A stretch of 40,860 nucleotides of DNA from NCBI GenBank assembly GCA_020425515.1, contig JAGQRI010000004.1, positions 1-40,860 of the forward strand, in the 5' to 3' direction. Position 1 is the stretch's first letter; the number at the start of each line of letters is the position of its first letter. The DNA is from Planctomycetota bacterium (lineage in GTDB: Bacteria; Planctomycetota; UBA8742; UBA2392). The notes beneath the pieces are model-generated. The model worked only from the letters and a program-made list of their open reading frames with translations, was not told where the DNA came from and searched no databases. A program made the position numbers and the translations under genes. Positions 1 through 40,860 of the stretch are shown in pieces.

Positions 1-1897
1 AGATGTACAGGTTCGTGCGGCGCTCGACGGTACGCTGGCTCTTGAACAGCTCGCCGATCAGCGGGATGTCGCCCAGCAGCGGAATCTTGCTGACCGTCTT
101 GCTGCTGGTACTGCTCTTGAGACCGCCGACCACCACCGTGCTGGCGTCCGGCACCGTCACGAAGGTCGTGATGTGGCGGCGCTGGCGCGGCGGAGAAACG
201 CCCGGCGTGGTGCTTTCGCCGGTGAAGTTCGTGATGTCGAGGTCGAGCTCAAGCGTAATGTAGCCGTCCTGGCTGATCTGCGGCGTCACGTTCATGGTGA
301 TACCGGCCTCAACAAAGTCGCCCGCGGTCTGCGACGTACCCTGGCCGGTACCCAGGTTGTTCAACTGCACCAGCTGTATTTCCTGCTGGATTTCAATCGT
401 CGCCGCTTCGTTGTCGTTGGTGATCAGCATCGGCTGCTGCAGCACGTTGGTGTCGGTCTGCGTTTTCAGGAAGCGCACCAGCAGCGGGATGTCGAAGGCT
501 GTGCCCTTGTTCAGGGTAAGCAGCCCGCCCTGCCCGATGATCGGGTTGCGCCCAGCGGGCACGCCGCCGCCGGTACCGATCGGCACGCCGGAGCTGTCCA
601 CGATTTCACTGAAGCCGAACGACGTGCCGAAACTGGCTCGCGGCTCGGAGCTGTTGTTGGCGAAGCCGTCCACGGTGGCGATTTCGACGCCGAACTGGAA
701 GTCGTCGTCGTCCGTGACCTCGAGGATCGCGGCCTCGATCATCACCTGCGGTCGGCGTACATCCAGCTTGTCGATGACCTTCTGGATTTCCATGTAGTCG
801 TTCGGCGTGGCGATCACCAGCAGGCTGTTGGTGCCCTCGTCCGGCACGATCACCGGGGCGTTGGCGTCGTTGGCGCCAATGATGCCCGGCTGGCCCGGCA
901 CACCCGGCTGGTTGCTGGGCAGCCCGGAGCCGAGCACGTCGTTCAGCACGGTCGAAAGCTCAACGGCCTGGACGTTCTTGCACTGGTAGTAGTGGATCTT
1001 GCCGGTGGTGGTGGCGCCCGGGATCGGGATATCCAGTTTGGCGACCAGGTCGCGCACCAGCTCGATGCCGGCGTCGTAGCCGGTCACCATGATGGCGTTT
1101 ACGTACGGGGCAACCTCGATCTTCACGGCCGTCTCGTCATCCGGGCCGTTGGTGCGGCGCTGCCCCTGCGCCAGCAACTGGGTGCGCTGATCGAGCAGGC
1201 GGTTGACGCTGGTGACAAGCTCCTCGGCGTCGATGTTGTTGATGTTGATGACCTCAAGCCGCGGGCTGCGCGGGGGCTGGTCCATCAACTGGATGATCTG
1301 CGCCAGGCGTCGGATGTTGTAGCTGTAGTCCGCGATGATCAGGCTGTTGATGCCCTGGATCGGGTTGACCACGCCGCCCTGGCGGGTCGTGAGGTTCTGC
1401 AGGGCGCCGCGCACGGCGTTGGCTTCGGCATACTTGAGGTTCACCACCAGCGTCACGAAGTCGGCGGTGGTGTCGGTCCATTCATTGAGATTGTCGAGCA
1501 GGATGACGTCTTTCGACTGGGTGATCGCCTCTGCGGCCGGGATGATCTCGTAGAACTTGACCGACTGTTCCGTGTCTTCGCCGAACGGGGCAAGGATCAG
1601 GCGGAACTGCTTCAGGAAGGTCTGGAGCACGCTGAACATGGCGGTCTGCGGCACCTCAACCCCTTCGCGGGGAGCTACGATGGTGACCGCGCCCTGCAGC
1701 TTGCGAGGGTCGTAGAGGAACTTGATCTTCTGGTACTCGGCCGTGAGCTGGATCATTTCGGACAGTGGGATGTCCTCCATGACGCCGTGCAGGGTGAGTA
1801 CCGGCTCATTTTCGTCGCCGGCGGGAGGGGCGGGCTGCGCGTTGAGGGCGCAGGCGCCGAAGGCGAGGCAAACCAGAAGCAGCAGTATTCTGCGCAT
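1..1897 (-). CDS. gspD: Type II secretion-type outer-membrane secretin, C-terminus cut by window edge
   Basis: Secretins form the outer-membrane channel of type II secretion and type IV pilus systems. The frame is open from an ATG at 1897 to base 1 (632 residues). It starts with a signal peptide (MRRILLLLLVCLAF, likely cleaved near ALNAQ). An N0-like domain follows to about residue 120, then N1/N2/N3-type repeats: LVVNLKYAEANAVRGAL near 146, LEVININNIDAEELV near 213 and HYYQCKNVQAVELSTVL near 303. The secretin core begins at RRPQVMIEAAILEV near 381. The end carries the family hallmark VPDASTVVVGGLKSST followed by SKIPLLGDIPLIGELFKS near 581-610; only a few dozen residues should be missing. 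The N0-to-N3 order favours GspD over PilQ. No other secretion gene is visible, so the operon would continue leftwards outside the window. FGAC in the signal peptide is a poor lipobox. Confidence 0.9.
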   Translation of the reverse strand, partial: MRRILLLLVCLAFGACALNAQPAPPAGDENEPVLTLHGVMEDIPLSEMIQLTAEYQKIKFLYDPRKLQGAVTIVAPREGVEVPQTAMFSVLQTFLKQFRLILAPFGEDTEQSVKFYEIIPAAEAITQSKDVILLDNLNEWTDTTADFVTLVVNLKYAEANAVRGALQNLTTRQGGVVNPIQGINSLIIADYSYNIRRLAQIIQLMDQPPRSPRLEVININNIDAEELVTSVNRLLDQRTQLLAQGQRRTNGPDDETAVKIEVAPYVNAIMVTGYDAGIELVRDLVAKLDIPIPGATTTGKIHYYQCKNVQAVELSTVLNDVLGSGLPSNQPGVPGQPGIIGANDANAPVIVPDEGTNSLLVIATPNDYMEIQKVIDKLDVRRPQVMIEAAILEVTDDDDFQFGVEIATVDGFANNSSEPRASFGTSFGFSEIVDSSGVPIGTGGGVPAGRNPIIGQGGLLTLNKGTAFDIPLLVRFLKTQTDTNVLQQPMLITNDNEAATIEIQQEIQLVQLNNLGTGQGTSQTAGDFVEAGITMNVTPQISQDGYITLELDLDITNFTGESTTPGVSPPRQRRHITTFVTVPDASTVVVGGLKSSTSSKTVSKIPLLGDIPLIGELFKSQRTVERRTNLYI

Positions 1898-2028
1898 ATC
1901 GTGACTCCGGGGAGTGTTGCAGCGTTTACGTCTAAGCGTAAAACGACGTGTGGTGAAACGAGTTGGGGAATTTCCGGGCGCGGTTTACCCGACATTCAAA
2001 CAGAAGCCAAGAGGCGCCGAGGGATTCG

Positions 2029-2415
2029 ATGATTGACGGCCACTTCATAACGACCGCCCTTGAGCTGGAGGGCTACCGCATCGTGCGCCACTGCGGCGTC
2101 GTGCGGGGCATCGTGGTGCGCTCGCGCAGCGCCATCGGCAACTTCGCAGCGGGCATCCAGACCTTCTTCGGAGGCAACATCAGCCTGTACACCGAGCTTT
2201 GCGAGCAGGCCCGCCAGGAGGCCTTCGACCTGCTGCGCCAGCACGCCTTCCAGGCCGGCGGCAACGCCATTATCGGCATGCGCTACGACGCCAACGACGT
2301 GGCATCCGGCGTGACGGAAGTCCTCGCCTACGGCACGGCTGTCGTCGTGGAACTCAAAGACAAGCCGCCCGAACCGGCCCAGCCCGCCGAGGAACAGGAA
2401 ACGCCGGCCTCGTAG
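2029..2415 (+). CDS. YbjQ/UPF0145-family protein
   Basis: The 128-residue product resembles the YbjQ family, small pentamer-forming proteins of unclear function sometimes annotated as heavy-metal binding. Family traits seen are an opening that leads into a strand (ITTALELEGYRIVRHCGVV), a conserved RSRSAIGNFAAGIQTFFGG region, a helix with EQARQEAFDLLRQHA, and the closing AGGNAIIGMRYDAN followed by AYGTAVVVE. The last 20 residues are an acidic Pro/Glu tail (EPAQPAEEQETPAS) that is probably disordered. An ATG at 2029 was preferred to an in-frame upstream start at 1963 because homology begins at IDGHFITT. It is divergent from the secretin gene, with 131 bases between the two starts. Nothing here points to a particular metal or partner. 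Confidence 0.75.
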   Translation: MIDGHFITTALELEGYRIVRHCGVVRGIVVRSRSAIGNFAAGIQTFFGGNISLYTELCEQARQEAFDLLRQHAFQAGGNAIIGMRYDANDVASGVTEVLAYGTAVVVELKDKPPEPAQPAEEQETPAS

Positions 2416-2478
2416 ACCCACGGAATCAGGCTCCCAGCCCATTCCGGTATTTCGTGCGGTACAAACACCCGGTAGAAT

Positions 2479-2709
2479 ATGGGCATGTCGAAGAAGGACG
2501 ACATCGAAGCACTCGAAAAGAAGATCCCTGAACTTGCGCTAAAGGCCTTCCGGGAAGCTTTCGAGAAAGCCAAAGCCAGTGGGCGTCCATATGCCATGGT
2601 GGACGGGGACGAGTTGGTGCTCATTCACCCGGATGGTCGCCGTGAAGTCCTGAAGCGTGTGAAACCGGACGTACAATACCACGTGAAGTCCGGGTCGACG
2701 TCGCAATGA
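2479..2709 (+). CDS. Small protein paired with zeta-like toxin, probable antitoxin
   Basis: This 76-residue charged protein has an N-terminal helix rich in Lys and Glu (KKDDIEALEKKIPELALKAF) and a short beta segment (MVDGDELVLIHPDGRREVL). Its stop overlaps the start of the next gene in an ATGA arrangement (2706-2709), so the two are translationally coupled. The order small-gene-first, P-loop kinase second, with overlap, is typical of toxin-antitoxin modules. It is not recognisably the classical epsilon antitoxin, and the antitoxin role is inferred from position and size only. A second ATG two codons in (2485) is an equally good start. Confidence 0.6.
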   Translation: MGMSKKDDIEALEKKIPELALKAFREAFEKAKASGRPYAMVDGDELVLIHPDGRREVLKRVKPDVQYHVKSGSTSQ

Positions 2710-3464
2710 AGCCCCGATTTGACAGGCTTCGGATGTTGGCCGGGCCGAACGGTTCGGGCAAGACGACGCTCAAGGAAATGGTCGTACGCGAGTTGCCGCC
2801 CAACGCACTGGGCATTGACCTCAATCCAGATGAGATCGAAAACAAGATCCGGGAAAGCGGGCAACTTGACCTGCGCACCTTCGGATTGGAGCCTGGTGGC
2901 GTCGACCCGGCGGAGTTCCTCAGCAATCACGCACTGCTGATCGAGAAGGGCATGGATGAATCCGCCCAGTTAATTGGTTCCGAGAACTGCGTCCTGGACT
3001 TCTCCAGGGTTGAAGTCAACTCCTACATCGCCTCGGCTACAGTCTCGTTCGTTCGGGAGCAGCTACTCAAGCAGCATGTTTCGTTTGCCATCGAGACTGT
3101 CATGTCGTCCCCCGACAAGGTTGAGCTGCTGGAACGCGCGCAGAAAGCAGGTTTCCGCACTTACCTGTACTACATCGCCACGAAGGACCCCGGCTTGAAC
3201 GTTCAGCGGGTAGCTCAAAGGGTCGCACAAGGCGGCCACGACGTGCCCGACGACAAAATCGTCAGCCGATACTCCCGGTCCCTCGACCTGCTGGCCGGCG
3301 CCATCAGCCACACGAATCGGGCATACATCTTTGACAACTCGGGCGACAAGCCCCGTCGGATTGCCGAGATAACCGAAGGCCGATCCATTCATCTGGAAGT
3401 CCAGACCGGCCCGGAGTGGTTCGAAACGTTCGTACTGGAACGCCTGAATCTGCGGCAGGAGTAA
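2706..3464 (+). CDS. Zeta-toxin-like P-loop kinase (COG4185-type)
   Basis: The 252-residue protein begins with a Walker A loop (AGPNGSGKTT, residues 12-21) close to the N-terminus. Its middle and C-terminal parts fit the zeta-toxin-like 'predicted ABC-type ATPase' family: FAIETVMSSPDKVELLERA (the strand and helix after the substrate site), YLYYIATKDPGLNVQRV, the signature QGGHDVPDDKIVSRYSRSL and the final YIFDNSGDKPRRIAEI. Classical zeta toxins phosphorylate UDP-N-acetylglucosamine and block wall synthesis; whether this branch uses the same substrate is not shown. It overlaps the upstream small gene by four bases, which supports a toxin-antitoxin pair. It ends 60 bases before the convergent phosphorylase gene, with a hairpin between the two. 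Confidence 0.8.
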   Translation: MKPRFDRLRMLAGPNGSGKTTLKEMVVRELPPNALGIDLNPDEIENKIRESGQLDLRTFGLEPGGVDPAEFLSNHALLIEKGMDESAQLIGSENCVLDFSRVEVNSYIASATVSFVREQLLKQHVSFAIETVMSSPDKVELLERAQKAGFRTYLYYIATKDPGLNVQRVAQRVAQGGHDVPDDKIVSRYSRSLDLLAGAISHTNRAYIFDNSGDKPRRIAEITEGRSIHLEVQTGPEWFETFVLERLNLRQE

Positions 3465-3496
3465 CCGAACCGTTCGCGCAAACGCCCACGGCGGTT

Positions 3497-3515
3497 CACG
3501 GGCGGGGCGCCCGTG
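3497..3515. terminator. Hairpin between convergent genes
   Basis: CACGGGCG and CGCCCGTG form a perfect 8-bp stem around a GGG loop, between the zeta-like gene and the convergent phosphorylase gene. There is no T-run on either side, so it could be a Rho-independent-like bidirectional stop or a REP-type palindrome. The same core occurs at 14009-14032. Confidence 0.45.
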
Positions 3516-3523
3516 CCACGTTG

Positions 3524-4333
3524 CTATAGCCCGGCGAACAGGGCCTTCAGCACGTTCGCGAACCTTGGCGCGTTGTCGTGGGCCGATTTCAGGGTGCCCT
3601 CGTGGCTGTCTTCGCTGCCGCCGGCCCGGTTGGTGACCAGGCTCAGCCCGCACACCCGCAGCCCCAGCGCCCTCGCGGCGATCGCCTCCGGCACCGTGCT
3701 CATCCCGACCGCGTCCGCACCCAGGCGCCTCAGCATCTCCACCTCGGCCGGCGTCTCGAAGCTCGGCCCCAGCACAGCCGCATAGACGCCGCGGTGGATG
3801 GTCTCACCGGCCTGTTCGCCGGCTTGCACCAGCATGTCCAGCAGCTCCGCGTCGTAGGCCCCGCCCATGGCCGGGAACGGCTTCGCGCCGGGCACGCGCT
3901 CGAAGCCTGCCAGCGGGTTAAGCCCCATCAGGTTGACGTGATCGCGGATGGCCAGCAGGTCGCCGGGCTGCAGATCTTCACGGATGGCACCGGACGCGTT
4001 GGTCAGGATTACCGTGCTCGCGCCCAGCGCATGGGCTATGCGCATCTGGATGGCCAGGTCGCGCGCTTCGTGGCCTTCGTAGGCGTGATAGCGTCCGCGG
4101 AACACCAGCGTCGGCACGCCCCACAGGGCGCCCTCCGTCAGGCGGCACTCGTGCCCGGCCGTGCCCGCGGGCGGGGGGAAACCGTCGATGTCCTCATAGC
4201 GGATATCGAACGGGTCCTGCACTTCGCGCTCGATGGCGCCCCAGCCCGAGCCCAGGATCAAAGCCACACGCGGCCTGTCCCGGCCGAAGCCGGCGTCCCG
4301 CAGGCACGCCATCGCCGAATCGAAATCAGCCAT
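3524..4333 (-). CDS. punA: Purine-nucleoside phosphorylase, trimeric (class I) type
   Basis: This enzyme cleaves purine (deoxy)nucleosides with phosphate, giving the free base and (deoxy)ribose-1-phosphate in cytoplasmic purine salvage. The 269-residue length is typical of the trimeric PNP family. Visible signatures are the phosphate-binding start LILGSGWGAIE (about residues 26-36), the FRGRYHAYEGHEA segment carrying the family Arg-x-His, TNASGAIREDLQPGD and DHVNLMGLNPL, and the base and ribose site VLGPSFETPAE followed by LGADAVGMSTVPE and LVTNRAGG. The acidic SFETPAE residue and the Asn of VTNRAGG match the catalytic and base-recognition residues of the family. The usual HEEV-like stretch is replaced by HEGTLKSAHDNA. 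It lies 92 bases downstream of a co-oriented lipoprotein gene with no obvious functional link. Confidence 0.93.
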   Translation of the reverse strand: MADFDSAMACLRDAGFGRDRPRVALILGSGWGAIEREVQDPFDIRYEDIDGFPPPAGTAGHECRLTEGALWGVPTLVFRGRYHAYEGHEARDLAIQMRIAHALGASTVILTNASGAIREDLQPGDLLAIRDHVNLMGLNPLAGFERVPGAKPFPAMGGAYDAELLDMLVQAGEQAGETIHRGVYAAVLGPSFETPAEVEMLRRLGADAVGMSTVPEAIAARALGLRVCGLSLVTNRAGGSEDSHEGTLKSAHDNAPRFANVLKALFAGL

Positions 4334-4425
4334 GGCGACGGTCTAACCCGACGAGACCGGCCTGTCCACGGCTGCCGCCACAAGACCCACCCGCCTTTGC
4401 TGCGCAGGGTTCTCATGCCTACGGC

Positions 4426-5493
4426 TCAGGGCTTCAGGCTGCTTTGGCTGACCTGCGCTTCGTCGCCGTCTACTTTGACCTGTCCGCCATCGAGCTGAAT
4501 GCTGTGGACGCGAGTGCCACCCTGACTGGCCCGCAGTACGAGGACCATTGACGGGATGGTGATCTCAAGGCTCCAGGTGCCCTCGTGGTTGGTGGTGGTA
4601 TCGCCAGCCGTACCGCCGTGGGCAATTTCGTCGCCGAGCTGGTTGTTCACCTGGGCGCTTCCCGAGCCGGTGTAGCGGTACTGGTAGGCGTAGGTGCCGT
4701 CGCTGCCGAGGTGCCAGTCGATGTTCCATTCGCTGCTGTAGCTGCCGGTACCGGTGTTGCTTCCCTTGTACTTGAAGACGTGCAGTTGCTTGCCCTTCAG
4801 TTGTTTCTCAAGTTCCTGCCTCTTCGTCTCGTCGCCGGGCGCGGCGAACTTGACGCTGTCGATGACCTTCGCCGCATAGGCTTTCAGGTCGTCCTCTGTG
4901 CCCGCCGGCCCGAGCGCAATACAACCCACGCCGCACGACTTACCGAGCACCAACTCGATGCGCCCGGCCGCCATCGCGCCCGTCATGCCGCGCGACAGGC
5001 GGTCGCCGTCCTGGCTGATGTCGCCGGCCGGCTTCAGTGCGGCGCCGGGATTTTCGCCGCCGCTGAGGTCGAAGGGCTGGCTCATCAGGTCGCGCGCCTC
5101 CTGCTCGGTGATGCCGGTGCGTGCGATCATGATGGCGAGCGAATCCGGCTTGCTCATGTCGCGTACCTGGATGCCGAGCGTGCCCTCGTTCCAGCCCGAG
5201 ATCGAGCCCTCGGGGACCTCATATGAAAAGCCCAGGCGCGTGAGTTTGACGCGCTCCCCGCCGTTGTATTGAGTGCCCGCGGTCAGTTCTTTGCCTTCCA
5301 GGGAATCCTCCATCGACTGGCTGCTCTGGGCGTACCCGCGCCTGGCGCCGCCCGTCGAAGCGCTTTCACCACCCGAGCACCCGCCGGATGAGCCGCTTCC
5401 GCCGCTGGACCCGGACGAGCCGTTGTCCTTGCCGCAACCGCACAGGCAAAGCAGCGCGCCGCACAGCAACACGGCGACAGGAATCGATCGCAT
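4426..5493 (-). CDS. Predicted lipoprotein with Ser/Gly linker, function unknown
   Basis: The start is the ATG at 5493, because it has a GGAGGG ribosome-binding site just upstream and is followed at once by a signal peptide ending in the lipobox LCGC (Cys20). A longer frame to 5619 exists but lacks these. After the lipobox comes a flexible Ser/Gly/Cys stretch (residues about 23-50). Two regions follow: one with TRLGFSYEVPEGSISGW and a helical part reminiscent of secreted stress-response lipoproteins, and a C-terminal beta-rich domain (YSSEWNIDWHLGSDGTYAYQ, then GTWSLEITIPSMVLVLRA) that resembles small lipocalin-like folds. I do not recognise the family. It points toward the phosphorylase gene on the same strand, with 92 bases between. 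Confidence 0.8.
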   Translation of the reverse strand: MRSIPVAVLLCGALLCLCGCGKDNGSSGSSGGSGSSGGCSGGESASTGGARRGYAQSSQSMEDSLEGKELTAGTQYNGGERVKLTRLGFSYEVPEGSISGWNEGTLGIQVRDMSKPDSLAIMIARTGITEQEARDLMSQPFDLSGGENPGAALKPAGDISQDGDRLSRGMTGAMAAGRIELVLGKSCGVGCIALGPAGTEDDLKAYAAKVIDSVKFAAPGDETKRQELEKQLKGKQLHVFKYKGSNTGTGSYSSEWNIDWHLGSDGTYAYQYRYTGSGSAQVNNQLGDEIAHGGTAGDTTTNHEGTWSLEITIPSMVLVLRASQGGTRVHSIQLDGGQVKVDGDEAQVSQSSLKP

Positions 5494-5599
5494 GGGAGCG
5501 CCCTCCGGGTATGACGAAAGTCTATCCCGGCCGCAGCGGCAAGCAATCGACAGAATACAGCCAGCACGCCAGTACCGCGTCGGTCGCCTGATTGGGCCC

Positions 5600-5803
5600 G
5601 CAGAAGCCTTTGGACTCAAAGCTCGCAGGGTGTAAAACTCAAAGACGAAATCGGAGGTTCAAAATGACAAGCCGTCTCGCATGGTCCCTGGCTGTCCTGA
5701 TTTGCCTGATGCTATCGACGAACTCCGCCGTTGGCGCTGAAGACGCAGAGTCAACGATCTGGAAGGCGGTCACCCTTGAGGACGGCTCAGCCGCACCGGG
5801 GCT
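5600..5803. repeat. Expression-cassette repeat, copy 1
   Basis: A stretch of about 204 bases, almost identical to 6988-7192, covers a promoter, the leader, the ribosome-binding site and the first 47 codons of the following gene. Differences are a single A in the -10 region and about six substitutions. After codon 47 the two genes diverge abruptly. Confidence 0.93.
5610..5638 (+). promoter_or_regulatory. Sigma70-like promoter of first paralog
   Basis: TTGGAC (5610-5615) and TAAAAC (5633-5638) are separated by exactly 17 bases, 26 bases before the ATG. Both elements recur in the second copy of the repeat. Confidence 0.45.
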
Positions 5804-6911
5804 CGACCTGGTGCGCGCCGGCGCTCACGTTTATGGCTCGGAGATGAGGTCGTCAGAGGGCGATATCTATGTGCTCGAGAACGGCGTCGCCAAGCCCGTC
5901 AAGCTCGAAGACGGCAGCGACCTTAAGGGAACCGTAAACGGCGCCCAGCCCGTCATGGGCCGACTGCTGGCCAACGACGAGAAGTCCAGAACTCACATCA
6001 TCGACGGCGAGACAGCCCACCCGCTACTGGATAGCGACGGCAAGCAGGCGACACTCAGCCTGGCGCCCCGTGAATGGCCGGGTGCCGTGGGACCCGGCGA
6101 AGTCAACGCTCCGTACCTGTTGAATTCGCGAAGCACCTACTACATCGATTTCGAAGCACGCAAGTTGCTGCCCACGAAGAAGGTTGAGCCCGGCCCCAAC
6201 CCGCGGTCGTTTGTCGTCGGCGGGACGATGGTGTTGCTCAGCGGCACCGGCGAGGATTCCGCCTGCTGGTACTGGAACAAGACCGAGCCAGTCGCGATCA
6301 GGGGTTTCGAGGTGTCCGTGACAGACTACAAGCAGGTGGGCGACTATCTGTTAAAACTCGGCGGCCCGGAGTACTACTTCGACGGCAAGAAGCTCAAGGA
6401 AGTCAAAACAAAGACCGTAGCGTCGCTGTGGGACGGTTTCATGCTCGGCGATTGCTGGGTTGCCTTTTACAGCGACGAGGGCGAGAAGAAGGCCCTGGCC
6501 CTCAAGAACGGCAAAGCTTCGAACTGGAAGCCCTACAAGGCGCTGCAGGATAGCAGCTATTTCGCGGTCAGTTGCGGGGACTGCGCCATGCTGGCGGGCG
6601 GGGGCAAGCTGTACAAGGCGACTCTGTCCAAGGCTGTAGAGATCACGTTGCCGGGGGACTTGCGTTTCAATTGGGGCGATGGCCTAAGCGCAACCGGTTA
6701 CGGTGAAGTCGCGGCGCTGCGCTGCAGTCGCGACCGCACGCAATCGATCGTGATGATTGACGCCGCCAACAAGTGCCACCTGCTCCCGACGGAGGATCTG
6801 CGTCTGCGCGAGGATGCACCACTTGCCGTCGGCCAGGACGGCGCCTACGTCACCAGCGCGAAGACTACCGAGCAGAAATTTGCGACCATGTTCGCCCCGG
6901 CAGGCGGGTAG
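5664..6911 (+). CDS. Secreted repeat protein, tandem paralog 1
   Basis: The start is the ATG at 5664, preceded by CGGAGG and followed by a clear signal peptide (MTSRLAWSLAVLICLMLS, cleavage near AVGA-ED), giving 415 residues. The mature protein has spaced blocks of the form YWNKTEPVAIRG, YYFDGKKLKEVK and LYKATLSKAVEITL. Short strands with a Gly-Lys turn recur, as in beta-propeller or similar all-beta proteins. It has three clustered Cys around VSCGDCAML, but no lipobox and no C-terminal anchor, so a periplasmic or secreted protein is likely. It is the first of two paralogs: the first 47 residues are nearly identical to the second, and the rest is roughly one-third to two-fifths identical by eye. 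The function is unknown. Confidence 0.85.
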   Translation: MTSRLAWSLAVLICLMLSTNSAVGAEDAESTIWKAVTLEDGSAAPGLDLVRAGAHVYGSEMRSSEGDIYVLENGVAKPVKLEDGSDLKGTVNGAQPVMGRLLANDEKSRTHIIDGETAHPLLDSDGKQATLSLAPREWPGAVGPGEVNAPYLLNSRSTYYIDFEARKLLPTKKVEPGPNPRSFVVGGTMVLLSGTGEDSACWYWNKTEPVAIRGFEVSVTDYKQVGDYLLKLGGPEYYFDGKKLKEVKTKTVASLWDGFMLGDCWVAFYSDEGEKKALALKNGKASNWKPYKALQDSSYFAVSCGDCAMLAGGGKLYKATLSKAVEITLPGDLRFNWGDGLSATGYGEVAALRCSRDRTQSIVMIDAANKCHLLPTEDLRLREDAPLAVGQDGAYVTSAKTTEQKFATMFAPAGG

Positions 6912-6917
6912 CCGACC

Positions 6918-6989
6918 CTAGGAATGGTCGTCTCCGAGCAGCAGTTGCACGTCGAGCCAGTAGGCGTCGTCGCGCGGTGTGTGGCCTGC
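6918..6989 (-). pseudogene. 3'-end remnant of an ankyrin-repeat gene
   Basis: Read on the minus strand, this gives AGHTPRDDAYWLDVQLLLGD, then DHS and a TAG stop. The intact ankyrin gene ends AGHTPRDDAYWLDVQMLLGD, then AGQ and a stop. Thus only the last 20 or so codons of a former ankyrin gene copy remain, with the reading frame and stop preserved. It abuts the second expression-cassette repeat at 6988. Confidence 0.85.
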
Positions 6990-7192
6990 AGAAGCCTTTG
7001 GACTCAAAGCTCGCAGGGTGTAAAAACTCAAAGACGAAATCGGAGGTTCAAAATGACAAGCCGTCTCGCGTGGTCCCTGCCTGTCCTGCTTTGCCTGATG
7101 CTATCGACGAACTCCGCCGTTGGCGCTGAAGACGCAGAGTCAACGATCTGGAAGGCGGTAACCCTTGAGGACGGCTCAGCCGCGCCGGGGCT
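6988..7192. repeat. Expression-cassette repeat, copy 2
   Basis: Second copy of the 5600-5803 segment, with one extra A in the -10 region. Its left end joins directly onto the ankyrin gene remnant, so this is the visible duplication junction. Confidence 0.93.
6998..7026 (+). promoter_or_regulatory. Sigma70-like promoter of second paralog
   Basis: TTGGAC (6998-7003), a 17-base spacer and TAAAAA (7021-7026). It is the same as the promoter of copy 1 except for one inserted A in the -10 element. Confidence 0.42.
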
Positions 7193-8321
7193 GCAATTGC
7201 AGCGAGCCGGCAAACACGTTTACGCCTTCGAAATGGATTCCGAAGACGCAGTCATCTATCTGCTGGAGGACGGCGTCGCCAAAGAGGTAAAGACCGCCGA
7301 CGGCTCGGCGCTGAAGGGCAATCCGTTCACCGCGGTCCCGGTGGGTGATCAGCTCATCATTGCCGGGCCCGGTAACGCACTGCAGCTCGTTACCGGCATC
7401 AAAGCCGAGCCTCTCCTGAAGAAGAACGGAAACGCGGTCACGATTGAATCCAGTTCAGTTAACAAGTTCCGTCGGCGGCCGGAACAGCACGACGGCCCGT
7501 ACATCATGATGAGCTGGGGGCTTTGCTATGTGGACGGCAACCAGCTGCTCGACGCCGAGCAGATTGACAAAAAGGACTCGTCTGGCGGGTACTTCATGGC
7601 AGGCACCTACGTGCATTGCACCGGCCGGAACAAGGAATCGTCCTGCTGGTACTGGGACAAAGGCAAGGCCAAGCGAATCAAGGGCCTGGAGCGCCCGGAT
7701 GCCGGTTTCACCCAGATAGGAGATTTCCTGCAGTCTTCGGCAGGGCCGCTGTACTACTTCAACGGCAAGAAGGCGCAGGAAGTGAAGATCGACACGACCG
7801 GGGCGCTGAATCTGGGCTATCGCCTCGACGACTCGTGGTTGAGCTTCGTATCGGACGGGCGGGGGTTCCATGCATTCGAGCTCCACTCCGGAAAGGCATC
7901 GGCCTGGAAGCCGTTCAAAGATATGCCTCCGGCGGACTACATGGGCTGGTCCTGCGGCGCCCACATCGTCCTCGCCGGAACGGGAGGCGACAGCCACGTG
8001 TACAAGGCGACCCTCAAGGATGTTCAGGAGATCAAGCTTCCCGAGGGTGTGTCGTTCCGCCCGCGTCCCGATCCTACAACACCGCCTGCGGCTGTCGGGG
8101 CAGGGCAATGCGTCGCCCTGCGGGTCGAGAACGCCCAGAGTGATTCGACTATCCTGTTCATCGGCAAGGACAACGTGCCGCACCTGCTTCCGACAGGCAA
8201 CGAAGGCAAAGTCCGTCTGGACCCCCGCATGCCATTTGAGGCCGACGAGACCGGAATCTACGCAACGGGCATCAACACGAAAGCGAGGGGATACATCACC
8301 CTGTACGCCGCCTGCGAGTAG
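7053..8321 (+). CDS. Secreted repeat protein, tandem paralog 2
   Basis: A 422-residue paralog of the preceding gene, with the same ribosome-binding site (CGGAGG) and an almost identical signal peptide (two substitutions, A10P and I13L). Recurring blocks are CWYWDKGKAKRIKGLE, LYYFNGKKAQEVKID and VYKATLKDVQEIKLPEG, aligned with those in paralog 1. The conserved CWYW and WSCG Cys/Trp positions are kept in both. The body differs widely from paralog 1 although the cassette before it does not. It is convergent with the intact ankyrin lipoprotein gene, 113 bases away; that spacer shows nothing recognisable. The function is unknown. Confidence 0.85.
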   Translation: MTSRLAWSLPVLLCLMLSTNSAVGAEDAESTIWKAVTLEDGSAAPGLQLQRAGKHVYAFEMDSEDAVIYLLEDGVAKEVKTADGSALKGNPFTAVPVGDQLIIAGPGNALQLVTGIKAEPLLKKNGNAVTIESSSVNKFRRRPEQHDGPYIMMSWGLCYVDGNQLLDAEQIDKKDSSGGYFMAGTYVHCTGRNKESSCWYWDKGKAKRIKGLERPDAGFTQIGDFLQSSAGPLYYFNGKKAQEVKIDTTGALNLGYRLDDSWLSFVSDGRGFHAFELHSGKASAWKPFKDMPPADYMGWSCGAHIVLAGTGGDSHVYKATLKDVQEIKLPEGVSFRPRPDPTTPPAAVGAGQCVALRVENAQSDSTILFIGKDNVPHLLPTGNEGKVRLDPRMPFEADETGIYATGINTKARGYITLYAACE

Positions 8322-8434
8322 CCGCGCCAGCTTAGGCCCGTAGCTGAGCCGGACGCTGTTGGAGGGTCCTCACCTCGCGAACCGGGATGTCAGGGATGCC
8401 GAATGGTTTCCCGCTTTCGCCCTAAAATGCCCAA

Positions 8435-9559
8435 CTACTGCCCTGCATCACCCAGCAGCATCTGGACGTCTAGCCAGTAGGCGTCGTCGCGCGGTGTGTG
8501 ACCTGCTTCGTTCTTGATGGCGGCGTCAGCACCGTGCTTCAGCAGCAGCTTCACGCACTCGATGGCGCGTTGCTTTGCCTCACCGTCTTCACTACAGCGC
8601 GCTGCGAAATGCAGGGGCGTGTCGCCATGCTTGTCTTTGACGTTGACCTCGGCCCCTGCATCAATAAGCACCCGGACCAATTCAGGATTGCTGATGTCGG
8701 CGGCGGCGGCATGTAGTGCCGTCTCCTGCCTGGATCCCTCGGCGTTGACGTCCAGGTCGGACTTGAGCATCCGGCGCATCAATGCGGCACTGTCGCAGCG
8801 TGCGCTGTACCAGAGGATCATGTTGGTAGCCGCCAAACAGCGGGACGGGTCGGCGCCATGCTCCAGAAGTAGTATAGCACACTCCGCGTTTCGCGTTGCG
8901 ATAGCGCGGCCCAGAGGGGTGTCCCCGTTCGAATTCTCCACGTCCACGGACGCGCCGTCCGGCATGTGCGCAAGCAGCAGCTTCAGCATGGGCAACGGGT
9001 CATCGAATAAGTTCCCAGCAACCGCATGCAGCGGGGTGCCCCAGTCCCCTGCGTTCTCCGTCGGGTTCGCACCGTGCTCCAGCAGGACCCTGGCACATTC
9101 TACCCGGAGTTCGCCGACCGCGACGGAAAGCGCCGAATTGTGCATGAAATCCACGTCGCGCTGGGAAGCACCGTGCTCAATCAGGCAGAGTACGTTTTCA
9201 GGCCGGTCTGAAATGATGGCGTTGGACAGCGGGGCTACACCGTTCGCATTCTTCTCGTCCGGGTCTCCGCCGTGCTCCAGCAGAAGTGGCAGGCTGCGGC
9301 TGTTCTCAATCAGTGCGGCGGCCTGCACACAGGACGCTCGCATATCGTCGTACACCGCGTTGGGGTCGCCGCCGTCGTCGAGGTATTCCCGCACGGCATC
9401 CACGTCATCATCGACAATCGCCTTCATTACCGATCGTGGCATCTCCGGGTGATGCGCGGCCGGCGAATTATTGCCGTCACTTCCGGAGCCGCAGGCTGTG
9501 AGCATCAACAGGGTGCCGACGCAGAGAGCAAGCAGGATGGATCGTGTTTGCTTAGACAT
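8435..9559 (-). CDS. Ankyrin-repeat lipoprotein
   Basis: The 374-residue protein starts at the ATG at 9559, where a signal peptide ends in the lipobox LTAC (Cys23). After a short linker come roughly nine ankyrin repeats. Canonical ones are NGVAPLSNAII, WGTPLHAVAGN, NGDTPLGRAIATRNAECA, ETALHAAAADISNPELVRVL and GDTPLHFAARCSED, each followed by a helix ending in LLEHGADP-type turns. Ankyrin repeats are protein-binding scaffolds, and the lipid anchor places this one in the periplasm or on the outer membrane. The extreme C-terminus is duplicated as a remnant at 6918-6989, which shows that the gene took part in the tandem duplication to its left. An alternative ATG lies two codons upstream (9565). 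Confidence 0.88.
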   Translation of the reverse strand: MSKQTRSILLALCVGTLLMLTACGSGSDGNNSPAAHHPEMPRSVMKAIVDDDVDAVREYLDDGGDPNAVYDDMRASCVQAAALIENSRSLPLLLEHGGDPDEKNANGVAPLSNAIISDRPENVLCLIEHGASQRDVDFMHNSALSVAVGELRVECARVLLEHGANPTENAGDWGTPLHAVAGNLFDDPLPMLKLLLAHMPDGASVDVENSNGDTPLGRAIATRNAECAILLLEHGADPSRCLAATNMILWYSARCDSAALMRRMLKSDLDVNAEGSRQETALHAAAADISNPELVRVLIDAGAEVNVKDKHGDTPLHFAARCSEDGEAKQRAIECVKLLLKHGADAAIKNEAGHTPRDDAYWLDVQMLLGDAGQ

Positions 9560-9699
9560 GGGCATCCAAGGAGAGTCTATCACGCCGCTGCGACATTGTG
9601 CTGGAAACACTCGAATCAATGCGGCGTCGCGGGTGTTATTGGTCTGGGGGCGCAATCTCCCGCCGGCACTCGGCATCGCAACCGGAAAAGGGGGCAGCC

Positions 9700-10119
9700 A
9701 TGAACAGCGAGAGTTCAGGTAACGGCGAAACCGCCAACGCGTTCGCCATCGCGCTGGGGCACGCTGACAAAATCCCGGCCAGCGAACGCGCTAGGGTGGA
9801 AGGCGACATAGGCCACGTCGCACGGGAGTTGCAGACTGAACTGGAGAGTCTGAAGGACTCGGCGACTTACGTTGATCGCGGAGCGCTGCGGCTGATCCGG
9901 TCACTGAGTTCAACCGCGAACCTGAAGCGGGAGGACGTCAGAATCCTGGCATACGAGTTGATGGACCGCGGCTTTGACTCAAGGCGGGCACTATCGTTGA
10001 TGGACCAGCTAGCGCAGCTCGCGCCACCCGCGCCGGCCGGCGGCCCCACAAGCTGGGTTGCAAAGCAGCGGCTCAAGAAACGCCAGCGAAAACGGAAGAA
10101 GCACAAGCGAACACGCTAG
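9700..10119 (+). CDS. Small protein with strongly basic tail, function unknown
   Basis: The ATG at 9700 has a good ribosome-binding site (AAAGGGGG) and gives 139 residues; a longer frame to 9598 has none. The protein is predicted mostly helical (VEGDIGHVARELQTELESL, then DRGALRLIRSLSS and LKREDVRILAYELM). It ends in a Pro/Gly hinge and a highly basic tail (KQRLKKRQRKRKKHKRTR), which suggests contact with nucleic acid or acidic surfaces. I do not recognise the family. Its TAG stop overlaps the TAG of the convergent KAP gene in a shared CTAG. Confidence 0.65.
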   Translation: MNSESSGNGETANAFAIALGHADKIPASERARVEGDIGHVARELQTELESLKDSATYVDRGALRLIRSLSSTANLKREDVRILAYELMDRGFDSRRALSLMDQLAQLAPPAPAGGPTSWVAKQRLKKRQRKRKKHKRTR

Positions 10120-11549
10120 CGCAGCCCCATGCCTATCAGGACGAGCTGGGCGCCGGCCTGGATCAGAATGTCGGTGGGCAGGAAGTGGCGGATGTCGAGG
10201 ATGTAGCCGATCTCGCGCTCTTCTTCGGGGCTCAGGCTCAGGAACTCGCGCAGCCACGCAAGCGCGTCATCCTCGTCGTCCGGGAGCTCCCAGTTGGGGG
10301 CGATCGTCATCATCTCCTCGATCACCTCCATGCGCGCTTCCAGCAGGCGCAGGTCGGAAATGCGCTCGACGATGCGCGGGAAGCGCTCGCGCACCAGGTA
10401 GCCGCACAACACGCCGAGGCGCACAACGTCCGGCATCAGCGTCACTTTCGAGATGTACTCTTCCTCGTCGATGATGATCGTGCGCACCTCGTTCAGCGTA
10501 CGCCGGACCTTGCGGATATCCGACCCGCCATGGATGCGCAGCAGGCGCGTGGCGCTGATCACCGCCCGGTCCGCCATCTCCGGGTGCGCCTTGCCGACCA
10601 GCCCCTCCCACTCGGCCATGCGCCACTCGACGCCGAGGATCTGCGCCCAGATCACGCGGGCGCGTTCCTCGGTACCGAGGATGCGCCGGTCGAACAGCTT
10701 GTCGATGTAGGCGCGCCCGTCGACGTTGGCCTCATAGGCGCTGCGCACCCAGGAGCGCGCGATTACCTCATCCAGCGCCACCACCACCACCAGCCCCGGC
10801 ACGGCAAAAAAGCGACCGGCCGCCTCAAGCAACGCGAGCCCCAGCGCAGGCGGGCAGCGGTCGAGGTCGTCCACGAACAGGAAGCACGGCAGGTGCGGGT
10901 CGACCTGCGCGTGGCGGATGTGCTGGACGATGATCTCCATCTGTTCCTTGAAGCGTTTCGGGAACAGGTAGCTGCGCGAACGCTCAAGCAGTTTCTGCTG
11001 GCGGTAGCGATCCTCGTTCAGGCTGGCCGCGTCGCTGAGCAGCTTGCTGGCGTGGGCGAGCTCGGCCAGCGGCTTGTCGCGCACCACGAGCTGGCTGATC
11101 AGGTCTGACGCCACCAACAGGGCGCGTTCGCCCGAATCGACCGAGTCGCGGCTGTGAATGCCGGTGCCGCTGGGGAAGCCTTTGCGGCGCATGGCGGCGC
11201 TGACGATGGCGTCCACCTGCTCGCCCGTCGGCGCGGTCGCGTCGCCCTTGATGTCGAGCCGGTCCCACAACGCGAACAGCATGCTGGCGAAGGGGTCAGC
11301 GTCTTCCTTGTGCGCCCAGCCGTTGAACCAGCTGACGGTCGCGCCCGCCTTCACGATGTGCTGGTCGATCAGCTTCATCTGGGTGGACTTGCCGGCGCCG
11401 TGGCTGCCGGTAACCAGCGCCGTGCGCAGCGTGCTTTTGCCTTCTTCGAGCAGCATGTACGCAGCCGCCTGGGCCGCATCGTCGCAGAGGTCGTAGGCGA
11501 AGATGGGCATGCCGTCTGCGGTAAGCTTGGTCTCGGCGCTGGTGGTCAT
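10116..11549 (-). CDS. KAP-family P-loop NTPase
   Basis: KAP NTPases are STAND-like ATPases; known members include the phage-exclusion protein PifA and animal Kidins220. This 477-residue protein has a Walker A (VTGSHGAGKST, residues 46-56), the family-typical VSWFNGWAHKEDADPF after the first helix (about 72-87), and a Walker B with an extended acid run (CFLFVDDLDRC, 222-232). GLVVVVALDEVIARSWV follows, then an LFDRRI-type sensor segment. Many KAP proteins carry two or four membrane helices inside the ATPase domain; none is visible here, so this is a soluble form. The C-terminal 120 residues are acidic and helical, with no known fold seen. It is convergent with the small basic-tail protein. 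The function is unknown; defence is possible but rests on family only. Confidence 0.85.
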   Translation of the reverse strand: MTTSAETKLTADGMPIFAYDLCDDAAQAAAYMLLEEGKSTLRTALVTGSHGAGKSTQMKLIDQHIVKAGATVSWFNGWAHKEDADPFASMLFALWDRLDIKGDATAPTGEQVDAIVSAAMRRKGFPSGTGIHSRDSVDSGERALLVASDLISQLVVRDKPLAELAHASKLLSDAASLNEDRYRQQKLLERSRSYLFPKRFKEQMEIIVQHIRHAQVDPHLPCFLFVDDLDRCPPALGLALLEAAGRFFAVPGLVVVVALDEVIARSWVRSAYEANVDGRAYIDKLFDRRILGTEERARVIWAQILGVEWRMAEWEGLVGKAHPEMADRAVISATRLLRIHGGSDIRKVRRTLNEVRTIIIDEEEYISKVTLMPDVVRLGVLCGYLVRERFPRIVERISDLRLLEARMEVIEEMMTIAPNWELPDDEDDALAWLREFLSLSPEEEREIGYILDIRHFLPTDILIQAGAQLVLIGMGLR

Positions 11550-11814
11550 GCACCGTTATTGTGGGGCGGAGTGGGCGTTATGTCGAGTTGATTAGTCGCT
11601 GCCACAGGTGGTGGTTACTTAATAGAAGCAGCCCGACCGGCGTGGGGTCCGTTCGGGCTGCGCGTCGAGATGGGTCGCTCAGGAGAAGAACGTGCCCGCT
11701 CGCTAGTACTATTACGGCTTGCCACAACTTAAGTTCAAAAGATTAATTCAATAATTGTTTCGCACAATCGGTACGCATCACAAAGCTGTCACATTGCACC
11801 CCTGTGGCATCGAC
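11550..11814. other. Intergenic region with AT-rich island and hairpin
   Basis: 265 bases separate the KAP start from the stop of the next minus-strand gene. It holds a hairpin at 11628-11661 and, at about 11705-11765, an island much richer in A and T than the rest of the window, including the palindrome AACTTAAGTT. The island lies upstream of the KAP gene and may hold its promoter, but no clear -35/-10 pair could be fixed. I see no coding frame. Confidence 0.5.
11628..11661 (-). terminator. Possible terminator after surface protein gene
   Basis: GCAGCCCGA and TCGGGCTGC form a perfect 9-bp stem with a 16-base loop. On the minus strand it is followed by TTCTATTAAG, a modest T-rich tail, downstream of the gene that ends at 11815. 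Confidence 0.35.
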
Positions 11815-13458
11815 TTATGGAACCGTACGCCGCGTTCGCACCGCGACCGCCATGGCGCACATTGCAGCCAGCAGCAGCAGCGTCCAGCCCTGCTCCGTGC
11901 CGGTGCTGCAGCCGCTGTCGCCGCCACCGCCGCCCCCGCCGCCTTGGCCGAACGACACAACTGACACACTGTCGTCAAAGATGACCGAGTAGTTGAAATC
12001 GTCCGCCGCAGTGGCCGCAATGACGAGCCGGAAAGTCACGACCCCGCTGCGCGAGCTGGAGGTCGCATTGAATGCCGGCGAGCCCGAACTCAGCGTTCCC
12101 AGGCTGGTCGGCGATCCGACGCTGTCGAGCTCAAACAGCTCGCCCGACGTGGTACTTCCCCCGTACAGGCTGGCATAGAGGTTGGCCGTGTGCGCCGTAC
12201 CGCCGAAGTCCACGTTGAATTCCCGGGTGTAGGTGCCCGCGGCCGTCGACTCCGCGCCGACCACGCCACGGTCGAACAGGGACTGGAAGGGGATCGTTGA
12301 TCCCAATGTCTGCGTTCCCAGGTTCGTCACGTTACCCGAGGCAACCGACACCTCAACGACCACGTTGTAGTTGACGGACGCACTCGCGCCCTCACCAAGA
12401 CCCAGAAGGAACTCCTGGTATCCCGATCCCGACAGGAAGTTCACCTCTTGCGCCGCGAAGCCACCTGTTCCCGTCGTCGCCAGCGTGTCGAGGTCTAGAA
12501 ACAGCACCGGACTGATGTTGCCGCTTCCGGTTTCGTCAAACTGTTTGAACTGCACCATCACGGAGTTGGAAGTCGTTCCGAAATCGATGCCAATGAGTGT
12601 GTAGGCGAAGCCGTCCGCGGGAATGCTGCCGGACAGGCTGATCTGGGTGTAAGCCTGCACGCTCGCCGTCGAGGGCAGGATGGCCGTCCAGTCGAAATTC
12701 ATGTTGGCGGTGTCGGCCAGCACCCGGATGCGTACCACGCCGCTACGGCTCGACGTCGTGAAGGTGCCGTCATCGTTCCAGCTCGACGTTCCGGAAAGCG
12801 TGCCAAGGCTGCTGGTGCTCCCGTCGGCCAGCACCTCAAGTACTTCGAGGTCGCCCGTGATGTTGCCGTCGCCCGTGACGGCAAAAGTGATCGACTGCGC
12901 CACCGAGCCGAAGTCCACCAGGAACTCCATCGGCTGCGGCGTGCCCGTCGAATCCACACCCCAGTTGGCCTGGATCGCGCGGCTGAACAGCCGGTTCACT
13001 TCCGTGAGTCCGTTCGGCGACCAGCTGTTGGTCTCGGCCTGGGTGATCGCGCCGGAGGACAGAGCCGCCACCGTCAGCGTCCCGCTGTAGGTGACAGGCC
13101 CGCCGCCGCTGTCGGAGTTGATGGAGATCGCGAACTGGTGCACGCCGGTGTAGCTGGCACTGGTGACGGACAGGTTGATCGTGCCCGTGCCGGCATCGCT
13201 GCCCTGGTCCACCGTGCCCGTGAAGCCGGTGGCCGCCATGGCGTCGAGGTCGCCCAGGAAGACGTCCAGCCCGTCCGTTCCGCTGTTGCCCGAGATGCTG
13301 AGCGTGACCGCCAGCGGCGTCGCACTGGTTGCGAAATCGATATCCACGACAAGAAAGTCCTGCGTGTTCGCTGCCACGGTGCCGCCGACGTTGAACGTCG
13401 CCTGGGCCGATACCGCGCCGGCGCACAGCACCGCCAGCAAGACCAGCATGATGCGCAT
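11815..13458 (-). CDS. Exported beta-sandwich surface protein with Cys-type C-terminal sorting tail
   Basis: The 547-residue product starts at an ATG with a strong GAGGAGG site. It has a signal peptide (MRIMLVLLAVLCAGAVSA, cleaved before QATF). The body is a series of about four beta-sandwich units with a recurring logic: FLVVDIDFATSATPLAVTLS, then FLVDFGSVAQSITFAVTG, YTLIGIDFGTTSNSVMVQF and REFNVDFGGTAHTANLYAS. These resemble pre-peptidase-type domains. The tail is GGGGDSGCSTGTEQGW (Cys517), a hydrophobic helix (TLLLLAAMCAMAVAVR), then Arg-rich residues. This is the same three-part ending as five other proteins in the window, so anchoring through a sorting system is inferred. The enzyme that would process it is not visible here. 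Confidence 0.85.
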   Translation of the reverse strand: MRIMLVLLAVLCAGAVSAQATFNVGGTVAANTQDFLVVDIDFATSATPLAVTLSISGNSGTDGLDVFLGDLDAMAATGFTGTVDQGSDAGTGTINLSVTSASYTGVHQFAISINSDSGGGPVTYSGTLTVAALSSGAITQAETNSWSPNGLTEVNRLFSRAIQANWGVDSTGTPQPMEFLVDFGSVAQSITFAVTGDGNITGDLEVLEVLADGSTSSLGTLSGTSSWNDDGTFTTSSRSGVVRIRVLADTANMNFDWTAILPSTASVQAYTQISLSGSIPADGFAYTLIGIDFGTTSNSVMVQFKQFDETGSGNISPVLFLDLDTLATTGTGGFAAQEVNFLSGSGYQEFLLGLGEGASASVNYNVVVEVSVASGNVTNLGTQTLGSTIPFQSLFDRGVVGAESTAAGTYTREFNVDFGGTAHTANLYASLYGGSTTSGELFELDSVGSPTSLGTLSSGSPAFNATSSSRSGVVTFRLVIAATAADDFNYSVIFDDSVSVVSFGQGGGGGGGGDSGCSTGTEQGWTLLLLAAMCAMAVAVRTRRTVP

Positions 13459-13537
13459 GGTGCCTCCTCAGGCGCCCCGAACGGGACGCTTTGTTGTGAT
13501 TGTGAGCATTGGAATTATGAAGCGGACTGCCGCCGCT

Positions 13538-13978
13538 TCAAGGCTCTTGATACGCGATGTCCACGAACAGCTTGTAGCGCCCTTCTGCGATCACCCGGTC
13601 GCCGACCCTCGCGACGGCGTCAAACAACCCCATGCCGTCCATGCGCTTCAGGCAGTCGCCCGTGACCTCGATGGTTTCGCCGACGGCAGCGCGCCCGTGC
13701 AGCTTCACGCCGGTCAGCCCGGTCAGGTAGCCGCGTTGTACTTTGCCGCCCTTGGATTGCGCGTACATGGCGTCGCCGGCGGCGATGGTCTGCGCGATGA
13801 CCTCAAGCAGGGCCGACTCGTCCAACCAGCCCCCGTCAACGAAGGGGTCGCCGGCGCGCACCTCACGCGTGGCGCGGATGCGTTCCGGGCCGTACTCGGT
13901 GACGGCGTCGATCAGCACCATCGGGGCGCGGTGCGGGATCAGTTCACGGAAGGCGTGCGGGTCCATGATCGTGGTCAT
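13538..13978 (-). CDS. Hotdog-fold 3-hydroxyacyl-ACP dehydratase-like protein
   Basis: The start is at 13978, because a longer frame to 14572 would run through the divergent glycosyltransferase gene. The 146 residues carry FabZ/ApeP-like hotdog traits: FRELIPHRAPMVLIDAV with the active-site-type His, ESALLEVIAQTIAAGDAM forming the central helix that bears the family Glu, GYLTGLTGVKLHG, and the closing strand AEGRYKLFVD. Family members dehydrate 3-hydroxyacyl-ACP in fatty-acid or aryl-polyene synthesis. No carrier protein or ketosynthase is present nearby, so the true pathway is unknown. It is divergent from a GT2-DUF2062 gene, a gene type also found in aryl-polyene clusters; that link is weak. 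Confidence 0.75.
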   Translation of the reverse strand: MTTIMDPHAFRELIPHRAPMVLIDAVTEYGPERIRATREVRAGDPFVDGGWLDESALLEVIAQTIAAGDAMYAQSKGGKVQRGYLTGLTGVKLHGRAAVGETIEVTGDCLKRMDGMGLFDAVARVGDRVIAEGRYKLFVDIAYQEP

Positions 13979-14008
13979 ACACCTGTAGCGCGGCCGGCTC
14001 AAGTTCGG

Positions 14009-14032
14009 GGCACGGGCGCCCTCGCCCGTGCC
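14009..14032. repeat. REP-like palindrome between divergent genes
   Basis: GGCACGGGCG and CGCCCGTGCC form a perfect 10-bp stem around CCCT. The core CACGGGCG/CGCCCGTG is shared with the hairpin at 3497-3515. Lying between two divergent starts, it cannot be a simple terminator for either gene. Confidence 0.6.
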
Positions 14033-14104
14033 ACTTCCTTGACACTGGACGCGTCCCCCGCGAGACTTTGGGCCGCTCACGGGGGCCTCTTCTGCGAGGG
14101 TCTG

Positions 14105-15457
14105 TTGGACCGCCCTGCCATTGCCGCTGCCGACGGTTACTGCGTCGTCATTCCCACCTACAACAACCGCAAGACGGTGCTCGACGTCGTGCGCAAGGTG
14201 CGCGCCGTCGCGGAGACCGTCATTGTCGTTGACGACGGCTGCAGCGACGACACCGCCGAGCTGCTGAAGGACGAGCCGGTCATCTACCTCAGGCACAAGC
14301 GCAACCGCGGCAAAGGCGTCGCACTGCGCACCGGTTTCAAGAGGGCGCTCGAGCTCGGCTACCACCATGCCGTCACCATCGACTCCGACGGGCAGCACTT
14401 CCCGGACGAAATTCCCACGCTCGTCGCCGAGTCGCAGGCTAACCCGGACGCCGTGGTGATCGGCGTGCGCGACATGAGCGTCGAGAACGTCCCCGGACGG
14501 TCGTCTTTCGGGCGCATGTTCAGCAACTACTGGCTGAAGGTCGCCACGGGCATCGATGTCGGCGACACGCAATCAGGCTTCCGCGTCTACCCGCTGCGGC
14601 ACGTGACGCGCATCCGCTGCTGGTCGAGGCGCTTCACTTACGAGTGCGAAGCCATCATCCGCATGGCCTGGGGCGGCTGCGGCATTCTGAACGTGCCGGT
14701 GAAGGTCTACTACCCGCCGAAGGCCGAGCGCGTCAGCCACTTCAACCCGTTCTGGGACAACGTCCGCTTCAGTTGCCTGTACCTGTACGCCAACTTCAGC
14801 CACCTGCTGGTTCCGCTTCCGCACAAGCGCCTGGTGCGCCGTGAAGAGCCGCTGTGGCAGGGCAGCATCGGCAAGTCGCTCAAGGCCGGCTGGCACCGCA
14901 TGCGCAAGCTGGCCGCACTGCCGGAACACCTCGAAATGAAAGGCGGGCCGATCAACCGCTTCCGTGCGCTGCTGCGCTACCTGGTGCATGAGAAGAACAC
15001 CCCCGGCGAGCTCGGACTGGCGGTCGGCATCGGCGCGTTCTGGGGCTGCAGCCCGTGGATCGGCTTTCACTGGCTGCTGGCGCTGTACTCGGCCACGCGC
15101 CAGCACCTGAACCGCATCGCCTGCGTGGCGGCCACCAACGTCAGTTTCGGGCCGCTGACCGGCGTGCTGGCGGTCGCGAGCATCTGGCTCGGCAAGTTGC
15201 TGCTGGGCCAGCCGTTCCTGTTGCCGCGCACCACCAACTGGAAGATCCTCAGCCGCTTCGCCTGGGACAGCCTTGGCGCATGGGTGCTGGGCAGCATTAT
15301 CATCGGGCTCGCCGCCAGTTTCGCGTTCGGGCTCAGCACGCTCTACGGCGTCCGCGCCCTGCGCCGCCGCCATGAGCACAAGCCCGCCGCGCCCGCGGAT
15401 GCGCCGGCCGGCGAAATCGTGGAGCCGTCGCCCGAACCACAGGGCTCGGCCGCCTGA
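14105..15457 (+). CDS. GT2 family glycosyltransferase fused to DUF2062
   Basis: The start is taken as TTG at 14105 with GAGGG just upstream (450 residues). No ATG fits without crossing the divergent hotdog gene, and TTG 14039 has no ribosome-binding site. Residues about 12-230 are a family 2 glycosyltransferase of the dolichyl-phosphate-mannose-synthase type: CVVIPTYNNRKTVLDVV, VIVVDDGCSDDTAELL, the DSDGQH motif (93-98) and GDTQSGFRVYPL. Residues about 285-410 match DUF2062 with several membrane-associating segments: ELGLAVGIGAFWGCSPWIGF and SLGAWVLGSIIIGLAASFAF. The enzyme would transfer a sugar from a nucleotide donor to a lipid or polyprenyl acceptor at the inner membrane. The Ala/Pro/Glu-rich C-terminus looks disordered. 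It lies 63 bases before the first beta-helix protein, so co-transcription is possible. Confidence 0.87.
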   Translation: MDRPAIAAADGYCVVIPTYNNRKTVLDVVRKVRAVAETVIVVDDGCSDDTAELLKDEPVIYLRHKRNRGKGVALRTGFKRALELGYHHAVTIDSDGQHFPDEIPTLVAESQANPDAVVIGVRDMSVENVPGRSSFGRMFSNYWLKVATGIDVGDTQSGFRVYPLRHVTRIRCWSRRFTYECEAIIRMAWGGCGILNVPVKVYYPPKAERVSHFNPFWDNVRFSCLYLYANFSHLLVPLPHKRLVRREEPLWQGSIGKSLKAGWHRMRKLAALPEHLEMKGGPINRFRALLRYLVHEKNTPGELGLAVGIGAFWGCSPWIGFHWLLALYSATRQHLNRIACVAATNVSFGPLTGVLAVASIWLGKLLLGQPFLLPRTTNWKILSRFAWDSLGAWVLGSIIIGLAASFAFGLSTLYGVRALRRRHEHKPAAPADAPAGEIVEPSPEPQGSAA

Positions 15458-15466
15458 CCGAGACTG

Positions 15467-15495
15467 TTTCAACTCAGGATTGCCCCGGCTATGCT
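15467..15495 (+). promoter_or_regulatory. Possible promoter of first beta-helix protein
   Basis: TTTCAA and TATGCT are separated by 17 bases, 25 bases before the ATG. The next gene in the row has TTTCAG-N17-TATCCT in the same place, which supports a shared promoter type. Confidence 0.35.
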
Positions 15496-15520
15496 CTTCG
15501 GCACTGTCCGGAGGAATCTC

Positions 15521-17350
15521 ATGCTTCGCCTGCTGATCATCGCCCTGCTGCTTTGCGCGGGACCGCTTTCCGCTACGACGTTCACCGTCACCAACGCCAA
15601 TGACTCAGGCGCAGGCTCGCTGCGTGACGCCATCGACCAGGCCGAGGCGGCGTCGGGCGCCGACGTGATTGACTTCAACATCGGCGCGGCGACGCCGATT
15701 GAGCTCAGCACGATGGACCTGACCAAAGGCTACGGCAAGACGGCCATCGTGATCGACAGCGAGATCGACATCGACGCGACCAGCTCGGCGTTTGCGGTCA
15801 CCATCACGCGCGCGGCCGCGGCGCCGGAGATGCGCCTGTTCGGCATCGGCCCGAACGCCATTGTGACCATGACCGGGCTGACACTCGACGGCGGCATCGC
15901 CCGCGGGGGCGACGGGGGTGCGGGCCCGAGCGCGCTTTTCATTGGCGGCGGCGGCGCGGGCATGGGCGGCGCGATCTACCTATACCAGGGCGAACTGACA
16001 CTCCAAAACTGCACGCTGAGCAATAACCAGGCAATCGGCGGCTCGGGCAACTCCGCATCCGGCCCTGCAACCGCGAACGGCGGCGGCGGTGGAGGGAGTT
16101 CCAGCTTCGACGGCGGCAACTTTACCGGAACTACGAGCAACTCCGGGGCCGGCGGCGGTGGGATCGGCGGCGACGCGCCGGACTCCGTAGGCGGGCCAGG
16201 CGGCGCCAACCAGAACGGCGCACAGGCCGCGGGCGGCACCAGCGGTACGCTCGGCGGAGGCGGCGGCGGAGGCACCACCACAGCCCACGGAACGGATGTG
16301 AGCGCCGGCGGGTTCGGCGGCGGCGGGGGCGGCGGCGATGCCACCCTGCAAACAATGGGTAAGGGCGGTTTTGGCGCCGGTGGCGGAGCCAATGGCAGTG
16401 GCCGAGGCGGCAACGGCGGATTCGGCGGAGGGGGCGGTGCCGGAGGAATTGCCGACTCCGTCAGCGCCTACGCAGGCGGCAACGGCCAGTCGTCCTACCC
16501 AAGAAAGGGTGGCGGCGGGGCAGGTATGGGAGGCGCGGTCTTCAACCACGCCGGGCTCCTCGCCATCGTGGACTGTACGTTCGACAGCAATACGGCCACG
16601 GGCGGCACGGGCGGCAACGCAGGTAGCGGATTGGGCGGTGCAATCTTCGCGCGCAGCGGTGCGACCTATGTGCAAGGAACGACTGCCTTTACCGGCAATT
16701 CGGCAACGACCAGCGGTGGCGACGGTTTTGTCGTCGCTGACGGCGTTACGACCGTCCTGGATCCCGGCGTGCACACCTTCGGCACCGCGGAGATCAATGG
16801 TGGCCAGATCGTCCTGCCGGGCACAACGATCCCTGCGCCAAACATCTCCGCGCCGGCTTCGGCAGCTCTCGACGCCGGTGGAACAGTGACCCTTTCCGCC
16901 GCGAATTCGAATGCCCTGACGATTGCGAGGGCGATGACGAGCCCGGATGTACTGTTAGTCGCGCTGCAATTGCCCGGCGGCACAATCCAGCTCGCTTCGC
17001 TCGTCGCGGTAAGCATCGTCGGCGGCGCTAATGGAACCGGCAGCATTGTTCTAATTGGCCTCGAAGCACAGTTGAACAACTCCCTGGAAGGCCTGACCCT
17101 GACCATGCCCGCCGGCCAGTCGGGTCAGCTCCAGGTGACCGCCACGGACCCGGGTCCCGCAGGCTTAGGTATCCCGGGAACTGCCGTCGAATCCATTAGC
17201 CTCCTTGCAGCTTCAGGCGGTGGCGGCGGCGGAGGCGACGACTCAAGCTGCAGCTCGGGCGAGACAGGCAGCGGGTTGCTGATCCTGCTGCTCGGCACGC
17301 TGGCGGCGTTCAGTCTGCCACGCATGTTGCGGTCCCGGTCGGGCGGTTAG
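15521..17350 (+). CDS. Glycine-rich beta-helix surface protein with Cys-type sorting tail
   Basis: The ATG at 15521 has GGAGG upstream and a signal peptide (MLRLLIIALLLCAGPLSA), giving 609 residues. The mature start TTFTVTNANDSGAGSLRDAI is a motif found on many secreted beta-helix proteins. From about 125 to 350 the chain is dominated by Gly-rich runs (GGGGAGMGGAIYLYQGELTL, GGNGGFGGGGGAGG), resembling PGRS-type domains, interrupted by beta-helix turns such as TLQNCTLSNNQAIGG and IVDCTFDSNTATGG. The tail reads GGGGDDSSCSSGETGSG (Cys577), then a hydrophobic helix and RMLRSRSGG. The protein is likely displayed at the cell surface. It is the first of four co-oriented relatives and the only one of them with CSSG in place of CSTG. 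Confidence 0.88.
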   Translation: MLRLLIIALLLCAGPLSATTFTVTNANDSGAGSLRDAIDQAEAASGADVIDFNIGAATPIELSTMDLTKGYGKTAIVIDSEIDIDATSSAFAVTITRAAAAPEMRLFGIGPNAIVTMTGLTLDGGIARGGDGGAGPSALFIGGGGAGMGGAIYLYQGELTLQNCTLSNNQAIGGSGNSASGPATANGGGGGGSSSFDGGNFTGTTSNSGAGGGGIGGDAPDSVGGPGGANQNGAQAAGGTSGTLGGGGGGGTTTAHGTDVSAGGFGGGGGGGDATLQTMGKGGFGAGGGANGSGRGGNGGFGGGGGAGGIADSVSAYAGGNGQSSYPRKGGGGAGMGGAVFNHAGLLAIVDCTFDSNTATGGTGGNAGSGLGGAIFARSGATYVQGTTAFTGNSATTSGGDGFVVADGVTTVLDPGVHTFGTAEINGGQIVLPGTTIPAPNISAPASAALDAGGTVTLSAANSNALTIARAMTSPDVLLVALQLPGGTIQLASLVAVSIVGGANGTGSIVLIGLEAQLNNSLEGLTLTMPAGQSGQLQVTATDPGPAGLGIPGTAVESISLLAASGGGGGGGDDSSCSSGETGSGLLILLLGTLAAFSLPRMLRSRSGG

Positions 17351-17456
17351 CAGCCACGTCAGGGCCTTGATCACGTTGTCGGCACCCGGCCGGGGCGGCT
17401 CTGCCGGGGCCGATCTCGGTGCTTGGTGTGCGCCTGCGGCGGGCGTGAGAACAGGG

Positions 17457-17485
17457 TTTCAGGGCAGTGTGACCTGGGTTATCCT
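17457..17485 (+). promoter_or_regulatory. Possible promoter of second beta-helix protein
   Basis: TTTCAG and TATCCT are separated by 17 bases, 24 bases before the ATG. The arrangement matches the one before the preceding gene. The -10 overlaps the left arm of the inverted repeat at 17481-17503. Confidence 0.35.
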
Positions 17486-17503
17486 CCCCCACACTTGGAG
17501 GAT
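17481..17503 (+). promoter_or_regulatory. Inverted repeat covering the ribosome-binding site
   Basis: ATCCTCC and GGAGGAT form a perfect 7-bp inverted repeat with a 9-base loop. The right arm contains the GGAGG site of the gene at 17510. If transcribed whole, it would hide the ribosome-binding site; if the promoter at 17457-17485 is used, the left arm is not transcribed. Confidence 0.45.
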
Positions 17504-17509
17504 CTCCGC

Positions 17510-19165
17510 ATGCTTCGACTGCTCGTACTTTGCGTGGTTCTTTTCGCGATGCCGCTTTGCGCGGCCACGTTTGATGTCACCAACCTGAATGACTCGGGCG
17601 CGGGCTCGCTGCGGCAGGCGATTCTCGACCACCAGTCGGCCGGCGGTACCAACACGATCGACTTCACCGTCAGCGGGACGGTGACACTGGCCTCGAATCT
17701 ACCGACCTTCAATACCGGCAGCCTCGCGGTCAACGGGCACTCAAGCGGGAGCACGATCGACGGGGCAGGTTCGTTCCGGGCTTTCGCTGCCGACAACGCC
17801 CTCGCTCTCACGCTCAATGGGCTGACGATTACCAACTGCTCCAACTTTTTCGGCCCGGGTGTGTATTTCCCCAGCAACGGCAGCCTGACCCTGACCCTGA
17901 ACGACTGCGTGTTTACCGGCAGCGCCTCACCGGCTGGGACCGCGACCGTGTTTGTCCAGCACGACGTCTCCGGCACCGCAACAGTGTCCATCAACCGCTG
18001 CACTTTCTCCGGCGGCACCCACGGTGCAATCATTCTCTCGACCACCGTGGGGAGCGCAGTGACGATTGCGGATACCACCATCAGCGGATACACGTCCACG
18101 CCTCTCGGCGGCGGAATGCAGATGTCAGGCGGCACGGGCAGCGCCACGCTGACTAACTGCACGATCAGTGGCAACTCGGCCACCAGGGGCGGCGGGATCT
18201 ATCTGGACTCAGGCACCAGCGCCACGCTGATCAACTGCACGGTGGCGGGCAACACGGCCAGCGGCTCCTCCGGCTACGGGGGCGGCGGAATCCTCCTTGA
18301 GGACAACACGGCGTCTCTGACTCTTCAGAACACCATCGTCGCAGGCAACACCGCGCCCAACGGGCCGGATATCCACTTGTTCGGCGGCGGCTCGGTGACC
18401 TCGAACGACGGCAACCTGATCGGCAACAACAGCGGCATGACCATGTCGGCCCAGACCAACGACCAGGTCGGCACCAGCGGCTCGCCGATCGACCCGATGC
18501 TGGACACGCTCGCCAACAACGGCGGGCCGACCCAGACCCGCGCGCTGCAAACCGGCAGCCCGGCCATCAACAACGGCGTCAGCGGAGGCCCGTCGCTGGA
18601 CCAGCGCGGCATCACCCGTGACGCAAACCCGGACATCGGCGCGTACGAGTACATCGGCACGCCCCAGCTTCAGGTGACCTACAACAGCACCACGCAAACC
18701 AGCGGCGCAAGCAACGCGCTGACGCCGGATGTCCAGGAAGGCACCGGCGTACCAGTAACGATCAATCTGGCCAATGTTGCGGCCGCTGGCGCGGGCGACC
18801 TGACCGTCACGCTACCGCTGACTGTCTCGGGCCTGACGAACTGCACGGCTAGCGTCACCACGCCCCCGTCTGCGACCATCGCGGCCGGCGCAAACTCCGA
18901 CCTGGTGTTGACGATCACGCCGTCGGGCGTGGGCGCTTACTCGGCAACGCTGACGGTCGTCAATTCGGACAGCGCGAACAGCCCGTTCGTGCTGACGTTC
19001 ACCGGCAACGCCACCATGGCCACTGGCGGCGGCAGCGGCGGCGGAGGCGACGACGACGAATCATGCAGCACCGGCGAAGGCAGCGGTTGCGCGTGGCTGG
19101 CGCTGCTCGGTGTGATTGCGATTATCGGCGTGCGCCTGCGGCGGCGGTTGGTCAAATTCAAATGA
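17510..19165 (+). CDS. Beta-helix surface protein, choice-of-anchor Q type, with Cys-type sorting tail
   Basis: 551 residues from an ATG at 17510. The signal peptide (MLRLLVLCVVLFAMPLCA) is followed by TFDVTNLNDSGAGSLRQAI. A right-handed beta-helix follows, with turns such as LTLNDCVFTGSAS, VSINRCTFSGGTHG, ATLTNCTISGNSATRGGGI and ATLINCTVAGNTASG. Residues about 290-390 form a choice-of-anchor Q domain, ending in GGPTQTRALQTGSPAINNG and DQRGITRDANPDIGAYEY. One HYDIN-like beta-sandwich comes next, ending NSPFVLTFTGNA, then GGGGDDDESCSTGEGSG (Cys519), a hydrophobic helix and RLRRRLVKFK. It is probably cell-surface displayed or anchored. The next gene has the same domain order. Confidence 0.9.
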   Translation: MLRLLVLCVVLFAMPLCAATFDVTNLNDSGAGSLRQAILDHQSAGGTNTIDFTVSGTVTLASNLPTFNTGSLAVNGHSSGSTIDGAGSFRAFAADNALALTLNGLTITNCSNFFGPGVYFPSNGSLTLTLNDCVFTGSASPAGTATVFVQHDVSGTATVSINRCTFSGGTHGAIILSTTVGSAVTIADTTISGYTSTPLGGGMQMSGGTGSATLTNCTISGNSATRGGGIYLDSGTSATLINCTVAGNTASGSSGYGGGGILLEDNTASLTLQNTIVAGNTAPNGPDIHLFGGGSVTSNDGNLIGNNSGMTMSAQTNDQVGTSGSPIDPMLDTLANNGGPTQTRALQTGSPAINNGVSGGPSLDQRGITRDANPDIGAYEYIGTPQLQVTYNSTTQTSGASNALTPDVQEGTGVPVTINLANVAAAGAGDLTVTLPLTVSGLTNCTASVTTPPSATIAAGANSDLVLTITPSGVGAYSATLTVVNSDSANSPFVLTFTGNATMATGGGSGGGGDDDESCSTGEGSGCAWLALLGVIAIIGVRLRRRLVKFK

Positions 19166-19191
19166 CCCATGTATCCGACGGTGACTCATGT

Positions 19192-19216
19192 ATCCTCCCG
19201 GCGATCCCGGGAGGAT
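19192..19216 (+). promoter_or_regulatory. Perfect inverted repeat covering the ribosome-binding site
   Basis: ATCCTCCCGG and CCGGGAGGAT form a perfect 10-bp inverted repeat with a 5-base loop. The right arm contains the GGGAGG ribosome-binding site five to ten bases before the ATG at 19221. It is the counterpart of the element before the previous gene. Confidence 0.55.
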
Positions 19217-19220
19217 TTGC

Positions 19221-20849
19221 ATGTTTCGACTGCTGCTCTGCGCGCTGCTGTGTGCGGCTCCGCTTTCCGCTGCGACGATCACCGTAGGCAACACCAATGA
19301 CGCCGGTACGGGCAGTCTCCGCCAGGCGGTCATCAATGCCGTAGGCGGCGACACGATCCTGTTCGACTCGTCGCTGGCCGGCTCGACAATCACGCTGACT
19401 TCCGGCGTCATCGCCGTGGGTACCAAGGCCCTGACGATCACCGGGCTCACGGACGCCGGCGGCAAGCCCGACCTGACCATCAGCGGCAACAACGCCTCCA
19501 GGATCTTCAGCACGTCGGCGACATTCGCGCTGTACGATCTGCGGCTGATTGACGGCAGCAGCTCGAACGGCGCTGCCATCGCGGGCGGCCCGCTGATCTG
19601 CGGCAATTGCGTCTTCGAGGGCAACCAGGCGAGCGGAAGCGGCGGGGCGATCCTCGGCCCGGTCAGCGCGTTGCACGATTGCGCGTTCATCGCCAACACG
19701 GGAAGCATCGGCGGCGCGATCGAGTCAACCTCAATCAGCCTGATCGAACGCTGCACCTTCAGCGGGAACTCGGCGGGCTCCGGCGGCGCGATCTACTGGA
19801 GCAACACCTCCGGCGTCCTGACCGGGCAGGTCATCAACTGCACGTTTTCCGGAAACCAGTCGACGGACTCGTCAAGCGGCGGCGGCGGCGCGATCTTCAT
19901 TGACACGGCCAACGCAAGCGTCGTCCTGACCGCGATTCACTGCACCTTCGACGGAAACTCCGCCGCCAACGCGACAGGCGGCCAGTGCGCGAGACTGGTG
20001 GCGGTTTACATCAGCGGGGCGACCACGGCCGCACTCAATACCGAGAGCTGTATCTACGCGGACTCCTCGGCCAACAGCATGTTCTCGACTTTCATGACCG
20101 CGGGCGGCTCAAGCGTGTTCAGCTCGTTCGGCTTCAACGTGTGCAGCGACTCGCCGGGCTTCATGAATGCTTCATCCGACGTAACTGGCACGAACCCCAT
20201 GCTGTCGGCGCTCGCGGACAACGGCGGGCTTACCCAGACGCTCGCGATCGGCGCCTCAAGCCCCGCGCTCAACGCGGGCAACCCGGTCGGAACCACGACG
20301 ACCGACCAGCGCGGCATCGTCCGCTCACAACCCGATGCCGGCGCGTTCGAGTTGCGCGAGACCACCATCAGCGTGACGTACAACGGCGCCGCGGCGCCCA
20401 ACGGCGCAGCCGTCTCGCCCGCCGGACCGGCCACTCCCGGCACCGCCGGCAGCGAGACCTTCAGCATCGGCAACGACGCGGCGGCCGTCTCGAACCTCGA
20501 CCTGAGCCTGCCCGTTACCATCACGCCGATCAGCAACTGCACGGCCGCCCTGGGCACGGCGCCCGCGGCAAGCATCATGCCCGGAAACGCGTCAGACCTG
20601 GTCGTGGACGTGACGCCGACGGCCGAGGGGTACTACTCATTCAGCATCACGATTGTCAGCAACGACCCCAACGCCAGCCCGTACACGATCTATCTGACCG
20701 GCTACGCCTACATTCCCTCGTCCTCTTCCAGCAGCGGAGGCGGCGGTGACGACGACTCCAACTGCTCGACGGGCGGCGGGCAGTCGTGGCTCTGGCTTGC
20801 CCTGCTGGCGCTGGCCGGCCTGGCTGTACTCAGGCCGCGCCGCGGGTAG
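19221..20849 (+). CDS. Beta-helix surface protein, choice-of-anchor Q type, with Cys-type sorting tail
   Basis: 542 residues from an ATG at 19221 with GGGAGG upstream. The signal peptide (MFRLLLCALLCAAPLSA) is followed by TITVGNTNDAGTGSLRQAV. Beta-helix turns include SLIERCTFSGNSAGSGGAI, QVINCTFSGNQSTDSSSGG and LTAIHCTFDGNSAAN. A choice-of-anchor Q segment (NGGLTQTLAIGASSPALNAG, then DQRGIVRSQPDAGAFEL) and a HYDIN-like domain ending NASPYTIYLTGYAY follow. The tail is a Ser run, then GGGGDDDSNCSTGGGQSW (Cys515), a hydrophobic helix and RPRRG. The domain order matches the preceding gene, indicating duplication and divergence. Its last 20 bases overlap the end of the convergent small gene. Confidence 0.9.
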   Translation: MFRLLLCALLCAAPLSAATITVGNTNDAGTGSLRQAVINAVGGDTILFDSSLAGSTITLTSGVIAVGTKALTITGLTDAGGKPDLTISGNNASRIFSTSATFALYDLRLIDGSSSNGAAIAGGPLICGNCVFEGNQASGSGGAILGPVSALHDCAFIANTGSIGGAIESTSISLIERCTFSGNSAGSGGAIYWSNTSGVLTGQVINCTFSGNQSTDSSSGGGGAIFIDTANASVVLTAIHCTFDGNSAANATGGQCARLVAVYISGATTAALNTESCIYADSSANSMFSTFMTAGGSSVFSSFGFNVCSDSPGFMNASSDVTGTNPMLSALADNGGLTQTLAIGASSPALNAGNPVGTTTTDQRGIVRSQPDAGAFELRETTISVTYNGAAAPNGAAVSPAGPATPGTAGSETFSIGNDAAAVSNLDLSLPVTITPISNCTAALGTAPAASIMPGNASDLVVDVTPTAEGYYSFSITIVSNDPNASPYTIYLTGYAYIPSSSSSSGGGGDDDSNCSTGGGQSWLWLALLALAGLAVLRPRRG

Positions 20850-21354
20850 CGCCTTCGGGCTGCTCCTTTGCCCGCGGGGCGCTGGGTACCTTGAAGGCGG
20901 TGGGGCGCGGGATCTCTGTCTGCGGCTCGCTTTCATCCTGCGCGCGTGTGATCTCGCCGATGCTCATGAAGTACTGGATCATCTCGACGGCCTCATTCCA
21001 GGCTTTCTCGCGCAGCTCCTGGATCTGTTTGGTCAGGACGTCCATTTCGCGCCCGATACGGATCTTCTCCGAGGGCTTCACGCGCCAGCGGAACTTGTCC
21101 GGGTCCGGGTGTTTTAAACTGCGCTCGATGTCCTGTTCCAGCACGTCCAGCAGCTTTTCATCCTGCTGCAGGCGGCGCTCGAGGCTCTTCCCGCCCCAGT
21201 CTTCAAAGAACTTCTGCGCGGCCTGATTTGCCGTTTCGCGCAGCTCATCCGAGCTGAGATCCTGCACGGCGTCGCCCGCCTGCGCGGTCACTGACGGCTT
21301 GTCCTGTTTCTGCTGCTCCGGCTTGCGGTAGCGAACGTTGGGTCGGCGTTTCAT
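20830..21354 (-). CDS. Coiled-coil-like charged protein, function unknown
   Basis: This 174-residue protein starts at an ATG with AGGAG eight bases upstream. It is rich in Lys, Glu, Gln and Arg, and the middle is helical, probably coiled coil (ERRLQQDEKLLDVLEQDIER, later REMDVLTKQIQELREKAW). The first 30 and last 40 residues look disordered. There is no signal peptide, so it is likely cytoplasmic. I do not recognise a family. It is the only minus-strand gene inside the row of four surface-protein genes and overlaps the stop of the upstream one by 20 bases, so the two transcripts would be antisense at their 3' ends. Confidence 0.75.
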   Translation of the reverse strand: MKRRPNVRYRKPEQQKQDKPSVTAQAGDAVQDLSSDELRETANQAAQKFFEDWGGKSLERRLQQDEKLLDVLEQDIERSLKHPDPDKFRWRVKPSEKIRIGREMDVLTKQIQELREKAWNEAVEMIQYFMSIGEITRAQDESEPQTEIPRPTAFKVPSAPRAKEQPEGATRGAA

Positions 21355-21435
21355 TGCCTGCTCCTTTCGAAACGGGGGACCATTCCCCCTCTACCCTCCG
21401 TGCGCGATGGACAAACTTGCGGCGCCCCTGGGCAC

Positions 21436-21488
21436 GCCCGTCGGGCTGAAAGCCTTTGACGAGGCCGTTTCCCGACCGGGCATTTTTT
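21436..21488 (+). terminator. Strong hairpin with T6 tract upstream of surface protein gene
   Basis: GCCCGTCGGG (21436-21445) pairs with CCCGACCGGGC (21471-21481) through ten base pairs with one bulged base. The 25-base loop can itself form a short GCC/GGC stem. ATTTTTTG follows directly. This has all the parts of an intrinsic terminator in the plus direction, yet the gene before it on that strand ended 590 bases earlier and the next starts 91 bases later. It may be an attenuator in the leader of the next gene or the end of a small RNA. Confidence 0.5.
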
Positions 21489-21578
21489 GAGAGCCACACC
21501 CCCAGCCCCCGGCAGTTGAGACTTCTACGGTGCGCCCGGGCTTCCTAGACTCTTCGACAACTCTGTCGGGGAATCGCC

Positions 21579-24140
21579 ATGGCTCGCAAGCACACACCGA
21601 GTTTCTACCGCAACGTCAACCTGCAGCGGGCGCTGCTGTTTTCACTACCGTTCGGCTTGGCGGCACTGGGCGCGTCGAAACTGCAGGCGACCGACTACAA
21701 CCCCACGGACCTGACTTCGCTGCGTGCGGCCATCAGCGCGGCGAACATGAGCGGCACCAACGACCGCGTCTTCCTGCCGGCCGGCACGATCACGATTGAC
21801 GCCGGGCGCCTCGACGATTCCAACGCGACGGGCGACCTGGACGTCACCAAGTTCAGCGGCAACCTGGAGATCATCGGTCAGGGCCAGGGCACCAGCATCC
21901 TCGACGGCGGCGGCTTCGACCGCGTGCTCCACATCAACTCGGCAATCGGCGTCACGGTCACGATCAGTGACGTAACCATCCAGAACGGCAACGCCAACGA
22001 CGAAGGCGGCATATCCGGCGACGCCCACGGCGGAGGCATCCTGCTGGAAGGCGGCGCGAACCTGACACTCAACAACGTCACGCTCAGCGGCAACGCGGCC
22101 GTCGGCGCGGCCGGCGCAACCGGCACTAGTCCTCCGACAACCGCCACCGGCACCGCTGCGAACGGCGGGGCGGGTGGCAATGGCAGGGCGGCACGTGGCG
22201 GCGGTCTCTACGCCGGCAGCGGCACCGTGACCATCGACGCCTGCACCTTCAGCGGCAACAGCGCCACGGGTGGCAACGGCGGTGATGGCGGAATTCCCTA
22301 CTCCGGCGGTAACGGCGGGAACGGCGGCGATGGAGGCCAGGCATCCGGCGGGGCGGGCTACATCGGCCTCGCGGCCATGAGTTCCATAACCAACTCCACG
22401 TTCAGCACCAACAGTGTCACCTCGGGCAACGGCGGAAACGGCAACAACGGAGCGAGCCTGGGGACAGGGACGCGCAACGCCGGGCTTGCGGGAACCGCAG
22501 GGACGGCCAGAGGGGCAGGCATCGACTCGCTGGCTACGGCCACGACGATTGCAGACACAACCTTCAGCGGCCACTCGGCAACCGGTGGAGTTGGCGGGGG
22601 CGGCGGCAAGGGTGGTGGTAACGGCCTTCACGTCGGTGCCGATGGGGGCGCTGGTGGCGGTGTCAGCGGAGGCGTACTCCGCCTCGCGGGCGGCTCACTA
22701 ACCAACGTTGACGTCACCAACTCTACGGCACAGGCAGGCGCTGGGGGAGCTGGCGGAATAGGAGGATACGGCGGGACTGCGCCCGTCCCCGCCGCTGCCG
22801 GAGGCACGGGGGGCGCAGGAGGAAGCGTTCAGGGCGGCGCGATTATGCTGTCAGCCAACACACTGACGCTTACCGGCGTCACCGTTACTGGCACTACGGC
22901 AACTGGCGGCGCCGCCGGAACCGGCGGGAAGGGCGGTACCGGCAGCAGCAACGGAGGTAACGGCGGCAGTGGCGGCGGCGTGTTCGGCGGACATTTTGCC
23001 AAACCCGGAACAAGCGACGCCACGCTGCTTGAGTGCACATTGTCCGGAGGCATATTCCAGGGCGGCGTCGGGGGCCCCGGCGGTATGGCCGGCGGCTCCT
23101 CCAACAACCCAGGTCTCCCGGGTGCAGGAGGCAACGGCGGTGCGGTTGAGGGCGGCGGAGTCTATGCGGGCTCCGGAAGCCTCACCATTACTCGCAGTAC
23201 AATCTCCGGCAACTCGCTGACGGGCGGCGACGGCGGGCTCGGCGCCGACGGCGTCGGCGGCACCGGGTTGAATGGAAGCGGCGCTAACGGCGGAAACGGC
23301 GGCGACCTGCTTGGCGGCGGCGTCGTGAGCGGCAGCGCCACTCTGGACATCGTCAACTCAACCATTTCAGGCAACTCCCTCACCGGCGGCAACGGTGGAG
23401 ACGGTGGAGACGGCGGCGGCGGCGCCATGGTTGGAGGCAGCGGCGGTGACGGCGGCGGCGCGTCTTTCGCGCAGGGCGCAGGCATCGCCGTCAACGCTGG
23501 CACGGTCACGATCAGCAACTCGACCATCGCAAACAACGCCGCAACGGCCGCCGGCACTCCCGGCGCCGGTGGCTCGGGAGGCTTCGGAGTCAGTGCTACG
23601 GGCGCCCCCGGCTCAGCCGGCTATTCGCCCATGGGCGAGGGCGGCGGGGTGTTCCAGTCCGGCGGCACGCTGACACTGCAGAGCACGCTGATCGCCGACA
23701 ACTCGGCCACCACCCAGGACCCGGACGCATCCGGCAGCATGAACGCCGACTACTGCCTGATCGAGGCGCCGGGCACGGCCACCATCACCGGCAGCAACAA
23801 CGTAAACGGCGACCCGGGACTGAGCCCTTTGGCCGACAACGGCGGGGCAACGTTTACGCACGCCATCGGCAACAGCAGCATCGCGCGCAACGTCGGCAAC
23901 AACCCGCTGTCACTCAGCACCGACCAGCGCGGGCTGACCCGTGACGACGGCAACGGCGTGGACATCGGCGCGTTCGAGTTCGGGGCAACCGCGCCTTCCG
24001 GAAGCGGCGGAGGTGGCGGCGGCGGCGACGACAGCAACTGCAGCACCGGCACGAGCCACGGCCCCGCGTGGATGCTGCTGGCGGGGCTGATGGCGATGCT
24101 GGGTCTCGCGCTGCGAGCGGCAGGCTTACGACGCGGATGA
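21579..24140 (+). CDS. Large Gly-rich beta-helix surface protein with Cys-type sorting tail
   Basis: 853 residues from an ATG at 21579. The N-terminus is an unusually long signal region (MARKHTPSFYRNVNLQRALL, then FSLPFGLAALGASKLQA). The mature start DYNPTDLTSLRAAISAAN is a diverged form of the GSLRxAI motif. Beta-helix turns (TIDACTFSGNSATGGNGG, ITNSTFSTNSVTSGNGG, ITRSTISGNSLTGGDGG, IVNSTISGNSLTGGNGG) alternate with long GGxGGxGG runs, a PGRS-like pattern over about 600 residues. A choice-of-anchor Q end (NGGATFTHAIGNSSIARNVG, then DQRGLTRDDGNGVDIGAFEF) leads to GGGGDDSNCSTGTSHGP (Cys821), a hydrophobic helix and AGLRRG. Unlike its neighbours it lacks the HYDIN-like domain before the linker. 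It is likely cell-surface displayed. Confidence 0.9.
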   Translation: MARKHTPSFYRNVNLQRALLFSLPFGLAALGASKLQATDYNPTDLTSLRAAISAANMSGTNDRVFLPAGTITIDAGRLDDSNATGDLDVTKFSGNLEIIGQGQGTSILDGGGFDRVLHINSAIGVTVTISDVTIQNGNANDEGGISGDAHGGGILLEGGANLTLNNVTLSGNAAVGAAGATGTSPPTTATGTAANGGAGGNGRAARGGGLYAGSGTVTIDACTFSGNSATGGNGGDGGIPYSGGNGGNGGDGGQASGGAGYIGLAAMSSITNSTFSTNSVTSGNGGNGNNGASLGTGTRNAGLAGTAGTARGAGIDSLATATTIADTTFSGHSATGGVGGGGGKGGGNGLHVGADGGAGGGVSGGVLRLAGGSLTNVDVTNSTAQAGAGGAGGIGGYGGTAPVPAAAGGTGGAGGSVQGGAIMLSANTLTLTGVTVTGTTATGGAAGTGGKGGTGSSNGGNGGSGGGVFGGHFAKPGTSDATLLECTLSGGIFQGGVGGPGGMAGGSSNNPGLPGAGGNGGAVEGGGVYAGSGSLTITRSTISGNSLTGGDGGLGADGVGGTGLNGSGANGGNGGDLLGGGVVSGSATLDIVNSTISGNSLTGGNGGDGGDGGGGAMVGGSGGDGGGASFAQGAGIAVNAGTVTISNSTIANNAATAAGTPGAGGSGGFGVSATGAPGSAGYSPMGEGGGVFQSGGTLTLQSTLIADNSATTQDPDASGSMNADYCLIEAPGTATITGSNNVNGDPGLSPLADNGGATFTHAIGNSSIARNVGNNPLSLSTDQRGLTRDDGNGVDIGAFEFGATAPSGSGGGGGGGDDSNCSTGTSHGPAWMLLAGLMAMLGLALRAAGLRRG

Positions 24141-24149
24141 CCACGTCAG

Positions 24150-24169
24150 CCCGGCACGCAAGTGCCGGG
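24150..24169. terminator. Hairpin after large surface protein gene
   Basis: CCCGGCAC and GTGCCGGG form a perfect 8-bp stem with a GCAA tetraloop, ten bases after the stop of the large surface protein gene. There is no T-run, so it may be a transcript-end stabiliser or a REP-type palindrome. Confidence 0.45.
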
Positions 24170-24212
24170 TGTGCGGATCGAAACTTGCCATTGGGTTCGC
24201 TGGAGCAGACCG

Positions 24213-24698
24213 ATGCAGTCGAAAGCAAAGACAGTTGCCGAGTACCTGAAATCCCTGCCCGATGACCGGCGCGAGGCGATTGAGGCCGTGCGCAAGGTGA
24301 TCCTGAAGAATCTCGACAGCAAATACGAAGAGGGCATGCAGTACGGGATGATCGGCTACTACGTCCCGCACAAGCACTACCCGCCGGGCTACCACTGCGA
24401 CCCGAAGCAGCCGCTGCCGTTCGCGAGCATCGCCAGCCAGAAGAACCACATGGCCGTCTACCTGATGTGCACCTACATGGACCCGGAGCAGGACGAGTGG
24501 TTCAGGCAGGCGTGGGCCAAGACCGGCAAGAAACTCGACATGGGCAAGAGCTGCGTGCGCTTCAAGAAGCTCGAAAACCTGGCGCTGGACGTGATCGGCG
24601 AAGCCATCAAGCGCGTGCCCGCGAAGAAGTTCATTGAGCACTACGAAAGCAACATCAAGAACGCCGCCAAGCGCAAGCCCGCCAAGCGAAAGAAGTGA
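24213..24698 (+). CDS. DUF1801-domain protein
   Basis: The ATG at 24213, with GGAG eight bases upstream, gives 161 residues. The pattern matches DUF1801: VAEYLKSLPDDRREAIEAVR, then MQYGMIGYYVP, IASQKNHMAVYLM and a final helix VIGEAIKRVPAKKFIEHYE. DUF1801 proteins have an iron-chaperone/YdhG-like fold, and no enzymatic role is established. The C-terminus (KRKPAKRKK) is basic. It follows the surface protein gene by 72 bases, separated by a hairpin, and is unlikely to share its function. Confidence 0.8.
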   Translation: MQSKAKTVAEYLKSLPDDRREAIEAVRKVILKNLDSKYEEGMQYGMIGYYVPHKHYPPGYHCDPKQPLPFASIASQKNHMAVYLMCTYMDPEQDEWFRQAWAKTGKKLDMGKSCVRFKKLENLALDVIGEAIKRVPAKKFIEHYESNIKNAAKRKPAKRKK

Positions 24699-24784
24699 AA
24701 CCACGAAGGCAAGCCCGCTCGTGCTTCGCACTCGCAACTGTGTTTGACGCGAAGACGCCAAGCCGGCGAAGAACGGCGTTGGAT

Positions 24785-24854
24785 AGCCACGAAAACTCGA
24801 AAACACAAAGGAAGTTTTGAGGCTGCGCTTTTGTGCTTTCGTGTTTTTGTGGCT
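24785..24854. repeat. Imperfect inverted repeat of the CACGAAA/CACAAAG type
   Basis: The arm at 24785-24811 (AGCCACGAAAACTCGAAAAC, then ACAAAGG) mirrors 24827-24854, whose reverse complement begins AGCCACAAAAACACGAAAGC and continues ACAAAAG. The 257-base gap around it (24699-24955) is full of related words in both orientations (ACCACGAAGG, CTTCGTGGTCC, TTTGTGGTCC, TTCGTGGTTA) and has no coding frame of note. Such CACGAAG/CACAAAG arrays are scattered non-coding repeats in many bacterial genomes. Confidence 0.7.
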
Positions 24855-24955
24855 AACTGCAGGTGCTTTACTTCGTGGTCCTTTGTGGTCCTTCGTGGTT
24901 AAAAACGCTTTTCAACCCGCTTGCGATTTGCGTGTGCGTCGCGTGCAATGCGCAG

Positions 24956-25939
24956 ATGAGCGGCACCGCCACAGAAGTCCCGCCTTCCGCCAGCGCGGAG
25001 GCTCCCACGCAATCGCGCCCGAAGGAATGGGACGGCAAGACGCGCACGGGCTTCGGCATCCTGATCTTCTTCTGGACGTTTAAGACGCTCGGGCCGCGTT
25101 TCGCGTACCTGCTGCTGTACCCGGTGGCCTTCTACTACGTGATCTTCAACCAGAAGAACGGGCGCGCCAGCCGCGACTACTTACGACGCCGCTACCCGGG
25201 CATCGGCTTCTTCTCGCTGTGGTGGAAGAACTATCGCCACTTCCTGAGCTTCGGGCGCGTGCTGGTGGACCGCGCCTACGCCTTCACGGGCATGCTCGGC
25301 GACGTGAAGTTCGAGCGCGACGGCCACGAGGTGATCGAGGAAGTCGTTGCCGGCGGCAAGGGCGTGATCCTGCTCAGCGCGCACCTCGGCAACTGGGAAC
25401 TGGCGGCCTACTGCCTCGGCGGCTACATGCGCGGCGGCAAACAGGTGCCGGTGAACGCCGTGATGTTCAAGGGCGAAAGCGAAAAGGTCGAGAAGCAGCT
25501 CAGCAAGACCAGCGGCGAGCGCCCGTTCAACATCATCGCCAGCAACGATTCACTGCAGGCCAGCATCGAGTGCAAGGACGCGCTGGAACGCGGCGAGATC
25601 GTGGCGATCCACGGCGACCGGATTTTAGGCAGCGGCGGGATCAAGGTGCCGTTCCTCGGCGCTGAGGCGAAGTTCCCGATCGGGCCGTTTGTGCTCGCGG
25701 CCAGCACGGGTGCGCCCGTGGTGTTCACGTTCGCCAACCGGCTCGGGGTAAGGCACTACGCGCTGATGGCGCGCGGCCCCCACTACTTCCAGTTCGGCGA
25801 CCGCAAGAAGCGCAACGAGGACATCAGGAAGTGGGTCCAGATGTACAGCGGATTGCTGGAAGAGTTGCTGCAGAAGTACCCGCTGCAGTGGCACAACTTC
25901 TACCCGTTCTGGGACACAGAAGAAGGCACCGGCTGGTAG
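24956..25939 (+). CDS. LpxL/HtrB-like lipid acyltransferase
   Basis: This family transfers a fatty acyl chain from acyl-ACP to lipid A or another lipid at the inner membrane. From the ATG at 24956 it has 327 residues. An N-terminal hydrophobic segment (GFGILIFFWTFKTLGPRFAY, then LLLYPVAFYYVIF) is followed by the catalytic HX4E motif H143-LGNW-E148 within LLSAHLGNWELAAY. Family blocks AIHGDRILGSGGIKVPFLG, FPIGPFVLAASTGAPVVFTF and a C-terminal QWHNFYPFWD follow. Start choice is uncertain, because the frame opens further upstream inside non-coding repeats; homology begins near GKTRTGFG. The lipid acceptor is unknown: lipid A, ornithine lipid or a polyene lipid are all possible. Two partial copies of its 3' end lie downstream. 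Confidence 0.87.
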   Translation: MSGTATEVPPSASAEAPTQSRPKEWDGKTRTGFGILIFFWTFKTLGPRFAYLLLYPVAFYYVIFNQKNGRASRDYLRRRYPGIGFFSLWWKNYRHFLSFGRVLVDRAYAFTGMLGDVKFERDGHEVIEEVVAGGKGVILLSAHLGNWELAAYCLGGYMRGGKQVPVNAVMFKGESEKVEKQLSKTSGERPFNIIASNDSLQASIECKDALERGEIVAIHGDRILGSGGIKVPFLGAEAKFPIGPFVLAASTGAPVVFTFANRLGVRHYALMARGPHYFQFGDRKKRNEDIRKWVQMYSGLLEELLQKYPLQWHNFYPFWDTEEGTGW

Positions 25940-25987
25940 GTGCAACACCCGGGAAGCAGCACCAACACCCGTATTTTCAGGGGCCAC

Positions 25988-26011
25988 AAAGTAGCCTGAC
26001 CCCTTTTTTTT
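25988..26011. repeat. Left arm of island-flanking inverted repeat
   Basis: AAAGTAGCCTGACCCC followed by eight T. The reverse complement matches 29629-29650 over 21 bases without mismatch. On the top strand both copies are preceded by GGGG, one more base and CACAAA. It lies 48 bases after the acyltransferase stop and could also act as a T-rich terminator for it. Confidence 0.8.
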
Positions 26012-26028
26012 CCCGTCCAATAGCAACG

Positions 26029-27393
26029 TTACAAAGCCCGACGCCGACGGCGGGCCAGCAGTGCTGCCAAACATGCGAGAACGATAGCCTGCATGCCGAG
26101 CCCGCTTCCGCTGCTGGTGCTGCATTCCCCTTGTGAGTCTTTGCTGCCTCCGTTGCTTGTGGGGGCTGCCGTGGCGTTGCCGGAAATCGTTACGGTGTAC
26201 GGGTTGCGCAGAGGGTCGTTGTTGGGAATGGACATCTCGAAGCTGAACAAACCAGCGGCCGTTGGCGTAACATCAACCGAGAACGTTGTGCTGCCGCCGG
26301 GCGAAACGGTCGTGCTGCCGACTCCCACCAAAACCACGGCCGTGCACTGTACCGGATTGTTGACCGCGACCGTTGGCGTGCCAATCAGAATCAAACTGCT
26401 GGCACCCTGATTCTGGACAATGAAGTTCAAGCGAGTCGCTGTTGCTGTCGTCAGTGCACCGACGTTTCGACCGCCGCCATCGACGATCTGGACCTGGGAG
26501 CCGATGTCGTGCCGCAACATCATGCTCGCGGCGCTGCTGTAGCCGGTGCCGAATACGGGCACCTTGAACGTCGCAGGCTTGGTTGGGTCTGTGTGCGGGA
26601 TGCTTACGTAGGCATCCTTCGGGCCGACGCTCGATGGGTCAAACGAAACGCTGAAGCTTGTCGATTGGCCCGATGCCAATGAGACGGCAAAGCCCGCAGT
26701 GGACAGGACATACTGAGATTTCCAGGTACCGCCCAGCTGCGGCACGGCCAGATCAAGCACTCCAGGGCCGAGGTTGTTTACGAAGATGGTGATCGCGGTA
26801 CTCGGCCCGGCGCTGGTGTCTACGGTACCGAAGTCTCTGGATGTTCCCACGGGGGACTGTTGATGGGTGATCGGCTGCCCGGTGCTTGAGCCCAGCGTAA
26901 CCTCCAGCGTTGGCGAAGGCGTCTGCACGGTGTAGGCGTTGCATTGCACGTTGATGCGGAAGACAGGCCCGCCGGTCGCATTGTGCGGAAGCTCAATCGT
27001 GGCCGAGCGCAGCCCCGGCGTGACGCCGCTGAAACGTATCCAGAAACAAATCGAATCCCCGGGCGGCAGCGGGTTGCTGAAGCCCGGCGAGTAGACGTAG
27101 AAGTCGGCGGGGTGAGCGCCTGACTTGGTGAAGCTGCCGAAAGTAATGTCGGAGGCACCGGTGTTGTCCACCCAGATGATCACCTCCGCGAAACCACCCG
27201 GCACCGCGGCAAGCCCCAGATCACGAGCCCCACCAACCGGCTGATTGTCCGTGATCACCACGGTGCTGGCCGAGTTCTCACGAACCTGCATCGTCGACTG
27301 CGCGGACAACTGGGCTGCGCACAGGCTTGTCAGCAGGGTGAATGCGGCGAGTTTCCAGATCACGGTTGGCTCGGCTCTGTACCGGTTCTTCAA
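26029..27393 (-). CDS. HYDIN-like surface protein with Cys-type sorting tail
   Basis: About 454 residues. No ATG lies near the signal peptide, so the start is TTG at 27393 or, more simply, GTG at 27363, which would give MIWKLAAFTLLTSLCAAQLS as the opening of the signal peptide. The body is three consecutive choice-of-anchor D/HYDIN-like beta-sandwiches; their repeating parts are ARDLGLAAVPGGFAEVIIWV, SRDFGTVDTSAGPSTAITIF and VGALTTATATRLNFIVQN, with the end NNDPLRNPYTVTISGNA. The tail KDSQGECSTSSGSGLG (Cys424) is followed by a hydrophobic helix and RRRRRAL. The linker is poorer in Gly than in the other five tails, and the base composition is less GC-rich than in the neighbouring genes. It lies inside the inverted-repeat-flanked island. 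Confidence 0.83.
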   Translation of the reverse strand: MKNRYRAEPTVIWKLAAFTLLTSLCAAQLSAQSTMQVRENSASTVVITDNQPVGGARDLGLAAVPGGFAEVIIWVDNTGASDITFGSFTKSGAHPADFYVYSPGFSNPLPPGDSICFWIRFSGVTPGLRSATIELPHNATGGPVFRINVQCNAYTVQTPSPTLEVTLGSSTGQPITHQQSPVGTSRDFGTVDTSAGPSTAITIFVNNLGPGVLDLAVPQLGGTWKSQYVLSTAGFAVSLASGQSTSFSVSFDPSSVGPKDAYVSIPHTDPTKPATFKVPVFGTGYSSAASMMLRHDIGSQVQIVDGGGRNVGALTTATATRLNFIVQNQGASSLILIGTPTVAVNNPVQCTAVVLVGVGSTTVSPGGSTTFSVDVTPTAAGLFSFEMSIPNNDPLRNPYTVTISGNATAAPTSNGGSKDSQGECSTSSGSGLGMQAIVLACLAALLARRRRRAL

Positions 27394-27514
27394 TGTTGAG
27401 TTGCGGTATTGCGTTCTGAGTGTTCAGTCTACACCGCTGCGTGACGGAAAGCCCGGACTTAGTCGGGAAACAGTGCGGCTCTGGGGCTGCCGGCCTGAAG
27501 GCACGCTTTTGAGG

Positions 27515-27685
27515 GCGCGCGCCCCGACTACTTCCAGTTCGGCGACCGCAAGAAGCGCAACGAGGAAATCAGGAATTGGTTCCAGATGTACAGCGGGCTG
27601 CTGGAAGAGTTGCTGGAAAAACACCCACTGCAGTGGCCCAACATCTATCCGTTCTGGGGCACAGAAGTAAGGAACCGGCTGGTAG
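27515..27685 (+). pseudogene. Degraded 3' end of an acyltransferase gene
   Basis: About 170 bases are roughly 90 percent identical by eye to 25774-25939. They translate to DYFQFGDRKKRNEEIRNWFQ, then MYSGLLEELLEKHPLQWPNI and YPFWGTE, after which one extra base breaks the frame before the GGCTGGTAG end. No upstream part of the gene is present. The surrounding gene-free stretch (27394-27821) otherwise holds only a short leader and a TATAAT box at 27719-27724 before the next gene. Confidence 0.9.
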
Positions 27686-27718
27686 GCGCGAAAAACCGTG
27701 CAACAGCACGAATATCCC

Positions 27719-27724
27719 TATAAT
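27719..27724 (+). promoter_or_regulatory. TATAAT -10 box upstream of LRR gene
   Basis: A perfect TATAAT lies 98 bases before the ATG at 27822. The best -35-like sequence at the right distance (CCGTGC) is poor, so this is a weak promoter call. Confidence 0.3.
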
Positions 27725-27821
27725 CGGTAACCGGCGCAGTCGCTCGGCCCGACCGTGCCGCCCTTGCTTCCCACGCCAGGGAAGACGAAAAGTGCCTCCG
27801 ACGCCGCAGCGGAACTCGTCC

Positions 27822-29621
27822 ATGATTGTTCGTGCTTCGTTCGTACTTCTCGCACTGCTCCTGAGCGGGCAGGCATTTTGCATGAACAGTTGGCCGGAAG
27901 CGGAGTCGGCTTGCTATCGCGCGAGTTCTCAAAAGGAACTGGATGCGCTGCCGGACACGATTACTTCCCTGTATCTGATGAGATGGAGCGATGAGGCCAG
28001 GGTGGTCCAACTGGACCGGTTCAAACAGCTGGACCGGTTGGTGTATTGGGGGGGCGTATCCGGCACCGACGACAAGCCGTGGTTTCGCGCGCCGTCTTCG
28101 GTGAAAGACTTCCGAATCGAAGGCGGAGATGAATCTTTCGCAATTTTGCTGGCATCACTCCGGCCTGCGTCCAAGCTGACCGAGCTACACGTCAACTGTT
28201 CGGTATTGTTCGTCGACGCTGATTGCGACCTGGCTCAGCTGTCAGAACTGTCCAAGTTGTCGATTTCCGCATTTAGGGTAGCGAGGGAAGGCACGACAGT
28301 GGCCGACTACAGCCCGGCCGACGAAGCCAAGGTGGCAGGAGACTGGGTTCGCAGGCTGGCGAGCCTTCCCGCTGCAGAGTGTCTCTGGTTGGACATTCCG
28401 GCTTCGCCTGATGTGGCGGCGGAAGCCATTTCAGGTATGCCCAAACTCACGTCCTTCGGAGGGACCAGCATCGGCAACGAGTATCTTGCCGCGCTCGCTA
28501 AAAAACACTCGCCAATCGAGGAGTTGAACCTCGCCGGCAATACGCGCGTGACGGATCAAGGCCTCAAATCGTTGGCAAGTTTGCCGGGCTTGAAGGTGCT
28601 GAACTTAACGGGTTGCTCGCGCATAGGCGACTACGCAATACCCTACATAGCCGCCATACCGAACCTCGAGTCGCTGAATATCAGCGCGGCGACGGGCGAA
28701 TACGACAAGTCACTACCTAGACCTATGCGAATGGTGGAGTATCCGGGCGCGAAGGACGACAAAGATGGCTTCAAGAGGGTGTTCCGGTTGCAGGACCCGG
28801 AGCTCCTGAAGCGCCTTGGAGAGGCCAAAACGCTTCGTACGTTGATCATACGCTGCGTGACCACAATAACCACGAGCACGATAGCCGCCATTGTATCGAA
28901 GCTCGAAAATCTGGAGACCTTGGATCTGAGTTCGTGTGTTCCGAAAGAGGGGGATCCAGTAGTGAACGGTTCCAAGTCGGGCATTCTGTCCGACACCAGC
29001 AGCCTGTCATTTTTGGCGGATCACAAAAAACTGAAGGCCGTAATCATGAATGGTTACGCATCAAATCATGAGACTAGACCTTCGCCTGCTACGGACGCGG
29101 CCCTCAAAGCTCTGGCTCAATCCAAAACGATTACTCACATCAGCTTGGATAACGCGGAGCTCATCTCATTGGCCGCAATTCGTTCGTTGTCGAACATGGA
29201 GCAACTCACTTCCTTGTCCATGTATAGTGTTTCAGTTGAAGGCAACCTTTCCGATACACTCACAGCGTTCGCCAATCTTGTGAGCCTCTCCATTGATGCC
29301 CGTGCCGGCCGGAACGATGTAGACGTAGGCGCGCTCTATCGCATGCCTAAGTTGAAGCGGCTGCAGATCGAAGTTCTCAGCTATTCCATCCTTGCAAACG
29401 AAAGTATTGGGCAGTCCGGCCTAACTGAGCTTGACGTGACTTGCTATCCCGGCGACGGATGGTCCGAAGTAACTGAGTTGGCGCGAAAGCTGTCGAAGCT
29501 GCGAAGCCTGAGGCTCTACCCTCTCCCTGAATCGGAAAAGGGAGCGACTGAGGAGAACAACTTCCGGTCAGAGATCGAAAAGGTACGCAAAACTCTTGAA
29601 CTTCGGCTTGTGCGTCGTTAG
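27822..29621 (+). CDS. Exported leucine-rich-repeat protein
   Basis: The ATG at 27822 is chosen because it begins a signal peptide (MIVRASFVLLALLLSGQAFC); the frame extends further upstream but lacks one. The 599 residues contain LRRs of the cysteine-containing, F-box type: SPIEELNLAGNTRVTDQGLK, SLPGLKVLNLTGCSRIGDYA, IPNLESLNIS, KLENLETLDLSSCVP, MEQLTSLSMYSVSVEG and KLRSLRLYPLPESEK. LRR domains bind proteins; the target is unknown. No lipobox or C-terminal anchor is visible. The gene is visibly less GC-rich than the rest of the window, with freer codon choice, and it lies between the acyltransferase remnant and the right inverted repeat. Both features suggest that it arrived by transfer. Confidence 0.8.
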   Translation: MIVRASFVLLALLLSGQAFCMNSWPEAESACYRASSQKELDALPDTITSLYLMRWSDEARVVQLDRFKQLDRLVYWGGVSGTDDKPWFRAPSSVKDFRIEGGDESFAILLASLRPASKLTELHVNCSVLFVDADCDLAQLSELSKLSISAFRVAREGTTVADYSPADEAKVAGDWVRRLASLPAAECLWLDIPASPDVAAEAISGMPKLTSFGGTSIGNEYLAALAKKHSPIEELNLAGNTRVTDQGLKSLASLPGLKVLNLTGCSRIGDYAIPYIAAIPNLESLNISAATGEYDKSLPRPMRMVEYPGAKDDKDGFKRVFRLQDPELLKRLGEAKTLRTLIIRCVTTITTSTIAAIVSKLENLETLDLSSCVPKEGDPVVNGSKSGILSDTSSLSFLADHKKLKAVIMNGYASNHETRPSPATDAALKALAQSKTITHISLDNAELISLAAIRSLSNMEQLTSLSMYSVSVEGNLSDTLTAFANLVSLSIDARAGRNDVDVGALYRMPKLKRLQIEVLSYSILANESIGQSGLTELDVTCYPGDGWSEVTELARKLSKLRSLRLYPLPESEKGATEENNFRSEIEKVRKTLELRLVRR

Positions 29622-29628
29622 GGGACAC

Positions 29629-29650
29629 AAAAAGGGGTCAGGCTACTTTT
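29629..29650. repeat. Right arm of island-flanking inverted repeat
   Basis: AAAAAGGGGTCAGGCTACTT and two further T, the reverse complement of the element at 25988-26011. It begins seven bases after the LRR gene stop. Confidence 0.8.
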
Positions 29651-29716
29651 ATACCCTTTTTACTAGCTGATTTCAGAGCATTCGCCTCTACCCGGTACAC
29701 CCACGACGCGTGGTAA

Positions 29717-29758
29717 TTCTATCCGTTCCAGGACGCCGAATCCGGCACCGGATGGTGA
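29717..29758 (+). pseudogene. Second, shorter remnant of the acyltransferase 3' end
   Basis: The bases read FYPFQDAESGTGW and a TGA stop; the intact gene ends FYPFWDTEEGTGW and a TAG stop. Ten of 13 residues and the stop position are kept. The bases before it have lost frame. It lies just outside the right inverted repeat. Confidence 0.75.
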
Positions 29759-29781
29759 CCGGCCCTTGGCTGGAAGTTTGA

Positions 29782-30864
<1,083 letters not shown>

Positions 30865-30877
30865 ACCCAAATACAGA

Positions 30878-30904
30878 GGGCCGGTGGCAATTCACCACCG
30901 GCCC
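30878..30904. terminator. Bidirectional hairpin between convergent genes
   Basis: GGGCCGGTGG and CCACCGGCCC form a perfect 10-bp stem with a 7-base loop (CAATTCA), between the aldo/keto reductase stop and the stop of the minus-strand lipoprotein. There is no strong T-run on either side. Confidence 0.65.
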
Positions 30905-30938
30905 TAGTAGGTATTCACTGACCTTACTTGCCGGCAGA

Positions 30939-33900
30939 TCAGTTGCGGGTGATGGCCCCCGCGCTGCCGGTGCCGTCGGGTACGGACTCGACGACTGAAC
31001 CGGTTTGTTCGTCGAGGTTCGGGTTGGCCGCGCCTCCGGTACCGGTCGGGTCGAGCGAGATGTCGCCGCCGCTGCCGTTGGCTGCGCCGCCATTGCTGCG
31101 GACAATCGCCGTACCGGTCAGCGTGACGTTCGCCTCGGTGTTGCTGCCGACGTCGATCTGGTTGCCGTTGCCGCCGGTGATTCCCGTGCCGCCGTTGTTG
31201 CTGAGCGTGCCGGAGATCGTGATCGTCGCGCCGCTGCTCGCCTCCACGGTCAGGGAGCCCGCGTCGCCGCCGGCGGTACTGCCCGCGCCGCCGTGGTTCA
31301 TCACTGTACCGCTGACCGTCATCTGGCCGTCCTGCCCGCCTCGCACGGTAATGCTGCCGCCTGCCCCACCGGCGCCGCTGGTACCCGTGCCGCCGTTGGC
31401 GCTGACGATGCTGCTGATGGTCATCGGGCCATTGTCGCCGCCATACAGCTTGACCGTGCCGCCGTCGCCGCCCGCGTTGCCGCTGCCGCCAATGGCCGCG
31501 ACGTCGCCGCTGATCGTGCAGCCGGGGCCGCCTGGCGCGACGACCACCGAACCCGCGTTACCGCCGACAGCGCTGCTTCCGGCGCCGCCACTGGCATCGA
31601 GCGTGGCCGAGATGTCGAACACGGAGGTATAGATCGTCGAGGTGATGCTGTCGGAAACGAGGTTCACGTTGCCGCCGCCGCCGCCCGGCCCCGTGCCTGT
31701 TGCCGCGCCGCCGAGTGCACTGGCGGAACCCGCGACAGACATGTACGAACCCGCGCCCGAGCCGCTCAGGTTGGTGTTTACCTGCACGGTCCCGCCTGAG
31801 CCGCCCCCGCCGGCACCGTCGCCGCCGTTTGCGACCAGCGTGGTGTCGACCAGCAGGTCAGCGTCGTCTGTCCGGATTGACACCAGGTTGCCGGCGCCGC
31901 CGACTCCCGTGCCGGAAACGGTGGAACCGTTACCGCCGGATGCCGTGAAGCTGCCGCCCGTCACGTAGCAGACGGTCCGCGCCTGTACGTTGATCGTGCC
32001 GCCCGCGCTGCCGTTGTTCAGTTGGCTGTCGCCGCCGCTGACATCGAGGAAGAAATCGCTGATGCGCACCAGCCCGTTGTCGCCCCCTACGATCAGGCAA
32101 TCGCCGCCGTCGCCGCCCGGCGAATTCGCCCCGCCGGAGAGACCGCCGCGCGCGTCCAGAGTGCCGCCGACCGAAATCGATCCGTTGGGATCGGATGGCG
32201 TGAACGACTGGATTGTCAGGTGCCCGCCCTCACCGCCGGTGCCGCCCGTGGCTGCGCCGCCCACGGCGGTGCCTGTCAGGTTGAGTTCAAGCGAAGCGGT
32301 CGGCCCGCGCAGGTCCCCGACTATGACGCCGCCGTTGCCGGCAATCCCGCCCGAGCCGCTGGCCGCACCGCCGTTGGCCACAGTCGTGAGTTGCGCCTGG
32401 ACCAGCCCGCCGAAGAACGCATTGAACACTTCGATGGTGACCGGGCCGCCGTTGCCGCCCTGCTGGGTGCCGGTGCCGCCCACCGCGGTGAGGTCCAGCG
32501 AATACTGGCTGACGCTGCCGCCGATGCCGATCGCCTGCACTTGTATGGAACCGCCTGCGCCGCCGATGCTGGAGGCGCCGGTTGCGGCCCCGCCGCCGGT
32601 CATGGCGGTCACGGCGACGTTTGCCGCGTAACCGCGCGTCTGCAATAAAGCGTCGCCGCCGGAGCCGCCGGAAACTACGCCCTGGCCGCCCGCACCGCTG
32701 GCTTCCAGCAGCGCCTGCTGTATGTCCGCGTACACCGTCAGGCCGACGATTACACCCTTGCCGCCCAGGTAGCCCGCGCCGCCGTCGCCGGACACATCGA
32801 AAGCAAAACTGTGAACCACGTCGGCCGAGATACCGCAGATTCCGCCGGCGCCACCGTTCGGCGGCGCGCCGGTTAAAGTCATCCCGCCGTCCCCGCCGGC
32901 GCTGGCAGCCTGGATCACGCCCGTCAGCGTGTCAAAGCTGCCGTTGAAGGCACCGCCTGCTCCGCCGTTGGCAGAAGTGCCGCTGGTCGAGCCGCCGTTC
33001 AGTTCACAGGGCAAGAACATGTTAGCGGTGCCGTCGAACTGCATGTTCAGGGTCCCGCCTGCGCCGCCCACACCGTTACCGCCCGAGCCGCCGTTGGCCT
33101 GCACGCCCCAGTTGAAAGTGACGCCGCCGGCGTTGCTGGTCGCAAACTGCGCGACGCCGCCGGCCCCGCCCGCGCCGCCGCCCGAGCCGCCGTTCAGCCG
33201 GAACATGCCGGGCGCGAGGTAGACGTCGCCGTTGTGGGCCGCGATGTTCAGGCTGCCGCCGATCCCCGCGGCGCCGGTGCTGCTGTCGGCGCCCGTGGCC
33301 GTCAGCGCACCGGTAAAGGAAGCGCTGCCGCCGAGGGACTCGATGTCAAGGAAGCCGGCGTCTCCACCGTTGGCGCCGCTGAGATCCACCGCGCCCGAAA
33401 CCGACACGCTGACGCCGGTTGCCTGGCTGGTGATCAACCCCAGCGCGCAGGCGTCGCCGGCGCGTACGCCGGTGACCGCGCCATCGATGCGGACCACGTC
33501 GCCCGGCAGGTGCGTGCGCACCACGAAGGCATCCACCGTGCCGATGCCCGCGCCGCTGAGGTCGAGCGTCGCGCCCGCGGGCAGGTAGAAGTCGAAGCCG
33601 TAAAGGTCCACGGCGCCGATCTGCTGGCTGGAATCCTCAAAGTAGGCGCCGGGGTTGATGTTCTTCAGTTCGGTGAACGTGACGACATTGTCGGCCAGCA
33701 CCGCTGACGTCAGGAAGTTGTTGTCGATGCCGGGCGTGCCTGCACCCTCGACGACGCTGCCGTTGATCGCCGTGACGCTGACTGTACCGGCTTTGCCCCC
33801 GGCGCCGGAGCCCGTCGCGGTGCCGCCGCCGCCGTCGACCAGCAGGTTCATGCCGGCCAAGGTCGGGCGCGATGAGGGCGGGGGCGCGATGACGATGCTG

Positions 33901-34007
33901 CTGCCGCCGCTGCTGCCGCTGTCGTCTTTCTTGCTGCAACCGCCGGTGAGCAGGGCGACACAGGCCAGAATGGAAAGCGATACGCCGCTGAGGACCTTCG
34001 CGTTCAT
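30939..34007 (-). CDS. Large glycine-rich repeat lipoprotein
   Basis: The ATG at 34007 has AGGAGA upstream and gives 1022 residues. The signal peptide ends LLTGGC (Cys24), a slightly irregular lipobox, followed by SKKDDSGSSGG. From about residue 190 to 1000 the protein is built of degenerate repeats of roughly 40-50 residues. Each has strands such as GSLTVEASSGATITISGTL, or GSITVRGGQDGQMTVSGTV, followed by a turn NHGGAGSTAGGDA or similar. This looks like a right-handed beta-helix or stacked beta-solenoid with PGRS-like turns. It has no C-terminal sorting tail, unlike the beta-helix proteins at 15.5-24 kb. It is divergent from the sigma/anti-sigma operon, which makes it a possible target of that sigma factor; this is inferred from position only. 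Confidence 0.87.
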   Translation of the reverse strand: MNAKVLSGVSLSILACVALLTGGCSKKDDSGSSGGSSIVIAPPPSSRPTLAGMNLLVDGGGGTATGSGAGGKAGTVSVTAINGSVVEGAGTPGIDNNFLTSAVLADNVVTFTELKNINPGAYFEDSSQQIGAVDLYGFDFYLPAGATLDLSGAGIGTVDAFVVRTHLPGDVVRIDGAVTGVRAGDACALGLITSQATGVSVSVSGAVDLSGANGGDAGFLDIESLGGSASFTGALTATGADSSTGAAGIGGSLNIAAHNGDVYLAPGMFRLNGGSGGGAGGAGGVAQFATSNAGGVTFNWGVQANGGSGGNGVGGAGGTLNMQFDGTANMFLPCELNGGSTSGTSANGGAGGAFNGSFDTLTGVIQAASAGGDGGMTLTGAPPNGGAGGICGISADVVHSFAFDVSGDGGAGYLGGKGVIVGLTVYADIQQALLEASGAGGQGVVSGGSGGDALLQTRGYAANVAVTAMTGGGAATGASSIGGAGGSIQVQAIGIGGSVSQYSLDLTAVGGTGTQQGGNGGPVTIEVFNAFFGGLVQAQLTTVANGGAASGSGGIAGNGGVIVGDLRGPTASLELNLTGTAVGGAATGGTGGEGGHLTIQSFTPSDPNGSISVGGTLDARGGLSGGANSPGGDGGDCLIVGGDNGLVRISDFFLDVSGGDSQLNNGSAGGTINVQARTVCYVTGGSFTASGGNGSTVSGTGVGGAGNLVSIRTDDADLLVDTTLVANGGDGAGGGGSGGTVQVNTNLSGSGAGSYMSVAGSASALGGAATGTGPGGGGGNVNLVSDSITSTIYTSVFDISATLDASGGAGSSAVGGNAGSVVVAPGGPGCTISGDVAAIGGSGNAGGDGGTVKLYGGDNGPMTISSIVSANGGTGTSGAGGAGGSITVRGGQDGQMTVSGTVMNHGGAGSTAGGDAGSLTVEASSGATITISGTLSNNGGTGITGGNGNQIDVGSNTEANVTLTGTAIVRSNGGAANGSGGDISLDPTGTGGAANPNLDEQTGSVVESVPDGTGSAGAITRN

Positions 34008-34048
34008 GCTTATCTCCTGGTTCACGTTTCCGGATGGCGTTGCAGACT

Positions 34049-34077
34049 CTTCTAGGGAGTGACGAGCCGGATGTCAC
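34049..34077 (-). promoter_or_regulatory. Possible promoter of the glycine-rich lipoprotein
   Basis: On the minus strand, GTGACA (34077-34072) and TAGAAG (34054-34049) are 17 bases apart. The transcript would give a leader of about 35 bases. Confidence 0.35.
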
Positions 34078-34090
34078 GCACAACAGGCTT

Positions 34091-34120
34091 TTGACAGAAA
34101 TCCGGTTTTCTGCGTTAAAT
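34091..34120 (+). promoter_or_regulatory. Sigma70-like promoter of the sigma/anti-sigma operon
   Basis: A perfect TTGACA (34091-34096) is followed after 18 bases by TTAAAT (34115-34120), 42 bases before the sigma factor ATG. It does not look like a typical ECF promoter (AAC and CGT-like elements), so the operon may be read by the housekeeping sigma factor. Confidence 0.5.
34095..34112. promoter_or_regulatory. Operator-like palindrome inside the promoter spacer
   Basis: CAGAAATCCGGTTTTCTG is an 18-base palindrome with one mismatched pair out of nine. It overlaps the end of the -35 box and fills most of the spacer, the usual place for a repressor to block transcription. Confidence 0.4.
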
Positions 34121-34162
34121 CGGCTCTTCCCTCTGCGTGATCCTTATGTGAGCGGCGCCTGG

Positions 34163-34675
34163 ATGACTGTTGAGCATGGCGACTGGGACTTCAGTCGGCT
34201 CGTCGAAGAGTACTTCTCACGGGCTGTGCGATTCTGTGCCCGCATGCTTGGCAACGTCACCGACGGCGAAGAAGTCGCCCAGCAGGCCTTTGTCAGCCTT
34301 TACGAGAAAGGCCGCAAACCGTGGGAAAAGGGCGACCCGCTGCCGTACCTGTACCGTGTGCTGCGCAACGCATGCGTGGACCACGTCAGGCGCAGGAAGG
34401 TAAGGAAGGCGACCGGCTCGCTCGAAGCGGTGCAAACCCAGGCGGACCTCAGTGGGGCTGAGGAAGGCGAAATCAGGGAAGCGCTGCTCGGTGCGATAGG
34501 CGAGCTGGAAGAGGGACAACGCGAAGTCGTGCTGCTGCGCTTCTTCGAAGGGTTGTCCCTGAGCGAGACAGCGGAATCTGTGGGCAAGACGGTAGGCGCG
34601 ACGGCCATGTTGCTGACCCGCGCCAAGGCAAAGCTGAAAGAAACACTGGGCAAACTGCCCGAGTTTGGCGACTGA
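34163..34675 (+). CDS. ECF-type RNA polymerase sigma factor
   Basis: The 170-residue protein has the two-domain ECF layout. The sigma2 region runs from about 10 to 85: FSRLVEEYFSRAVRFCARML, DGEEVAQQAFVSLYEKG (the -10 and core-binding helices) and YLYRVLRNACVDHVRRRKV. The sigma4 region runs from about 108 to 160: ELEEGQREVVLLRFFEGLSL, SETAESVGKTVGATAMLLTR and AKAKLKETL. The start is ATG 34163; the open frame continues upstream to 34034, but homology begins after DWDFS, and a GTG five codons upstream is an alternative. Its stop is two bases before the ATG of the membrane anti-sigma-like protein, so the pair is translationally coupled. No C-terminal extension is present. Confidence 0.92.
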   Translation: MTVEHGDWDFSRLVEEYFSRAVRFCARMLGNVTDGEEVAQQAFVSLYEKGRKPWEKGDPLPYLYRVLRNACVDHVRRRKVRKATGSLEAVQTQADLSGAEEGEIREALLGAIGELEEGQREVVLLRFFEGLSLSETAESVGKTVGATAMLLTRAKAKLKETLGKLPEFGD

Positions 34676-34677
34676 CC

Positions 34678-36666
34678 ATGTCGGATGTTCGAAACATGTT
34701 TGCCAGGGCGCTGCGCGACGAGCTGTCGCCGGCTGAGCTGGCCGAGTTCGAGACGGCCATTGCGGGCGACCCGAAGCTGAGCGCCGAATTCGAGCGCTTC
34801 GCCGACGCGGCCGAGGGCGGCGAACTCGAGAACATCACGGGCTGGCTCGAACATGCCGGGCGCCAGCCGGAATCGCATCCGAACATCTATCGCGGCATCC
34901 AGGACGAGCTGATCCGCAAGGCCTCACGCCGCAAGCGCGGTCGCTTGATCCAGCTTGTCGCGGCAGCAACCGCAGTGGCCGCTGCCGCGATCATCGTCGC
35001 CGTCCTGATCCTGCCGACGGGCACGGACACGCCGACCGAATGGCCCGACAACACGGAAGGCCAGGTCGCGGTCCTGTACGACGACGTCCGCTACTTTGAA
35101 AGCGCATACAGCATACAGCCCTCGTCGGGCGTGAAGCTCGACATCGGCGAAGGCGCGCTCACACGACCCCAGGACCGCGGTTGCAGGCTTTACCGCGGGC
35201 GCGTTCGCGTCACGCTCGACGAGGGCAGCAGCTACGAAATTCTAGTCGGCGACCGCCGCATCTCGGCCCAGGGCCCGGGCGAGTTCGAGGTTTCCGCGGA
35301 ACCCCAACGACTCACCGCACTCTCACCCATACATCCGGAGAACGACCCAATGTTTGATTCGAAACTACTCGCACGCTTCGGCGCACAGGGGTTCGCCCTG
35401 TCGCTCAGCGTGATCGCCGGCTCGGCGACGCTCAGCGGCGCACCCGCGCCGCAGGTGGTCACCGCGCCCCAGACCATCCAGGCCCAGGCGGGCCCGGGGC
35501 CGCAGCAGCCCCAGCCGCCGACGGCCCAGGACGTGTTCACACACCTCGACCGCAACGCCGACGGCAAGCTCGACAATGTTGAAGTCCCGCAGCAGATGAT
35601 CAACGACATGGACACCGACAGCAGCGGCGACGTCGACCTGGCCGAGTTCACGGCCAAGTGGAAGCCGCCCCTGCCGCTGGATCCGAACGCCGCCTTCGAT
35701 GTGCTGGACAAGAACAAGGACGGCAAGCTCGACAACACCGAAATCGACGCTCAGCGGCTGACGGCCTACGACGACGACAGCAGCGGTGACATCGACCGGG
35801 CCGAGTTCACGGCGCACTACAAGCCCGTTGAGGAAGAGTTTAACCACCTCGACGCGAACAGCGACGGCAAGCTCGACAACACGGAAGTCCCGCAGAAGAT
35901 GGTCGACGACTTCGACGACGACAACAGCGGCGACGTCGACCTGGCCGAGTTCAAGGCGCACAAGAAGCCGCCGATGGGCCCCGGCCCGAACGGGCCGCAG
36001 GGTACGCCGGACGACCACTTCAACCACCTCGACCTCAACCAGGACGGCGTGCTGGACAACACCGAAGTGCCGCAGCAGATGATCACCGACATGGACGACA
36101 ACAAGGACGGGTCGATCGACCTTACCGAGTTCAAGGCACACCCGCCGAAGCAGCCGACCGCCGACGACGCATTCAACGCGCTCGACACCAACAGCGACGG
36201 CAAGCTCGACAACACCGAGGCCGACCAGCGCATGCTGGCAGACTTCGATGACAACAACGACGGCGAGATCGACCTGAACGAGTTCAAGGCGCATTGGCGC
36301 CCGCACCCGAAGAAGCCCGAGGACGCCTTCAAGGACCTCGACAAGAACAACGACGGGAAGCTGGACAACACCGAGATCCCGCAGGCGCTGGTCAATGACT
36401 GGGACGACGATTCCAGCGGCGACGTGGACCTGAATGAATTCAAGGCATACCACAAGCCGCCGCAGGGTGGTCCCGGTGGCGGACCGGGCGGAGGCCCCGG
36501 TGGTCCGGGTGGAGGCCCCGGTGGTCCGGGCGGCGGGCCGGGCGGCCCGGGCGGCGGACCCGGCGGTCCGGGTGGTGGTCCCGGCGGTCCGGGTGGCGGA
36601 CCTGGCGGTGGCCCCGGCGGCAACGGCCCGAAGCCTCCCAAGCCCCCGAAACGCCCGCATCGCTAG
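34678..36666 (+). CDS. Transmembrane anti-sigma-like protein with twelve EF-hand loops
   Basis: 662 residues in four parts. Residues 1-85 form a helical cytoplasmic domain (ARALRDELSPAELAEFETAI, AGDPKLSAEFERFADAAE) like anti-sigma N-termini but without the zinc-binding HxxxCxxC motif. A single helix lies at 90-112 after RRKRGR. Residues 125-215 resemble a FecR-like domain (GVKLDIGEGALTRPQDRGCR, LYRGRVRVTLDEGSSYEILV, ISAQGPGEFEV). Residues 291-588 hold twelve canonical EF-hand loops in six pairs, for example DRNADGKLDNVE with DTDSSGDVDLAE and DKNNDGKLDNTE with DDDSSGDVDLNE. A Gly-Pro tail runs from about 597 to 650, with a final PKPPKPPKRPHR. A second hydrophobic segment at 233-255 begins at an internal Met225. 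The likely role is to hold the upstream sigma factor and respond to calcium outside the membrane; the sensing role is inferred. Confidence 0.85.
   Translation: MSDVRNMFARALRDELSPAELAEFETAIAGDPKLSAEFERFADAAEGGELENITGWLEHAGRQPESHPNIYRGIQDELIRKASRRKRGRLIQLVAAATAVAAAAIIVAVLILPTGTDTPTEWPDNTEGQVAVLYDDVRYFESAYSIQPSSGVKLDIGEGALTRPQDRGCRLYRGRVRVTLDEGSSYEILVGDRRISAQGPGEFEVSAEPQRLTALSPIHPENDPMFDSKLLARFGAQGFALSLSVIAGSATLSGAPAPQVVTAPQTIQAQAGPGPQQPQPPTAQDVFTHLDRNADGKLDNVEVPQQMINDMDTDSSGDVDLAEFTAKWKPPLPLDPNAAFDVLDKNKDGKLDNTEIDAQRLTAYDDDSSGDIDRAEFTAHYKPVEEEFNHLDANSDGKLDNTEVPQKMVDDFDDDNSGDVDLAEFKAHKKPPMGPGPNGPQGTPDDHFNHLDLNQDGVLDNTEVPQQMITDMDDNKDGSIDLTEFKAHPPKQPTADDAFNALDTNSDGKLDNTEADQRMLADFDDNNDGEIDLNEFKAHWRPHPKKPEDAFKDLDKNNDGKLDNTEIPQALVNDWDDDSSGDVDLNEFKAYHKPPQGGPGGGPGGGPGGPGGGPGGPGGGPGGPGGGPGGPGGGPGGPGGGPGGGPGGNGPKPPKPPKRPHR
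35337..35352 (+). promoter_or_regulatory. Internal ribosome-binding site and in-frame start
   Basis: GGAG (35337-35340) lies nine bases before an in-frame ATG (35350). From there the product begins MFDSKLLARFGAQGFALSLS and continues VIAGSATLSGA, a plausible signal peptide with a signal-peptidase-I-like end (LSGA before PAPQ). This could give a separate exported 438-residue EF-hand protein from inside the larger gene. Confidence 0.5.
36463..36625 (+). repeat. GGTCCGGGTGG-type repeat encoding the Gly-Pro tail
   Basis: In-frame tandem units of about 18 bases (variants of GGCGGACCCGGCGGTCCG) encode GGPGGG and GGPGGP steps. Length changes by slippage would keep the reading frame because the units are multiples of nine bases. 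Confidence 0.85.
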
Positions 36667-36692
36667 GCCGAAACATCTGTAAGAACGCGAAA

Positions 36693-36718
36693 GGGGGCTG
36701 CCTTGCGGGGCGGCCCCC
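36693..36718 (+). terminator. Terminator-like hairpin after the anti-sigma gene
   Basis: GGGGGCTGCC and GGCGGCCCCC form a 10-bp stem with one G-T pair and a 6-base loop, 27 bases after the stop. The tail GGTTTCG is only weakly T-rich. Confidence 0.55.
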
Positions 36719-36820
36719 GGTTTCGTGGACGGCTGGTGGATAACTGACGCGGAATTCAGCCCTTTTGACAAGATTTGTGCGATTCGAGTCAAACACTTCG
36801 CGAAATGTAAGATTCCTTCG

Positions 36821-36849
36821 TTGGCGCTTGTACGACAAACCGCTATCAT
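36821..36849 (+). promoter_or_regulatory. Sigma70-like promoter of the large right-hand lipoprotein
   Basis: TTGGCG (36821-36826) and TATCAT (36844-36849) are 17 bases apart, 37 bases before the ATG. A CAGGGGGAA ribosome-binding site follows. Confidence 0.45.
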
Positions 36850-36886
36850 GTTCGCTGCGTAAACCATTTGAGCCAGGGGGAAGACC

Positions 36887-39800
36887 ATGAAGCGCATCAT
36901 GTTGTTGCTAGCCGGCGTATGCGCGCTTGGGGGCACGGTCTTCACAACTGGATGCGGTCCCGGCCTGATTGCAGCCGGTGGCGGCTCCGTCGGAGCGATC
37001 TTCGGGCTTCAGGGCAGCGACAAAAAGAAGAAGGACAACCCGCCCCCGCCTTCCAGCACGAATGTGGTGCCGGCCGTGGTGGTGACCAACCTGGTGCGCG
37101 AGGAATCACCTGCAGCGATCAATTACACGATCCTCGACGCCAACGGCGACACCTGCAGCGTGGAGATTGAATACGCCATCGGCGGCGGCTCGTTCGCGAC
37201 GTGCTTCGAGGGCAGCACCGGCAGCGAAGGGCTTACCGGGCTCAGCTCCAGTGCCGCGGGCTCGGCCCACGTGTTCACCTGGGACTTCGCCAGCGATATC
37301 GGCCCCGGGCTTACGCAGAACATCACCATCCGCATCCGCGCCAACGACGGCACGGCAACCGGCAGCTGGGCGAACCTGACCGGCCAGGACATCGGGAACG
37401 ACGCCCCCGTCGTGTCGAACATCCAGGCCAACGGCACCGACGTCGTGCTGTTCACGTTCGACCTCGCGGACCAGAGCAGCGACCTCGGCTCGCTCGACGT
37501 CTATTACTCAATCGACCAGGGGCAGAACTTCATCCAGGTCGACACCGACCCGCTTTCCGCCGGCTACGAGCTGATCGGCAACGCGCCGGAAAACCTGCTG
37601 ACCAGCCCGGCAGGCTCGTCCGGCCAGTTCATCTGGAACAGCGCGATTTCACTGTACGACTACGTGGGCGACGTGCTGATCCAGTTGAAACCCAAGGACC
37701 AGCCCTCCGGCTACAACGCGGAAACCCTTGGCGCGGCGCTCGTATCGTTGCCTTTCCCGATTGACAACTCCGTCAACGGCCCGCCGGAACTCAGCCTGCT
37801 GACAAATTTCGCGGGGCAGACTTTCGTCGGGCAGGTCCCTTTCGACGTGACCCTGACTGATGACGAATCGGACGCCGCCATCGTACTGGTCAAATACTCG
37901 GTCAGCGGCGGCCCGTTCCAGGACTGCACGCTCGTCAACCAGTTCGCGACCGGTATCGCCGGCCCCTTCCCGGCCACGCCCAGCCCCACCGGCTACTCAA
38001 TAGTGTGGGACGCCCTGGCCGACCTGAACTCTTCGGCCACGGTCACCGACGTCGTCCTGGCCATGGTGCCCAGCGACGCCAACGCCGGCACCGCCACTCT
38101 CAGCGACCCGTTCACCGTGATCGGCAACGAGGCGCCGAACGTCACCGACGTGCAGGTACTGCAGGATTCGGGCAACATCCCCGTCGTGATCACGGTCCAG
38201 GACGGCCAGGCCGACCCGGTCAGCGTGGACATCCAGTTCTCGACCGACGGCGTCAACTACACGCCTCTTACCTCGGCTGACTTCGTGTTCGGCGACCCGA
38301 GTTCGCTGAATTCAAGCCCCGTCGGCGAAGACAACGTGCTGATCTGGGACACCAACATCCGCTTCGCTTCCACCAACGAGGCCTCGGTTACGTTGCAGGT
38401 GACGCCCACCGACGACCCGCCCAGCTCGGCGGCGGCGGCCCTGACGGGCACGACGTTCACCAGTTCGGCGTTCCCGATCATCAACGACGCCGCCGGCTCG
38501 ACACCCGTCAGCATCACCGTGTTCACGACCGATATGGCCGGCACGCCCAACACCAACGATGATGTGACCGTGGCGGGCAGCGGCCAGGTGTACCTGGACC
38601 GCACCATCAACCCGTCCTCGGCCGTGGGCTTCACGACCTTCTGGAAGATCGTCGAAACCGGCGACGACTACGGGCAACTGCTCGATGTCAGCGGCGGCTC
38701 GCTGAGCTTCTCGACCGGCTCGATCACGGTCAACGATCCCACGATGATCAACGACCAGGACACCTTCACGATCGACGACGGGCTCAACGGCCCGGTCGTG
38801 TTCGAGTTCGACAACAACTTCGCCGTCACGGCGGGCAACGTGCCCGTGGATTTCTCTGCGGCGGCCACCGCCAACGACGTCGCGCTCGAGCTCGAAAACG
38901 CGATCAACGCCAGCCCGGCCGTGCGCATCAAGGCCCAGACCATCAGCGCCGGCACAATCAGCCTGACGCACGAAATCGCCTGCCAGATGGGCGACTTCAC
39001 CGGCAACGGCGGCAACGCCCAGGCAATGGCCTTCGGCGGCACCGGCAGCCCGGGCGCTGTCGGCGCGCAACTCAACGGTGGCGGCGGCACCCAGCGCGTG
39101 CTGTACCAGGCGCCGGCAACGCCGCCCGCGGGAACGAACTTCGTGACACTCGATTGCGCGATCGACGCCCCGGCCTACTTCACCACTGTGCACAAGACAT
39201 GGAAGCTGTGGTGGGGCGACAAGCCGACTTCGGTGCAACTGACGCCGACCTCGCCCAACGTCCTGACCAACGGGCAGATCAACTTCAGCGCGGCGGTACT
39301 GCCCGCGACCGCGCCGCAGTTTGTCGCGTGGGAGGTTGTGGGCACCAGCGCCAACGGCACCATCGGCGCCGACACGGGCATCTACACCGCGCCCGGCAGC
39401 GTCCCGGCCGGCAACCCGATCACCGTCCGCGCCGTCTGCGTGGACCCGTCGGTCTCACCGGGCACGGCCAGCGTCACGATCCTGCCGGAGCCGACCTCGG
39501 TCACGGTTACGCCGCCCGTCGACAACCCGCCTAACTGGGTCAACCCGGACCTTGCCCTGGGCACGACCATCACCTTCACCGCGTCGGTCACGCCCGCGGC
39601 CGCACCCCAGACCGTGAACTGGCGCATCATCTGGAACGCGCAGGACTGGGGCTCGGGCAACTCGACCGTCGGCACGATCGACAACGCCGGCAACTACACG
39701 GCGCCCTCGACGCTGCCGAGCCCAGACCTGGTAACGATCCAGGCGGTCAGCACGGCCAAAAGCAGCGTTTACGGCGGCTTCACGGTACACCTGAAGGCCC

Positions 39801-40860
39801 CGCCGCCGACCAGTTTCATCGTCTCGCCGTCAACGGCGACCGTGTTCGCGGGCGGCGCCGGGCGGCAGTTCACGGTGGGCAGCTTTGTACCCGCCAACGC
39901 CAACCAGTCCGTGACCTGGGAATTGAACCCGGTGGTCGGCAACATCAGCGCCAGCGGCTTCTACTCACCGCCGGCGACTTCGCCGACGCAGCAGGCGATT
40001 ACCGTGACCGCCCGCAGCGCCGTGGCGCCGACGGTTACCTCCACCGCGATCATCACGCTGAATCCGCAGGCCGCGACGCCGCCGTCCAGCGTGACCATCA
40101 GCCCGAATGAAGGCATCACGATTTCGGCCACGCAGAGCACGCAGTCGATCCAGTTCACGTCATCGGTTCTGCCGACATCGGCCAGTCAGGCTGTCACATG
40201 GTCGTTCGTCGGCGCGCCGTTCGGCACCATCACGCAGAGCGGACTGTATACACCGGGCGCGACGGCAACCGATGTGACGGTCACGCTGCGATGCCAGGCC
40301 AACGCCTCTCCGAACCCGTTCGCTACCGTGGACGTCTGCATCACCGGCGACGGCACAAACTGGGGCGAAGGCCCGAACATGCTGATGGGGCGCGGCGACG
40401 CAAGCGCCGTGTACGACGGCTACAACGACCGCATCTGGTACGTCGGCGGGCACAACGAAACATACCCGTCCGACCACACGGACACCTGCCTCTACCTGGA
40501 CGTCACGGGCGCGCCCGCCTGGGGCCAGTACCTTAACATCGGCGGCACTTCCGGGCTGAGCAAGTCGCCGAACTGCCTGATGTGCGTCTATGACGAGAGC
40601 AACGAACGCCTGATTGCTGTGCTCGGCCTGGGGCCGGCCACCCGGGTCGACGTCTACACGCTCGACCTGACGAAGGTGGACCCGCCCAGCAACCCGCCCG
40701 AGCCGTGGCAGAAGCTGAACTATGGCGGCGCCGCCAATGCACCGGTGCTTGGCGGCAACTTCGGCCACCACACGTGGTACGACAAGTACGCCAAGCAGTT
40801 GCAACTGATGGAAGCCAACGACGAGGTCTACATCCTCGACTGCGATTCGGGGCATGCGAC
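36887..40860 (+). CDS. Very large secreted lipoprotein with Ig-like domains, 3' end beyond window
   Basis: The frame is open from the ATG at 36887 (AGGGGGAA upstream) to the end of the window, 1324 residues. The signal peptide ends FTTGC (Cys23), and a Gly-rich and Lys-rich linker with PPPPSS follows. Residues about 60-560 are four or so beta-sandwich units with VTDVQVLQDSGNIPVVITVQ and similar openings, typical of Ig-like or cadherin-like repeats. Residues about 775-1140 are four Big-2-like repeats, recognised by SVTVTPPVDNPPNW, SFIVSPSTATVFAGGAGRQF and SVTISPNEGITISATQST, each closing with GTITQSGLYTPGA or a variant. From about 1160 a kelch-like or other beta-propeller region begins (DASAVYDGYNDRIWYVGGHN, LIAVLGLGPATRVDVYTLD). 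It is probably anchored on the outer membrane and exposed to the medium. Confidence 0.88.
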   Translation, partial: MKRIMLLLAGVCALGGTVFTTGCGPGLIAAGGGSVGAIFGLQGSDKKKKDNPPPPSSTNVVPAVVVTNLVREESPAAINYTILDANGDTCSVEIEYAIGGGSFATCFEGSTGSEGLTGLSSSAAGSAHVFTWDFASDIGPGLTQNITIRIRANDGTATGSWANLTGQDIGNDAPVVSNIQANGTDVVLFTFDLADQSSDLGSLDVYYSIDQGQNFIQVDTDPLSAGYELIGNAPENLLTSPAGSSGQFIWNSAISLYDYVGDVLIQLKPKDQPSGYNAETLGAALVSLPFPIDNSVNGPPELSLLTNFAGQTFVGQVPFDVTLTDDESDAAIVLVKYSVSGGPFQDCTLVNQFATGIAGPFPATPSPTGYSIVWDALADLNSSATVTDVVLAMVPSDANAGTATLSDPFTVIGNEAPNVTDVQVLQDSGNIPVVITVQDGQADPVSVDIQFSTDGVNYTPLTSADFVFGDPSSLNSSPVGEDNVLIWDTNIRFASTNEASVTLQVTPTDDPPSSAAAALTGTTFTSSAFPIINDAAGSTPVSITVFTTDMAGTPNTNDDVTVAGSGQVYLDRTINPSSAVGFTTFWKIVETGDDYGQLLDVSGGSLSFSTGSITVNDPTMINDQDTFTIDDGLNGPVVFEFDNNFAVTAGNVPVDFSAAATANDVALELENAINASPAVRIKAQTISAGTISLTHEIACQMGDFTGNGGNAQAMAFGGTGSPGAVGAQLNGGGGTQRVLYQAPATPPAGTNFVTLDCAIDAPAYFTTVHKTWKLWWGDKPTSVQLTPTSPNVLTNGQINFSAAVLPATAPQFVAWEVVGTSANGTIGADTGIYTAPGSVPAGNPITVRAVCVDPSVSPGTASVTILPEPTSVTVTPPVDNPPNWVNPDLALGTTITFTASVTPAAAPQTVNWRIIWNAQDWGSGNSTVGTIDNAGNYTAPSTLPSPDLVTIQAVSTAKSSVYGGFTVHLKAPPPTSFIVSPSTATVFAGGAGRQFTVGSFVPANANQSVTWELNPVVGNISASGFYSPPATSPTQQAITVTARSAVAPTVTSTAIITLNPQAATPPSSVTISPNEGITISATQSTQSIQFTSSVLPTSASQAVTWSFVGAPFGTITQSGLYTPGATATDVTVTLRCQANASPNPFATVDVCITGDGTNWGEGPNMLMGRGDASAVYDGYNDRIWYVGGHNETYPSDHTDTCLYLDVTGAPAWGQYLNIGGTSGLSKSPNCLMCVYDESNERLIAVLGLGPATRVDVYTLDLTKVDPPSNPPEPWQKLNYGGAANAPVLGGNFGHHTWYDKYAKQLQLMEANDEVYILDCDSGHA

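Follow-up and report, generated by a model that had tools for sequence, protein, structure and literature searches.

An ECF sigma factor paired with a candidate membrane anti-sigma factor carrying an EF-hand array in a family of Planctomycetota

ECF sigma factors usually regulate their own operon, and membrane anti-sigma factors release the sigma subunit by conformational change or proteolysis. Of the class I anti-sigma domains (ASDI), about 56% carry zinc ligands and about 44% do without them (PMC7406223). The closest precedent for the locus described here is the CaBP-SigV circuit of Caulobacter, in which a separate periplasmic protein, CaBP, carries three EF-hands; the circuit forms a positive loop with calcium limitation as a cue, and its membrane link is unknown (PMC13171946, 2026). 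Some methanobactin operons contain an ECF/FecR pair together with the MauG-like di-haem protein MbnH (PMC3621798). Usual EF-hand pairs have about 25 residues between their loops, and those of lanmodulin have 12-13 (PMC10232371). The literature that we searched contained no anti-sigma factor with EF-hands.

The window, meaning the whole analysed stretch of 40,860 nucleotides, originates from a Planctomycetota MAG (the features under study are listed in Table 1). An earlier note on this DNA had proposed an ECF sigma factor gene starting at ATG 34163 and followed, after two bases, by the ATG of an EF-hand protein. The ECF assignment and the spacing were borne out. The sigma product matched Pfam Sigma70_r2 (6.7e-13) and Sigma70_r4_2 (8.4e-13), exceeded the cut-off of TIGR02937 and aligned with FecI in hhalign at 97%; its stop codon (TGA, 34673-34675) precedes the ATG at 34678. 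With r2 (13-79) and r4 (105-158) of 170 aa and no region 3, the predicted product of 34148-34675 is a two-domain ECF factor. The start codon had to be revised. The true start is probably the GTG at 34148, five codons upstream, because the -10 element is followed after exactly 7 nt by an in-frame GTG in 14 of 14 family genomes and the protein read from it opens with V-S-[GAST], an opening conserved in 14 genomes. As these 7 nt leave no room for a leader, the sigma mRNA is probably leaderless.

Table 1. Features of the sigma/EF-hand locus in the window
Feature	Coordinates	Strand	Basis or remark
-35-like element CGTTAA (family consensus CGTGAA)	34113..34118	+	conserved upstream of sigma, 15/15
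-10-like element CGTGA	34136..34140	+	16-17 bp after the -35 element
ECF sigma factor gene	34148..34675	+	Pfam r2/r4; 175 aa from GTG 34148, 170 aa from ATG 34163
EF-hand membrane anti-sigma candidate, 662 aa	34678..36666	+	domain matches, synteny, conservation
Cytoplasmic helical domain, residues 1-86	34678..34935	+	candidate class I anti-sigma domain, zinc ligands absent
Single transmembrane helix region, residues 88-118	34939..35031	+	hydropathy maximum 2.81 over 19 residues
Extracytoplasmic all-beta FecR-like region, residues 130-271	35065..35490	+	AF2 strands; absent in genus g2
EF-hand array of six loop pairs (12 loops), with 9 residues separating the two loops in each	35548..36438	+	
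Gly-Pro-rich tail, 70 residues	36454..36663	+	
GC-rich stem-loop 3' of the anti-sigma gene	36684..36728	+	fold of 36670-36740

The reading frame of the 662-aa protein has a coding-like composition (GC of 0.70/0.45/0.85 at the three codon positions) and was conserved in 15 genomes. The one membrane helix and the long Gly-Pro tail that had been read from the sequence were both recovered: a single hydrophobic stretch is preceded by an Arg/Lys-rich one, and the last 70 residues comprise 56% Gly and 31% Pro. The FecR-like region fared less clearly. It was all-beta in the AF2 model (strand pLDDT mostly 72-90, except for residues about 210-240), and hhalign placed 77 collinear columns, including 'A-x-G-x-E-F-x-V', on E. 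coli FecR; however, the probability was low (5.7, E 0.0067) and the protein gave no Pfam match to the FecR domain PF04773. The beta domain therefore appears weakly FecR-like. A PDB sequence search with the N-terminal/FecR-like profile yielded nothing significant (best 0.09; CnrY 0.84), and Foldseek with the model of the EF-hand protein returned only low-TM calmodulin-like matches. The membrane topology given in Table 1 is one that we infer. Downstream of the gene, the fold of 36670-36740 had an MFE of -38 kcal/mol (z -3.83), a stability equalled in no shuffle, and the stem-loop is the probable end of the transcription unit.

The 662-aa protein is likely to function as an anti-sigma factor, judging from the conserved gene order and from its N-terminus, and the candidate N-terminal domain presumably contacts the sigma factor. 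This domain was conserved in all homologues, including the order-level outgroup G016. It was matched weakly by two anti-sigma models, both scoring under their cut-offs: of 13 members, NF052375 hit nine and PRK13920 seven; the zf-HC2 match (E 0.06-0.12) was likewise below cut-off, and none of the anti-sigma models tested on the N-terminus passed its curated cut-off. The earlier interpretation was supported for the ECF/anti-sigma pairing. It had also stated correctly that the zinc anti-sigma (ZAS) motif Hx3Cx2C is missing, residues 1-86 being free of cysteine, but its conclusion that the N-terminus would be an unusual anti-sigma type for that reason did not hold, with about 44% of class I domains lacking the ligands (PMC7406223). 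Class I anti-sigma domains comprise about four helices, a three-helix bundle and a helix 4. Because the sigma and anti-sigma genes of locus L027 lie in one frame, their read-through fusion was folded with AF2. In this artificial sigma-linker-anti-sigma fusion (overall pTM 0.56), the N-terminal domain formed helices at 211-225, 231-243, 245-258, 264-275 and 282-324, and the first helices among these reached pLDDT of about 90, in comparison to 34-65 for the N-terminal helices of the EF-hand protein modelled alone; since different alignments and lengths were used in the two runs, the higher helix confidence in the fusion is suggestive only. Foldseek with the fusion model returned sigma domains.

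The pair, sought in relatives as the earlier note had advised, was syntenic in 15 of the 16 genomes searched in the planctomycete family. In every family genome with the EF-hand protein (15), the sigma gene lay directly upstream and in the same order, so that EF-hand proteins beside unrelated genes without conserved synteny, which the note had named as evidence against its reading, were not encountered. The two genes usually overlap or are a few bases apart, with 100-300 bp between them in a few genomes. A profile of the N-terminal and FecR-like parts matched 16 of 17 genomes of the order; outside the order, it gave four weak matches in a 392-genome phylum sample, and a profile search of IMG/VR found no relative. 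The relatives with names are MAGs, for example HKST-UBA84, and a closer profile named only four planctomycete MAGs. In G002 (L030 7762-9781), the EF-hand anti-sigma frame is split into two overlapping frames, which is a frameshift or an assembly error.

Domain content differed at the edges of this distribution. The outgroup G016 has the sigma factor, the N-terminus, the transmembrane helix and the beta region and lacks EF-hands, whereas three genomes of genus g2 (L037-L039) keep the N-terminus, the transmembrane helix, six EF-hands and the tail and lack the beta region. Thus, what stays constant outside the membrane within the family is the EF-hand array, present in all its members, and not the FecR-like domain. 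A second ECF/EF-hand pair was present in genome G000 on contig C92 (L002 781-2229, minus strand), where the ECF gene is followed by that of a 482-aa transmembrane protein with a beta region and eight EF-hands at a gap of 9, lacking the Gly-Pro tail. The remaining genomes of the order yielded no orthologue of the C92 pair, whose sigma gene is not preceded by the CGTGAA motif. Contig C74 of G001 (L058 1498-2544) encodes a related transmembrane protein, perhaps a third variant, which has a single EF-like loop and a tail rich in Asp/Glu.

Upstream of the sigma gene, the motif CGTGAA-N16/17-CGTGA was present in all 15 family genomes, 7 nt before the in-frame GTG; the window's genome reads CGTTAA and G001 has CGTGT, and the G009 site was found in a motif scan of 17 genomes. 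The full motif with a GTGAGC start arose in none of 4800 shuffles and occurred nowhere else in 473 kb of compared loci. The 17-genome scan returned 134 sites, compared with 58 when the pattern was reversed as a control; many of them lie inside genes, and the recurring sites in promoter position precede the same genes in several genera. G000 has about 40 ECF genes, among which the motif marks only the one at 34148, and of its ten motif sites three are clearly placed as promoters: those of the sigma gene, a YHYH lipoprotein and a CCP/MauG lipoprotein. This promoter type is new here. Its presence at the sigma gene itself implies autoregulation of the operon, and since ECF factors usually autoregulate, we infer that the 34148 sigma factor reads CGTGAA-N16/17-CGTGA promoters. 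A further pattern upstream of both the sigma gene and the giant lipoprotein gene described below, TTGACA-N17-GTYAAA, was considered as a promoter and dropped, as it was confined to the window's genome.

The gene of the CCP/MauG di-haem peroxidase lipoprotein (PF03150, CCP_MauG, 4.1e-41) was found in 13 of the 17 genomes and carried the motif upstream in all 13, the match being exact in 10 and off by a single base in three (G001, G006, G009); the g2 genomes keep this promoter. Given an overall frequency of about one exact site per Mb of strand, chance is not a credible source of 10 exact matches in 13 upstream regions, and the peroxidase is very likely a target of this sigma factor. The YHYH lipoprotein (PF14240, 1.3e-64) has the exact motif in both genomes with the gene, and its best reading is that of a predicted target there. 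Secreted Gly/Pro-rich proteins possibly belong to the regulon: a secreted Gly/Pro/His-rich protein lies behind the motif with a clear reading in L182, and probably in L177 and L178, where the frame is not settled. A small response regulator (L179, L180) is a further candidate. Some genomes were discordant. G004 has the CCP and YHYH genes with the motif and no detected orthologue of this sigma factor, perhaps owing to an incomplete MAG; in G005, G007 and G008 the sigma pair is present and no CCP gene was detected. Gaps in the MAGs may explain part of the mismatches in these four genomes. CCP/MauG enzymes hold a structural calcium; the regulon targets give no information on the signal.

Several large proteins are encoded around the pair. 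A giant lipoprotein of 1797 aa, with repeats and a C-terminal Kelch propeller, occupies 36887-40860 of the window and extends to about contig base 42281; in seven genomes, it lies directly downstream of the pair on the same strand, followed in several by a Ser/Thr kinase with an FGE-sulfatase domain. It has its own sigma70-like promoter, TTGGCG-N17-TATCAT, together with a conserved TGTAAGATT box. As a target of the ECF factor it was rejected, given this separate promoter and the intervening stem-loop. On the other side, 30939-34025 (minus strand) encodes a divergent 1028-aa Gly-rich lipoprotein (25% Gly) without a Pfam match, and similar large Gly-rich proteins are divergent from the pair in G003 and G002.

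The reading that we favour, with reasonable though far from complete confidence, is that of an autoregulated transmembrane EF-hand anti-sigma switch with a surface redox regulon. On the cytoplasmic side of the membrane, the N-terminus of the 662-aa protein would bind the sigma factor and keep it inactive, and the single transmembrane helix would relay the signal. The external EF-hand array, whether or not a FecR-like domain intervenes, would act as the sensor; it would fold around Ca2+ or a comparable metal and convey to the inside how it is loaded with metal or what it touches in the envelope. Once its metal occupancy or its contacts change, the anti-sigma protein would be altered and the sigma factor freed by conformational change or proteolysis. 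The freed sigma factor would then act on CGTGAA-N16/17-CGTGA promoters to express its own operon together with a small regulon of envelope genes, chiefly that of the CCP/MauG lipoprotein, in two genomes also that of the YHYH lipoprotein, and possibly those of the secreted Gly/Pro-rich proteins. Calcium or another metal as the signal is a tentative element of this scheme, and the identity of the metal, the direction of the response and the mechanism of sigma release are suppositions.

The array itself is highly regular. The 662-aa protein matched EF-hand_1 (4.6e-32), and the six pairs with filled ligand positions reported earlier were confirmed, as all 12 loops fit the strict pattern D-x-[DN]-x-[DS]-G-x-[ILV]-[DSN]-x-x-E, in which positions 1, 3, 5, 9 and 12 of the 12-residue loop are ligands and position 6 is Gly. 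A permissive pattern counted 130 loops across the 15 family proteins; position 1 was D and position 12 was E in every one, and position 9 was D or S in 121. AF2 modelled the pairs as helix-loop-helix-loop-helix with one short shared helix (pLDDT mostly 71-90) and small strands in both loops. The 9-residue spacing was absent from the other EF-hand proteins of G000 that were checked, except for the C92 paralogue. Such a regular pair, shorter than that of lanmodulin, is a structural unit worth solving. It is somewhat unlikely, yet the strongest of the alternatives, that the protein is an ordinary membrane anti-sigma factor answering to another signal (the FecR-like domain, a partner protein or proteolysis) and that the EF-hands are a calcium-stabilised spacer or a wall- or surface-binding rod which does not report metal levels. 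The number of pairs (2 to 7) and the gaps between pairs (14 to 34) vary freely, as a spacer would allow, the linkers are rich in Pro and, like the Gly-Pro tail, suggest reach, and G016 has the anti-sigma and FecR-like parts without EF-hands. However, the ligand positions and the 9-residue geometry (63 of 63 pairs in 15 proteins) are strictly kept, and it is the FecR-like domain that was lost in g2 while the array was retained.

Sensing of a metal other than calcium (a lanthanide, manganese or similar) is a distinctly less probable variant. The lanmodulin model NF053806 matched at 2.3e-15, below its cut-off (56.8 bits versus 135), D stands at position 9 in most loops, the gap is short and the array is strongly acidic; against this, proline is not among the common residues at loop position 2, and the gap of 9 in all pairs departs from the 12-13 residues that, with P2 in at least one loop, characterise lanmodulin. 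That the EF-hand protein is a surface protein merely co-transcribed with the sigma gene is very improbable, for despite the lack of an N-terminal model match over cut-off and the resemblance of the Gly-Pro and EF-hand regions to surface material, a conserved short helical domain and transmembrane helix directly follow the ECF gene in every genome, persist in the EF-less G016 and recur in a second such pair of the same genome.

The transmembrane EF-hand switch can be set against the described systems part by part. With the non-zinc class I anti-sigma factors such as RskA and RseA (PMC7406223), the protein shares a short helical cytoplasmic N-terminus, a single transmembrane helix, a gene adjoining that of an ECF factor and a dispensable zinc motif; it differs in its weak model match and in the EF-hand array outside. 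The FecI/FecR and MbnI/MbnR systems likewise combine an ECF factor with a membrane regulator containing a beta domain, but the similarity to FecR is weak, the domain is dispensable in g2 and EF-hands are foreign to FecR. Lanmodulin resembles the array in its short spacing between EF loops and its D-rich loops, and differs from it in gap length and P2, the array being fused to a transmembrane protein and having many more loops. A one-protein transmembrane metal sensor, in which an EF-hand array fused to an ECF anti-sigma factor controls a surface di-haem peroxidase and occurs in more than one copy per genome, is a possibility that we advance with caution. If true, external calcium or another metal would be read and answered by a surface redox enzyme, which would be a specific blueprint for how bacteria couple calcium to transcription; its promoter motif and target genes are named, so that input and output are directly testable. 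In the Caulobacter CaBP-SigV circuit, an extracytoplasmic EF-hand protein is also encoded beside an ECF sigma gene; here, the EF-hands are fused to a membrane anti-sigma candidate, which, if the reading is right, would supply the kind of membrane link that was not found in the Caulobacter work.
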